Below are positions 1-46,489 of a stretch of DNA of 46,489 nucleotides, piece by piece; position 1 is the first letter of the stretch; each line of letters opens with the position of its first letter. Made by a program: the position numbers and the translations under genes. The DNA comes from Gammaproteobacteria bacterium. GTDB lineage: Bacteria; Pseudomonadota; Gammaproteobacteria; Eutrophobiales; Eutrophobiaceae. The notes beneath the pieces were generated by a model. The model worked only from the letters and a program-made list of their open reading frames with translations, did not search any database and was not told where the DNA came from. The stretch covers positions 1 through 46,489 of the forward strand of contig JACPSH010000049.1 in assembly GCA_016193395.1 (NCBI GenBank), given 5' to 3'.

Positions 1-456
1 ATCCTCGGCACCATGCCGGGGATAGCTTCGCTCGCGGCCGGCGAGTACTACGCGCATTCGCACAATGCCTTCTGGCGGATCATGGCTGAACTTCTCGCGT
101 TCGATTTTTCCTTGCCCTATTCCGCCAGGGTCAGGGCACTCAAGTCGGCTCGTATTGCGGTTTGGGATGTGCTGCAATCTTGCACGCGGCCCGGAAGCAT
201 GGATGCAAGCATTGAGCAAGACTCGGCCGTGGCCAATGACTTCGGGCCGTTTTTCAATCGGCACAAGAGGATTTACTACGTGTATTTCAATGGCGCCACC
301 GCCGAGAGACTGTTCAGGGCGCATGTGCAGCGGAAATTGGGCCTTCGTCCAATGAACTACCAGCGATTGCCATCCACGAGCCCGGCAAATGCATCGAAAT
401 CGTTCAGACAAAAACTACGGGCCTGGTGTAAATCGGTTGGCCACCATGCGCGGTAA
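1..456 (+). CDS. DNA-deoxyinosine glycosylase, 5'-truncated by window edge
   Basis: The frame is open from base 1 and begins ILGTMPGIASL, so the true start lies before the window. The family is a uracil/hypoxanthine-DNA glycosylase of the UDG superfamily that removes deaminated purines or uracil during base-excision repair. Supporting motifs are the MPGIAS loop followed by EYYAHSHNAFW near the N-terminus, WDVLQSCTRPGS in the middle, FNGATAERLF, and LPSTSPAN, the UDG motif-2-like loop. About 150 residues are visible, so only a short N-terminal piece is missing. Its end overlaps the next gene by 11 bp, which suggests co-transcription. Family assignment is firm; the substrate (inosine versus uracil) is inferred from the family. 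Confidence 0.8.
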   Translation: MLGTMPGIASLAAGEYYAHSHNAFWRIMAELLAFDFSLPYSARVRALKSARIAVWDVLQSCTRPGSMDASIEQDSAVANDFGPFFNRHKRIYYVYFNGATAERLFRAHVQRKLGLRPMNYQRLPSTSPANASKSFRQKLRAWCKSVGHHAR

Positions 457-1942
457 TCGTTCGATTCGTCCATTGTGGATCGGCCTGCTCGCCTTCGCGC
501 TCGCAGCCACCGCCGCCGCATCGCAGCAGCAAGGCCCGGCCAAGGAAGCGCTGATCGCGCGCGCGAAATCGCTGGAGATCAGCACGCCCTATCTGCCGCC
601 TCCGGGCGATCCGCAGGAGCACCACACCGCGGGCTTCGCGAAGATCATGTGCTCCGCGGTGTTTGTCAGCGGCCTCGATCCCGCCTTTGCCGCCGAGAAT
701 CTCGGCTACTTCGTCAGCCCCTACGCGGAACGCGCGAAGGTCGGCACTCCGGAGATTGATCGTGCCGGCAGGACCGTGCGGATCACGCTGCCGAATGGCG
801 TCACGCGCACGGCGAGGTACCTGGGCAGCCAGGGATGCGTGACACTGCCCACCGGTCAAACCACGCTCCACTTCGATCCCGTGATAGTGAACAGTCAGCT
901 TCCCGATCCCTCGACGCAAGCGTGGCCGATGGGCGATGTATTGCTGAAGGACCCGCGGCCTGCGGGAGTCGATGCCGGGAAGTTGCAACAAGCAGTGGAC
1001 GCGGCCTTCGAGCCCGCCGAAGGAATGACGGCCGCCTTTGTCGTGACCTGGAAGGGCCGTCTCATCGCCGAGCGGTACGGCGAGGGCGTTACCGCGAGCA
1101 CGCCGCTGGAGAGCTGGTCGATGGGCAAGAGCGTGATCGCGACGCTGATGGGGATCCTCATCCAGCAGGGTGTCTACAGCCTGTCGCAGCCGGCGCCGAT
1201 CCCGGAATGGCAGAACGATGGCGATCCGCGCACCGGCATCCGCATCGCCGATTTGCTCCAGATGTCGAGCGGCTTGCGCAGCCGGGCACCGCAGGATCCC
1301 GATCACGACGCAACCGGCCCCTACACCGATCATGTCTATCTCTACACGGGCGGCGTGAACGCCTTCCACTACGCCGCGACCCGCCCGGTGCAGTGGCCTC
1401 CCGGCAAAGTGGGCCGCTACCGCAACGTCGATCCGGTGTTGATCGGCTATCTCATCCGGCTGGCGGTCGAGAAGCGCGGTGAGGAATACCTGTCGTTTCC
1501 GCAGCGCGCGCTGCTGGACAGGATCGGGATACGGACGATGGTGCTGGAGACGGACCCATACGGCAATTTCCTCACGCAGGGATACGACCTCGCTTCGGCA
1601 CGCGACTGGGCGCGGCTCGGCAACCTGTATCTCCAGGATGGTGTGTGGAACGGCGAACGGATCCTGCCCGAAGGCTACGTCAATTTCGTCAGCACGGTGG
1701 CGCCCGCCTGGAAGGCCGACGGGCGGCCGATTTATGGCGGTTTCTTCTGGGTCAATTCCGACGGCACGTACCCGGTGCCCAGGCAGGCTTACTACATGGC
1801 GGGCGCAGGGGAACAGGTGACGTTCATCCTTCCCGCGCACGAGCTGGTCGTCGTGCGTATGGGGCATTACAAGGGGGCCAGGATTGGGGCACAGAGCTTC
1901 AGGCGCGCACTGGCATTGCTGATGGAGGCCGTGCCTGAGTGA
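446..1942 (+). CDS. Secreted serine hydrolase, class C beta-lactamase / penicillin-binding-protein-like fold
   Basis: The reading frame opens at 389, but the ATG at 446 gives a typical signal peptide (basic MRGNRSIRPLW, then a hydrophobic stretch ending near AAASQQQ), so that start is preferred. The mature protein has the beta-lactamase-fold triad motifs: SMGK (the S-x-x-K nucleophile motif, about residue 229), YRN (the Y-x-N motif, about residue 327) and a late GAGEQ stretch standing in for KTG/HxG. At 498 aa it matches the family called serine hydrolase, beta-lactamase-related, which hydrolyses esters or D-peptides in the periplasm rather than necessarily antibiotics. About 140 residues precede the catalytic domain. 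The substrate is unknown. It overlaps the glycosylase gene by 11 bp. Confidence 0.8.
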   Translation: MRGNRSIRPLWIGLLAFALAATAAASQQQGPAKEALIARAKSLEISTPYLPPPGDPQEHHTAGFAKIMCSAVFVSGLDPAFAAENLGYFVSPYAERAKVGTPEIDRAGRTVRITLPNGVTRTARYLGSQGCVTLPTGQTTLHFDPVIVNSQLPDPSTQAWPMGDVLLKDPRPAGVDAGKLQQAVDAAFEPAEGMTAAFVVTWKGRLIAERYGEGVTASTPLESWSMGKSVIATLMGILIQQGVYSLSQPAPIPEWQNDGDPRTGIRIADLLQMSSGLRSRAPQDPDHDATGPYTDHVYLYTGGVNAFHYAATRPVQWPPGKVGRYRNVDPVLIGYLIRLAVEKRGEEYLSFPQRALLDRIGIRTMVLETDPYGNFLTQGYDLASARDWARLGNLYLQDGVWNGERILPEGYVNFVSTVAPAWKADGRPIYGGFFWVNSDGTYPVPRQAYYMAGAGEQVTFILPAHELVVVRMGHYKGARIGAQSFRRALALLMEAVPE

Positions 1943-1975
1943 CGCTTTGACGCTAAAGCGTTAAGTGGTTATGCT
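1942..1975 (+). promoter_or_regulatory. Sigma70-type promoter with overlapping palindromic operator for the toxin-antitoxin pair
   Basis: ACGCTTT (1942-1948) and AAAGCGT (1955-1961) form a perfect 7-bp inverted repeat around a 6-bp spacer. TTGACG (1947-1952) lies inside it, and TATGCT follows at 1970-1975 after exactly 17 bp, which is a good -35/-10 pair. The palindrome covers the -35 box, the usual arrangement for type II antitoxin autorepression. An AGGAG ribosome site follows at 1983-1987. Operator function is inferred from position. Confidence 0.55.
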
Positions 1976-1999
1976 TTGCCTGCAGGAGATGACGCCACC

Positions 2000-2233
2000 A
2001 TGAACGAAGCTTCGAAGCGGGCCACCATCTATTTCGAACCGGACTTGCACAAGGCCGTAAAACTGAAGGCCGTGCATACGCACCGTTCGGTCTCGGATAT
2101 CGTCAACGACGCCGTGCGGTCGGCTTTGCGCGAGGACCAGGAAGACCTGGCCGCATTCGAGGATCGCGTCGCCGAACCGACGATGTCCTACGAGGCACTG
2201 CTCAAGGACCTGAAGGCTCATGGCAAGCTATGA
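2000..2233 (+). CDS. Ribbon-helix-helix antitoxin (CopG/RelB-like)
   Basis: This small protein of 77 aa neutralises the toxin encoded by the next gene and probably represses the shared promoter. The N-terminal RATIYFEPDLHKAVKLKA followed by RSVSDIVNDAVRSAL is the ribbon-helix-helix pattern: a beta strand, then two helices with the S-x-S-D/E-I-V-x-x-A-V core. The acidic C-terminal tail (residues 47-77) would be the toxin-binding part. An in-frame ATG at 1976 exists, but the AGGAG at 1983 and homology favour the ATG at 2000. The stop overlaps the toxin start by 14 bp, which indicates translational coupling. The exact subfamily is uncertain. Confidence 0.8.
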   Translation: MNEASKRATIYFEPDLHKAVKLKAVHTHRSVSDIVNDAVRSALREDQEDLAAFEDRVAEPTMSYEALLKDLKAHGKL

Positions 2234-2480
2234 GCTTGCATTCAAGAAATCCGTAGCCAAGGACCTGCGCGCATTTCCAACGCAGGATGTGAAACGCATC
2301 CTGCGGCGCATCCGCTCCCTGGCGGACGATCCCAGGCCAGCAGGCTGTGAGAAGCTCTCGGGGCAGGAACGATATCGCGTCCGTCAGGGCGTTTACCGCA
2401 TCGTTTACGAGATTGAAGACATGAAGCTCACCATCCTGATCGTCAAGGTCGGTCACCGACGTGACGTTTATCGCAGTTAG
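2220..2480 (+). CDS. Type II toxin, RelE/ParE superfamily
   Basis: The protein has 86 aa and the RelE/ParE fold pattern: Y-E-L-A-F-K-K-S-V-A-K-D-L at the N-terminus, a central LADDPRPAGCEKLSGQ segment, then YRVRQGVYRIVYEI and the closing strands TILIVKVGHRRDVYR. The R-x-R-Q-G-x-Y-R-I-x-Y and KVGHRRDVYR elements are characteristic of RelE-like mRNA interferases that cleave mRNA in the ribosome. It starts inside the antitoxin gene (14-bp overlap). RelE-type rather than gyrase-targeting ParE-type activity is favoured by the conserved basic and tyrosine residues in the last strand, but this is not proven from sequence. Confidence 0.83.
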   Translation: MASYELAFKKSVAKDLRAFPTQDVKRILRRIRSLADDPRPAGCEKLSGQERYRVRQGVYRIVYEIEDMKLTILIVKVGHRRDVYRS

Positions 2481-2500
2481 CAGGCACGTCAGATTCCCAC

Positions 2501-3187
2501 GTGAAGCGCATCGCACTGATCGGCGATTACAACCCGGACGTGACTGCGCACCAGGCCATTCCGCTCGCCCTGGCCGCGGCGGCACGGGACACCGGCGTGG
2601 ATGTCGCCTGGGACTGGGTCGAAACGAAAACGATTGGGCCGGATGTAAAAGCAACGCTTCGGGACTGCGCCGGGGTCTGGTGCGTGCCGAACAGCCCTTA
2701 CGCGAACACGTCTGGAGCAATGGCGGCGATTCGCCTCGCACGCGAGAACGGGATTCCCTATCTCGGAACCTGCGGCGGGTTTCAGTATGCGCTGCTGGAA
2801 TTCGCGGAGTCTGTCTGGCAACTCGACCGTCCGGCGCACGCAGAGACGGATCCGGATGCGCGCGATCCGGTGATCTCGGCGCTTGAATGTTCGCTTGTCG
2901 AAGTCACGGATCACCTGCGCTTTGTGCCAGGCACGCGGCTCGGGCGGATCTATGGCGCCGCATCCGCGACCGAGGGATATCACTGCCGCTATGGACTGAA
3001 TCCCGTTCACGCAGAGCGGCTGATTCAGGGTCCCTTGCGGGTTTCGGCGCTGGACGATCAGGGTGAGGTGCGCGCCGTCGAACTGGACGGCCACCCATTC
3101 TTCATCGCGACACTGTTTCAACCGGAACGCGCGGCCCTGCGGGGGCAGACCCCACCGCTGGTCAGCGCGTTTGTGCGCGCCCTATGA
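2501..3187 (+). CDS. CTP synthase C-terminal-region-related protein (glutamine-amidotransferase-like)
   Basis: A stand-alone class I glutamine amidotransferase-like domain of 228 aa starting at GTG 2501. It begins RIALIGDYNPDVTAHQAIP, as in CTP-synthase-related proteins. The nucleophile-elbow segment is PYLGTCGGFQYALLEFA, with Cys at about residue 90. The segment where glutaminases normally carry H-P-E reads LFQPERAA, so the catalytic histidine position is Gln. Known relatives include versions with selenocysteine. No partner synthetase domain is present here. A redox or ligand-binding role is possible, but no function can be assigned from sequence. It follows the toxin gene by 20 bp. Confidence 0.7.
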   Translation: MKRIALIGDYNPDVTAHQAIPLALAAAARDTGVDVAWDWVETKTIGPDVKATLRDCAGVWCVPNSPYANTSGAMAAIRLARENGIPYLGTCGGFQYALLEFAESVWQLDRPAHAETDPDARDPVISALECSLVEVTDHLRFVPGTRLGRIYGAASATEGYHCRYGLNPVHAERLIQGPLRVSALDDQGEVRAVELDGHPFFIATLFQPERAALRGQTPPLVSAFVRAL

Positions 3188-3274
3188 TCACGATCGCGTG
3201 GCGAACGGCGGCGCCGAAGCAGCCCGTCAAGGCAGCGGCATCCGACAAACACCTGAATGAGTGAGGGTCTGAAC

Positions 3275-3661
3275 ATGCACCGCAGCAGGCTGGCTGGATT
3301 CATCATCGACTGCAACACCGACGACCTGGATCGCGCCGCGGCGTTCTGGTGCGCAGCCCTCGGTTATGCAAGGCGACCGTCCCGGGAACAGGCGGACGCG
3401 GGTTACGCCCTGCTCGATACGCCGCCGGGCGATCTGCATATCGAGGTGCAGAAGGTCAGCCATCCGAGCCGCGTGCACATCGACATCGAGAGCGACAACG
3501 TCGAGGCCGAAGTGCGCCGCCTGGAGAAGCTCGGCGCCAAGCGCGTGCAGCAGGTCCGGACCTGGTGGGTGATGGAAGCGCCGACCGGGCAGCGCTTCTG
3601 CGTGGTCAGACCGCAGCGGGAGGGATTTGCGGAGTCGGCAAATAGCTGGGATGAGGATTAG
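3275..3661 (+). CDS. VOC superfamily protein (glyoxalase-like domain)
   Basis: A protein of about 128 aa with the vicinal-oxygen-chelate beta-alpha-beta-beta-beta layout: AGFIIDCNTDDLDRAAAFWCAALGY, then HIEVQKVSHPSRVHIDIES and a C-terminal strand near EAPTGQRFCVVRPQ. The W-x-x-A-L-G-Y element and late G-x-R-F-C-V-V strand are typical of the glyoxalase-like domain often annotated as glyoxalase/bleomycin-resistance family. An in-frame ATG exists at 3257, but GAGGG sits 8 bp before the ATG at 3275, so the latter is chosen. No substrate can be named. The next gene, also VOC-fold, begins 2 bp after its stop, so the two are co-transcribed. Confidence 0.7.
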   Translation: MHRSRLAGFIIDCNTDDLDRAAAFWCAALGYARRPSREQADAGYALLDTPPGDLHIEVQKVSHPSRVHIDIESDNVEAEVRRLEKLGAKRVQQVRTWWVMEAPTGQRFCVVRPQREGFAESANSWDED

Positions 3662-3663
3662 CC

Positions 3664-4050
3664 GTGATTGATTCGACGTTCGGACTAGGCCAGATCGGGC
3701 AAATTGCGATCCCGGTCGGCGATATCGAGCAGGCGGTCGCCTTTTACCGCGATACGCTCGGCATGCGGTTTCTATTCCAGGCGCCGCCGGGGCTGGCCTT
3801 CTTTGACTGCGCCGGGATCCGCTTGATGCTGGATGTGCCGCTGAAGCAGCAGGGCGGGAGATGCAACTCGGTTATCTATTACAAGGTTGCGGATATCACG
3901 GCGGCGTTTGAGACGCTGTCGACGCGCGGGGTCAAGTTCGACGGGAGGCCGCACCTGATCGCGAAGATGCCCGACCACGAACTGTGGATGGCGTTCTTCA
4001 AGGACCCGGATGGAAACCAGTTGGCGTTGATGAGTGAGGTCAGGGAGTAA
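3664..4050 (+). CDS. VOC superfamily dioxygenase/glyoxalase-like protein
   Basis: A 128-aa VOC protein with GTG start at 3664. The opening IGQIAIPVGDIEQAVAFYRD and the closing FFKDPDGNQLALMSE are the two hallmark half-motifs of glyoxalase I/bleomycin-resistance-like proteins. The Glu/His metal-ligand positions appear as Q14 (IGQIAI), H (DHELWMAF) and a late residue in the LALMSE strand. It is only distantly similar to the preceding VOC gene, so this is co-location rather than a recent tandem duplication. The substrate is unknown. Confidence 0.75.
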   Translation: MIDSTFGLGQIGQIAIPVGDIEQAVAFYRDTLGMRFLFQAPPGLAFFDCAGIRLMLDVPLKQQGGRCNSVIYYKVADITAAFETLSTRGVKFDGRPHLIAKMPDHELWMAFFKDPDGNQLALMSEVRE

Positions 4051-4115
4051 GGCGTCGCGCCGATTGCCTGAAGGTCAACGCATAAAGCCCGCCGCATCGC
4101 GGTTCATGCGGCACG

Positions 4116-4590
4116 AGGGCTGGATTCCGGAGAGCCGCTTCGCGGCTTCCGGAATGACGAACAAGCGATGTCCCAGGCCCGGCCGTTCCGGAATGACGGC
4201 GATAAAGGGCGTCATTCCGGACCGAACGCAGTGAGCGTCCGGAATCCAGGTACGACGGGAAAAGCTGAGCTCGTCGTGGTTGAAGCAACGTCAGGGCTGG
4301 ATTCCGGAGAGCCGCTTCGCGGCTTCCGGAATGACGAACAAGCGATGTCCCAGGCTCGGCCGTTCCGGAATGACGGCGATAAAGGGCGTCATTCCGGACC
4401 GAACGAAGTGAGCGTCCGGAATCCAGGTACGACGGGAAAAGCTGAGCTCGTCGTGGTTGAAGCAACGTCAGGGCTGGATTCCGTATAGCCGCTTCGCGGC
4501 TTCCGGAATGACGAACAAGCGATGTCCCAGGCTCGGCCGTTCCGGAATGACGAACAAGCGATGTCCCAGGCTCGGCCGTTCCGGAATGAC
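4116..4590. repeat. Tandem 177-bp repeat made of REP-like palindromes, ending in 39-bp repeats
   Basis: Two nearly identical 177-bp units (4116-4292 and 4293-4469) are followed by a third, truncated one (4470-4540). From 4502 the array collapses into a 39-bp period, with TCCGGAATGACGAACAAG recurring at 4502 and 4541 and its TCCGG start again at 4580. Each long unit holds palindromes of the type ATTCCGGAgAGCCGC-ttCG-CGGCTTCCGGAAT and TCATTCCGGA...TCCGGAATCCA. Units differ by only a few bases (for example CAGAGTG-type changes near 4230/4407 and GGAG to GTAT at 4483). It lies between the convergent 3' ends of the VOC gene and phaC. Open frames through it are artefacts of the repeat. Confidence 0.9.
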
Positions 4591-4599
4591 GAAAATGCG

Positions 4600-6378
4600 C
4601 TAGGTGCGGACCTTGACGTATGAACCCGGGGCATCCTCGATAGGCGTCAACGCGCCGCCGCCCGGTTCCCGCGCCGCGACTTTCCCGCCCGCGTACGCTT
4701 CCACCCATTGCTCCCAGTCCGGCCACCAGGAGCCCTCGTGGTAGCGGGCCTGCACCAGCCATTTCTCCGCGGTCACGGCCGGGGCCGGACCCGCGTGGTA
4801 ACCGTACTTGTGACTATCCGGGGGATTGACGACGCCGGCGATGTGGCCGGACTTGCCCAGCACGAATCGCACCGGGCCGCGCAGCAACTGCGCGCCGAGA
4901 TAGGTCCCGCGCCACGGCGCGATGTGATCGTCTTCCGTGGAAAGGAAATAGGCCGGGGTGGAAATCGACCTGAGATCGATCGACACGCCGCCGATGCTCA
5001 TGCCGCCCGGATCCTTCAGGCGGTTCTCCAGGTACATCGCGCGCAGATAGGTACTGTGCATCTTCGCCGGCAGGCGCGTGGAGTCCGAGTTCCAGAACAG
5101 CAGATCGAAGGGCACGGGCTCCTTGCCCAGCAGGTAGTGGTTGACGAAGAACGACCAGATCAAATCGTTCGAGCGCAGCATGTTGAAGGTCGTCGCCATC
5201 TCGCTGCCTTCGTGATAGCCGCGCTCCTCCATGACGCGTTCCAGGTGGCGCAGGTGCTGCTCGTCTATGAAAACGCCGAGGTCGCCGGGCTGGGAAAAAT
5301 CGAGCAGTGTCGCCAGGAAGGTTGCGGAGGCAAAGCGTCGCTGCTGCTTCGCCTCGAGCCAGGCGAGCGTCGCGGCAAGCAGCGTGCCGCCGATGCAGTA
5401 GCCGATGACGTTGACCTCGCGCTCGCCCGTGCCCCGCTCGATGGCGTCCACCGCCGCGATGGGCCCTTCGAACAGATAGTCCTCGAAATCCTTTTCCGCG
5501 AGCGATTCGTCCGGGTTGACCCAGGAGATGACGAATACCGTATGGCCCTGCCCGACCAGCCAGCGGATGAGGGAATTCTTCGGCTGCAGGTCCAGGATGT
5601 AGAACTTGTTGATCCACGGCGGGATGATCAGCAGCGGCGCGCGGAACACCTGCGTGGTGGCCGGCTCGTACTGCAGCAACTGCATAAGTTCGTTCTGGAA
5701 CACGACCTTGCCGGGGCTGAGCGCGATGTTCCTGCCCAGCTCGAAAGCGCTGGCGTCGGTCATGCGGATGCGCAGCCGTCCCTTCTCCGCGTCGAAGTCC
5801 TTGGTGAAATTCCGCAGCCCCTTGAGCAGGTTCGCGCCATGGCTCGCCACGGTGGCCTCCAGCACTTCCGGGTTGGTCAGGGCGAAATTCGTGGGCGACA
5901 AGGCGTCAACAAATTGTTTTGAATAGAAGCGCGCTTTCTGCGCCGTCTTTTCGTCCATGCCATCTGCGCCCGCGACCACGTTCTGGATCGCGCCGGAGGC
6001 AATCAGGTAAGACTGCTTGATGAAATCGAAGAACGGGTTCGTCTCCCAGGCTTCGTGTCGGAAACGGCGGTCGGACGGCGCCGGGGCCGCGACCGCGGGG
6101 GCCGGCTTGCCCAGCCACCGGCTGGCCATGCCGGTCCAGAGGTTCATGTAGGCGTTCCAGGCGTCGAGCTGCGCGTGCAGCAGCTTCTCCGGGCGCGCCA
6201 TGAGCGCGGCCGTGAGATCGAGAAAGGCCTTTCCCACGCCCAGCGGGTCGAGATGCCGGGCAGCGGCATGCGCCGGCGCGCCGAAGAAATCCTCCATCAG
6301 CTTGTGAGTGGGTGCCGCGATCGCCTCGACGGATTCAGCGAGCGCGGCGGGGTCGACGTGAGTCTGCCTGGAGGTCAT
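4600..6378 (-). CDS. phaC: Class I poly(R)-hydroxyalkanoic acid synthase
   Basis: This 592-aa enzyme polymerises (R)-3-hydroxyacyl-CoA into polyhydroxyalkanoate at the granule surface. The lipase-box-like motif is GYCIGG with the catalytic Cys, the catalytic Asp is in the STEDDHIAPW segment, and the catalytic His is in GKSGHIAGVVNPP. The N-terminal half carries the PhaC N-domain (DRRFRHEAWETNPFFDFIKQ, then LIIPPWINKFYILDL). The length matches class I synthases that work without PhaE. It is the last gene of a run with mvaB, leuC and leuD, 50 bp after leuD. No phaA, phaB or phasin is seen in the window. The stop lies directly beside the palindromic repeat array. Confidence 0.95.
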   Translation of the reverse strand: MTSRQTHVDPAALAESVEAIAAPTHKLMEDFFGAPAHAAARHLDPLGVGKAFLDLTAALMARPEKLLHAQLDAWNAYMNLWTGMASRWLGKPAPAVAAPAPSDRRFRHEAWETNPFFDFIKQSYLIASGAIQNVVAGADGMDEKTAQKARFYSKQFVDALSPTNFALTNPEVLEATVASHGANLLKGLRNFTKDFDAEKGRLRIRMTDASAFELGRNIALSPGKVVFQNELMQLLQYEPATTQVFRAPLLIIPPWINKFYILDLQPKNSLIRWLVGQGHTVFVISWVNPDESLAEKDFEDYLFEGPIAAVDAIERGTGEREVNVIGYCIGGTLLAATLAWLEAKQQRRFASATFLATLLDFSQPGDLGVFIDEQHLRHLERVMEERGYHEGSEMATTFNMLRSNDLIWSFFVNHYLLGKEPVPFDLLFWNSDSTRLPAKMHSTYLRAMYLENRLKDPGGMSIGGVSIDLRSISTPAYFLSTEDDHIAPWRGTYLGAQLLRGPVRFVLGKSGHIAGVVNPPDSHKYGYHAGPAPAVTAEKWLVQARYHEGSWWPDWEQWVEAYAGGKVAAREPGGGALTPIEDAPGSYVKVRT

Positions 6379-6428
6379 GGGTGTGGGAATCGGGACGCGC
6401 GCAAAAGTCTAACCGATTCCTCTGCCGG

Positions 6429-7097
6429 TCACTTGCGACTTATCACTTGTTCTCTGTCTGGAAAGAGCCACGGGGTTTCCATGGCCCGGCGACGTTCATA
6501 GGCGCGGATGTCATCCGCGTGGCCCAGGGTGACGCCGATATCGTCCAGTCCGTGCAACAACCGCTGCCGCAACCCGTCTTCGATGTCGAAGGCGATGACG
6601 CGGCCGTCCGGCGTGGTCAGCGTCAGGGTTTCGAGATCGACCTGCAGGCGATAGCCCTCCCTGCCCGCCACTTCGCGGAACAGGCGATCGACGATTGCGC
6701 CGTCGAGCCGCACGGCGAGCACGCCGTTCTTGCCGCAATTGGCATGGAAGATGTCGGCGAAACTGGGCGCGATGACGCAGCGGAAGCCGAAATCCTGCAG
6801 CGCCCATACCGCGTGTTCGCGCGATGAACCGCAGCCGAAATTCTCGCGCGCGAGCAGGATGCCCGCGCCCCGGTAGCGCGGCTGGTTCAGCACGAAATCC
6901 TCGCGCAACGGCCTGCCGGCGCAATCCTGTTCCGCCTCGCCGCCGCCATCGGCGTACCGCCAGGAATCGAACAGGTAGCGCCCGAACCCCGTGCGGTGAA
7001 TGGATTTCAGGAACTGCTTGGGGATAATGGAGTCCGTATCGACGTTGGCGCGGTCGAGCGGCGCGACGAGGGCATCGAGTGTAGTGAACGGCTTCAT
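6429..7097 (-). CDS. leuD: 3-isopropylmalate dehydratase small subunit
   Basis: The 222-aa protein is the swivel domain of isopropylmalate isomerase, which converts 2-isopropylmalate to 3-isopropylmalate in leucine synthesis together with LeuC. It opens [24 protein letters not shown] and continues with [10 protein letters not shown]; the conserved [13 protein letters not shown] substrate-recognition loop and [13 protein letters not shown] segment are present. It is 30 bp downstream of leuC in the same direction. In many proteobacteria leuB follows leuD; here phaC does. Confidence 0.96.
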
Positions 7098-7127
7098 TTC
7101 TCGGGATTCGGGGCTAGGGATTCGGGA

Positions 7128-8525
<1,398 letters not shown>

Positions 8526-8529
8526 GTCG

Positions 8530-9462
8530 TCAGCTTCGTTGTCCGGCGGCATGGTAACCGGGTCCCTGCGGTGGAAACAGTCCCGCGCGGGTCACCATCG
8601 ATGGCATCGCCGTTTCCAGTTTCTCGCCGAGCCAGCGCGCGGTCGCCATCACCGCGCTGATGTCAATCCCGGTCTCCATCCCCATCCGGTTCACCATGTA
8701 AAGAATATCCTCGGTGGCGACGTTGCCCGTGGCTGCCGGCGCAAACGGACAGCCGCCGACGCCGCCGCAACTCGCATCGAGCACGCGCACGCCCTCCTGG
8801 ATCGCGGCGTAGGCATTGGCCACCCCGGTATTGCGGGTATTGTGGAAATGGCCGCGCAACCGGATATTCCCGGTCACGGCGCGCACCGCGCGGAACATCG
8901 CCGCCACGTCCGAGGGTCCGGCCGCGCCAATGGTATCCGCCAGCGCGATCTCGCCAAATCCCGTTTCCGCGAGACTGCCCGCGAGGTCCACGACGCGCGC
9001 CACCGGGATCTCGCCTTCGAACGGGCAGCCGAAGGCGGCGCTGATCGTCACGCCCGAGGCGATATGGGCGGCGCGCGCCCCGGCCGCGATCCCGCGCGCC
9101 GCTTCCAGCGTCCGCGCGATATCCGCGCCCTGGTTGCGCAACCCGAATTCATCCGAGGCCGAGACGACGCAATTCACTTCCTTCATCCCGCACTTCTGCG
9201 CTCGTTCGAGCCCCTTGCGGTTCAGGACCAGGCCGATGAAGGTGACGTCACCGCGGCGCGGCAGGCCCTGCACGACCGCCTCGGCGTCCGCCATTTGCGG
9301 TACCCGTTTCGGGCTGACGAAGCTCACGACTTCCATGCGCCGGATGCCCGCGCCAACCAGACGCGCGATGAATTCCAGCTTGGTCGCGGTTTCGAGCAGC
9401 TTCGGCTGGCTCTGCAGTCCGTCGCGCGGTCCGACTTCGACTATTTCGACGGCGTCATTCAC
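8530..9462 (-). CDS. mvaB: Hydroxymethylglutaryl-CoA lyase
   Basis: A 310-aa HMGL-type TIM-barrel enzyme that splits 3-hydroxy-3-methylglutaryl-CoA into acetoacetate and acetyl-CoA, the last step of leucine catabolism. The N-terminal [11 protein letters not shown] loop provides the metal-binding Asp, [11 protein letters not shown] provides the H-x-H pair, and [20 protein letters not shown] is the lyase active-site signature with its Cys. It is the first gene of the mvaB-leuC-leuD-phaC run and is divergent from the small membrane protein gene at 9591. Pairing with biosynthetic leuCD is odd; acetoacetate/acetyl-CoA supply to PHA synthase is a possible logic but only inference. Confidence 0.93.
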
Positions 9463-9590
9463 GACTTACAATCTATCACGCATGACCAGCGCGGACGAAA
9501 GCATGACCGCGGCGTTTGTACGCCGGATTCCGTGCGGCGATAATCCGCGAAGGCCGGCACTGGCCTGGCTCGGAACCGGCGGGGGGTCGC

Positions 9591-9908
9591 ATGGCTGATC
9601 AGGAAGGCAGCGTTATTCTCGGCATGGTCTGGATGTTGATCCTGTCGCTGCTGCTGATCTGGTTGCCGGGATTGGGCCCGCTGCTGGCCGGCATCGTCGG
9701 CGGCAAACTGGCCGGCGGCGTCGGTCCGGGACTGCTGGCCGCGCTGTTGCCCGGCCTGCTGCTCGCCGCGACGTTGTTTGCGGGGGGAACCGTGTTGTCG
9801 GGGCTGCCGATCGTGGGGGCGCTGCTCGCCGGAGGCGGGCTGCTGCTTTACATGATCTATATCCCCGCCATGCTGCTCGGCGCATTGATAGGCGGCCTGC
9901 TTGCCTGA
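9591..9908 (+). CDS. Small hydrophobic membrane protein, Gly/Leu-rich
   Basis: The 105-aa protein consists almost entirely of three or four hydrophobic segments (about residues 8-28, 30-50, 50-75 and 78-104) rich in Gly, Ala and Leu, with few charged residues after the MADQEGS start. A GGGGGG run lies just before the ATG at 9591, which is preferred over the in-frame ATG at 9516. An inner-membrane location is likely. No motif allows a function to be named. It is followed by a promoter region and the Sel1-repeat gene. Confidence 0.6.
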   Translation: MADQEGSVILGMVWMLILSLLLIWLPGLGPLLAGIVGGKLAGGVGPGLLAALLPGLLLAATLFAGGTVLSGLPIVGALLAGGGLLLYMIYIPAMLLGALIGGLLA

Positions 9909-9945
9909 ATCCCTGACTCGCGTGTCGTTCGCGTGAGGAACCGAA

Positions 9946-10003
9946 GTTCAACCCTATTGAACCTACGACATATGGTGTTTTTGAGTCAAAAATTCACTAT
10001 AAT
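9946..10003 (+). promoter_or_regulatory. AT-rich promoter region with inverted repeat upstream of the Sel1-repeat gene
   Basis: A perfect inverted repeat, GTTCAA (9946-9951) and TTGAAC (9957-9962), is followed by an AT-rich stretch with a perfect TATAAT at 9998-10003. The -35 position 17 bp upstream reads GTGTTT, which is weak, so an activator or an alternative -35 may be needed. The palindrome at about -50 to -65 is well placed for a regulator site. The stretch stands out by base composition from its GC-rich surroundings. Confidence 0.45.
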
Positions 10004-10038
10004 TAGTGGATTAGCTGATCCTGACGCACCGCGGTACA

Positions 10039-13000
10039 GTGTCGTCGCCCGATAGCGAGGTGCCCGATTTGAACGACCGCCAATCCGTCCTGATGGCCCT
10101 GCTGCTGGTCTCGAGCGCAGCCGTGCAGGCTGACATCTATTCCGCGCAGGAGGCACTCAACCGCGGCGACACGAAGGCCGCGATTGAGGAATTCCGGAGC
10201 CTGGCTGATCAGGGCGATGCGAAGGCGCAGGCGCAACTCGGGTACATCTATTACACCGGCGAAGGCGTTGCGCTGGATTATGCCGAAGCGGTCAAGTGGT
10301 ACCAGAAGGCGGCCGCGCAGGGCGATCGCGGTGCCCAGTACAACCTCGCGGTGGCCTACGCCTTCGGCGAGGGCGTGACGCAGGACTACTCGCAGGCGGC
10401 GCTTTGGTACCGGCGCGCCGCGGAACAGGGACACGTGGAGGCACAGTACAGCCTCGGACTCTCCTACTCCTATGGGGAAGGCGTGGCGCAGGATGCGGCG
10501 GAGGCTACCCAGTGGTTCAGGAAAGCCGCGGACCAGGGTTACGTGCGCGCGCAGGTTCATCTCGGCAGCAAGTACCACACCGGCGATGGCGTGCCGCAGG
10601 ACTACAAAGAAGCAGTCAAGTGGTACCGGATGGCGGCGGATCGTGGAGATGCCGTCGCGCAGTACAACCTGGGTTCCCTGTACCGGTCCGGGATGGGCGT
10701 GGAAAGGGATTACAACCAGGCCTTGCGCTGGTTCCGGATGGCGGCGGATCGCGGTTACGCGGCGGCCCAAAGCGAACTGGCGAGCCTCGAGCGGGCCATC
10801 GCCGCCCAGAGCCGACCTCGCCCCGCGCCCGCAGTCGCGCCCTCACCGGCGGTTTCGCAGTCCGCTCCGGCCAGCCGCCCTGCGCCCGCACCCGCCGCCG
10901 CGGAACCCAAACCCGCGCCGCAGGCGCAGGCATCCGCGGAGACTGGCGGACGCGACGCTTTGTTCAGCGTGGACAAATCCGATTTACTGAGCCTGGATTC
11001 GGGGGAGACACCGCCCGAAACGCAGACGGCGACGGCTGAGCCGGCGTCGGCTCCAGAGTCCGAGGCGACCACTGCGGACACCGAATCCACAAGCGAAACG
11101 GCTGCGATACCTGAAGACGCCGCCGCGGAGAGAAAGTCCGGCGGCGTACTCGGTTTTCTCGGTCGGCTGTTCCGGCCCGGTGCCGCGCCGCCGGAATCCA
11201 CGGCGGCGGCTGAACCCGCCGCGGCCGAAACGGCAACCGCAGAAACAGTCGAGCCCGAAGCCGCGGCTGTGGAACCCGAGTCTGCTGCAACCACCCCGAC
11301 TGAACCCGCGCAGAAAACCGAAGCCGAATCGGAACTCCTGGCAATGGAATCGCTCGAGCCATCGCTGCCGGATACGGAGGCGCCACCCGACGAAACGCTG
11401 CTGGCCGACAGCTCAGCACCCACCGGGGGCGTCGAGGAAGCCGCGCCTGCCACGGAACCGGGGCAAGCGGCGGAAGAGTCGAAGCCGGGATTCTTCAAGC
11501 GTCTCTTCTCGCGCAAGCGGGACGAGACCGAGCCGGCCGCGGAAGTTGCGGCGGCGGCGCCCCAGGAAGCGGAACTGGAAACCGCGATGGCCGAGACCGA
11601 GACCACCGGGACTGCGGCCGCGGAGGAAGCGGAGACCACGGTTGCAGCGGACGCGCCTGAGGAAACCACCAGCGCAGATACCGCCGCCGAAACTGCCGCA
11701 GAGGAGCCGGAGCGCGGATACTTCAGGCGCCTGTTCGGCAAGAAACAGGAGAGCGAAACGACGGCCGCAACCGAGACGAGCCAGCCCGAGGCCGCGGCCC
11801 GCGCGGAGGGCGCTGAATCCGGTACCGCCGTGACGCATGCGGCGGATATCAGCAATGGCACCCCGGAAGCGACGCCTCTGGAGTCTCCGGAGGAAAACAC
11901 CGCGGCCTCCGCGACGACACCTCCATCGACAGACGCCCTGGCCGTGGATCTCGGCGAAGCGGGCGCGCGTGCCGATCAAAATGTCCTCGACTCGACAGCC
12001 GAGGAACAGTCCGTCGAGGCGGCGCCCGAACCGGAGGCCCTGGACGACGAAGAAACCGTGGAGGAAGGCGAGAAGCAGGGATTCTTCAAGCGGCTGTTCA
12101 GCCGCCAGGAAAAGGCGGATACGCCTGCCGTCCCGGAAGAAATCCCGGCGGAGGAAACCGTTGCGATGGTTTCCCCGGAAGCCGGGGCCGGGGAATTTCG
12201 CGCCGATGCGGGCGAACTGGATGCGGCGCTCCGGGCGGTGCAGGCCGGCAAGTACGCGGACGCCTTTCCCGTCCTGCGGTCATTCGCGGCGCAGGGCGAT
12301 CCCGTCGCGCAATTCCGGGTCGGCACGCTCTACCACCAGGGACTGGGCGTTGAACGCGATCTGAGCGCGGCGGCGCAGTGGTACAGGAGATCGGCCGAAC
12401 AGGGCAATGCCGATGCGGAATACAGCCTCGCCAACATGTACCTGATGGGCGAGGGTCTGGAGCAGGATTACGGCAAGGCGCGCCAGTGGTACCAGCAGGC
12501 CGCGGCGCAGGGGCATGAAGCCGCGAAGCACAACCTGTCCAATCTCGACCGGATCAGCGATGACGCGGGCGAAGCGCCGGAGGCGGAACCCGTTGACGAT
12601 ACGGCCGCCGCGGAGACACCGGCGCAGAGTGCGGAACCGGAAACGGGTGATCGCGCGGATGAAGGTGATAAGCCGGGATTTTTCAGACGCTTGTTCAACC
12701 GGGACGCCGAGCCTCCGCAGGAAAGTTCAGTGGCCCCGGAAGCGGCGCCCGAAAGTGCTGCGGAACCGCAGGCTGAACCCGCGCCGACGGAGTCAGTGGA
12801 ACAGGAGGCCGCAGCAGAATCGCCTGCATCGGAATCCGCGCAGGCGGAACTGCCCGATGCCGAACCAGAAGAAGGCAAGAGCCGCGTCGGCAGATTCTTC
12901 GGCAGGCTGTTCGGCGACGACGAGGAAGAGAGTGATGCACAGCCTGATCAAGCCGCAGTCGCGGAGGCCGAAGCGGAGAGGGCCGCGGCATCGCCCGGGG

Positions 13001-13482
13001 AATCCAGCGTTGCAGCGATCGAGGAGGGCACGACAGGCGATACCGCCGAAAGCGCCTATGAGAAAGGTGTGGCCTATAGCGTGGGCGAAGGCGTGGAAAA
13101 GGATCCGGCCATGGCCTTGCAGTGGTACCTGGCGGCCGCAGAGATGGGCCACGCGGGAGCGCAGTACAAAGTGGGCGCCGCCTACGCGTACGGCGAGGGA
13201 ACGGCCAGGGACCCGGCGAAGGCCGTGGAGTGGTACCAGAAAGCGGCGGCACAGGGTTATGCCATCGCGCAGCGCAACCTGGGCGGCATGTACATGACCG
13301 GCGAGGGAGTGGAACAGAACAAGACCCTGGCGCTGGCCTGGTACAGCGTCCTGGCGGATGTGGGCAACGTCATGGACATCCGCCGCCGCGACACCTTGAT
13401 GCAGGAATTGAGCGAAAACGAAGTCGCGGAGGCCCAGTACCTTGCGGCAAGTCTGAAAGCCGAAATCCAGGCCGCGCACTGA
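10039..13482 (+). CDS. Large exported Sel1-repeat protein with six GFF-RLF motifs in acidic linkers
   Basis: Up to 1147 aa. Ten Sel1-type TPR-like repeats (pattern A-x-x-x-L-G-x-x-Y-x-x-G-x-G-V-x-x-D-x-x-x-A-x-x-W-Y-x-x-A-A-x-x-G) occur in three groups: five at about residues 60-250, two at 729-834 and three at 1002-1111. Between them are long Ala/Glu/Pro/Thr-rich, probably disordered linkers, each carrying short basic-aromatic motifs of the form G-F-F-K/R-R-L-F at about residues 368, 482, 559, 679, 878 and 949. The start is unclear: GTG 10039, GTG 10060 and TTG 10069 are in frame. TTG 10069 is preceded by GCGAGG and gives MNDRQSVLMALLLVSSAAVQA, a good signal peptide, so export to the periplasm is likely. 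Sel1 repeats usually scaffold protein-protein contacts. No enzymatic domain is visible. Confidence 0.85.
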   Translation: MSSPDSEVPDLNDRQSVLMALLLVSSAAVQADIYSAQEALNRGDTKAAIEEFRSLADQGDAKAQAQLGYIYYTGEGVALDYAEAVKWYQKAAAQGDRGAQYNLAVAYAFGEGVTQDYSQAALWYRRAAEQGHVEAQYSLGLSYSYGEGVAQDAAEATQWFRKAADQGYVRAQVHLGSKYHTGDGVPQDYKEAVKWYRMAADRGDAVAQYNLGSLYRSGMGVERDYNQALRWFRMAADRGYAAAQSELASLERAIAAQSRPRPAPAVAPSPAVSQSAPASRPAPAPAAAEPKPAPQAQASAETGGRDALFSVDKSDLLSLDSGETPPETQTATAEPASAPESEATTADTESTSETAAIPEDAAAERKSGGVLGFLGRLFRPGAAPPESTAAAEPAAAETATAETVEPEAAAVEPESAATTPTEPAQKTEAESELLAMESLEPSLPDTEAPPDETLLADSSAPTGGVEEAAPATEPGQAAEESKPGFFKRLFSRKRDETEPAAEVAAAAPQEAELETAMAETETTGTAAAEEAETTVAADAPEETTSADTAAETAAEEPERGYFRRLFGKKQESETTAATETSQPEAAARAEGAESGTAVTHAADISNGTPEATPLESPEENTAASATTPPSTDALAVDLGEAGARADQNVLDSTAEEQSVEAAPEPEALDDEETVEEGEKQGFFKRLFSRQEKADTPAVPEEIPAEETVAMVSPEAGAGEFRADAGELDAALRAVQAGKYADAFPVLRSFAAQGDPVAQFRVGTLYHQGLGVERDLSAAAQWYRRSAEQGNADAEYSLANMYLMGEGLEQDYGKARQWYQQAAAQGHEAAKHNLSNLDRISDDAGEAPEAEPVDDTAAAETPAQSAEPETGDRADEGDKPGFFRRLFNRDAEPPQESSVAPEAAPESAAEPQAEPAPTESVEQEAAAESPASESAQAELPDAEPEEGKSRVGRFFGRLFGDDEEESDAQPDQAAVAEAEAERAAASPGESSVAAIEEGTTGDTAESAYEKGVAYSVGEGVEKDPAMALQWYLAAAEMGHAGAQYKVGAAYAYGEGTARDPAKAVEWYQKAAAQGYAIAQRNLGGMYMTGEGVEQNKTLALAWYSVLADVGNVMDIRRRDTLMQELSENEVAEAQYLAASLKAEIQAAH

Positions 13483-13505
13483 CCGGCCGTTTGCCTTGAC
13501 CGGCC

Positions 13506-13525
13506 GGCCCCTGTAATTTGGGGCC
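13506..13525 (+). terminator. Hairpin between the Sel1-repeat gene and mlaF
   Basis: GGCCCC (13506-13511) and GGGGCC (13520-13525) pair around an 8-base loop. It lies 24 bp after the Sel1-gene stop and 20 bp before the mlaF start. There is no U-run, so a classical intrinsic terminator is doubtful; it may attenuate or protect mRNA. Confidence 0.3.
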
Positions 13526-13545
13526 TGTCCCCCTGCGCATTCGAC

Positions 13546-14361
13546 ATGCCGGAAACCGAACCCCATCAGGCGGCCATCGCCGTCCGCGATCTCAACAGCC
13601 ACTACGCCGACCGGCAGGTGCTGTTCGACATCAACCTGACCGTGCAAAGGCGGGAAATCGTGGCCGTCATGGGCCACAGCGGTTCCGGCAAGACAACCCT
13701 GTTCCGCCACCTCCTTGGGCTGAAGCCACCCACCTCCGGCCAGGTCGAACTGCTCGGGCGCGACCTCACGGAGGTGACGCGTCCGGAGTTGTTCGAATTA
13801 CGCAAGAAGATTGGCGTCGCGTTCCAGAACGGCGCGCTGTTCAGCTCGCTCAGCGTGCGCCAGAACGTCGAGCTTCCCCTGCGCGAGCACACGAAGCTCG
13901 ATGAGAACACCATCCGCATCATGACGCGCATGAAGCTCGAGTTCATGCGGCTCGCCGAATTCGAGAAATTCATGCCGGCGCAACTGTCCGGCGGCATGCT
14001 CAAGCGCGCGGGGCTGGCGCGGGCCGTCATCATGGATCCGCAACTGCTGTTCTTCGACGAGCCTTCCGCGGGCCTTGATCCGGTCACGTCCGCCGAGCTC
14101 GACCGGCTAATCCTGAAGCTGCGCGATGCCATGAACATGACCATCATCATCATCACCCATGAGCTGCACAGCGCCTTCAGCGTCGCCGATCGCATCATGG
14201 TGCTCGACCGCGGCCGGCAGCTCATGGTCGGCACGCGCGAGGAGGTGCGCGCGAGCACGGACCGGCGCATCGTCAACATGCTCGATCGCAAGCCGGCCGA
14301 CGATGACTTCAATCCCGACGATTATTTCAACCGGCTGACCAGCACGGTGCCGAAAACATGA
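13546..14361 (+). CDS. mlaF: Mla-type ABC transporter ATP-binding protein
   Basis: The 271-aa ATPase of the phospholipid transporter that maintains outer-membrane lipid asymmetry. Walker A is GHSGSGKTT, the Q-loop is VAFQNGALFSSLSV, the signature is QLSGGMLKRAGLARA, Walker B is LLFFDEPSAGLDP and the H-loop is IIITHEL. The GALFSSL segment after the Q-loop and the signature variant SGGMLKR are typical of MlaF rather than other importers. The stop overlaps mlaE by 4 bp, so FED form an operon. Confidence 0.93.
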   Translation: MPETEPHQAAIAVRDLNSHYADRQVLFDINLTVQRREIVAVMGHSGSGKTTLFRHLLGLKPPTSGQVELLGRDLTEVTRPELFELRKKIGVAFQNGALFSSLSVRQNVELPLREHTKLDENTIRIMTRMKLEFMRLAEFEKFMPAQLSGGMLKRAGLARAVIMDPQLLFFDEPSAGLDPVTSAELDRLILKLRDAMNMTIIIITHELHSAFSVADRIMVLDRGRQLMVGTREEVRASTDRRIVNMLDRKPADDDFNPDDYFNRLTSTVPKT

Positions 14362-15149
14362 AGGCCGTGGCCCGTGCCATGAGCTTCGGCTGGCTCGCGG
14401 ACTTTCTGGAACGGCTCGGCCGATCGGGGGTGTTCCTTGCCGAGGGACTCTGGCGCCTCGCGACGCCGCCTTACCGGCTCCATCCCATTGCCAGGCAGAT
14501 CCAATTTATCGGCGCCCGATCGTTGCTGGTGATTGTCGTCGCCGGAACGTTCGTGGGCATGGTCGTGGCCCTGCAGTTCTACGACACGCTGGTGCGTTTC
14601 GGCTCGGTCGGCCTGCTGGGCGCCGCGGTCGGCCTCAGCCTGCTCCGGGAACTCGGGCCGGTGCTGACGGCCCTCGTCGTCATCGGCCGCGCCGGCTCCG
14701 CAATCTGTGCCGAGATCAGCATCATGCGCAACGAACAGCAGATTGACTCCCTGGAATGCATGGCCGTCGACCCGCTCCGATACCTGATTGCCCCGCGCTT
14801 CGCGGCGGCCCTGATCTCGGTACCGCTGCTCACCTGCATCTTCATCACGGTGGGGATCTGGGGCGGCTACCTGGTCGGCGTCATCCTGTTCGGCGTCAGC
14901 CCGGGTTCCTACCTGGGCGGCATGTATGACGCCGTCAACAGAGGTGATCTCGTCATGGGCGGCGCGAAAGCGCTGGTCTTTGCGGTGCTGTTCATCTGGA
15001 TCGCGGCCTGCAAGGGATACTACCTGCATCTCGATCCGGCCGGTGCGGCGGGCAGCGAAGGCGTCAGCCGCGTCACCACCGAGGCGGTGGTGCTGTCTTC
15101 GATCGCGGTGTTGTGCAGCGACTACCTCGTCAGTGCCATCATCCTCTGA
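14358..15149 (+). CDS. mlaE: Mla-type ABC transporter permease
   Basis: The 263-aa permease of the MlaFEDB complex has the MlaE-family core: an N-terminal amphipathic region, then IVVAGTFVGMVVALQ, a central LLRELGPVLTALVVIGRAGS with the conserved E-L-G-P-V-L-T-A-L loop, and MRNEQQIDSLECMAVDP, the cytoplasmic coupling segment. Five to six hydrophobic helices follow the usual pattern. It overlaps mlaF by 4 bp and precedes mlaD by 8 bp. Confidence 0.93.
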   Translation: MKAVARAMSFGWLADFLERLGRSGVFLAEGLWRLATPPYRLHPIARQIQFIGARSLLVIVVAGTFVGMVVALQFYDTLVRFGSVGLLGAAVGLSLLRELGPVLTALVVIGRAGSAICAEISIMRNEQQIDSLECMAVDPLRYLIAPRFAAALISVPLLTCIFITVGIWGGYLVGVILFGVSPGSYLGGMYDAVNRGDLVMGGAKALVFAVLFIWIAACKGYYLHLDPAGAAGSEGVSRVTTEAVVLSSIAVLCSDYLVSAIIL

Positions 15150-15157
15150 GGGAAATT

Positions 15158-15616
15158 ATGGAAGACACACGATCAAAGACTGCAATGGCCGTTGGCCTGT
15201 TCATGATCATCGGCCTGTTCTGCGTGGCGTATCTGGCGGTCCGCCCCGGCGATCTGAACGTGTATCCGCGCAAGCAATACCAGGTGACCGCGCGCTTCAC
15301 CTCGGCTTCCGGACTGCGGGAGGGAGCTTACGTGGAGGCGGGCGGGGTGCGCGTCGGCAGCGTAGTCCGGATCCGGTTCGATCCGGAAAAGTATGCGGCC
15401 GAAGTGACCCTGGCCGTCGACGAAAATGTCCCCATTTCCAAAGATGCCGTGGCGTCCATCCGCACCGCCGGCATCATCGGCGACAAGTTCGTGAAGATTA
15501 CTCCGGGCGGCGCCGAGGAAAATCTTGCCGACGGCATGGCCATCCGCGAAACCGAGCCCTCGATCAATCTCGAGGAGCTGATCAGCAAGTACATCTTCGA
15601 GGGCGGAAAGAATTAA
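15158..15616 (+). CDS. mlaD: Mla-type MCE-domain membrane protein
   Basis: The 152-aa protein has one N-terminal transmembrane helix (about residues 8-28, MAVGLFMIIGLFCVAYLAV) and one MCE domain (about residues 38-118), with the family motifs ASGLREGAYVEAGGVRVGSV and RTAGIIGDKFVKITPGG. MlaD forms a hexameric ring that passes phospholipid between MlaE and periplasmic MlaC. The start at 15158 follows GAGGGAA; an in-frame start at 15113 lies inside mlaE. Downstream there is a terminator-like hairpin instead of mlaC. Confidence 0.93.
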   Translation: MEDTRSKTAMAVGLFMIIGLFCVAYLAVRPGDLNVYPRKQYQVTARFTSASGLREGAYVEAGGVRVGSVVRIRFDPEKYAAEVTLAVDENVPISKDAVASIRTAGIIGDKFVKITPGGAEENLADGMAIRETEPSINLEELISKYIFEGGKN

Positions 15617-15621
15617 CCGGC

Positions 15622-15670
15622 ACTCGGGGCTCGGGAATGTTTCCCGAGGAACGAGTCCCGAGTCCCTTTT
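15622..15670. terminator. Nested inverted repeat between mlaD and the convergent mlaC-like gene
   Basis: CTCGGGAA (15630-15637) pairs with TTCCCGAG (15641-15648), and an outer arm ACTCGGG (15622-15628) pairs with CCCGAGT (15657-15663). It is followed by CCCTTTT on the + strand. The position between two convergent stops fits a terminator for mlaFED and possibly for both directions. Confidence 0.6.
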
Positions 15671-15672
15671 GT

Positions 15673-16314
15673 CTAATTACCCTGCACCGTTCCGCCCGCC
15701 GGCGCCGGTCCTGCATCGGCGGGATGTTCCTGCTTGTATTTCTCGATGCGCCGCTGGATGTCCGCGAGCAGGCCGTCCATGCCCTCGTTGTTCGCGATCG
15801 CGGCAAAGGTGCTGCGGTAATTGGCAACCAGGCTGACGCCCTCCACCACGACGTCGTAGGCATACCACTGGCCGTCGTTGTTCTTCAGCTTGTAGTTCAC
15901 GGGGATCACGGTGGAATCCGTGACGATCTCGGTAGCCACCACGGCACGGTCGCCGTCAATCACCTCGCTCTTGTAGACAATCTGCTGACCCGTGTACGCC
16001 TCGATCTTCGAGCGGTAGGTCTCCGCGATGTACTGCGAGAAGAAACGGATAAACTGCTCGCGCTCCTCCGGCGTCGCGCGCTTCCACTCCGTCGCCAGGA
16101 CACTCTGCGACATGCTGCGGAAGTCGAATCCCTCGTCGATGATGACCGAAATCCTCTGCCAGCGGGCATCGCGGCTGATGGATTCGTCCTGCACGATGGC
16201 GACGACGCGGTCGATGGAATCGCGCACGCGGCCCATGGGCGTGGAGTAATCCGCGGCGTGCGCCGCGCACGCGGCAAGCAGCATCAGGGGCACCGTCAAC
16301 AGGCGCGATTTCAC
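15673..16314 (-). CDS. mlaC: MlaC-like periplasmic phospholipid-binding protein
   Basis: The Tgt2/MlaC-family protein ferries phospholipid between the outer-membrane and inner-membrane Mla complexes. From the GTG at 16314 it has a signal peptide (VKSRLLTVPLMLLAACAAHA) and about 190 mature residues. Family features are the MGRVRDSIDRVVAIV start, RISVIIDEGFDFRSMSQSVL, EREQFIRFFSQYIAETYRSK, and KLKNNDGQWYAYDVVVEGVS followed by LVANYRSTF. Upstream in-frame sequence to 16383 is not signal-peptide-like. It is encoded convergently to mlaFED, whereas in E. coli mlaC follows mlaD directly. No STAS-domain mlaB is seen. Confidence 0.88.
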   Translation of the reverse strand: MKSRLLTVPLMLLAACAAHAADYSTPMGRVRDSIDRVVAIVQDESISRDARWQRISVIIDEGFDFRSMSQSVLATEWKRATPEEREQFIRFFSQYIAETYRSKIEAYTGQQIVYKSEVIDGDRAVVATEIVTDSTVIPVNYKLKNNDGQWYAYDVVVEGVSLVANYRSTFAAIANNEGMDGLLADIQRRIEKYKQEHPADAGPAPAGGTVQGN

Positions 16315-16602
16315 AGGGATCCGGGTTCTGGGTGGGTTCGCGAGCAGGCAGCCGCATCTTAACGCCCGGTGTTGCAAAGCCAAAGGGTGTAGCCAGATGG
16401 CGACAATTCCCAGGCCTGCACTGGCCTTCGAACCCGTTCGAGCAAGCTAAACGATCAATCTGGATATGAATGTAACTATTTGAATATGCAATATTTATAA
16501 ACATGACCTTCACACTCTACCTTAGCCGAATCCAGGGTTAGGGGGGTCGGCATGGGAATTGCTCCTCTCCCCGTGACAGAGCGAGAACACGGGAGACGAA
16601 CC

Positions 16603-16881
16603 ATGAACGTGTATGCCTGCTGCTACCGGGGAAACCTGGGATACGGATGCCGGATCCGCGGCCGTCGCTGGATGTTCGTGCCGGAATTCGGACAAGTCGA
16701 TCATTGCGTTCACCGCAATGTCGCGCTTGCCGAACTCCGGTTTGCCAACCGCTGGGCGCAGGACTACGAACGCGACCGGGAGCAACCATGGCCGCGCATC
16801 GGCATCGTCAACTGGTTGCGACGCCTGCCGTCCACCGGCAGAACGCGCAGCGTCGGCGGCCTGCTCTGCAACTTCGCCTGA
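16603..16881 (+). CDS. Hypothetical small protein, basic and tryptophan/cysteine-containing
   Basis: An ORF of 92 aa with GGGAGACG before the ATG at 16603. It opens MNVYACCYRGNLGYGCRIRG and includes RRWMFVPEFGQVDHCVHRNV. The third codon positions are strongly GC-rich as in the neighbouring genes, which supports real coding. It has five Cys, five Trp and many Arg; no signal peptide or membrane helix is seen. Upstream (16440-16510) is an AT-rich stretch that may hold its promoter. The family is not recognised. Confidence 0.5.
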   Translation: MNVYACCYRGNLGYGCRIRGRRWMFVPEFGQVDHCVHRNVALAELRFANRWAQDYERDREQPWPRIGIVNWLRRLPSTGRTRSVGGLLCNFA

Positions 16882-17046
16882 CCGGCCACTCTGCCTGAAG
16901 CGCGGGACAAGCGCCCCGCCGCGAACCATTTCTCTCGCGCACTGCAAACCCGCGGCGGTGGCGCCGCTTTCATTTACGCTCAGTCGCGCTAAGATGGAAA
17001 CCGCGCCTGTCCTTCCATCCCTGCACTTCCGCGAGGCATTCTTCGC

Positions 17047-18393
17047 ATGGCATTCGACTACGACCTGTATGTGATCGGCGCGGGCTCCGGCGGGGTGCGC
17101 GCGGCACGCATGTCCGCCAGCTTCGGCGCCCGCGTCGCAATAGCCGAGGACCGTTACCTGGGCGGCACCTGCGTCAACGTGGGCTGCATTCCAAAAAAGT
17201 TGCTGGTTTACGCTTCGCATTATTCATCGGACTTCTCCGACGCCCGCGCCTTCGGTTGGGACGTCCCCGACCCCGCGTTTCACTGGCCGCAATTGATCGA
17301 TAACAAGGACCGCGAAATCGCGCGCCTCAACGGCGTGTATGAGCGGATGCTCGGCAAAGCCGACGCGGAACTGGTGCGCGGCCGGGCCAACGTGATCGAT
17401 GCGCACACGGTCGAGGTCAATGGCAAGCGCCGCTCGGCAGATCGCATCCTCATCGCCACCGGCGGCTGGCCGAGCATTCCCGATATCCCGGGGCGGGAAT
17501 TCGCCATCAGCTCGAACGAGGCCTTCTTTCTCAAACAGTTCCCGAAGCGTGTGATCGTCGTCGGCGGCAGCTATATCGCGGTCGAGTTCGCGGGGATATT
17601 CAACGGTCTCGGCGCCGAGACCGCGCTGGTCTATCGTGGGCCGCTGTTTCTGCGCGGATTCGACCGGGACTTGCGGGAATGCCTTGCGGAAGAGATGCGC
17701 AAGAAGGAAGTGGAGCTGATCTTCAACGAGAACATCACGCGCATCGACAAGACTGGCGCGGATCTGGCGGCGACACTTTCGGACGGTAACGCCCGGTACG
17801 CGGATCTGATCCTCTACGCCACGGGCCGCCGTCCGAACACGGCCGGGATCGGACTCGAGAAAGCCGGCGTCAGGCTGGATGACGAGGGCGCCATCGTCGT
17901 CAACGATCAGTACCAGTCGTCGGTGCCTTCGATCTTCGCCATCGGCGACGTCACCAACCGCGTCAATCTGACGCCGGTGGCCACCGCCGAGGGCTCGGCG
18001 CTGGCCCAGTCCCTGTTCGGCGGACAACCGTCAACGGTCGATTATCGCGATATCCCGACCTGCATCTTCAGCCAGCCCAGCCTCAGCTGCGTCGGATTGA
18101 CCGAGGAAGAGGCACGGGACCAATACGGAGACATCGCCGTTTACAAGTCGAACTTCACCCCGCTCAGGCACACGCTGACGGGCAGCGGCGAGCGGACCCT
18201 GATGAAGCTGATCGTGGATCGCGCGACCGACCGGGTCGTGGGCGCGCACATGGTCGGCGCCGAGGCCGGCGAGATCATCCAGGGCATCGCCATCGCGATG
18301 AAGGCCGGTGCCACCAAAGCGCAATTCGACGCGACCATCGGTATTCACCCGACCGCCGCGGAAGAATTCGTGACGATGCGCGAGCCGGCCTGA
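17047..18393 (+). CDS. gor: Glutathione-disulfide reductase
   Basis: The 448-aa FAD/NADPH flavoenzyme reduces glutathione disulfide. FAD binding is at the N-terminus ([17 protein letters not shown]), the redox disulfide is in [15 protein letters not shown], the NADPH-binding Rossmann motif is [17 protein letters not shown], and the second FAD motif is [17 protein letters not shown]. The C-terminal [11 protein letters not shown] supplies the catalytic His and Glu. A separate glutathione reductase assignment over mercuric or dihydrolipoamide reductase is supported by the CVNVGC spacing, the K-L-L-V-Y-A-S helix and the length. It is followed by a hairpin-rich non-coding region. Confidence 0.93.
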
Positions 18394-18790
18394 CGGCCCC
18401 GCCAAATCGAAACGTCTAAAGACCGTCCTCGCCAGGTGCCGGCACGGGTGCGCCACGATTCGTGAATCCGGCGTCCGGGAAGACATGACCCCGGAAAAAG
18501 CCAAACACGTCTATTTCCTCAATACCTTCGGACTGGTCTTCACCCCCTGGCTCTAACAGGGTGATGCAAAACCCCGTTTTGCGTCACCCTGCAGCGCCCC
18601 AGGGCAGATTTCCTGCTCCTGCGAAATCTGCACTTCCGCCATCCGTGGCGGTCGGACGGGAAGCAGCGCATATCAAACACGCAAGTGTTTGATATGCGGA
18701 GCGAGGCCGAAGCGGTGCTTTGGCCGAAGCGAAGGGAACCGGGACGGTGAGCCCATCTCGGGATCGGCAGGTTCAGTGGCGGGGCCTGGG
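18394..18790. other. 397-bp intergenic region between gor and the acyl-CoA synthetase gene
   Basis: No convincing gene is present. It separates two convergent genes and holds the hairpin cluster described separately, plus a 23-codon open frame at 18485-18556 without strong support. The right part (18700-18790) contains only short G/C-rich repeats such as GGCCGAAGCG. Confidence 0.6.
18557..18698. repeat. Cluster of three strong hairpins downstream of gor
   Basis: Hairpin 1 (18557-18592) is CAGGGTGAtGCAAAAC-cccc-GTTTTGC-type, with both arms ending in CAGGGTG/CACCCTG. Hairpin 2 (18604-18631) has perfect 9-bp arms GCAGATTTC/GAAATCTGC. Hairpin 3 (18667-18698) has perfect 14-bp arms CGCATATCAAACAC/GTGTTTGATATGCG around GCAA. 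A further CCGCC/GGCGG pair lies at 18637-18651. A second, shortened copy of hairpin 1 is at 40887-40919. The location between convergent genes suits a bidirectional terminator; the density suggests a REP-like composite element. Confidence 0.75.
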
Positions 18791-20599
18791 TCAGGGCCTG
18801 GCCCCCGTCTTCTCGTACATCCGCTCGATTTCCGCCCCGCACTTTTGCTGCACGGCGGCGCGGCGCACCTTCAGCGTCGGCGTCAGAAGGCCATTGTCCA
18901 CCGACCAGGGCTCAAGCAGGCAGGTCACGCGGATAACCTGGGCATAGCCGGGGAAGTCGTGCAGGCAGGCCGCGATGCGCTCGAGCAGGATCTCCTCGAC
19001 ACGCCGGTCATGCACGTCGATGCCGGACAGATCGTGCTCGCGCGCGACCTCTTGCCAGTGCGGTTCGTTCAGCACGACCAGCGCGGCGAGGTACGGCCTG
19101 CCCTCGCCGATGATGATCACCTGGTCGAAGACGGCATCGGCGGTAATCGCGATCTCCATGTCCATCGGCGGCACCTTTTCGCCGTTGGCCAGCACGATGA
19201 TTTCCTTGAGCCGCCCGGTCAGGTAGATGCGGCCGTCCTCGATGCGCGCACGGTCGCCCGTATGCAGCCAGCCCTGTGCGTCCAGCACGCGCCGTGTGTC
19301 CTCGGGGTTGTTCCAAAATCCCGCCATGACGCTCTCGCCCCGGACCAGCAGTTCGTCCTGATCGCCGACCTTCACCTCGACGCCGGGGAGCGGCGGACCG
19401 ATGCTCGACGGGACGTTGTTCTCGAGCCGGTTCGCGCTCACCACCGGACTGGTCTCGGTAAGGCCGTAGCCCTGCAGCACGGGCACGCCGAGGCCGATGA
19501 ATACCCGAGCGATGTCGGGCGCCAGCGCCGCGCCGCCGCTGATCGCGACCTTGAGATTGCCGCCCAGGCGTGCCGTGACCTTGTCTGCGACCGCCCTTTT
19601 GAGCAGTGGCCAGAGCAGCAGCGACGGTTTGCGCCGTTCGCGTCCCTGCAGGACTTCGTGCCGGTGCCAGCCTACGTCCACGGCCAGGTTGAACAGGAAA
19701 CGCGCCACCGGACCCTTTCGGGCCAGCTGCTCCAGCAGCCGCGCATAGACGCGCTCGTAGATGCGCGGCACGGAAATGAGGGCATCCGGGCGGACCAGGC
19801 GCAGGTCGTTTGCGAGCTCGAGGATGCTGCGCGCGTGGGCGACAATTGCTCCGGCCATCATCGGCAGGTAATAGCCGACGGTGCGCTCCAGCATGTGCGA
19901 TAGCGGAAGGAACGACAGGAATACGTGATTGGTGGCGACCGGCACGATTTGCAGGCAGCTGTACGCGTTGCTGAGTATGTTCCAGTGCGTGAGCATCACG
20001 CCCTTGGGCCGACCGGTAGTACCAGAGGTATAGACGATGGTGGCAAGATCCGTCGGCTTGACTTTCGCGTGCCGCGGCTCGCCCTGTCCTCGCCCGAGCC
20101 AGTGCTGCAGGTGCATGAGGCGCTTGTCCCCGGATTCCTCGATCTCGGCGATACTCACGATCCGGCGCAGCGACCGGCAATTCTTCAGTTTGCCGGCCAG
20201 CCGTTCCCATTGCGGTGGTCCGCCGATGAGCAGCATGCGGATACCGGCGTCGTTCACCATGTACGCGACGTTGTCGGCGCGGTCCTCGGTGTAAATTGGC
20301 ACGACCACGATCCCGAGTCCGAGCGCCGCCTGATCGAAGATGACCCAGAAGCGCGAATTGCGCGCCATGATCGCGACGCGATCGCCGGGTTTCAGGCCCT
20401 CCTCCGCGAGCGCCGCCTGCCAGCGATCCACTTCGCGGGCCATCGCGGCCCAGGAGTAATCGGCCCAGGTCCCGTTGAGGGCATCGAAAAAGCGGTAGGC
20501 GACGTGCTCGGGCGTGCGGCGCACCCGCTCCCGAAAGAGGCCCGCGAGCGTCGAAGCCTGTTCGGGAAGGATGAGGTCGGTGGCGGATTCCGGGCTCAT
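18791..20599 (-). CDS. Long-chain acyl-CoA synthetase (AMP-forming), FadD-like
   Basis: A 602-aa ANL-superfamily ligase that activates fatty acids with ATP and CoA. The P-loop-like motif is IVYTSGTTGRPKGVMLTH, then LPLSHMLERT, the A5 motif is YGLTETSPVVSANR, and the A7/A8 region is LHTGDRARIEDGRIYLTGRLKE. The overall pattern is that of the eukaryote-like FAA1/long-chain synthetase group of about 600 aa rather than E. coli FadD (561 aa). The ATG at 20599 shares one base with the stop of the upstream gene (TGATG), so that start is chosen over 20620. It is the last gene of the fatty-acid oxidation run. Confidence 0.9.
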   Translation of the reverse strand: MSPESATDLILPEQASTLAGLFRERVRRTPEHVAYRFFDALNGTWADYSWAAMAREVDRWQAALAEEGLKPGDRVAIMARNSRFWVIFDQAALGLGIVVVPIYTEDRADNVAYMVNDAGIRMLLIGGPPQWERLAGKLKNCRSLRRIVSIAEIEESGDKRLMHLQHWLGRGQGEPRHAKVKPTDLATIVYTSGTTGRPKGVMLTHWNILSNAYSCLQIVPVATNHVFLSFLPLSHMLERTVGYYLPMMAGAIVAHARSILELANDLRLVRPDALISVPRIYERVYARLLEQLARKGPVARFLFNLAVDVGWHRHEVLQGRERRKPSLLLWPLLKRAVADKVTARLGGNLKVAISGGAALAPDIARVFIGLGVPVLQGYGLTETSPVVSANRLENNVPSSIGPPLPGVEVKVGDQDELLVRGESVMAGFWNNPEDTRRVLDAQGWLHTGDRARIEDGRIYLTGRLKEIIVLANGEKVPPMDMEIAITADAVFDQVIIIGEGRPYLAALVVLNEPHWQEVAREHDLSGIDVHDRRVEEILLERIAACLHDFPGYAQVIRVTCLLEPWSVDNGLLTPTLKVRRAAVQQKCGAEIERMYEKTGARP

Positions 20600-22638
20600 C
20601 AGTTCGCGAAGACCGCCCAACCCGCGTCGGCGGCGAAGCGATCACCGCAACGGGCCTGGAGCGCGTTCAACCGCTCGACGATGCGCGCGCGGCCGAGACT
20701 GCGCGCGTACTGCATGGGTCCACCGCGGAACGGGGCAAAGCCCGTACCGTAGATCATGCCGGCATCGAGCAGGTCGGCATCCTCGACGATCCCTTCGCGC
20801 AGGCAGGCGATGCATTCGTTCAACAGTCGCATCACGAGGCGCTCCTCGATCCCCTGCAGGACCTGCGGCGCCGCCTCGACCTTGGACTTGCGCGCTTTGC
20901 CGTTGTGAAACTCGTAGTATCCGCGGCCGCTCTTGCGCCCCAGCCTGCCCTCCTGCACCAGTTTTTCGAGGCGCTTCGGCACCGGCGCCCGCAGCTTGGC
21001 GGAAAGGTGCTGCGCGACCGACAGGCAGATGTCGAGTCCGACGGTGTCCGCGAGCTCCACCGGCCCCATCGGCATGCCAAATGCCATGGCCGCCTCGTCG
21101 ATGGCCTCCGCCGCGACACCTTCCTCGAGGAGGGTGGTGGCTTCCAGCAGATAGGGCGTCAGCACGCGATTGACCAGGAATCCGGGGGCGCTCCTCACCG
21201 GCAGCGGCAGCCGCCCGATCTGCCGGCAGAACGCGGCGGCCCGCTGCGTCCATTCCTGGGCGGTACCTTCGCCGTGGACGATCTCGACCAGCTGCATCCG
21301 GTCGACGGGGTTGAAAAAGTGAATTCCCACCAGCCGGCCCGGCTGCGCCAGACCCCGGTTCAGCGTCTCCAGCGCAATGCTCGAAGTGTTGGTGGCCAGC
21401 ATCGCCGTGTTCTTCAGGCGCGGCTCCACGGCCCTGAACAGGTCGATCTTGGCCTGCTCCTTCTCGACAATCGCCTCAATGACGAGATCTGCCGCCGGCA
21501 CGCCGCGCCCATCGAGGTCCGGCAGCAGCCTGTCCATGGCGTTCTGCACCAGGCGCCGATCCTTGAGGCGTTTAGCGAACAGGGCGCGCGCGCGCTTGAG
21601 CGCCACCGCGATGAAGCGGGGCTCGCGATCCTGCAAAGTCACGGTCAGACCCTGCGCCACGCACCAGGCCGCGATATCGCCGCCCATGACACCCGCGCCG
21701 ACGACGTGCGCGCGTTCCACGCGTGGTTCCGATTCCCGGCCCAGCGAACGCAAGCGCTCCTGCAGCAGGTAGGCGCGCACCAGGTTGCGCGACGCCGGCG
21801 TCATCAGCAGTTCCGGCACCCGTCGCGCCTCGCTTTCGAGCATGGCCGGATCGCTGCCGCCATTCTCCTCCCAGTGTTCGACGATGACGTATGGCGCCGG
21901 ATAATGCTCCCGGCGGGCGCGCGAGCGTAACTGCCGGCGCAGGAATGTCGCAAGCAGGACGCGCAATGGCCGCAATGCCAGCAGACGATCCAGGATGCGG
22001 CGCTGCGCCGGGCCGGGCGGTTGCAGCAGCAATGCGCGCGCCGCGGGGATCAACTGGCGTTCGGGCACGGCCCGGTCCACCAGCCCCATGCGCGATGCCG
22101 CCCGTGCATCCACCGTGCGGCCGGAGAGCATCAACTCGAGCGCATGCAACGGGCCGATGCGGCGCACAGCGCGCATCGAACCGCCAAAACCCGGAAAGAT
22201 CCCGAGCATCACCTCCGGAAAACCGAGACGCGTTCCCGACTCGCTGCAGGCGACGCGCAGGCGGCAGGCCAGCGCCATTTCCAGGCCGCCCCCGAGGCAG
22301 AAGCCCTTGATGGCGCTCACGGTCGGACACGGCAATTTCTCGAGGCGGTTGAACAGGGCGTGCGCCTCGCGGATCACGCGTTCCGCCTCGGCGCGATCCT
22401 GCACACGCGAGAATTCCTTCACGTTCGCCCCGGCAATGAAGCCATTGTCCTTGCCGGAAAGGATCGCAACGCCGCGCGGCGGATGCTGCTCCAGGCTATC
22501 GAGCACTTGCCCGAACTCAGCCATCACTTCCCGTGAGAGAACGTTTGCGGACTCGCCCTGCACATCCAGGCGACACCAGGCGATTTGGTTGGTGTCAGTC
22601 TCGATGGACCAGTGTTTCAATTGCAATTCACTTGCCAT
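20599..22638 (-). CDS. Multifunctional enoyl-CoA hydratase / 3-hydroxyacyl-CoA dehydrogenase (FadB/FadJ-like)
   Basis: A 679-aa fusion for two steps of beta-oxidation. The N-terminal crotonase domain (about 1-200) has GFIAGANVKEF, the oxyanion-hole region GFCLGGGLEMALACRLRVA, and FPEVMLGIFPGFGGSMR with the two catalytic Glu. The dehydrogenase domain starts near residue 305 with the NAD motif VVGAGVMGGDIAAW and has the catalytic His in GIHFFNPVDRMQLVEIVHG, then a C-terminal domain ending FAPFRGGPMQYARSLG. It is somewhat shorter than E. coli FadB (729 aa). Translationally coupled to the acyl-CoA synthetase gene; thiolase lies upstream at 22744-24030. Confidence 0.92.
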   Translation of the reverse strand: MASELQLKHWSIETDTNQIAWCRLDVQGESANVLSREVMAEFGQVLDSLEQHPPRGVAILSGKDNGFIAGANVKEFSRVQDRAEAERVIREAHALFNRLEKLPCPTVSAIKGFCLGGGLEMALACRLRVACSESGTRLGFPEVMLGIFPGFGGSMRAVRRIGPLHALELMLSGRTVDARAASRMGLVDRAVPERQLIPAARALLLQPPGPAQRRILDRLLALRPLRVLLATFLRRQLRSRARREHYPAPYVIVEHWEENGGSDPAMLESEARRVPELLMTPASRNLVRAYLLQERLRSLGRESEPRVERAHVVGAGVMGGDIAAWCVAQGLTVTLQDREPRFIAVALKRARALFAKRLKDRRLVQNAMDRLLPDLDGRGVPAADLVIEAIVEKEQAKIDLFRAVEPRLKNTAMLATNTSSIALETLNRGLAQPGRLVGIHFFNPVDRMQLVEIVHGEGTAQEWTQRAAAFCRQIGRLPLPVRSAPGFLVNRVLTPYLLEATTLLEEGVAAEAIDEAAMAFGMPMGPVELADTVGLDICLSVAQHLSAKLRAPVPKRLEKLVQEGRLGRKSGRGYYEFHNGKARKSKVEAAPQVLQGIEERLVMRLLNECIACLREGIVEDADLLDAGMIYGTGFAPFRGGPMQYARSLGRARIVERLNALQARCGDRFAADAGWAVFAN

Positions 22639-22704
22639 GGTTGAGTCTCACATCTCGGAAGATCGTGACTGGTCACTGGATAATGCTGGCGGGTGGCTAG
22701 TGGG

Positions 22705-22746
22705 TAGTGGCTGGTAGAACCCCAATCGACCAGTCGCCAGCCACTA
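22705..22746. terminator. Hairpin overlapping the thiolase stop codon
   Basis: TAGTGGCTGG (22705-22714) and CCAGCCACTA (22737-22746) form a perfect 10-bp stem with a 22-base loop. The right arm contains the TAG stop of the thiolase gene. No clean U-run follows on the minus strand, so it may attenuate transcription into the hydratase gene or stabilise the mRNA end rather than fully terminate. The flanking DNA is a low-complexity GGTGGCTAGTGGG-type repeat. Confidence 0.45.
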
Positions 22747-24030
22747 ATCTCTCTCGATCAACATCGCCCCACCCTGCCCTCCACCGATGCACAGGGAGGC
22801 CATGCCGCGCTTCGCGTTATTACGCGCCAGGACGTGGCAGAGATGCAGCACGATGCGGGCGCCGCTGGTGCCGACCGGATGGCCGAGGGCGATGGCCCCG
22901 CCGTCCACGTTCAGGCGCTCCAGTTCGATTTCACCCATGACCGACGGCAGGCCCAGTTCCTCGCTGCAATACTTCACGTCCGTCCAGGCCGCGAGGCAGC
23001 CCAGCACCTGCGCCGCAAATGCCTCGTTGAGTTCCCAGTAATCCACGTCGCCTGGCTTCAACCCGCGCCGTTGCAGGATCGGCGTCATGGCGTGAACGGG
23101 TCCGAGGCCCATCTGCTCCGGCTTCAGCCCCGCCCATTCGCAATCGACAATCCGCGCCATCACCGGCAACCGGTGCTTATTCACGGCGCGCCCGCTTGCC
23201 AGGATGACCCAGGCGGCGCCATCCGTGATCTGCGAGCTGTTGCCGGCGGTCACGCGCCCGAATTCGCGATCAAAGGCTGGCTTGAGCCTGGCCAGCTTCT
23301 CCACTGAACTGTCGGGCCGCACGCCGGTGTCGCTGGCGTAGGCATTGCCGTCGGTGTCATAGATCGTCTCCATTTCCGGGAGACGGCCTTGTGTCTGCGC
23401 CTTGGCCAGACGCAGGTGGCTGCGCACGGCGAACTCATCCATGGCCGCGCGCGTAATGTCGAAGCGGCGCGCAACCACCTCCGCGGTCTGGCCCATATTC
23501 AATCCACACACCGGATCGGTCAGCCCGCGCAACAGCGCGATGACGGGCTTGAGCAGGGCCGGACGGAACCGGGCGAGTACCCGCAGGCGCCCCGGCAGGT
23601 CGCGCGCGGCGTTCAGGTTTCCGAGCCAGGTTGCCATGAGCGGGCTGAACAGCAGCGGCGCGTGGCTCATGGACTCGGTGCCTCCGGCCAGGACCAGATC
23701 CGCCCGGCCCGCCGCGATGTTGCGCGCGCCGCAGTCTATCGCCTGCATGCCGGAGCCGCAGTTCCGCTGCACGGTCCATGCCGGGACGCGATCTCCGCAA
23801 CCCAGGCGCAACGACACGACGCGCGCAATGTTGGCCTCATCCGGTGACGGCATGATGCAACCGAGGATAACTTCGTTCAGTTCCGTGGGCGCGAACGGCT
23901 GGCGCGCGATGAGCGGCCGGGCCGCGCCCAATGCAAGATCGGCCGCCGCGAAGGGGCCCGGAACGCCGAGCGCCCTGAGGCACGGAGTGCGGCTGCCGTC
24001 GACAATGAATACGGGCTGGTCGTCAGTCAT
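22744..24030 (-). CDS. Acetyl-CoA C-acyltransferase (thiolase, FadA/FadI-like)
   Basis: The 428-aa thiolase cleaves 3-ketoacyl-CoA in the last step of beta-oxidation. The nucleophilic Cys is in [12 protein letters not shown], the active-site His in [20 protein letters not shown], and the second Cys in [24 protein letters not shown] and [11 protein letters not shown] are further family motifs. The length above 400 aa and the loop after residue 130 resemble FadI-type rather than biosynthetic PhaA-type thiolases, though a biosynthetic role cannot be excluded with phaC in the same window. It lies 105 bp upstream of the hydratase-dehydrogenase gene. Confidence 0.9.
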
Positions 24031-24087
24031 GAAATGAATCCTCCGGCGTAGCGGCCCGTACGGAACCGCTGATTCCTAGCATAGGGT

Positions 24088-25824
24088 GTGGATGCGCAGC
24101 TTGCCAATGTAGAATGGCGGCCGATTGAGAATTACTGCCCAATTCATCTTCTGCCCGCGCCGGCCACGCTGAAATTGCCTGCCCGCACACTCCTGATTCT
24201 ACTCTGCAGCATCCTGGCCGGAGCAGCGGCCTGTTCCATGCGCTCCGAATCGAATGTGGAGGTCGGCAGGCAGAAACAAATCCTGCATTTCGGCAATGGT
24301 GACGAACCGCAGGGACTGGATCCGACGATCGTAACCGGGATCCCGGAATGGCACATCATTCAGGCCCTGTTCGAAGGACTCGTCGCGAAGGACCCGGCGA
24401 CGCTGGAGATCCGGCCCGGCGTGGCGGAATCGTGGACGATTTCAGGTGACCAGAAAATCTATACCTTCAGACTGCGCCGCGAGGCCCGATGGTCAGACGG
24501 CGATCCGGTCACGGCCGGGGATTTCGTCTTTACATGGAAGCGCGCGCTGATCCCGACACTCGGCAACCCGTATGCCTACATGTTCAACTGCATACGCGGC
24601 GCGAAAACGTTCTTCGAGGGCCGGAACCCGGATTTCGGCCAGGTGGGCGTGAAAGCGCTCGATGACCGGACCCTGCAGGTTGAGCTGGAGACTCCAACCC
24701 CCTACTTCCTGCAACTCCTCGATCACCACAGTTATTACCCGGTCCAGAAGAAAACCATCGAAAAATTCGGCGCGGTGGACGAGCCCAACATGCGCTGGAC
24801 GCGGCCGGAAAACATCGTCGGCAATGGACCATTCACGCTCAAGGAATGGATATTGAACCGAGTCGTGATCGTCGAAAAGAACCCGCTGTACTGGGATGCG
24901 GCACGGGTCAAGCTATGGCAAATCTACTTCTACCCCATCCCCAACGCGAGTACCGAGGAGCGCATGTTCCGCGCGCAGCAACTGCACGTCACGGACCGCG
25001 TCCCGGCCGACAAGCTCGCCGTCTACCGGGAGAATGATCCGGATTCGCTGCACGTCACGCCTTATCTCGGCACCTACTTCTACCGCCTGAATAGCAACGT
25101 CAAGCCGCTGGATGATGTGCGCGTGCGCCGCGCGCTGGCGATGAGCATCGACCGGCGGCAGCTCGTAGAAAAAATAGCCAAGGGCGGCCAGCAACCGGCC
25201 TATACGCTCACACCGCCCAATACGGCCGGCTATACGTCGTACGCAAAACTCCCGCACGACGCGCAGAAGGCCCAAGAACTTCTTGCGGAAGCGGGCTACC
25301 CCGGCGGCCGGGGCTTCCCGAGACTGGAGTTGATGTACAACACCGACGAGCTCCACCGCAAGGTCGCGACAGCCATACAGCAGATGTGGAAAAAGTCGCT
25401 GAACATCGACATCACGCTGTTGTCGCAGGACTGGAAGGTGTTCATGGATCGGGAGACCCACCTCCATTACCAGATGTCACGCGGTTCATGGATCGGCGAT
25501 TACCTGGACCCGACCACGTTCCTCGACATGTTCATCGCCGGCAGCGGCAACAACCGTACCGGCTGGTCCAATCCCCGCTACGATGAATTGCTGAAGCAGG
25601 CGACCCGGACTGGCGATCGGGAGGAACGTTACGCCCTCCTCCGGGCAGCCGAGGCGATCCTGGTCGAGGAGGCGCCCATCATCCCCCTCTATACCTACAC
25701 GCAGATGCGGCTCATCTCCACTGACCTGCGGGGCTGGGACCACAACGTTCTCGATCAACACCCGTTCAAGTACCTGTATTTGGAAGCGCCGCGGGAAGCG
25801 GAACGGAAGATCGAACGTCATTGA
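24088..25824 (+). CDS. oppA: Oligopeptide ABC transporter substrate-binding lipoprotein (OppA-like)
   Basis: A family-5 extracellular solute-binding protein of about 550-578 aa. Motifs include HFGNGDEPQGLDPTIVTGI at the N-terminus, GDPVTAGDFVFTWKRA, PLDDVRVRRALAMSIDR, and GDYLDPTTFLDMFIAGSGNN, the last typical of OppA/MppA peptide binders. GTG 24088 opens the frame, but a TTG at 24175 gives a compact lipoprotein signal (PARTLLILLCSILAGAAAC), so the real start may be there, with Cys about 20 residues in. It is the first gene of oppABC-DF and divergent from the thiolase gene. Bound ligand (peptide or other) is not proven. Confidence 0.9.
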   Translation: MDAQLANVEWRPIENYCPIHLLPAPATLKLPARTLLILLCSILAGAAACSMRSESNVEVGRQKQILHFGNGDEPQGLDPTIVTGIPEWHIIQALFEGLVAKDPATLEIRPGVAESWTISGDQKIYTFRLRREARWSDGDPVTAGDFVFTWKRALIPTLGNPYAYMFNCIRGAKTFFEGRNPDFGQVGVKALDDRTLQVELETPTPYFLQLLDHHSYYPVQKKTIEKFGAVDEPNMRWTRPENIVGNGPFTLKEWILNRVVIVEKNPLYWDAARVKLWQIYFYPIPNASTEERMFRAQQLHVTDRVPADKLAVYRENDPDSLHVTPYLGTYFYRLNSNVKPLDDVRVRRALAMSIDRRQLVEKIAKGGQQPAYTLTPPNTAGYTSYAKLPHDAQKAQELLAEAGYPGGRGFPRLELMYNTDELHRKVATAIQQMWKKSLNIDITLLSQDWKVFMDRETHLHYQMSRGSWIGDYLDPTTFLDMFIAGSGNNRTGWSNPRYDELLKQATRTGDREERYALLRAAEAILVEEAPIIPLYTYTQMRLISTDLRGWDHNVLDQHPFKYLYLEAPREAERKIERH

Positions 25825-25842
25825 CAGTAGCCCGGCAAACGC

Positions 25843-26778
25843 ATGTTTGAATTCGTTCTGAAGCGGGTCCTTCAGGCGATCCCGGTGCTGTGGATCGTCA
25901 TCACCGTCGCGTTCCTGTTCGTCCATGCCGCCCCGGGCGGACCGTTCTCCCAGGAGCGGGCCGTGCCCCCCGAGGTGCTCAAGGCACTCAACGAGCGCTA
26001 CAAACTCGACCAGCCGCTGCTGATCCAGTACTCGGACTACCTGCGCAACCTGGCGCGCGGGGACCTCGGTCCGTCATTCAAGTACCCCGGGCGAACGGTG
26101 AGCGAAATCATCCTCGCCGGCATGCCGGTGACATTTGAGCTGGGGTTCTACGCGCTGCTCGTCGCGCTGGCGGTGGGCATCGGCGCCGGAATACTGGCCG
26201 CCACTCGGCCCAATACGATGCGCGACTATCTGCCGATGTCGCTTGCCATGGTCGGGATCTGTCTGCCGACCTACGTGCTCGGACCCCTGCTCGTGCTGTT
26301 CTTCGGGATCCGGCTTGAATGGCTGCCCGTTTCCGGATGGGGCTACCTCCCCGGCGACAAGATCCTGCCCTCGATGACGCTCGGTCTGGCGTACGCGGCT
26401 TATGTTGCGCGCCTGTGCCGCGGCGGCATGCTTGAAATCCTCTCCCAGGACTTCATCCGCACCGCGCGCGCCAAGGGTCTGCCGGAGACAACCGTCATAT
26501 ACAAACACGCCCTGCGTGGCGGCTTGCAGCCGGTCGTTTCGTTTCTGGGTCCCGCCCTGGCCGGACTGCTCGGAGGCTCGTTCGTCATCGAGACCCTGTT
26601 CCAGATCCCCGGCCTGGGCCGCTACTACGTGCAGGCCGCGTTCAACCGGGATTACACGCTGGTGCTCGGCACGACCATCTTCTTCTCGACGCTCATCCTC
26701 GTATTCAACCTGCTCGCGGATATCGCCACGGTGTGGCTGAACCCGCGCCTTCGCCAGGAGGACGGCGCCCGTGCCTGA
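25843..26778 (+). CDS. oppB: Oligopeptide ABC transporter permease (OppB-like)
   Basis: The 311-aa inner-membrane permease has the usual six helices. It opens MFEFVLKRVLQAIPVLWIV and carries the cytoplasmic EAA-like loop around DFIRTARAKGLPETTVIYKH, then LRGGLQPVVSFLGPALAGLL and ETLFQIPGLGRYYVQAA. It starts 18 bp after oppA and overlaps oppC by 8 bp. Confidence 0.93.
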   Translation: MFEFVLKRVLQAIPVLWIVITVAFLFVHAAPGGPFSQERAVPPEVLKALNERYKLDQPLLIQYSDYLRNLARGDLGPSFKYPGRTVSEIILAGMPVTFELGFYALLVALAVGIGAGILAATRPNTMRDYLPMSLAMVGICLPTYVLGPLLVLFFGIRLEWLPVSGWGYLPGDKILPSMTLGLAYAAYVARLCRGGMLEILSQDFIRTARAKGLPETTVIYKHALRGGLQPVVSFLGPALAGLLGGSFVIETLFQIPGLGRYYVQAAFNRDYTLVLGTTIFFSTLILVFNLLADIATVWLNPRLRQEDGARA

Positions 26779-27670
26779 ACAACCGGCCGGCGTGGCGGCG
26801 ATGCCCGGGCGGGAGGCGATGCATTCGCCGTCGTTGTGGCGCGACGCAGGGTTGCGGCTGGCGCGCAATCGACTGGCGATGATTGGCCTGATCGTGCTGG
26901 CGTTCATGGTCGTCCTCGCCCTGCTCACGCCGTGGATCGCGCCGTATTCCTACGAAGCCCAGGATCTCGAGCTCGGCCCGGTGGCGCCGGCGCCGGCGCA
27001 CTGGCTCGGCACCGACATCTTCGGCCGCGACCTGCTGACGCGCATCCTTTATGGCAGCCGCGTGTCCCTGGCCGTGGGCTTCCTGGCGACGGCCGTCGCC
27101 CTCACCATCGGCGTGCTTTGGGGCGCCTGCGCCGGTTATATCGGAGGGGGCGCGGATGCCGTCATGATGCGCATCGTCGATATTCTCTACGCGTTGCCGT
27201 TCACCATCTTCATCATCCTGCTCATGGTGGTATTCGGTCAGAATATCCTGCTCCTGTTCTTTGCCATCGGCGCGGTCGAATGGCTGACGATGGCGCGCAT
27301 CGTTCGCGGGCAGGTCCTGAGCGTGCGCCACCAGGAGTACATCGAGGCGGCCGTCACGATGGGTCTTTCACGCTGGCAGATTATTCGCCGTCACGTGATC
27401 CCCAACGTGCTGGGCCCGGTGATCGTCTACACCACCCTTACCATCCCGAACGTGATCCTGCTCGAATCCTTCCTGAGCTTCCTGGGGCTGGGAGTACAGC
27501 CGCCCGCCAGTTCGTGGGGCGTGCTGATCGCTTACGGAGTCGAGACCATGGAGGAATACCCATGGCTGTTGTTCTTCCCGGCCGCGACACTGTCCCTGGC
27601 CCTGTTTTCCCTGAATTTTCTCGGCGATGGCCTGCGGGACGCCCTCGACCCGCGCGCCTCAAAGGATTGA
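26771..27670 (+). CDS. oppC: Oligopeptide ABC transporter permease (OppC-like)
   Basis: The 299-aa second permease has a cytoplasmic N-terminus with SLWRDAGLRLARNRLAMIGL, then HWLGTDIFGRDLLTRILYGS, a hallmark of OppC/DppC, and the EAA loop near EYIEAAVTMGLSRWQIIRRH. The C-terminus has FLSFLGLGVQPPASSWGVLI. GTG start at 26771 inside the end of oppB; the ATPase gene begins 3 bp after its stop. Confidence 0.93.
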   Translation: MPEQPAGVAAMPGREAMHSPSLWRDAGLRLARNRLAMIGLIVLAFMVVLALLTPWIAPYSYEAQDLELGPVAPAPAHWLGTDIFGRDLLTRILYGSRVSLAVGFLATAVALTIGVLWGACAGYIGGGADAVMMRIVDILYALPFTIFIILLMVVFGQNILLLFFAIGAVEWLTMARIVRGQVLSVRHQEYIEAAVTMGLSRWQIIRRHVIPNVLGPVIVYTTLTIPNVILLESFLSFLGLGVQPPASSWGVLIAYGVETMEEYPWLLFFPAATLSLALFSLNFLGDGLRDALDPRASKD

Positions 27671-27673
27671 GCG

Positions 27674-29377
<1,704 letters not shown>

Positions 29378-29440
29378 ATTCCATATTCTACATTCCACTT
29401 TCTACATGCCTTCACCTCAGCTACCAGACAGGAAAGAGCC

Positions 29441-30217
29441 ATGGGCCTACTGAACGGGAAACGCGCCCTCGTCGTCGGCGTCGCCAGCAATCGCTCCATT
29501 GCCTGGGGCATCGCCCAGGCCATGCATCGCGAAGGCGCTGCGCTTGCCTTCACCCACCAGAACGACCGATTGCGCGAGCGGGTCGAGGCTTTCGCCGCGG
29601 AGTGTAACTCGAACATCGTGCTCCCCTGCGAGGTGACCGACGACGGACAGATTGCGGAAGTTTTCACGAAACTGGGTGGGGTCTGGGACGGCCTGGACAT
29701 TCTCGTGCATTCGGTCGCGTACGCGCCGCGCGAATTGCTCGAGGGCGAGTACCTCGCGGCGGTCACGCGCGAGGGTTTCCTTCAGGCCCAGGACGTGAGC
29801 GCCTACAGTTTCGCCGCGCTGGGCAAGGCCGCGCGGCCGATGATGAAGGGACGCAAAGGCGCAATGCTGACGCTGACCTATATCGGCGCGCAGCGCGCCA
29901 TGCCGAACTACAACGTCATGGGCATCGCCAAGGCGAGCCTGGAAGCCAATGTCCGATACATGGCCGCCAGCCTGGGACCGGAGGGAATCCGCGTGAATGC
30001 GATTTCGGCGGGTCCTATCCGGACGCTCGCCGCGTCCGGGATCAAGGGACTCAGGGATTTCCTCACCCACGTCGAGCAAACGTCGCCGCTGCGCCGAAAC
30101 GTCACCATAGAGGAAGTCGGCAACGTCGCCGCGTTCCTTTGTTCCGACTATGCCTCGGCCGTGACTGGCGAAGTCACTTTCGTCGATTGCGGCTACAACG
30201 CCGTGGGAACGATATGA
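29441..30217 (+). CDS. fabI: Enoyl-[acyl-carrier-protein] reductase (NADH)
   Basis: The 258-aa SDR-family enzyme performs the last reduction in each round of fatty-acid elongation. It has the FabI cofactor motif [19 protein letters not shown], the catalytic Tyr-x6-Lys in [20 protein letters not shown], and [17 protein letters not shown]. The Y-x6-K spacing distinguishes FabI from FabG-type Y-x3-K. GGAAAG lies before the ATG at 29441. It follows the opp genes by 63 bp, an order also recalled in Pseudomonas. Confidence 0.96.
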
Positions 30218-30236
30218 TCCGGCAGGGATCGGACCG

Positions 30237-31466
30237 TTGCCCCCCCGCGTCGTCGTGAGTCATTCTCAAAACCGGCTGCTCTACGCCATCTTCTTCGGCG
30301 CGCTTGCCGGTATCGCCTGCGGCTGGATCTTCGGGCCGGCCATGCAGTCCGTCGGCTGGCTCGGCGAACTGTTTCTCGACGCCCTCAAGATGCTGATCAT
30401 CCCGCTCATCGGGGCATCGATCGTTTCCGGTATCAATTCCATCGGCGCCGGCTACAGGCTCGGCAGGCTCGGCGGCATCACCGTGCTCTATTTCCTGGTC
30501 ACGACTGCCGGCGCCGTGCTGCTCGGAATGACCCTCGCCAATCTCGTCCAGCCCGGCGCCGGGGCGAACGCGCGCCAGTTTTCCGCGCCTGCGGAACTCG
30601 CCGCGCAGGGCGCGACCACGCTGCCCGAAATCCTGCGTTCGCTGATTTCACCCAACCTGTTTGCCGCGGTGGCGGAAGGTCAGTTGTTGCCGATTATCGT
30701 TTTTTCCATCCTGCTGGGCATTGCATTGGTGACCATCGGCGAGCACGGCAGAGTGCTGGCAGCGGCCGTCAACGGACTGAACGAGGCGATCATGAAGATG
30801 GTGATGTGGATTATGTATTTTTCGCCCGCCGGGGTGTTTGCCCTGATTGCCGCCAGACTGGGTTCCACCGGCGGTGGTGAGGCATTCTGGCGGGAGCTCT
30901 CCGCGGTCGGCCTCTTTGTTTTCACGGTGATCACGGGGCTCGTGATCTGGTTCGTCGTCCTGTTTGCCGTCTTGCGGCTGCTGACCCGGCACGGACAGTC
31001 TTTTCTGCTGAACTCGGCGCAGTCCCTGATCATGGCCTTCGGCAGCGCGAGTTCCAGCGCCACGCTGCCGCTGGCCATACAGTCCGGACTGGATTCGGGC
31101 GTGGACGATCGCGCATTGAAGTTCGTTCTGCCGCTGGGCATCAGCGTCAACAAAAATGGATCGGCGCTGCACATCGCCGTCGGTGTGTTCTACATCGCTC
31201 AGACTTATTCGGGGAACCTCGACCTGGCGCAGCAGGGGATCGTCCTCGTCACCGTGACGCTGGCGGCGATTGCAACGGCCGGGATCCCGCAAGCCAGCCT
31301 GGTCACGATCGTCATTGTGCTGACGGCCGTCAACCTGCCGGCGGAAGGGATCGGATTACTGCTGGCGGTAGACTGGTTTCTGGACCGCGCCCGCACCACT
31401 GTGAATGTGTGGGGCAATCTGGTGGGAGCGGCGGTGATGGAGACGCAGGTAACAGATGGCAGATAG
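30237..31466 (+). CDS. Dicarboxylate/amino acid:cation symporter (DAACS family)
   Basis: A 409-aa membrane carrier related to GltP/DctA. Features are the N-terminal helices followed by LKMLIIPLIGASIVSGI, the serine-rich hairpin MAFGSASSSATLPLAIQ (HP1) and the TM7 segment ISVNKNGSALHIAVGVFYIA. The last differs from the usual N-M-D-G-T: the sodium-site Asp position reads Asn. HP2 is near AGIPQASLVTIVIVL. Start options are TTG 30237 (with AGGGA upstream) and GTG 30255. The gene sits between fabI and ppiD, which are neighbours in Pseudomonas. The substrate is unknown. Confidence 0.88.
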   Translation: MPPRVVVSHSQNRLLYAIFFGALAGIACGWIFGPAMQSVGWLGELFLDALKMLIIPLIGASIVSGINSIGAGYRLGRLGGITVLYFLVTTAGAVLLGMTLANLVQPGAGANARQFSAPAELAAQGATTLPEILRSLISPNLFAAVAEGQLLPIIVFSILLGIALVTIGEHGRVLAAAVNGLNEAIMKMVMWIMYFSPAGVFALIAARLGSTGGGEAFWRELSAVGLFVFTVITGLVIWFVVLFAVLRLLTRHGQSFLLNSAQSLIMAFGSASSSATLPLAIQSGLDSGVDDRALKFVLPLGISVNKNGSALHIAVGVFYIAQTYSGNLDLAQQGIVLVTVTLAAIATAGIPQASLVTIVIVLTAVNLPAEGIGLLLAVDWFLDRARTTVNVWGNLVGAAVMETQVTDGR

Positions 31467-31526
31467 CAGGTGGCATATAGGGAGAAGTCTTAAACCCTAC
31501 ATTCTGTATGCTACCTGCTCTCTGCC
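31458..31526. terminator. Long imperfect inverted repeat between the symporter gene and convergent ppiD
   Basis: The left arm (GGCAGATAGCAGGTGGCATA, about 31458-31477, continuing TAGGG) pairs with the right arm (about 31495-31526, including TATGCTACCTGCTCTCTGCC) with a few mismatches. The loop is AT-rich (GAGAAGTCTTAAA). It starts inside the last codons of the symporter gene and ends just before the ppiD stop, so it probably acts as a bidirectional terminator. Confidence 0.55.
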
Positions 31527-31528
31527 GC

Positions 31529-33439
31529 CTACTGAATTCTCTCCTCGAACACCACCACATCCGCGGTGCGACGAAGTTCGTCAATGTAGTTCCTCCACAC
31601 GCGAGTCCCGGTGTTTTGCCGGAGTTCGTCGCGCACGGCTTTCACGTCCCTGTCGTCCAGCGCATCCGGTTTCGGATCATGTCTTCCGGTGACCGCCACC
31701 ACGGCAAAATCGCCCGTACCCAGTGATACACCTCCAAACACTGCCGAACCGGAGGCAGGCGTTCCCAAGCTGAACGCCTCGCGCAGAATCGCCCGGTTGA
31801 TGTTGGGATCGTCCATCCGCACGCCGGACGCCTCGATCCACTCCAAGCCGAATTCCGAGGCGACGTCACCGAAAACCGCGCCCCCCTTGAGCCTTGCCCG
31901 CACGGCCTCGCCTCTGGCGCGGATCTGATCGCGGGCGCGCTCGATTTTAATGCGCGTGACGGCCTGTTCGCGCACCTGGTCGAGAGGCTTCTTCTGCTGC
32001 CTCACGTGCTCCAGGACGCGCAGCACCACGGCGTGGGTATTGTCCAGCTCGATCAATTCGCTGTTGTTGCCTTCCCTGAGCACGTCATCGCTGAAGGCCG
32101 CCTCCATGACCCTGGGGTTGCCGAGCGCGTCCGTGCCGACGTAGTCGCGGCTGATCAGTTCGCTCTCGCGCAGGGTGAGGCCGAGGTCCTCCGCGGCCGT
32201 ATCCAGGGAGTCCGGATTTTCGAATGCGAGGGTGGCCAACCGATCGGCGCGATCAAAAAAACGCTTTTCGGCCTCCGCCCTGCGGTAATCCCTGTCCACC
32301 TGTTCGCGCACGTCTTCGAACGCGCCGGTTTCCCCGCCCTTGAGGCGCGTCACCTGGACAATGTGGAGGCCGAATTTGGACTGAATCGGATTGCTCCGCT
32401 CGCCCTCCTTCAATGCGAAAGCGACCTCGTCCACTTCCGGCTCCAGCACGCCGCGCGTGAGAAACCCGAACTCGCTGTATTCGACCCCCGTGTCCGATTC
32501 CAGATCCTGTCCCGTCGCGATTTCCTGCATCGACTTGCCGCCGTTCAACTCCCCGACAATCGCCTCCGCGCGTTTTTTCGCCTTCCCCACCTGCGCCGGC
32601 GGCGCTTTCTCAGGTAGGGTCACCAGGAGTTGACGGATCTCGCGTTGTTCGGCCAGGCCGTAATTGGCGTGGTTATCCTCGTAGTAGCCGCGCAAATCAT
32701 CGTCGGTTGCGGTCACTTCTCCGGCCACGGCCTCGGCCGACAATTCGATGTAGGCCAGGCGCACGCGCTCGGGATCCATGAACTCATCGCCCCGGGTCTC
32801 GTAGTATTTCTGCACATCCTCTTCGGCGACAGCGATGTTTTCCTTCAGCGCGTCGGCGGACAACACCGCGTAACGGATGTCCCGCCGCTGGCCGCGTATA
32901 CCCGCCAGGCGCCTGGCCTCGGCATCGGTAACGAACGCGCTCTCGATCAGACCGGTCTGCAACTGCTCGGCCATCATGTCCTTGCGGACCTGCGCCTCGA
33001 AACCGGCGGCGGATAGGCCCACGGCCCTGATGTTCGATTGATACAGGTTCGGGTCAAAACCGGCGTCGCCCTGGAAATAAGGCACGCTCTCTATGGTGCC
33101 GCGCACCTGTGCATCGCTGATGCGCAGACCCAGCTCCGCATCCGCCTGATTCAGGAGTTCGCGGTGGATCAGAACCTCCAGGGCGCGCTTTTTCAGGAAC
33201 TGGTCCTGTTCGGCGGGAGACATCCCGGTAACCAGGTCCCGCAGGCGCTGTCGCAGGTCCTGCACCGACTGCTGATAATCGCGCAGCGTGATCGGCGAGC
33301 CGTTCACCTCGGCCGCGACGACCTCCCCACCGGTGCCGAAGTAATAATTGATCCCCCAGAACGCGAACGGGACGATCAGCAATACGAAAATGACGGCGGC
33401 CAGCCAGCCGCTTACGAGATCACGTATGTTCTGTAGCAT
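31529..33439 (-). CDS. ppiD: Periplasmic folding factor / peptidyl-prolyl isomerase PpiD
   Basis: The inner-membrane-anchored chaperone is about 636 aa. It has an N-terminal transmembrane helix (WLAAVIFVLLIVPFAFWGI), a SurA-like N-domain (about 35-200), a parvulin-type PPIase domain (about 255-360, from REIRQLLVTLPEKAPPA to FGLHIVQVTRLKG) and a C-terminal periplasmic domain. MLQNIRDLVSGW at the ATG 33439 matches the usual PpiD start; an in-frame ATG at 33454 is also possible. It helps newly translocated envelope proteins fold, with the Sec translocon. It follows hupB and two tRNA genes, as ppiD follows hupB elsewhere. Confidence 0.92.
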   Translation of the reverse strand: MLQNIRDLVSGWLAAVIFVLLIVPFAFWGINYYFGTGGEVVAAEVNGSPITLRDYQQSVQDLRQRLRDLVTGMSPAEQDQFLKKRALEVLIHRELLNQADAELGLRISDAQVRGTIESVPYFQGDAGFDPNLYQSNIRAVGLSAAGFEAQVRKDMMAEQLQTGLIESAFVTDAEARRLAGIRGQRRDIRYAVLSADALKENIAVAEEDVQKYYETRGDEFMDPERVRLAYIELSAEAVAGEVTATDDDLRGYYEDNHANYGLAEQREIRQLLVTLPEKAPPAQVGKAKKRAEAIVGELNGGKSMQEIATGQDLESDTGVEYSEFGFLTRGVLEPEVDEVAFALKEGERSNPIQSKFGLHIVQVTRLKGGETGAFEDVREQVDRDYRRAEAEKRFFDRADRLATLAFENPDSLDTAAEDLGLTLRESELISRDYVGTDALGNPRVMEAAFSDDVLREGNNSELIELDNTHAVVLRVLEHVRQQKKPLDQVREQAVTRIKIERARDQIRARGEAVRARLKGGAVFGDVASEFGLEWIEASGVRMDDPNINRAILREAFSLGTPASGSAVFGGVSLGTGDFAVVAVTGRHDPKPDALDDRDVKAVRDELRQNTGTRVWRNYIDELRRTADVVVFEERIQ

Positions 33440-33511
33440 CTGCAACCATGCCACCTGAGTCGTTGATCACCCCGGGCCGAACAGCGCGAACCTGCGCCCG
33501 GCGTGACCCGG

Positions 33512-33551
33512 CAAAACAAAAGCGGGCGTACCTTAAAAAGGAACGCCCGCT
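33512..33551 (-). terminator. Intrinsic terminator after tRNA-Asp
   Basis: On the minus strand, AGCGGGCGT (33551-33543) pairs with ACGCCCGCT (33529-33521) around a TCCTTTTTAAGGT loop and is followed by TTTGTTTTG. It ends the hupB-tRNA-Val-tRNA-Asp unit before ppiD. Confidence 0.8.
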
Positions 33552-33557
33552 GCACTC

Positions 33558-33634
33558 TGGCGGAGTGGACGGGACTCGAACCCGCGACCCCCGGCGTGAC
33601 AAGCCGGTATTCTAACCAACTGAACTACCACTCC
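33558..33634 (-). tRNA. tRNA-Asp (anticodon GTC)
   Basis: A 77-nt cloverleaf on the minus strand with encoded CCA. Acceptor arms GGAGTGG and CCACTCC pair fully, the D-arm is AGTTCAGTTGGTTAGAAT, the anticodon loop is CTTGTCACG-type with GTC, and the T-arm is GCGGGTTCGAGTCCCGT. It lies 9 bp after tRNA-Val and ends with the terminator at 33512. Confidence 0.95.
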
Positions 33635-33643
33635 GGAGAATTC

Positions 33644-33719
33644 TGGTGGGTGCTGGGGGTTTCGAACCTCCGACCTTCGCCTTGTAAGGGCGACGCTCTC
33701 CCGGCTGAGCTAAGCACCC
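33644..33719 (-). tRNA. tRNA-Val (anticodon TAC)
   Basis: A 76-nt cloverleaf on the minus strand with encoded CCA. Acceptor arms GGGTGCT and AGCACCC pair, the D-arm is TAGCTCAGCCGGGAGAG, the anticodon is TAC within CCTTACAAGG, and the T-arm is GGAGGTTCGAAACCCCC-like. Only 12 bp separate it from the hupB stop, so the tRNAs are probably processed from the hupB transcript. Confidence 0.95.
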
Positions 33720-33731
33720 CAAGGAGGCGCG

Positions 33732-34004
33732 TCAGTTTATAGCGTCCTTGAGTGCTTTTCCAGGCTTGAACGCGGGTACCCGTGCGGCCTTAATCTTGAT
33801 CATTTCCCCGGTTCGCGGATTGCGTCCCATTCTTGCCGCGCGCTTGCGCACTGAAAACGTTCCGAATCCCACCAGAGTCACGGATTCCCCTTTCTTCAGC
33901 GCCTTCTCGATTGAATCCAGAACTCCGTCCACGGCCCTGGTTGCCGCCGCCTTGGAAATATCGGCAGCAGCCGCTACTCCGTCGATTAACTCGGCTTTAT
34001 TCAT
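33732..34004 (-). CDS. hupB: DNA-binding protein HU-beta
   Basis: The 90-aa nucleoid protein is a complete [22 protein letters not shown] at the N-terminal helices, [19 protein letters not shown] for the beta saddle, and the DNA-binding arm [19 protein letters not shown] ending ALKDAIN. Length and motifs match HU-beta, not IHF. AAGGGGAAG lies before the ATG. It is downstream of lon, as in E. coli and Pseudomonas. Confidence 0.97.
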
Positions 34005-34181
34005 GATAGTTCTTCCCCTTAGGCTTGAAAGATTCGCTCAATGGCGAGTCACAATGGAGGTATTAAAAGATTTTTCTGGCGGGCGGACACCCGTGCCTGA
34101 TTTATATCAGGCGCTGTCGCATGCCGTCAAGCGAACGCGCGGAACAACCCTTGCATCAAGCGCGCCAGCTATCGCGTTGCG

Positions 34182-36599
34182 TCAGTGGGTGCGTACGACG
34201 TCCTTGTCATCCTCCTTCGGACCTTCTTCCTTCTGCACAATCTCGGCCGGAGTCCCCTTATCGCGACGCGGCTCAGGCACGCGCGTCAATGCAATGGCGA
34301 GCACTTCGTCGATCCACCGGACTGGTCGAATATCAAGACCTTGTTTGATGTTCTTTGGAATTTCCACAAGGTCACGCTCGTTTTCCCACGGGATCAATAC
34401 CGTCTCGATGCCTCCGCGCAGGGCGGCCAGGAGCTTCTCCTTCAGCCCACCGATGGGCAGGACCTCGCCACGCAGGGTGATCTCGCCGGTCATGGCGACG
34501 CTGGATTTCACCGGGATGCAGGTTAGCGCAGACACAATCGCCGTGCACATGGCCACGCCCGCGCTCGGGCCGTCCTTCGGCGTCGCGCCCTCGGGGACAT
34601 GGATGTGGAAATCCTTCTTGCGGTGGAAATCCGGATCGATGCCCAGCATTTCACTGCGGCTGCGCACCACGGTCATGGCCGCCTCGATGGACTCCTTCAT
34701 GACTTCGCCGAGCTGGCCCGTATGGGTCGCCTTGCCCTTGCCCGGGACAATCGCCGCCTCGATCGTCAACAGATCTCCACCGGACTGGGTCCAAGCCATG
34801 CCGGTCACCTGCCCGACGCGGTCCTCTGCATCAGCGCGGCCGAAGCGGAACCGCCGGACGCCCAGAAGCTTTTCGAGCTGCGTGGGCGTCACGTTCCAAT
34901 TCGATTTTTGCGGCTGCTTGAGCAGCTTTTTCACGACCTTGCGACAGATATTCGCAATCTCGCGCTCCAGATTGCGAACACCGGCTTCGCGCGTGTAATA
35001 GCGCACGATATTGCGCAGCGTTTGTTCGCGGATCGCGAGCTCGCCCGCCTTCAGACCATTGCGCTTGATCTGCTTTGGAATCAGGTACTTCTGCGCAATA
35101 TGGACCTTCTCGTCCTCCGTATAGCCGGATAGCCGGATGACTTCCATGCGATCGAGCAGGGCCGGCGGAATATTGAGCGTGTTCGCCGTGGTGACAAACA
35201 TCACCTCGGACAGGTCGTAGTCCACTTCGAGGTAGTGGTCGTTGAACGCGTGGTTCTGCTCCGGGTCAAGCACCTCAAGCAGGGCGGAAGCCGGATCACC
35301 GCGGAAGTCCATGGCCATCTTGTCCACCTCATCGAGCAGCATGAGCGGGTTCTTGGTCCCGATCTTGGCCATGCTCTGGATGATCTTGCCCGGCAGCGAA
35401 CCGATGTACGTGCGCCGGTGACCGCGGATCTCCGCCTCGTCGCGCACGCCGCCCAGCGACATGCGAACGAACTTGCGGTTCGTCGCGCGGGCGATGGAAC
35501 GTCCGAGCGAGGTCTTGCCCACGCCAGGCGGACCCACCAGGCACAGGATGGGGCCTTTGAGCTTTTTGACGCGCTGCTGCACCGCCAGGTATTCGAGGAT
35601 CCGTTCCTTGACCTTTTGGAGACCGTAGTGGTCCGCTTCCAGCACCCGCTCGGCCTTGTCAATGTCCCGTGAAACCCGGCTGCGGGCTTTCCACGGGACG
35701 CTGACCAGCCAGTCGACATAGTTCCGCACGACCGTGGCCTCGGCCGACATCGGCGACATCATCTTCAGTTTATTCAGCTCGTTGGTCGCCTTTTCCCTGA
35801 CGTCCTTCGGCATCCCGGACTTCTCGATCTTCTTCGCGACCTCGTCAATCTCGCTGGGCGCGTCCTCCATTTCACCGAGCTCTTTTTGGATGGCCTTCAT
35901 CTGCTCGTTCAGGTAGTACTCGCGCTGGCTTTTCTCCATCTGGGATTTCACCCGGCCGCGGATGCGTTTTTCGACCTGCAGCAGGTCGATCTCCGCCTCC
36001 ATCAGGCGGATCAGGTGTTCGAGGCGTTCGCGGATGTCGACGAGTTCCAATACCCGCTGCTTCTCCTCGATTTTCACCGACATATGCGCGGCAATAGTGT
36101 CCGCCAGCCGGCTCGGATCGTCCACGCCGGCGAGCGACGACATCACCTCCGGCGGGATCTTCTTGTTCAGCTTGACATACTGCTCGAACTGGTTCAGCGC
36201 GGAGCGCGACAGCACGTCGAGCTCGCGCTCGTCCACGACGCTCGGTTCCAGGATCTCCGCAGCCGCCGCAAACATGGATTCGGTTTCGGTGAATTCGAGG
36301 ATGCGGACGCGGCTCGTGCCCTCGACGAGGACCTTGAGGGTGCCGTCCGGCAGTTTCAGGAGCTGAAGGATGTTGGACAACGTTCCGACGGGAAAGATCT
36401 CGTCAATTTTCGGGTCGTCCTCGGCGGCGCTCTTCTGCGCCACGAGCAGGATCTGCTTGCTCCCCTCCATGGCCTGGTCCAGGGCTCGGACGGACTTGTC
36501 TCGCCCCACGAACAGGGGGATGACCATGTGAGGATAGACCACCACGTCGCGCAGTGGGAGCACGGGGTACATCAGGGGCTGCTGGGTCTCTTCGCGCAT
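34182..36599 (-). CDS. lon: ATP-dependent protease Lon
   Basis: The 805-aa cytosolic protease degrades misfolded and regulatory proteins. It has the LAN substrate-binding N-domain ([20 protein letters not shown] from about residue 10), an AAA+ domain with Walker [16 protein letters not shown] and Walker [11 protein letters not shown], and a C-terminal Ser-Lys protease domain with Ser in [15 protein letters not shown] and Lys in [10 protein letters not shown]. The frame opens upstream at 36698, but [13 protein letters not shown] at ATG 36599 matches normal Lon starts. A heat-shock promoter lies just upstream. Confidence 0.97.
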
Positions 36600-36632
36600 G
36601 GGCTCGGATTCGAATTGGGTTGGTTGCGTGTG

Positions 36633-36662
36633 TAGATGGGGGCGGAATCCACCGTATTCAAG
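36633..36662 (-). promoter_or_regulatory. Sigma32 (RpoH) heat-shock promoter of lon
   Basis: Reading the minus strand, CTTGAAT (36662-36656), a 14-bp spacer and CCCCATCTA (36641-36633) match the sigma32 consensus CTTGAAA-N11-16-CCCCATNT at nearly every position. It lies 34 bp upstream of the lon ATG at 36599, giving a short leader. lon is a known heat-shock gene in E. coli, so function and sequence agree. Confidence 0.8.
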
Positions 36663-36719
36663 TGGGGGACGGTCACGCCGCGGCGGGCCGGGGCGCAATA
36701 CCCCTGGCCGCGGCGGAGT

Positions 36720-38000
36720 TCAATCGGACGCCGCCCTGGAGATTTCCATGCCTTCGTAGATAACGAGCGGCTTGGATGTCCCCTGGATGACCCCTTCGTC
36801 GATGACCACCTTGGACACGCTTTCCATCGACGGGAGGTCATACATTGTGTCGAGAAGCACGTTTTCCAGAATCGAGCGCAACCCGCGGGCCCCGGTCTTG
36901 CGTTCCATCGCCCTGCGCGCCACGCTCCGGAGCGCATCATCGCGAAACTCGATATCGCAGCCCTCCATCTCGAACAGCCGCGAATATTGCTTGGTGATGG
37001 CATTCTTGGGCTCGACGAGGATCTTGACCAGCTGTGCCTCTTCCAGTTCATCGAGCGTGGCGACCACCGGCAACCGGCCGACGAATTCCGGGATGAGCCC
37101 GAACTTGATCAGATCCTCCGGTTCGACCGCCCGCATGAGGTCGCTCATGCTCTTCTTGTCGTCCTTGCTGCGCACTTCCGCGGAGAAGCCGATGCCGGCC
37201 TTCTCGGAGCGCTCCCGGATGATTTTCTCCAGACCGCCAAACGCGCCGCCGCAGATGAAAAGGATATTGGAGGTGTTCACCTGCAGGAATTCCTGCTGCG
37301 GGTGTTTGCGACCGCCCTGCGGCGGCACCGAAGCAATCGTACCCTCGATGAGCTTCAACAGCGCCTGCTGGACGCCTTCGCCGGATACATCACGCGTAAT
37401 CGACGGGTTATCCGACTTGCGCGAGATCTTGTCGATCTCATCGATATAGACGATGCCGGTCTGGGCCTTCTCGACGTCGTAATCGCACTTCTGGAGGAGC
37501 TTCTGGATGATGTTCTCCACGTCCTCCCCCACGTAACCCGCCTCGGTCAGCGTCGTCGCATCGGCGATCGTGAACGGGACGTTCAGCAGCCGGGCGAGGG
37601 TCTCGGCCAGCAGCGTCTTGCCGCTGCCGGTCGGGCCAATCAGCAGCACATTGCTCTTGGCGAGTTCCACGTCGGACTTCTTGATGCCCTGCTCCAGCCG
37701 CTTGTAGTGGTTGTAGACGGCCACCGCGAGGATCTTCTTGGCCTTCTCCTGGCCCACGACGTACTCGTCGAGGATTTTCTTGATCTCGTGCGGTGTCGGC
37801 AGGCTGCTGCCGCTGCCGGAAGCCGCCTTCTCGTGAACTTCCTCGCGGATGATGTCGTTGCAGAGCTCGACGCATTCATCACAGATAAAGACCGACGGGC
37901 CGGCAATCAGCTTGCGGACTTCGTGCTGGCTCTTTCCGCAGAAAGAGCAATACAGCAACCGGTCGCCGTCGCCGCCTTTGCCGTGCTTGGGTTCGCTCAT
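36720..38000 (-). CDS. clpX: ATP-dependent Clp protease ATP-binding subunit ClpX
   Basis: The 426-aa unfoldase feeds substrates into ClpP. The N-terminal zinc-binding domain has [13 protein letters not shown] and [10 protein letters not shown] (two C-x2-C pairs), followed by Walker [16 protein letters not shown], Walker [12 protein letters not shown] and the sensor/ClpP-contact region with IGF-type loop around [10 protein letters not shown]. It begins 31 bp after clpP and is followed by the lon promoter region. Confidence 0.97.
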
Positions 38001-38031
38001 GACGCGCTCCAGTCAGGTTGGACCAGACTTC

Positions 38032-38694
38032 TCAAGCTTCCGCTTCGGCACCGTCGTCTTTCTTTTTCTGGCTCGCCACGGCAATCGCCTGGCGCAAGGT
38101 CAGGACATCGTCGATCAGTCCGTAGGCCTTGGCCTCGTCCGACCCCAGGAAATAATCGCGCTCCGTGTCCTGCTGAATCCTTTCAAGCGGCTGACCCGTG
38201 TGGTTCGCCAGGATTCGGTTGATCTGCTCGCGCGACTTGAGGATCTCGCGAGTATGAATTTCAAAATCGCTCGCCTGGCCCTGAAAACCGCCCAGCGGCT
38301 GGTGCACCATGACGCGCGAATGCGGCAAGCAGAAGCGCTTACCCTTGGCGCCGCCGGCCAGCAGCAGGGCGCCCATGCTGGCCGCCTGGCCGACGCACAT
38401 GGTGCTGACGTCAGGCTTGATGAACTGCATCGTGTCGTAGATCGCGAGACCCGCCGAGACGGAACCGCCGGGTGAGTTGATATATAGATGAACGTCCTTG
38501 TCCGGATTTTCGGACTCGAGGAACAGGAGCTGCGCCACGATCAGGTTCGCGACATGGTCCTCGACCGGACCCACGAGAAACACCACGCGCTCCTTCAGGA
38601 GACGGGAATATATGTCGTACGCGCGCTCCCCCCGGGAGGTCTGCTCGACCACCATCGGGACCAGGTTGAGCGCCTGTATGTCTCCGTTTTTCAT
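38032..38694 (-). CDS. clpP: ATP-dependent Clp protease proteolytic subunit
   Basis: The tetradecameric serine protease partner of ClpX, about 220 aa. The catalytic Ser is in [15 protein letters not shown], the His in [20 protein letters not shown] and the Asp in the [12 protein letters not shown] segment. [20 protein letters not shown] is the typical processed N-terminal region. ATG 38694 is chosen because a purine-rich stretch precedes it; an in-frame GTG at 38715 would add seven residues. It is 14-35 bp downstream of tig. Confidence 0.96.
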
Positions 38695-38729
38695 GGCTTT
38701 TTTCGTCGTATCCACCCCGGCATCGCTGA

Positions 38730-40055
38730 CTAAACGATCGCAGTCTGCCTCTTATTGACCAACTCGTCAAACGAGACGCCGGCTTCATTCACGTTCGCCC
38801 GGGCGGTCACCCAATCGATCACTTCGTTCTCGAGGACCACCGCTTCGACCTCCGTCAGTCTATCCGGCGCCGCGTAGTACCAGTTGACGATGGCGGGAGG
38901 ATCCTCGTAGCTCTGCGCGTTCTTCTCGATCATGCTGCGCACCTTGCCCGGGTCGGCCTTCAGCTGCTGCCTGCGAATCACTTCGCCGACGATGAGTTGC
39001 AGCGAGACGCGTTTTCGCGCCTGCTCCTCGAACAGGGCCGGATCGTTCAGCCTTTCGTCTTTGGCGCTCACTTCCACTCCGGCCGCCTTCAGGTTGGCGC
39101 TGAACTGGTGGCGCAGACGGTGACGCTCCCGTTCGACCATGGACCGGGGCAGCGTCAGCGTGTGCGCCGCATAAAGGGCGTCCATGACCGCATCACGCAA
39201 ACGCGTGCGGATCACGGCGCCGGCTTCATGTTCCATGTGCACTTTCAATTCCTTGCGGAATTCGATCATTCCCCCTTCTTTGACACCAAACGCGCGGAAG
39301 AATTCTTCACCCACCTCAGGAAACACCGCTTCCAGTACCTTGTTGACCTTGATCGCATAGCGCGCGTCCCTGCCCTTGAGTTTCTCATTGGCATGATCAT
39401 CCGCGAACTTGTAGTCGAACTGGAATTCATCTCCGGCGCTCTTGCCGACCAGCGCCTCTTCCAGCCCCGGGATCAGTCTTCCCGCACCCAATTCCGCCTT
39501 GATACCTTTTCCAGTGCCCTCGTCAAAGGGTTCGCCGCCGATACTGCCGGCAAAATCGAAATCCACGAAATCGCCGGTGCGGGCGGCCCGCTCAACGGGC
39601 TCCTGCGTGCGACGTTGCCTGCGCAGGGTCTCAATCATGGTGTCGATGTCGGTCTCGGTGATCGCACAGGAAGGTTTTTCCACTTTCAGTTTTTCGACAT
39701 CCACCAGTTCAAAATCCGGGAGGACTTCGAACCGGGCCGTATAACTCAGCCCGCTGCCGATCTGCACCTGCGGCAGCTCGATTTGCGGCTGGCCCGCAGG
39801 ACGCAGCTTTTCGCGGCTCACGGCTTCGAAGAAACTGGACTGAACGACTTCGCCAATCACCTCCTGGCGCACGCGCTGCCCGAAACGCTGCTGGATGACC
39901 TTCATGGGCGCCTTGCCCGGACGGAAACCCTGCAAGCGGGATGTGCGCTGAAGCTCCTGCAGGCGATTTTCCACCTGCTGCGTGATGCGCTGCTCGGGGA
40001 TCTCGACACGCATCGTCCGCTCAAGCGTTCCGGTGGCCTCCACCGATACCTGCAT
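38730..40055 (-). CDS. tig: Trigger factor, ribosome-associated chaperone
   Basis: A 441-aa protein with the three trigger-factor domains: N-terminal ribosome-binding domain with the signature [12 protein letters not shown] (about residues 44-55), an FKBP-type PPIase domain (about 155-245, with [21 protein letters not shown]) and the C-terminal helical chaperone arms. It binds near the ribosome exit tunnel. The gene starts the tig-clpP-clpX-lon-hupB series and follows tRNA-Leu by 55 bp. Confidence 0.96.
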
Positions 40056-40109
40056 GACCTGTCTCCATCAGCGGCAAAACCCGCCTGTCTCTTGAAAAAT
40101 CCCGTGATC

Positions 40110-40195
40110 TGGTGCGAAAGGAGAGATTCGAACTCTCACGGGGTTAGCCCACAGGATTCTAAGTCCTGCGCGTCTACCAATTCCGCCACTTTCGC
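40110..40195 (-). tRNA. tRNA-Leu (anticodon TAG)
   Basis: An 86-nt class II tRNA on the minus strand with encoded CCA. Acceptor arms GCGAAAG/CTTTCGC pair, GTGGCGGAATTGGTAGACGC is the leucine-type D-arm, the anticodon loop carries TAG in GGACTTAGAATCC, the long variable arm is TGGGCTAACCCCGT, and the T-arm is GAGAGTTCGAATCTCTC. It is located directly upstream of tig. Confidence 0.96.
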
Positions 40196-40210
40196 CACTG
40201 TCCGCCCCCG

Positions 40211-40229
40211 GGGGCGGGACTCAATTATA
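40211..40229 (-). promoter_or_regulatory. -10 box and GC-rich discriminator for tRNA-Leu
   Basis: On the minus strand a perfect TATAAT (40229-40224) is followed by a very GC-rich segment (GAGTCCCGCCCCCGGGGGCGG) before the tRNA start at 40195. GC-rich discriminators after -10 are typical of stringently controlled stable-RNA promoters. No good -35 is seen (GTCTCT at the expected distance), so strength is uncertain. Confidence 0.5.
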
Positions 40230-40422
40230 AGGGCAGTATCGGCCCGAGAGACCCACCCTGTGGAACGGGTTGCTCGCATCTCGTATCCGATAACTAGCGG
40301 GAAAAAGCCTGATCTGACGGCAGGGAGGACTTACGAGACAGGAGAGACCCGATACGAGGTACCCGTACCTGAGTGGCAGGGCATGAGTCCCTGCAAGGGA
40401 CGTCAGATGAGCAGCCGCGGTC

Positions 40423-40794
40423 CTACAGGCACTCCTCGCCCAACTGCTTGCAGGTGCGCCGGCATTTGCGTTCCATGCCCCCAGCACCCTTGTTGATCAG
40501 CAGGCATTCCTCGCCCCAGCGGACGCAGACGGTCATGCAGTTCCGCTCGTCGTCCTCGGCCGGCTCGGACGGCTTGAGCGAGTTCTGTGGAATGATGAGT
40601 TCGCCGGGCATCGGCTCAACTGTCTTGCCGGTCTCACCCGCATCCTGAGCAAGCAATACGGGGGGGGCCGGGACGCTGTCGGTGCCGGGGTTCGATGCCC
40701 GAGGCCCGGCGGCGCCATTCACGCCCAGCGCCAGAACGGGACCCGCCCAGACCGCGGCCGCCGCGACACACAGGTACCAGAATCCTCTCATCAT
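40423..40794 (-). CDS. Exported cysteine-rich protein with duplicated C-x3-C...GEECL motif
   Basis: From ATG 40794 (after GGAGGGAG) the 123-aa product has a signal peptide (MMRGFWYLCVAAAAVWAGPVLALG). A flexible, acidic and Pro-rich middle (about 25-85) follows. The C-terminal 40 residues hold six cysteines in two matching units: NCMTVCVRWGEECL and KCRRTCKQLGEECL, separated by LINKGAGGMER. This is an internal duplication of C-x3-C-x5-E-E-C-L, suggesting a small disulfide-bonded helical hairpin in the periplasm. The family is not recognised. An ATG at 40791 is equally possible. Confidence 0.65.
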   Translation of the reverse strand: MMRGFWYLCVAAAAVWAGPVLALGVNGAAGPRASNPGTDSVPAPPVLLAQDAGETGKTVEPMPGELIIPQNSLKPSEPAEDDERNCMTVCVRWGEECLLINKGAGGMERKCRRTCKQLGEECL

Positions 40795-40886
40795 CCACTC
40801 CCTCCACGCGTTAGCCATTAGACCGCCGACGGCCGCGGGGTTCAATAGGGTAAGCGGCGCCCGCCGCACGGAAACCCCCCATGAGA

Positions 40887-40919
40887 GAGACGCAAAACGG
40901 GGTTTTGCATCGCCCTGCT
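40887..40919. repeat. Second copy of the CGCAAAACGGGGTTTTGC palindrome
   Basis: GACGCAAAACGGGGTTTTGCAT followed by CGCCCTGC matches, in reverse orientation, the hairpin at 18557-18592. The inner GCAAAAC-cgg-GTTTTGC stem is perfect here, while the outer CAGGGTG arm is present on only one side. It overlaps the first base of the phoU stop codon region and separates phoU from the cysteine-rich gene's upstream end. A dispersed REP-like element is likely. Confidence 0.65.
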
Positions 40920-41589
40920 AGCTCCGGGGGCGGTTGAGATCGCGCATCTTCGCAGAAGTGATGTAGAGGATCTGTTCCCCGATGTTGGTAACGCGGTCTC
41001 CGACTCGTTCAAAGTTATGCGTCAGCCAGATCAGTTTCGTGCCGTTGGCAATCGCGTCCGGATTTTTGCGCATGAATTCGATGATTTCATTCACGACCTG
41101 GTGGTTCAATCGATCAAGATCGTCATCCGTCGCTGCGATGACTTCCGCTGCAACCGCATCCCGCTCTTCGTATGCGCGAAGCATCTTGCGCAGCATTTCC
41201 TCGGAGAGCGCGGCCATCTTCAAGATCTCCGACCATGCAGGAGGGAGGGGGTGGTCGGAGAGCGTGCGCACAATGCGGGCAATGTCAGCCACATGGTCCG
41301 CGATGCGCTCGAGTTCGACGGCGATGTGCAGTTCCGCCATCACCTCGCGCAGTTCGGTGGCGACCGGCTGCTGGCGGGCGATGAGTTCCACGCAGGCGTC
41401 GTGGATGGCTTCGTTGAGCTGATTGAAGTGCGCGTCTCTCTCGATGATCTCCCCGGCCCGGGCGCGATCCAGGTGATCGAGCGCATCGGCCACATCCAAA
41501 ATCGCCCGGCAGGCCAGCCGCCCCATGTCCATGATCTGCTGTCGAAGCGCCCGTTTCTCCCGTTCCAGCACGTTTCTCTCGACCTTCAT
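40918..41589 (-). CDS. phoU: Phosphate-signalling regulator PhoU
   Basis: A 223-aa all-helical protein with the two three-helix PhoU repeats, each with a metal-binding E-x-x-x-D-x-x-x-D-type motif (AVELERIADHVADIARIV about residue 95; HNFERVGDRVTNIGEQILY about residue 195). PhoU links phosphate import by Pst to the PhoR/PhoB system. The ATG at 41589 follows GGAGG; the open frame upstream to 41715 is not PhoU-like. No pst genes are next to it in this window. Confidence 0.92.
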   Translation of the reverse strand: MKVERNVLEREKRALRQQIMDMGRLACRAILDVADALDHLDRARAGEIIERDAHFNQLNEAIHDACVELIARQQPVATELREVMAELHIAVELERIADHVADIARIVRTLSDHPLPPAWSEILKMAALSEEMLRKMLRAYEERDAVAAEVIAATDDDLDRLNHQVVNEIIEFMRKNPDAIANGTKLIWLTHNFERVGDRVTNIGEQILYITSAKMRDLNRPRS

Positions 41590-41793
41590 CCCGCATCCTC
41601 CACGCCGTCTGTCCGATGCGATCCTTGGACGGTGACACTTCACCGCCAACGGCACTTTTACGATTGCGGCTCCGGATTGGCAAGTCTCGGTGGACGGAAA
41701 GATGATGTACGTCAATGGGGCGCAATCGCCCCGCAGGAAAACGATGAGGAGACGAATCCCTTCGTGGACCCGCGCCGACCCCCGCGCTCCGAA

Positions 41794-42246
41794 TCAGCTC
41801 TTCCCCGCCTGGATATGCGCGGCCAGTTCCGGCGTCGCTTGGCCGTCGACCAGCAGGCCCCTGTCGCGCTGATAGGCGCGAATGGCTTCGCGGGTACGAC
41901 TGCCCAGCACGCCATCCACCGGCCCCGGGTTGTAGCCCAGCCGGACCAGTCCGGACTGGATTTCGGCTACGGTGCTGCTCGTGACCGGCGGCTTTCCTGC
42001 CGCACCCTGTTTCCAGGCCGGCTGGCCCAGATTGATCTGGCTTTCATTGGTTACGGCTCCGGTCACCGCACCCGCTGCGGCGCCGATCGCCGCCGCCTCG
42101 AGGACGCTCAGTCCCGTTACCGCTCCCAGGATGGCGCCCGCACCGGCGCCGACTCCCGCGCCGCTGACGGCACGATCGCCCGGCGCCGTGCCGCATCCCG
42201 CCAGTGTCATGACCATCATCAGAATGAATGCCGCGAACGGTTTCAT
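41794..42246 (-). CDS. Lipoprotein with glycine-zipper segment and peptidoglycan-binding domain
   Basis: From ATG 42246 (AGGAGGT upstream) the 150-aa product has a lipoprotein signal with lipobox MTLAGC. A Gly/Ala-rich zipper follows (GVGAGAGAILGAVTGLS... about 30-65), then a PG_binding_1 domain (about 88-146) with VAEIQSGLVRLGYNPGPVDG and RTREAIRAYQRDRGLLVDG. It probably tethers or senses peptidoglycan from a membrane. It is a paralogue of the protein at 42956-43345, sharing the LGY-x-x-GPVDGVLG-x-RTR core. Confidence 0.82.
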   Translation of the reverse strand: MKPFAAFILMMVMTLAGCGTAPGDRAVSGAGVGAGAGAILGAVTGLSVLEAAAIGAAAGAVTGAVTNESQINLGQPAWKQGAAGKPPVTSSTVAEIQSGLVRLGYNPGPVDGVLGSRTREAIRAYQRDRGLLVDGQATPELAAHIQAGKS

Positions 42247-42255
42247 ACGCACCTC

Positions 42256-42756
42256 CTACTGCTGGAATCCGAGATTGACCTTTGACCCGCCCCGGCTGGC
42301 CGGCAGAATCCGCGGGGTGATTTGACCGATGGACGCCGGCTCGCCGAAATAAAAACCCTGCGCCGTATCGGATCCCATCGCGCGCAGCATTTCGACATTG
42401 GAGCGGGGCTCCACCCCTTCAGCGCAAACCCTGAAGTTCAGCCGCCGCGAGAGATCAATCAGCAGTTCGACGATCCGCGCCTCGCGGCCGGTTTCCGCGC
42501 CGGCGGACTGGCGTTGACGGATCGCGGCAACGCCGAACGAGTCTGGAATGTTCAGGTCGAGCACCACGAGGTCCGGGTCGCTTTCCGCCAGATGCGTTCG
42601 GAAATGCTCCAGATCCTCCGCGAGTGTGACCGTGTACCCGAGATTCCGAGCCGCGGGCCGGATGCATTTGATGGTCTTCGGGCGCATCGCCGCCAGAAGC
42701 AGGTGCGGGTCCCAGCCGGCCTGCGTATGCGATCCAGTGAATGTGCGCGTCTGCAT
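42256..42756 (-). pseudogene. Internally deleted receiver-EAL protein
   Basis: About 166 aa. The N-terminal part (about 25-80) resembles a response-regulator receiver (LGYTVTLAEDLEHFRTHLAE, then DPDLVVLDLNIPDSFG with the phospho-acceptor Asp). It jumps directly into the C-terminal third of an EAL phosphodiesterase domain: REARIVELLIDLSRRLNFRV, CAEGVEPRSNVEMLRAMG and QGFYFGEPASIGQI. The E-A-L motif and most catalytic metal ligands are missing, so c-di-GMP hydrolysis is not expected. It reads without stops, so it may be a recent in-frame deletion or a truncated regulator. The start at ATG 42756 is tentative. Confidence 0.6.
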
Positions 42757-42846
42757 ATTGACTCCGACGATAGTTAGGCAGGCAATTCGCGGCATCACTG
42801 CGCAATTCTTCACAAAATTCCCATTCAGCAGCCCTGCGCTCACAAA

Positions 42847-42898
42847 GATGTGAGTGCAGTCGCACATCGCTGAGCGGCAAGTGTGCAGTAGCGCACAT
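42847..42898. promoter_or_regulatory. Two related inverted repeats (possible operators)
   Basis: GATGTG (42847-42852)...CACATC (42863-42868), and GTGTGC (42881-42886)...GCGCAC (42891-42896). Both sites share the direct motif GTGCAGT-(A)-GC-(G)-CACAT (42854-42867 and 42883-42898). They lie 90-140 bp upstream of the receiver-EAL start. A dimeric regulator site is possible, but no candidate regulator is evident. Confidence 0.4.
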
Positions 42899-42955
42899 GG
42901 ACGGGTGTCCGCCTTGCGCCGTCGCGCGACGGATCGGCCAGACCCAGGGCGATAA

Positions 42956-43345
42956 CTACTTCGGCGCGGCGGCGGGCGGCTGCGACGGCGCGGGCATTTC
43001 TTCCCGCAAGCTGGACATCATCCGCAGATGCTGGGAAAGCTCCGGCGTGGCCAGTCCGTCCGTCAGCAGTCCATGATCGGCCTGATAGGTCCGGATGGCG
43101 CCGCGCGTACGCTCGCCGAGTACGCCGTCGACCGGGCCCGCGCCGTAGCCGAGAAGAATCAGACGGGCTTGAATGTCCTTGATCGTTTCCTGCTCGGCAA
43201 TCGCGTCCAGACCGGTGCCTTGCAGGCACGGCTCCGGCGTCGCGGAATCGCGTGTGTCCGCCGGTCTTCCTCCAGGTTGCAGCGATGCGCATGCGCCAGC
43301 GACGGCAATCAGCGCTCCGAGCAGGACAAATCGGGCCGCGTTCAT
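42956..43345 (-). CDS. Small lipoprotein with peptidoglycan-binding domain
   Basis: The 129-aa product has a lipoprotein signal with lipobox AVAGAC (Cys at about residue 19), then a linker and a PG_binding_1 domain (about 50-105): IKDIQARLILLGYGAGPVDG and RTRGAIRTYQADHGLLTDG. The C-terminus is Pro/Ala-rich. It is clearly related to the lipoprotein at 41794-42246, but lacks the glycine zipper. It is divergent from the DUF1993 gene. Confidence 0.8.
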   Translation of the reverse strand: MNAARFVLLGALIAVAGACASLQPGGRPADTRDSATPEPCLQGTGLDAIAEQETIKDIQARLILLGYGAGPVDGVLGERTRGAIRTYQADHGLLTDGLATPELSQHLRMMSSLREEMPAPSQPPAAAPK

Positions 43346-43490
43346 CGTGGACCAAGACTAATACAGGAAGGACGTTGCGTCACGGCGATTGCGGATCGGG
43401 ATCTGTGCCCGTACCTGCCGGGCCCGCGGACGAATCTGTGCGATAATGCGCGCCGACCCACAGAACAAAAACGACCCAAGGAGAACCTCC

Positions 43491-44039
43491 ATGCCGATTT
43501 CAATGTACCAGGCTTCGCTGCCCCCGCTTATTCACATGCTGAAGAATCTGAAAACCGTTTTGAAGAAGGGCGCAGTTTCCGCGGAAGCCAGGAAAATCGA
43601 TCCCAAGGTCCTGGTCGATGCACGCCTGTTTCCAGACATGTATCCGCTGTCGCGCCAGGTGCAGATCGCGTCCGACGTCGCCAAGGGCTGCGGCGCGCGA
43701 CTTGCGGGTATCGAACCCCCGAAATTCGAGGACAAGGAGTCCACGTTTGACGAACTCATCGCCCGTGTCGATAAGACGCTTAAGTTCCTCGCCGGACTGA
43801 AGGCCAAACAGATTGACGCCTCTGAGGGACGCACCATCACGCTGAAGTTTCCCAGCATGACACTGGACTTCACTGCCCGGGATTACCTGCAGAATTTCGT
43901 AATCACCAACTTCTATTTTCACGTCTCCATGGCGTACGCGATCCTGCGCCACAACGGCGTGGAAATCGGCAAGCGCGACTACCTCGGCGGCGGACCACGG
44001 CCACAGCGCAGGAAAGTGTCGAAGAAAAAGAAGCGTTGA
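43491..44039 (+). CDS. DUF1993 family protein
   Basis: The 182-aa protein starts MPISMYQASLPPLIHMLKNL and is all-helical by pattern, with QIASDVAKGCGARLAGIEPP and DYLQNFVITNFYFHVSMAYAIL, as in DUF1993 (DinB-like helical bundle). A Lys-rich tail (RKVSKKKKR) ends the protein. AAGGAG precedes the ATG at 43491, which is preferred over an in-frame start at 43389. Function is unknown for the family. A strong terminator follows. Confidence 0.85.
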   Translation: MPISMYQASLPPLIHMLKNLKTVLKKGAVSAEARKIDPKVLVDARLFPDMYPLSRQVQIASDVAKGCGARLAGIEPPKFEDKESTFDELIARVDKTLKFLAGLKAKQIDASEGRTITLKFPSMTLDFTARDYLQNFVITNFYFHVSMAYAILRHNGVEIGKRDYLGGGPRPQRRKVSKKKKR

Positions 44040-44063
44040 ATCAGCCGTCGCTTCGACGACAGT

Positions 44064-44097
44064 AAAGGGGACAGGATTGATCCTGTCCCCTTTTTTA
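44064..44097. terminator. Strong intrinsic terminator after the DUF1993 gene
   Basis: AAAGGGGACAGGAT and ATCCTGTCCCCTTT form a perfect stem with a 2-base loop, followed by TTTTTT on the + strand. On the minus strand the A-rich left side supplies Us as well, and the stop codon of the convergent lipoprotein lies in the T-run (44095-44097), so it likely works both ways. Confidence 0.9.
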
Positions 44098-44537
44098 TTG
44101 GTCTGTCTGCCTGAGGAAGACCAATTGTGATTCTTCCGAGAAGAGACTTTCGTCCTTGCCATGCGTCTTGAGGAACTCGACCCAATCGGCGGACGAAGCG
44201 TTGAAAACGGTCGTTTCGTAATCCGTTTGCAATATCCATGAAGCGATCGGCTTTTCCTTCGTGGCATCGCTGAATTGCTTCGTCATCAGCGGCCGCAGGA
44301 TGAACCGATCGCCATTGCGTTCGACGCGCGAAACCATGTGAAACGGGACCTGATGCAGCGAACGGTAGCCTTCGCTGGACGTGATATCACCGCCCGGTCC
44401 ATCCGCTAGCGTGTCGGCGAAAGTCACGTCGTTCACTTTATGATGACATCCGAAGTGTAAAAAGGGTCGCTGGACAGTACACAGCCGGCCAGCATCAAGG
44501 CCAAGGCAAGCGGAAGGGAGAATTTCAGGATCTTCAT
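44095..44537 (-). pseudogene. Frameshifted lipoprotein
   Basis: The ATG at 44537 begins MKILKFSLPLALALMLAGCV, an excellent lipoprotein signal (lipobox LAGC), but this frame ends after 34 codons (DVIIK-stop). The neighbouring frame continues for about 110 residues (KVNDVTFADTLADGPGGD to SQLVFLRQTDQ) up to the terminator. A TTTTT run at about 44459-44463 on the plus-strand complement is a likely slip site. Either a real frameshift, a sequencing error or a short lipoprotein followed by an unrelated ORF. Family not recognised. Confidence 0.5.
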
Positions 44538-44573
44538 GGACGAGATCATAGCCAGAAAGCGGCAGCCACTCCC

Positions 44574-44616
44574 CCATAAAAAAGAAAAGTGCCCTGCCCT
44601 TCCGTGGGCAGGACAC
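44574..44616 (-). terminator. Intrinsic terminator downstream of the BON-domain gene
   Basis: On the minus strand GTGTCCTGCCC (44616-44606) pairs with GGGCAGGGCAC (44599-44589), with one mismatch, and is followed by TTTTCTTTTTTAT. It lies just after the stop at 44628. Confidence 0.85.
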
Positions 44617-44627
44617 GGACGCCACGC

Positions 44628-45251
44628 TCAGCTCTTGCGGGTGCTCGCCGCACTATTCACCGCAGCCGACTGCTGGAACAGGCTGATCACCTTCTGCACG
44701 CCTTCAACCTGGCGCGCCGTCTCCATCGCGCGCTGGCCTTCCTCGACCGTGAGGAGACCCATCAGGTACACGATGCCGTTCTCCGTCACGACCTTGACGT
44801 TGAATGCGGTCGTATCCGGGTTTGTGACCAGACTGGTCTTCACCTTGGTCGTCAGCAACGTGTCGCTGCTCCGCGACGTGAGCGAGCTCGGCGCGCCAAC
44901 GGTCATCTCGTCAAAGACGAGTCTGACCTTCTCCACGTTACGCACGAGTTCCACGACCCGGCCACGCAGTGCCTCCGTGGGCGCTTCTCCCGTAACCAGC
45001 ACCATGCCGTTGTAACTGGTCATGTTGACGTGCGTCAGCCCGTTCAACTCCTCATCAGACATCAGGGCCTGCCTGGCCTTGAGTTCGATGGCCTCATCCT
45101 CGAGCATCGTGCCCGCGGTGCGACGGTCCGCAGCCACCGAAACAGCGCCCGCGGATCCCGCGGCTGCTCCCGCGATTGCCGCGGCGGCACAACCACCGAG
45201 GAACTCTGCAAGCATCAGCACGAAACAAATCTTCAAGGTAAGGTTTCGCAT
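44628..45251 (-). CDS. Outer-membrane BON-domain lipoprotein (DolP/YraP-like)
   Basis: A 207-aa protein. Lipoprotein signal with GGC lipobox (LAEFLGGCAAAA, Cys near residue 21), then two BON domains: about 60-115 (ELKARQALMSDEELNGLTHV to EKVRLVFDE) and about 130-190 (LLTTKVKTSLVTNPDTTAF to VEGVQKVISLFQ). The RTAGTMLEDEAIELKAR segment before BON1 is typical of DolP, which supports outer-membrane integrity and binds anionic lipid. The ATG at 45251 follows GGAGG at 12 bp. The mla-type genes in this window also act on envelope lipids, but they are not linked. Confidence 0.88.
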   Translation of the reverse strand: MRNLTLKICFVLMLAEFLGGCAAAAIAGAAAGSAGAVSVAADRRTAGTMLEDEAIELKARQALMSDEELNGLTHVNMTSYNGMVLVTGEAPTEALRGRVVELVRNVEKVRLVFDEMTVGAPSSLTSRSSDTLLTTKVKTSLVTNPDTTAFNVKVVTENGIVYLMGLLTVEEGQRAMETARQVEGVQKVISLFQQSAAVNSAASTRKS

Positions 45252-45595
45252 GACTCTATCCTCCACGTTGTGGATGGGACGAATGCGCGAGGCTGCACCA
45301 AGCCCGTTTTGTAGACTCGCATTCAGCGTACAGCCCGCGCGCCTGTTGCATCGCTGCTACAGTGCGATGTGTCTCTGCCTGTATATGAACGCTATGGCGG
45401 GTGCGATCGGCGTGATCGTTTTCACAGCAGCGAGGATCCAAGTGTGACCGGCTTCAAAGTGGGGAGATTGCGGCGAGAAGCAGCCACTTCGTGACCGCCT
45501 TGTTAATGTGGCTATCCTTGCCGTGCTCGTCCAGACCGTCCTTCCGGCGCTGTAGTGCAGTTGCGTTCCGGGGAAGAGACAGGTGAAGGGATGAA
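45252..45595. other. Intergenic stretch before the tRNA-Lys junction
   Basis: The 344 bp upstream of the BON-domain gene contain no gene I can support. The left part should hold that gene's promoter on the minus strand; no clear sigma70 boxes were seen. The right part runs up to the 3' end of the tRNA-Lys fragment. Confidence 0.5.
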
Positions 45596-46130
45596 TGGTG
45601 GGCCGTATAGGAATCGAACCTATAACCTTGGGATTAAGAGTCCGATTAAGGATCTGGCAGCGGCAACAGCCAGGCTGCTCGCAGGGCGCACTATAACTCC
45701 CTCTGGATGCTGGGAATGGACCGGCTACAAGACGGACGGCGGTTACGGGGCTGTATGGATAGAGGGCAAGCTCCGGGCCGTGCACAGAGTCGCCTACGAG
45801 CTTTTTAGGAAGCGGCCAGGCCGGAAGGTATCGCTATGCCATCGCTGCGATAACCGCGCCTGTTTCAATCCAGGCCATCTGCTGCCAGGTACGCAATTAG
45901 CGAACACTTTGGACGCGCAACTCAAGGGCCGGAAAGGTTCGTCCAGGAACCCGAAACACGCTGCTGCGGTTATGGGCGTGGAAATCCGCGGGCACCGGGC
46001 ACTCAAGCAATACGACAAGGAGCGCATCCTCGCCAGCCCACTATCCGACGAGTATTGGGCGATTAGGCTAGGCGTTAAGGCTTCGGTCATCAAACGCCTT
46101 CGGGCGCGGGCAAAATATGGGTCGCGATGA
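45591..46130 (+). CDS. HNH endonuclease with C-terminal helix-turn-helix
   Basis: The HNH_3-type nuclease is common in phages and mobile elements. The core begins with CWEWTGYKTDGGYGAVWI and KLRAVHRVAYELF, then SLCHRCDNRACFNPGHL, which has the C-x-x-C zinc ligands and the H-N-H residues, and GTQLANTLDAQLKGRKG. The end, PLSDEYWAIRLGVKASVIKR, looks like a helix-turn-helix. The ATG at 45591 would have the first 17 residues read through the antisense of the tRNA-Lys fragment, so the true start in the element may differ. Its stop overlaps the next ORF by 4 bp (ATGA). Confidence 0.75.
   Translation: MNGGPYRNRTYNLGIKSPIKDLAAATARLLAGRTITPSGCWEWTGYKTDGGYGAVWIEGKLRAVHRVAYELFRKRPGRKVSLCHRCDNRACFNPGHLLPGTQLANTLDAQLKGRKGSSRNPKHAAAVMGVEIRGHRALKQYDKERILASPLSDEYWAIRLGVKASVIKRLRARAKYGSR
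45596..45643 (-). tRNA. tRNA-Lys (anticodon CTT), 3' fragment at an integration junction
   Basis: On the minus strand, the 48 nt from GGA CTCTTAA TCCCA through the perfect T-arm ATAGG-TTCGATT-CCTAT to ACGGCCC-A-CCA are a tRNA-Lys 3' half. The 5' half (acceptor, D-arm and most of the anticodon 5' stem) is absent; identity ends after three bases of the stem. GATTAAG is repeated at 45632 and 45644. The break in the anticodon stem is a classic tyrosine-integrase attachment position. Confidence 0.75.
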
Positions 46131-46371
46131 AAGCCGCGTCCACCCGCCCCATCCTGCGCAGCTACGCGCCGGAATTCAGGGGGCGTGGCGAAGGCCACTC
46201 CCATCCTTACTTCCCTTTTGCCACCCGACATGAGGCCGAGAAAATGAAACACCTTTCCCTCTCCCCTGAGCTGAGGTTGCCGCTGGACGTCGCTGGCGAG
46301 GCCGTTGGCCTGATCGCCAATCGCGGAGCTGGCAAAAGTTATACGTCCGCCGTGGTCGAGAACCTTGCGGG
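46127..46371 (+). CDS. P-loop ATPase, probably HerA/DUF853-like, broken
   Basis: The frame opens at ATG 46127, overlapping the HNH stop, with another ATG at 46244. The recognisable part is LPLDVAGEAVGLIANRGAGK followed by SYTSAVVENL, where the Walker A (GLIANRGAGKS) fits HerA/DUF87-type ATPases found in integrative elements. After about 46371 the frame stays open to the window end but no longer resembles the family; the opposite strand carries a different gene there. Only the P-loop portion is supported. Confidence 0.45.
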
Positions 46372-46489
46372 CGTATCGTCCAGATCGTTCGCTCACGTTC
46401 AGCTTTGCTGCGCCCTCGGCTTGTGTCGGCACGTCGGCAAATTTGCCGACCTGGCGCTGTCCATCCGTAAGTGTCGCAAGTCGAGCAAG
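46352..46489 (-). CDS. ParB-like DNA-binding protein fragment, truncated at both ends
   Basis: The minus strand is open from the window end and reads LATLTDGQRQVGKFADVPTQ, then AEGAAKLNVSERSGRYARKV and LDHGG. The N-V-S-E-R-S-x-R-x-A-R-K-V-L-D-H-G pattern is the helix-turn-helix region of ParB-like or phage methyltransferase-associated proteins. Similarity stops at about 46352, where the + strand ATPase fragment begins. The open frame continuing to 45794 is the antisense of the ATPase and HNH genes. Confidence 0.45.

Follow-up and report, generated by a model that had tools for sequence, protein, structure and literature searches.

Amphipathic membrane-targeting helices are known mainly at the cytoplasmic face of the inner membrane, where they usually occur as a single copy. 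MinD, a cytoplasmic ATPase that binds as a dimer, carries a single such helix at its C-terminus, and the helices of RNase E and FtsY, less similar in sequence to the motif described here, are short amphipathic inner-membrane anchors of cytoplasmic location. Sel1 solenoids are a shared feature of Sel1-like repeat proteins (PF08238), such as SEL1L, EnhC, LpnE, MotX and AlgK. It has been shown that such helices attach cytoplasmic proteins to the membrane, two MreB helices being reported as stronger than one (PMC6158289), and that a different protein fused to tandem copies of the E. coli MinD tag KGFLKRLFGG becomes tethered to the membrane (PMC5471200). The role proposed below for a giant Sel1-repeat protein shares with the Mla system and the Veillonella trans-envelope MlaD (PMC10665443) the idea of a connection that spans the periplasm. 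The parts of this protein's locus (Sel1 repeats, MinD-type helices, mla genes) are known, while their combination, the motif copy number and the exported site appear to be undescribed in the openly licensed literature searched. There, the exact motif strings turned up solely as the MinD tag, and we found no relevant paper in which Sel1 proteins are connected with MlaD or with lipid asymmetry.

The gene lies in a contig of 46,489 nucleotides, the whole of which is referred to here as the window. Its reading frame (10039-13482, forward strand) is open over 1147 codons from a GTG at 10039. The TTG at 10069 is more likely to be the start codon, since it is preceded by a gcgagg stretch and the resulting signal peptide aligns with those of the orthologues; the product (10069..13482) would then have 1137 amino acids. 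The predicted signal peptide LNDRQSVLMALLLVSSAAVQA (10069..10131, forward strand), with likely cleavage before D, was aligned with the orthologue N-termini, and LNDRQSVLMALLLVSSAAVQA-D matches signal peptides such as MKRSLILILTLTTLCPLVFA-D. Complete orthologue N-termini have a hydrophobic stretch and a small-residue site before D or G, which was judged to be a signal peptide by eye from the alignment. From these N-terminal signal peptides the protein is predicted to be exported to the periplasm, the site that a sequence-only reading of this DNA had proposed.

A Pfam search of the protein gave ten Sel1 matches (PF08238, E 1.5e-96, 313.9 bits versus a cut-off of 30.7) and no other domain above cut-off, and its strongest PDB match was 6ok3, a 'Sel1 repeat protein' (E 3e-106). 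An AlphaFold2 model built on an alignment of 24 sequences contains three alpha solenoids, with pLDDT values mostly above 90, all encoded on the forward strand: solenoid A (residues 23-248; 10135..10812), 57-75% identical in orthologues, solenoid B (residues 714-832; 12208..12564), and solenoid C (residues 993-1136; 13045..13476), which served as the probe in the orthologue search. They are separated by linker 1 (10813..12207), which holds motifs 1-4, and linker 2 (12565..13044), which holds motifs 5 and 6. Both linkers are predicted to be disordered, with pLDDT values mostly below 50, and aspartate plus glutamate make up 23% of their residues.

All six GFFxRLF-type motifs named in the sequence-only reading are present in the linkers, again on the forward strand. 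Motif 1 (VLGFLGRLFRPG, 11146-11181) is a longer form, hydrophobic from V. Motif 2 (KPGFFKRLFSRK, 11482-11517), where pLDDT rises locally, and motif 4 (KQGFFKRLFSRQ, 12073-12108), with its call at residues 673-676, carry the only helix calls made by AlphaFold2 in the linkers. The remaining three are motifs 3 (RGYFRRLFGKKQ, 11713-11748), 5 (KPGFFRRLFNRD, 12670-12705) and 6 (VGRFFGRLFGDD, 12886-12921). Pfam, AlphaFold2 and the motif coordinates thus bear out the three Sel1 groups, the acidic linkers and the six motifs described previously.

The motif is not a chance feature. The linkers of the window protein contain five copies of its strict form, G[FYL][FLIRY]x[RK][LIFM]F, versus a mean of 0.000 in 2000 linker shuffles. 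When a corresponding DNA pattern was run over the 2.7-Mb genome, six matches were obtained: four fell in the Sel1 gene, a fifth within a methyltransferase and the sixth in the C-terminal tail of BamE, which is acidic (REGFFSKLFNSLPFVGED). The reversed control pattern gave none. With a position-specific profile, from whose training the tested genome was always left out, 31 orthologues gave 3.61 matches per protein, including in each of G012 and G024 one counted match that overlaps its neighbour, versus 0.018 per shuffled protein. Homologues lacking the motif or showing it only once had been named as grounds against the earlier reading; the profile found at least one copy in 29 of the 31 orthologues and at least two in 26, and on this point the reading was not refuted. 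The two proteins lacking a profile match are those of G066 and G073, the latter of which carries a longer variant of the motif. Among 77 control Sel1 proteins from other bacteria, the profile gave one spurious match. Three further Sel1 proteins of the same genome (G000:C4, C50 and C56; 484-639 amino acids) also lack it. These results rule out a general Sel1 feature: solenoids are shared by Sel1-like proteins, whereas the motif belongs to one orthologue group in a single order.

A search with a profile built from the C-terminal solenoid gave orthologues in 42 of the 53 genomes that represent one uncultured order of the gammaproteobacteria. About 365 genomes sampled from the rest of the class yielded none, and a 215-aa frame in G035 came closest. 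Five orthologues with named records (L153-L157) all come from uncultured Gammaproteobacteria. In a comparison that the sequence-only reading had proposed, the motif count was seen to vary between relatives, from 0 to 7 copies per orthologue, and three solenoids occur together with 2 to 7 motifs. Its suggestion of expansion by internal duplication also gained support: tandem 201-nt units in L049 are 83% alike and represent a direct duplication, and the copies in the window, 61-76% alike over 49 nt, show a weaker trace of the same. In L048, no repeat family emerged at the DNA level, though the protein motif recurs there every 94 residues. Mean column identity over the whole alignment was 28%, and the linker is hardly alignable between genera.

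The earlier reading had likened the motifs to the membrane-binding helix of FtsY. Since moment tests on single peptides were weak (the window motifs reached 0.07-0.14 of permutations), a pooled, spacing-free test was adopted, in which aromatic-hydrophobic clusters were gathered without fixed spacing, so that the search does not build in the answer. The 12,727 linker residues contained 117 such clusters, and in 92 cases a glycine immediately precedes the cluster. Compared with permuted copies, the clusters had a higher mean hydrophobic moment at 80-100 degrees (z 11-17) and a lower one at 160-180 degrees, which is the signature of an amphipathic alpha helix. A variant three residues longer (GFFSKLGKIF, GFFSAIGxFF, GGFFSAIGNFF) keeps its hydrophobic residues on one helix face, and the hydrophobic positions accept F, L, I, V, W and M. 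The helical character proposed earlier was therefore retained. The basic residues, however, are not conserved, the motif of genus g3 being GGFFSAIGxFFSG, and the absence of basic residues in this genus weakens the analogy with binding to anionic lipid.

As judged by sequence, the closest match of the motif is the membrane-targeting helix of MinD and not that of FtsY. The motif conforms to the MinD-type pattern G-F-[FL]-x-[RK]-L-F with helical amphipathicity, and the E. coli tag KGFLKRLFGG, which is almost identical to it in residues and in helix face, scores 26.2 with the Sel1 motif profile, the window motifs scoring 23.7-35.6. MinD proteins from genomes of the same class end in YQKKGFFGRLFGS (G025), TKKGFLKRLFNKE and TKKGFLKRLFNKEKDTSVV (G028) and EKKGLFNRLFAGART (G031); the G025 protein finishes with KKGFFGRLFGS, and motif copies in G021 and G045 Sel1 orthologues repeat KKGFFGRLFG letter for letter. 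The FtsY helix is also short and amphipathic and attaches a soluble protein to the inner membrane (PMC6158289), like the role predicted for the Sel1 motif, but MinD fits better, so that FtsY was discarded as the closest relative. Pfam found no SRP GTPase NG domain in the Sel1 protein. In contrast to MinD, the Sel1 protein carries its 0-7 copies inside linkers, is predicted to be exported and has no ParA/MinD ATPase domain (Pfam). The helices of MinD, FtsY and RNase E act on the cytoplasmic side, and a periplasmic use in the Sel1 protein would be an extension of this. An origin by fusion with a MinD-type gene was rejected, as the ATPase domain is missing and MinD was not found above the TIGR01968 cut-off in 16 examined genomes of the order. 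Three genomes of the same class have MinD, and the Min system may be absent from the order, as far as the 16 genomes indicate.

In the window, the Sel1 gene stands first on the forward strand before mlaF (13546..14361, ABC ATPase of the phospholipid transporter, identified by Pfam, a conserved neighbour lying 63 nt downstream), mlaE (14358..15149, permease, PF02405, E 1.2e-68) and mlaD (15113..15616, MCE protein of the short type, PF02470, E 1.2e-21). The cluster is met by a convergent mlaC on the reverse strand (15673..16383, PF05494, E 2.8e-45), and relatives are arranged alike. Of 30 genomes having both genes, 27 encode MlaE immediately after the Sel1 protein, without a change of contig or strand; two of the three exceptions (G020, G070) break at contig ends, and G011 is a true one. 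At 27 loci with an adjacent mlaF, four of which are second copies from the same genome, 51-241 nt separate the end of the C-terminal match from mlaF. Twelve genomes (G009, G014, G017, G022, G041, G046, G048, G059-G062, G073) keep the Sel1 protein without any MlaE, and therefore it is not an obligate part of the Mla system; several genomes have MlaE without the Sel1 protein. No domain of an Mla component (A-F) was found in the protein. It differs in this from the Mla system and the Veillonella MlaD, since it is no homologue of their components, and the local MlaD is of the short type and accompanied by MlaC.

Some variation was seen around this arrangement. In genus g13 (L043 in G024, L045 in G012), mlaE follows the Sel1 gene and no mlaF was detected between them, L043 having mlaE, mlaD and mlaC. 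At L050 and L051 a gene for a PEP-mutase-like lyase lies upstream of the Sel1 gene, and in the reduced genomes of genus g17 (G042, G049; L283, L287) the lyase is directly beside mlaFED and the Sel1 gene was not found. Scans for promoters and terminators gave nothing above chance; between the Sel1 gene and mlaF (13482-13546) there is a GC-rich hairpin of -25 kcal/mol (z -1.9) with no T run.

BamE, which like the mla context had gone unnoticed in the earlier reading, was the second carrier of the motif. Proteins of this family in the order have one conserved GFF-type amphipathic motif in the periplasmic C-terminal tail, e.g., GFFSKLFNSLPFVGED and GFFGRLFDKINPLDDE; in the genome of the window it is located at G000:C26:5074-5094 on the reverse strand (loci L101 and L104; relatives L103-L131). 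At the profile threshold it was recovered in 20 of 30 BamE loci, in a similar position C-terminal to the BamE domain. It is kept in genomes without the giant Sel1 protein (G042, G016), and in genus g3, where the Sel1 motif has become GGFFSAIGxFF, BamE still has GFFGRLLD. The existence of many other carriers was discounted: except for BamE and MinD, the matches examined in 26 genomes were mostly reading-frame noise or folded proteins, and among the pattern matches examined an exported acidic tail with the motif was seen only in BamE. Both acidic disordered places found to hold the motif, the Sel1 linkers and the BamE tail, are thus in exported proteins.

We consider the chances about even that the Sel1 protein is exported and acts as a multivalent tether or scaffold at the membrane, with a link to phospholipid traffic. 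The export signal, solenoids, disorder, amphipathic motif and mla linkage come from the sequence analysis; membrane binding, a partner and bridging are what we infer. In such a tether, the three solenoids would serve as protein-binding modules, strung along flexible acidic linkers that total about 620 residues. Each motif helix would fold on the membrane and bind weakly, and several would jointly bind strongly. The acidic linker would be repelled by anionic lipid and stay off the bilayer, so that contact would be limited to the motifs. The chain could form a strap along one membrane, on the outer leaflet of the inner or the inner leaflet of the outer membrane, or could touch both, and the solenoids would gather envelope proteins. 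With the gene at the head of the mlaF-mlaE-mlaD cluster, the likeliest clients would be the shuttle and the phospholipid transporter that it serves. Much more tentatively, we speculate that a flexible strap touches both membranes via repeated MinD-type helices and holds the Mla transporter and shuttle at a contact site. If true, this would give bacteria an equivalent of the tethers at membrane contact sites, with a disordered chain in place of a rigid bridge. With up to seven motif copies in an exported protein encoded ahead of the phospholipid transporter, avidity might keep an envelope protein at a membrane even though it has neither a transmembrane segment nor a lipid anchor. The question of how the Mla components come together across the periplasm would thereby gain a part that can be tested.

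A docking role for the motif has also to be weighed, in which it would act as a short linear motif that recruits a single folded protein of the periplasm, belonging to Mla, BAM or some other envelope machine. The repeats would gather many copies of this partner, and the BamE copy would be recognized by the same receptor. Its occurrence in both the Sel1 protein and the BamE tails fits this, as does its repetition in disordered linkers, which is typical of docking sites. We nevertheless regard such a role as doubtful, since the tolerance for six different hydrophobic residues and a lengthening by three residues that preserves just the helix face speak against it. A common receptor would further demand that the Sel1 and BamE motifs co-vary, which they do not in genus g3. 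Given this divergence and the persistence of the BamE motif in genomes without the Sel1 protein, a shared physical task, namely membrane contact, fits the sequences of both proteins better than a common receptor.

Since motifs and solenoids sit in one chain, and Sel1 and TPR-like grooves commonly bind peptides, the motifs might instead bind the solenoids of their own or a neighbouring molecule and give rise to a self-assembling periplasmic polymer or condensate. This seems unlikely to us: the AlphaFold2 model leaves the motifs in low-confidence linker with no confident docking, and the numbers of solenoids (three) and motifs (2 to 7) do not match. Neutral drift, in which linkers grow by slippage and duplication and carry along a motif without function, would account for the tandem units of L049 and the varying copy number. 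It is, however, hard to reconcile with a motif kept in 29 of 31 orthologues while the surrounding linker diverges, a pattern that indicates selection, and we hold it to be highly improbable.

Two further features were noted. In G026 (L107), the tail of a BamE from another family contains three amphipathic repeats, all of them weak: GLIDDIKDTLGM, GLLDKVKDTLSS and GLIDRIKSGIGL. In the Sel1 protein, a second linear motif, approximately [LM]F[ST]V[DE]x[SK]DLL[ST]LD, follows solenoid A (10960-10998 in the window) and is present in 12 of the 31 orthologues.
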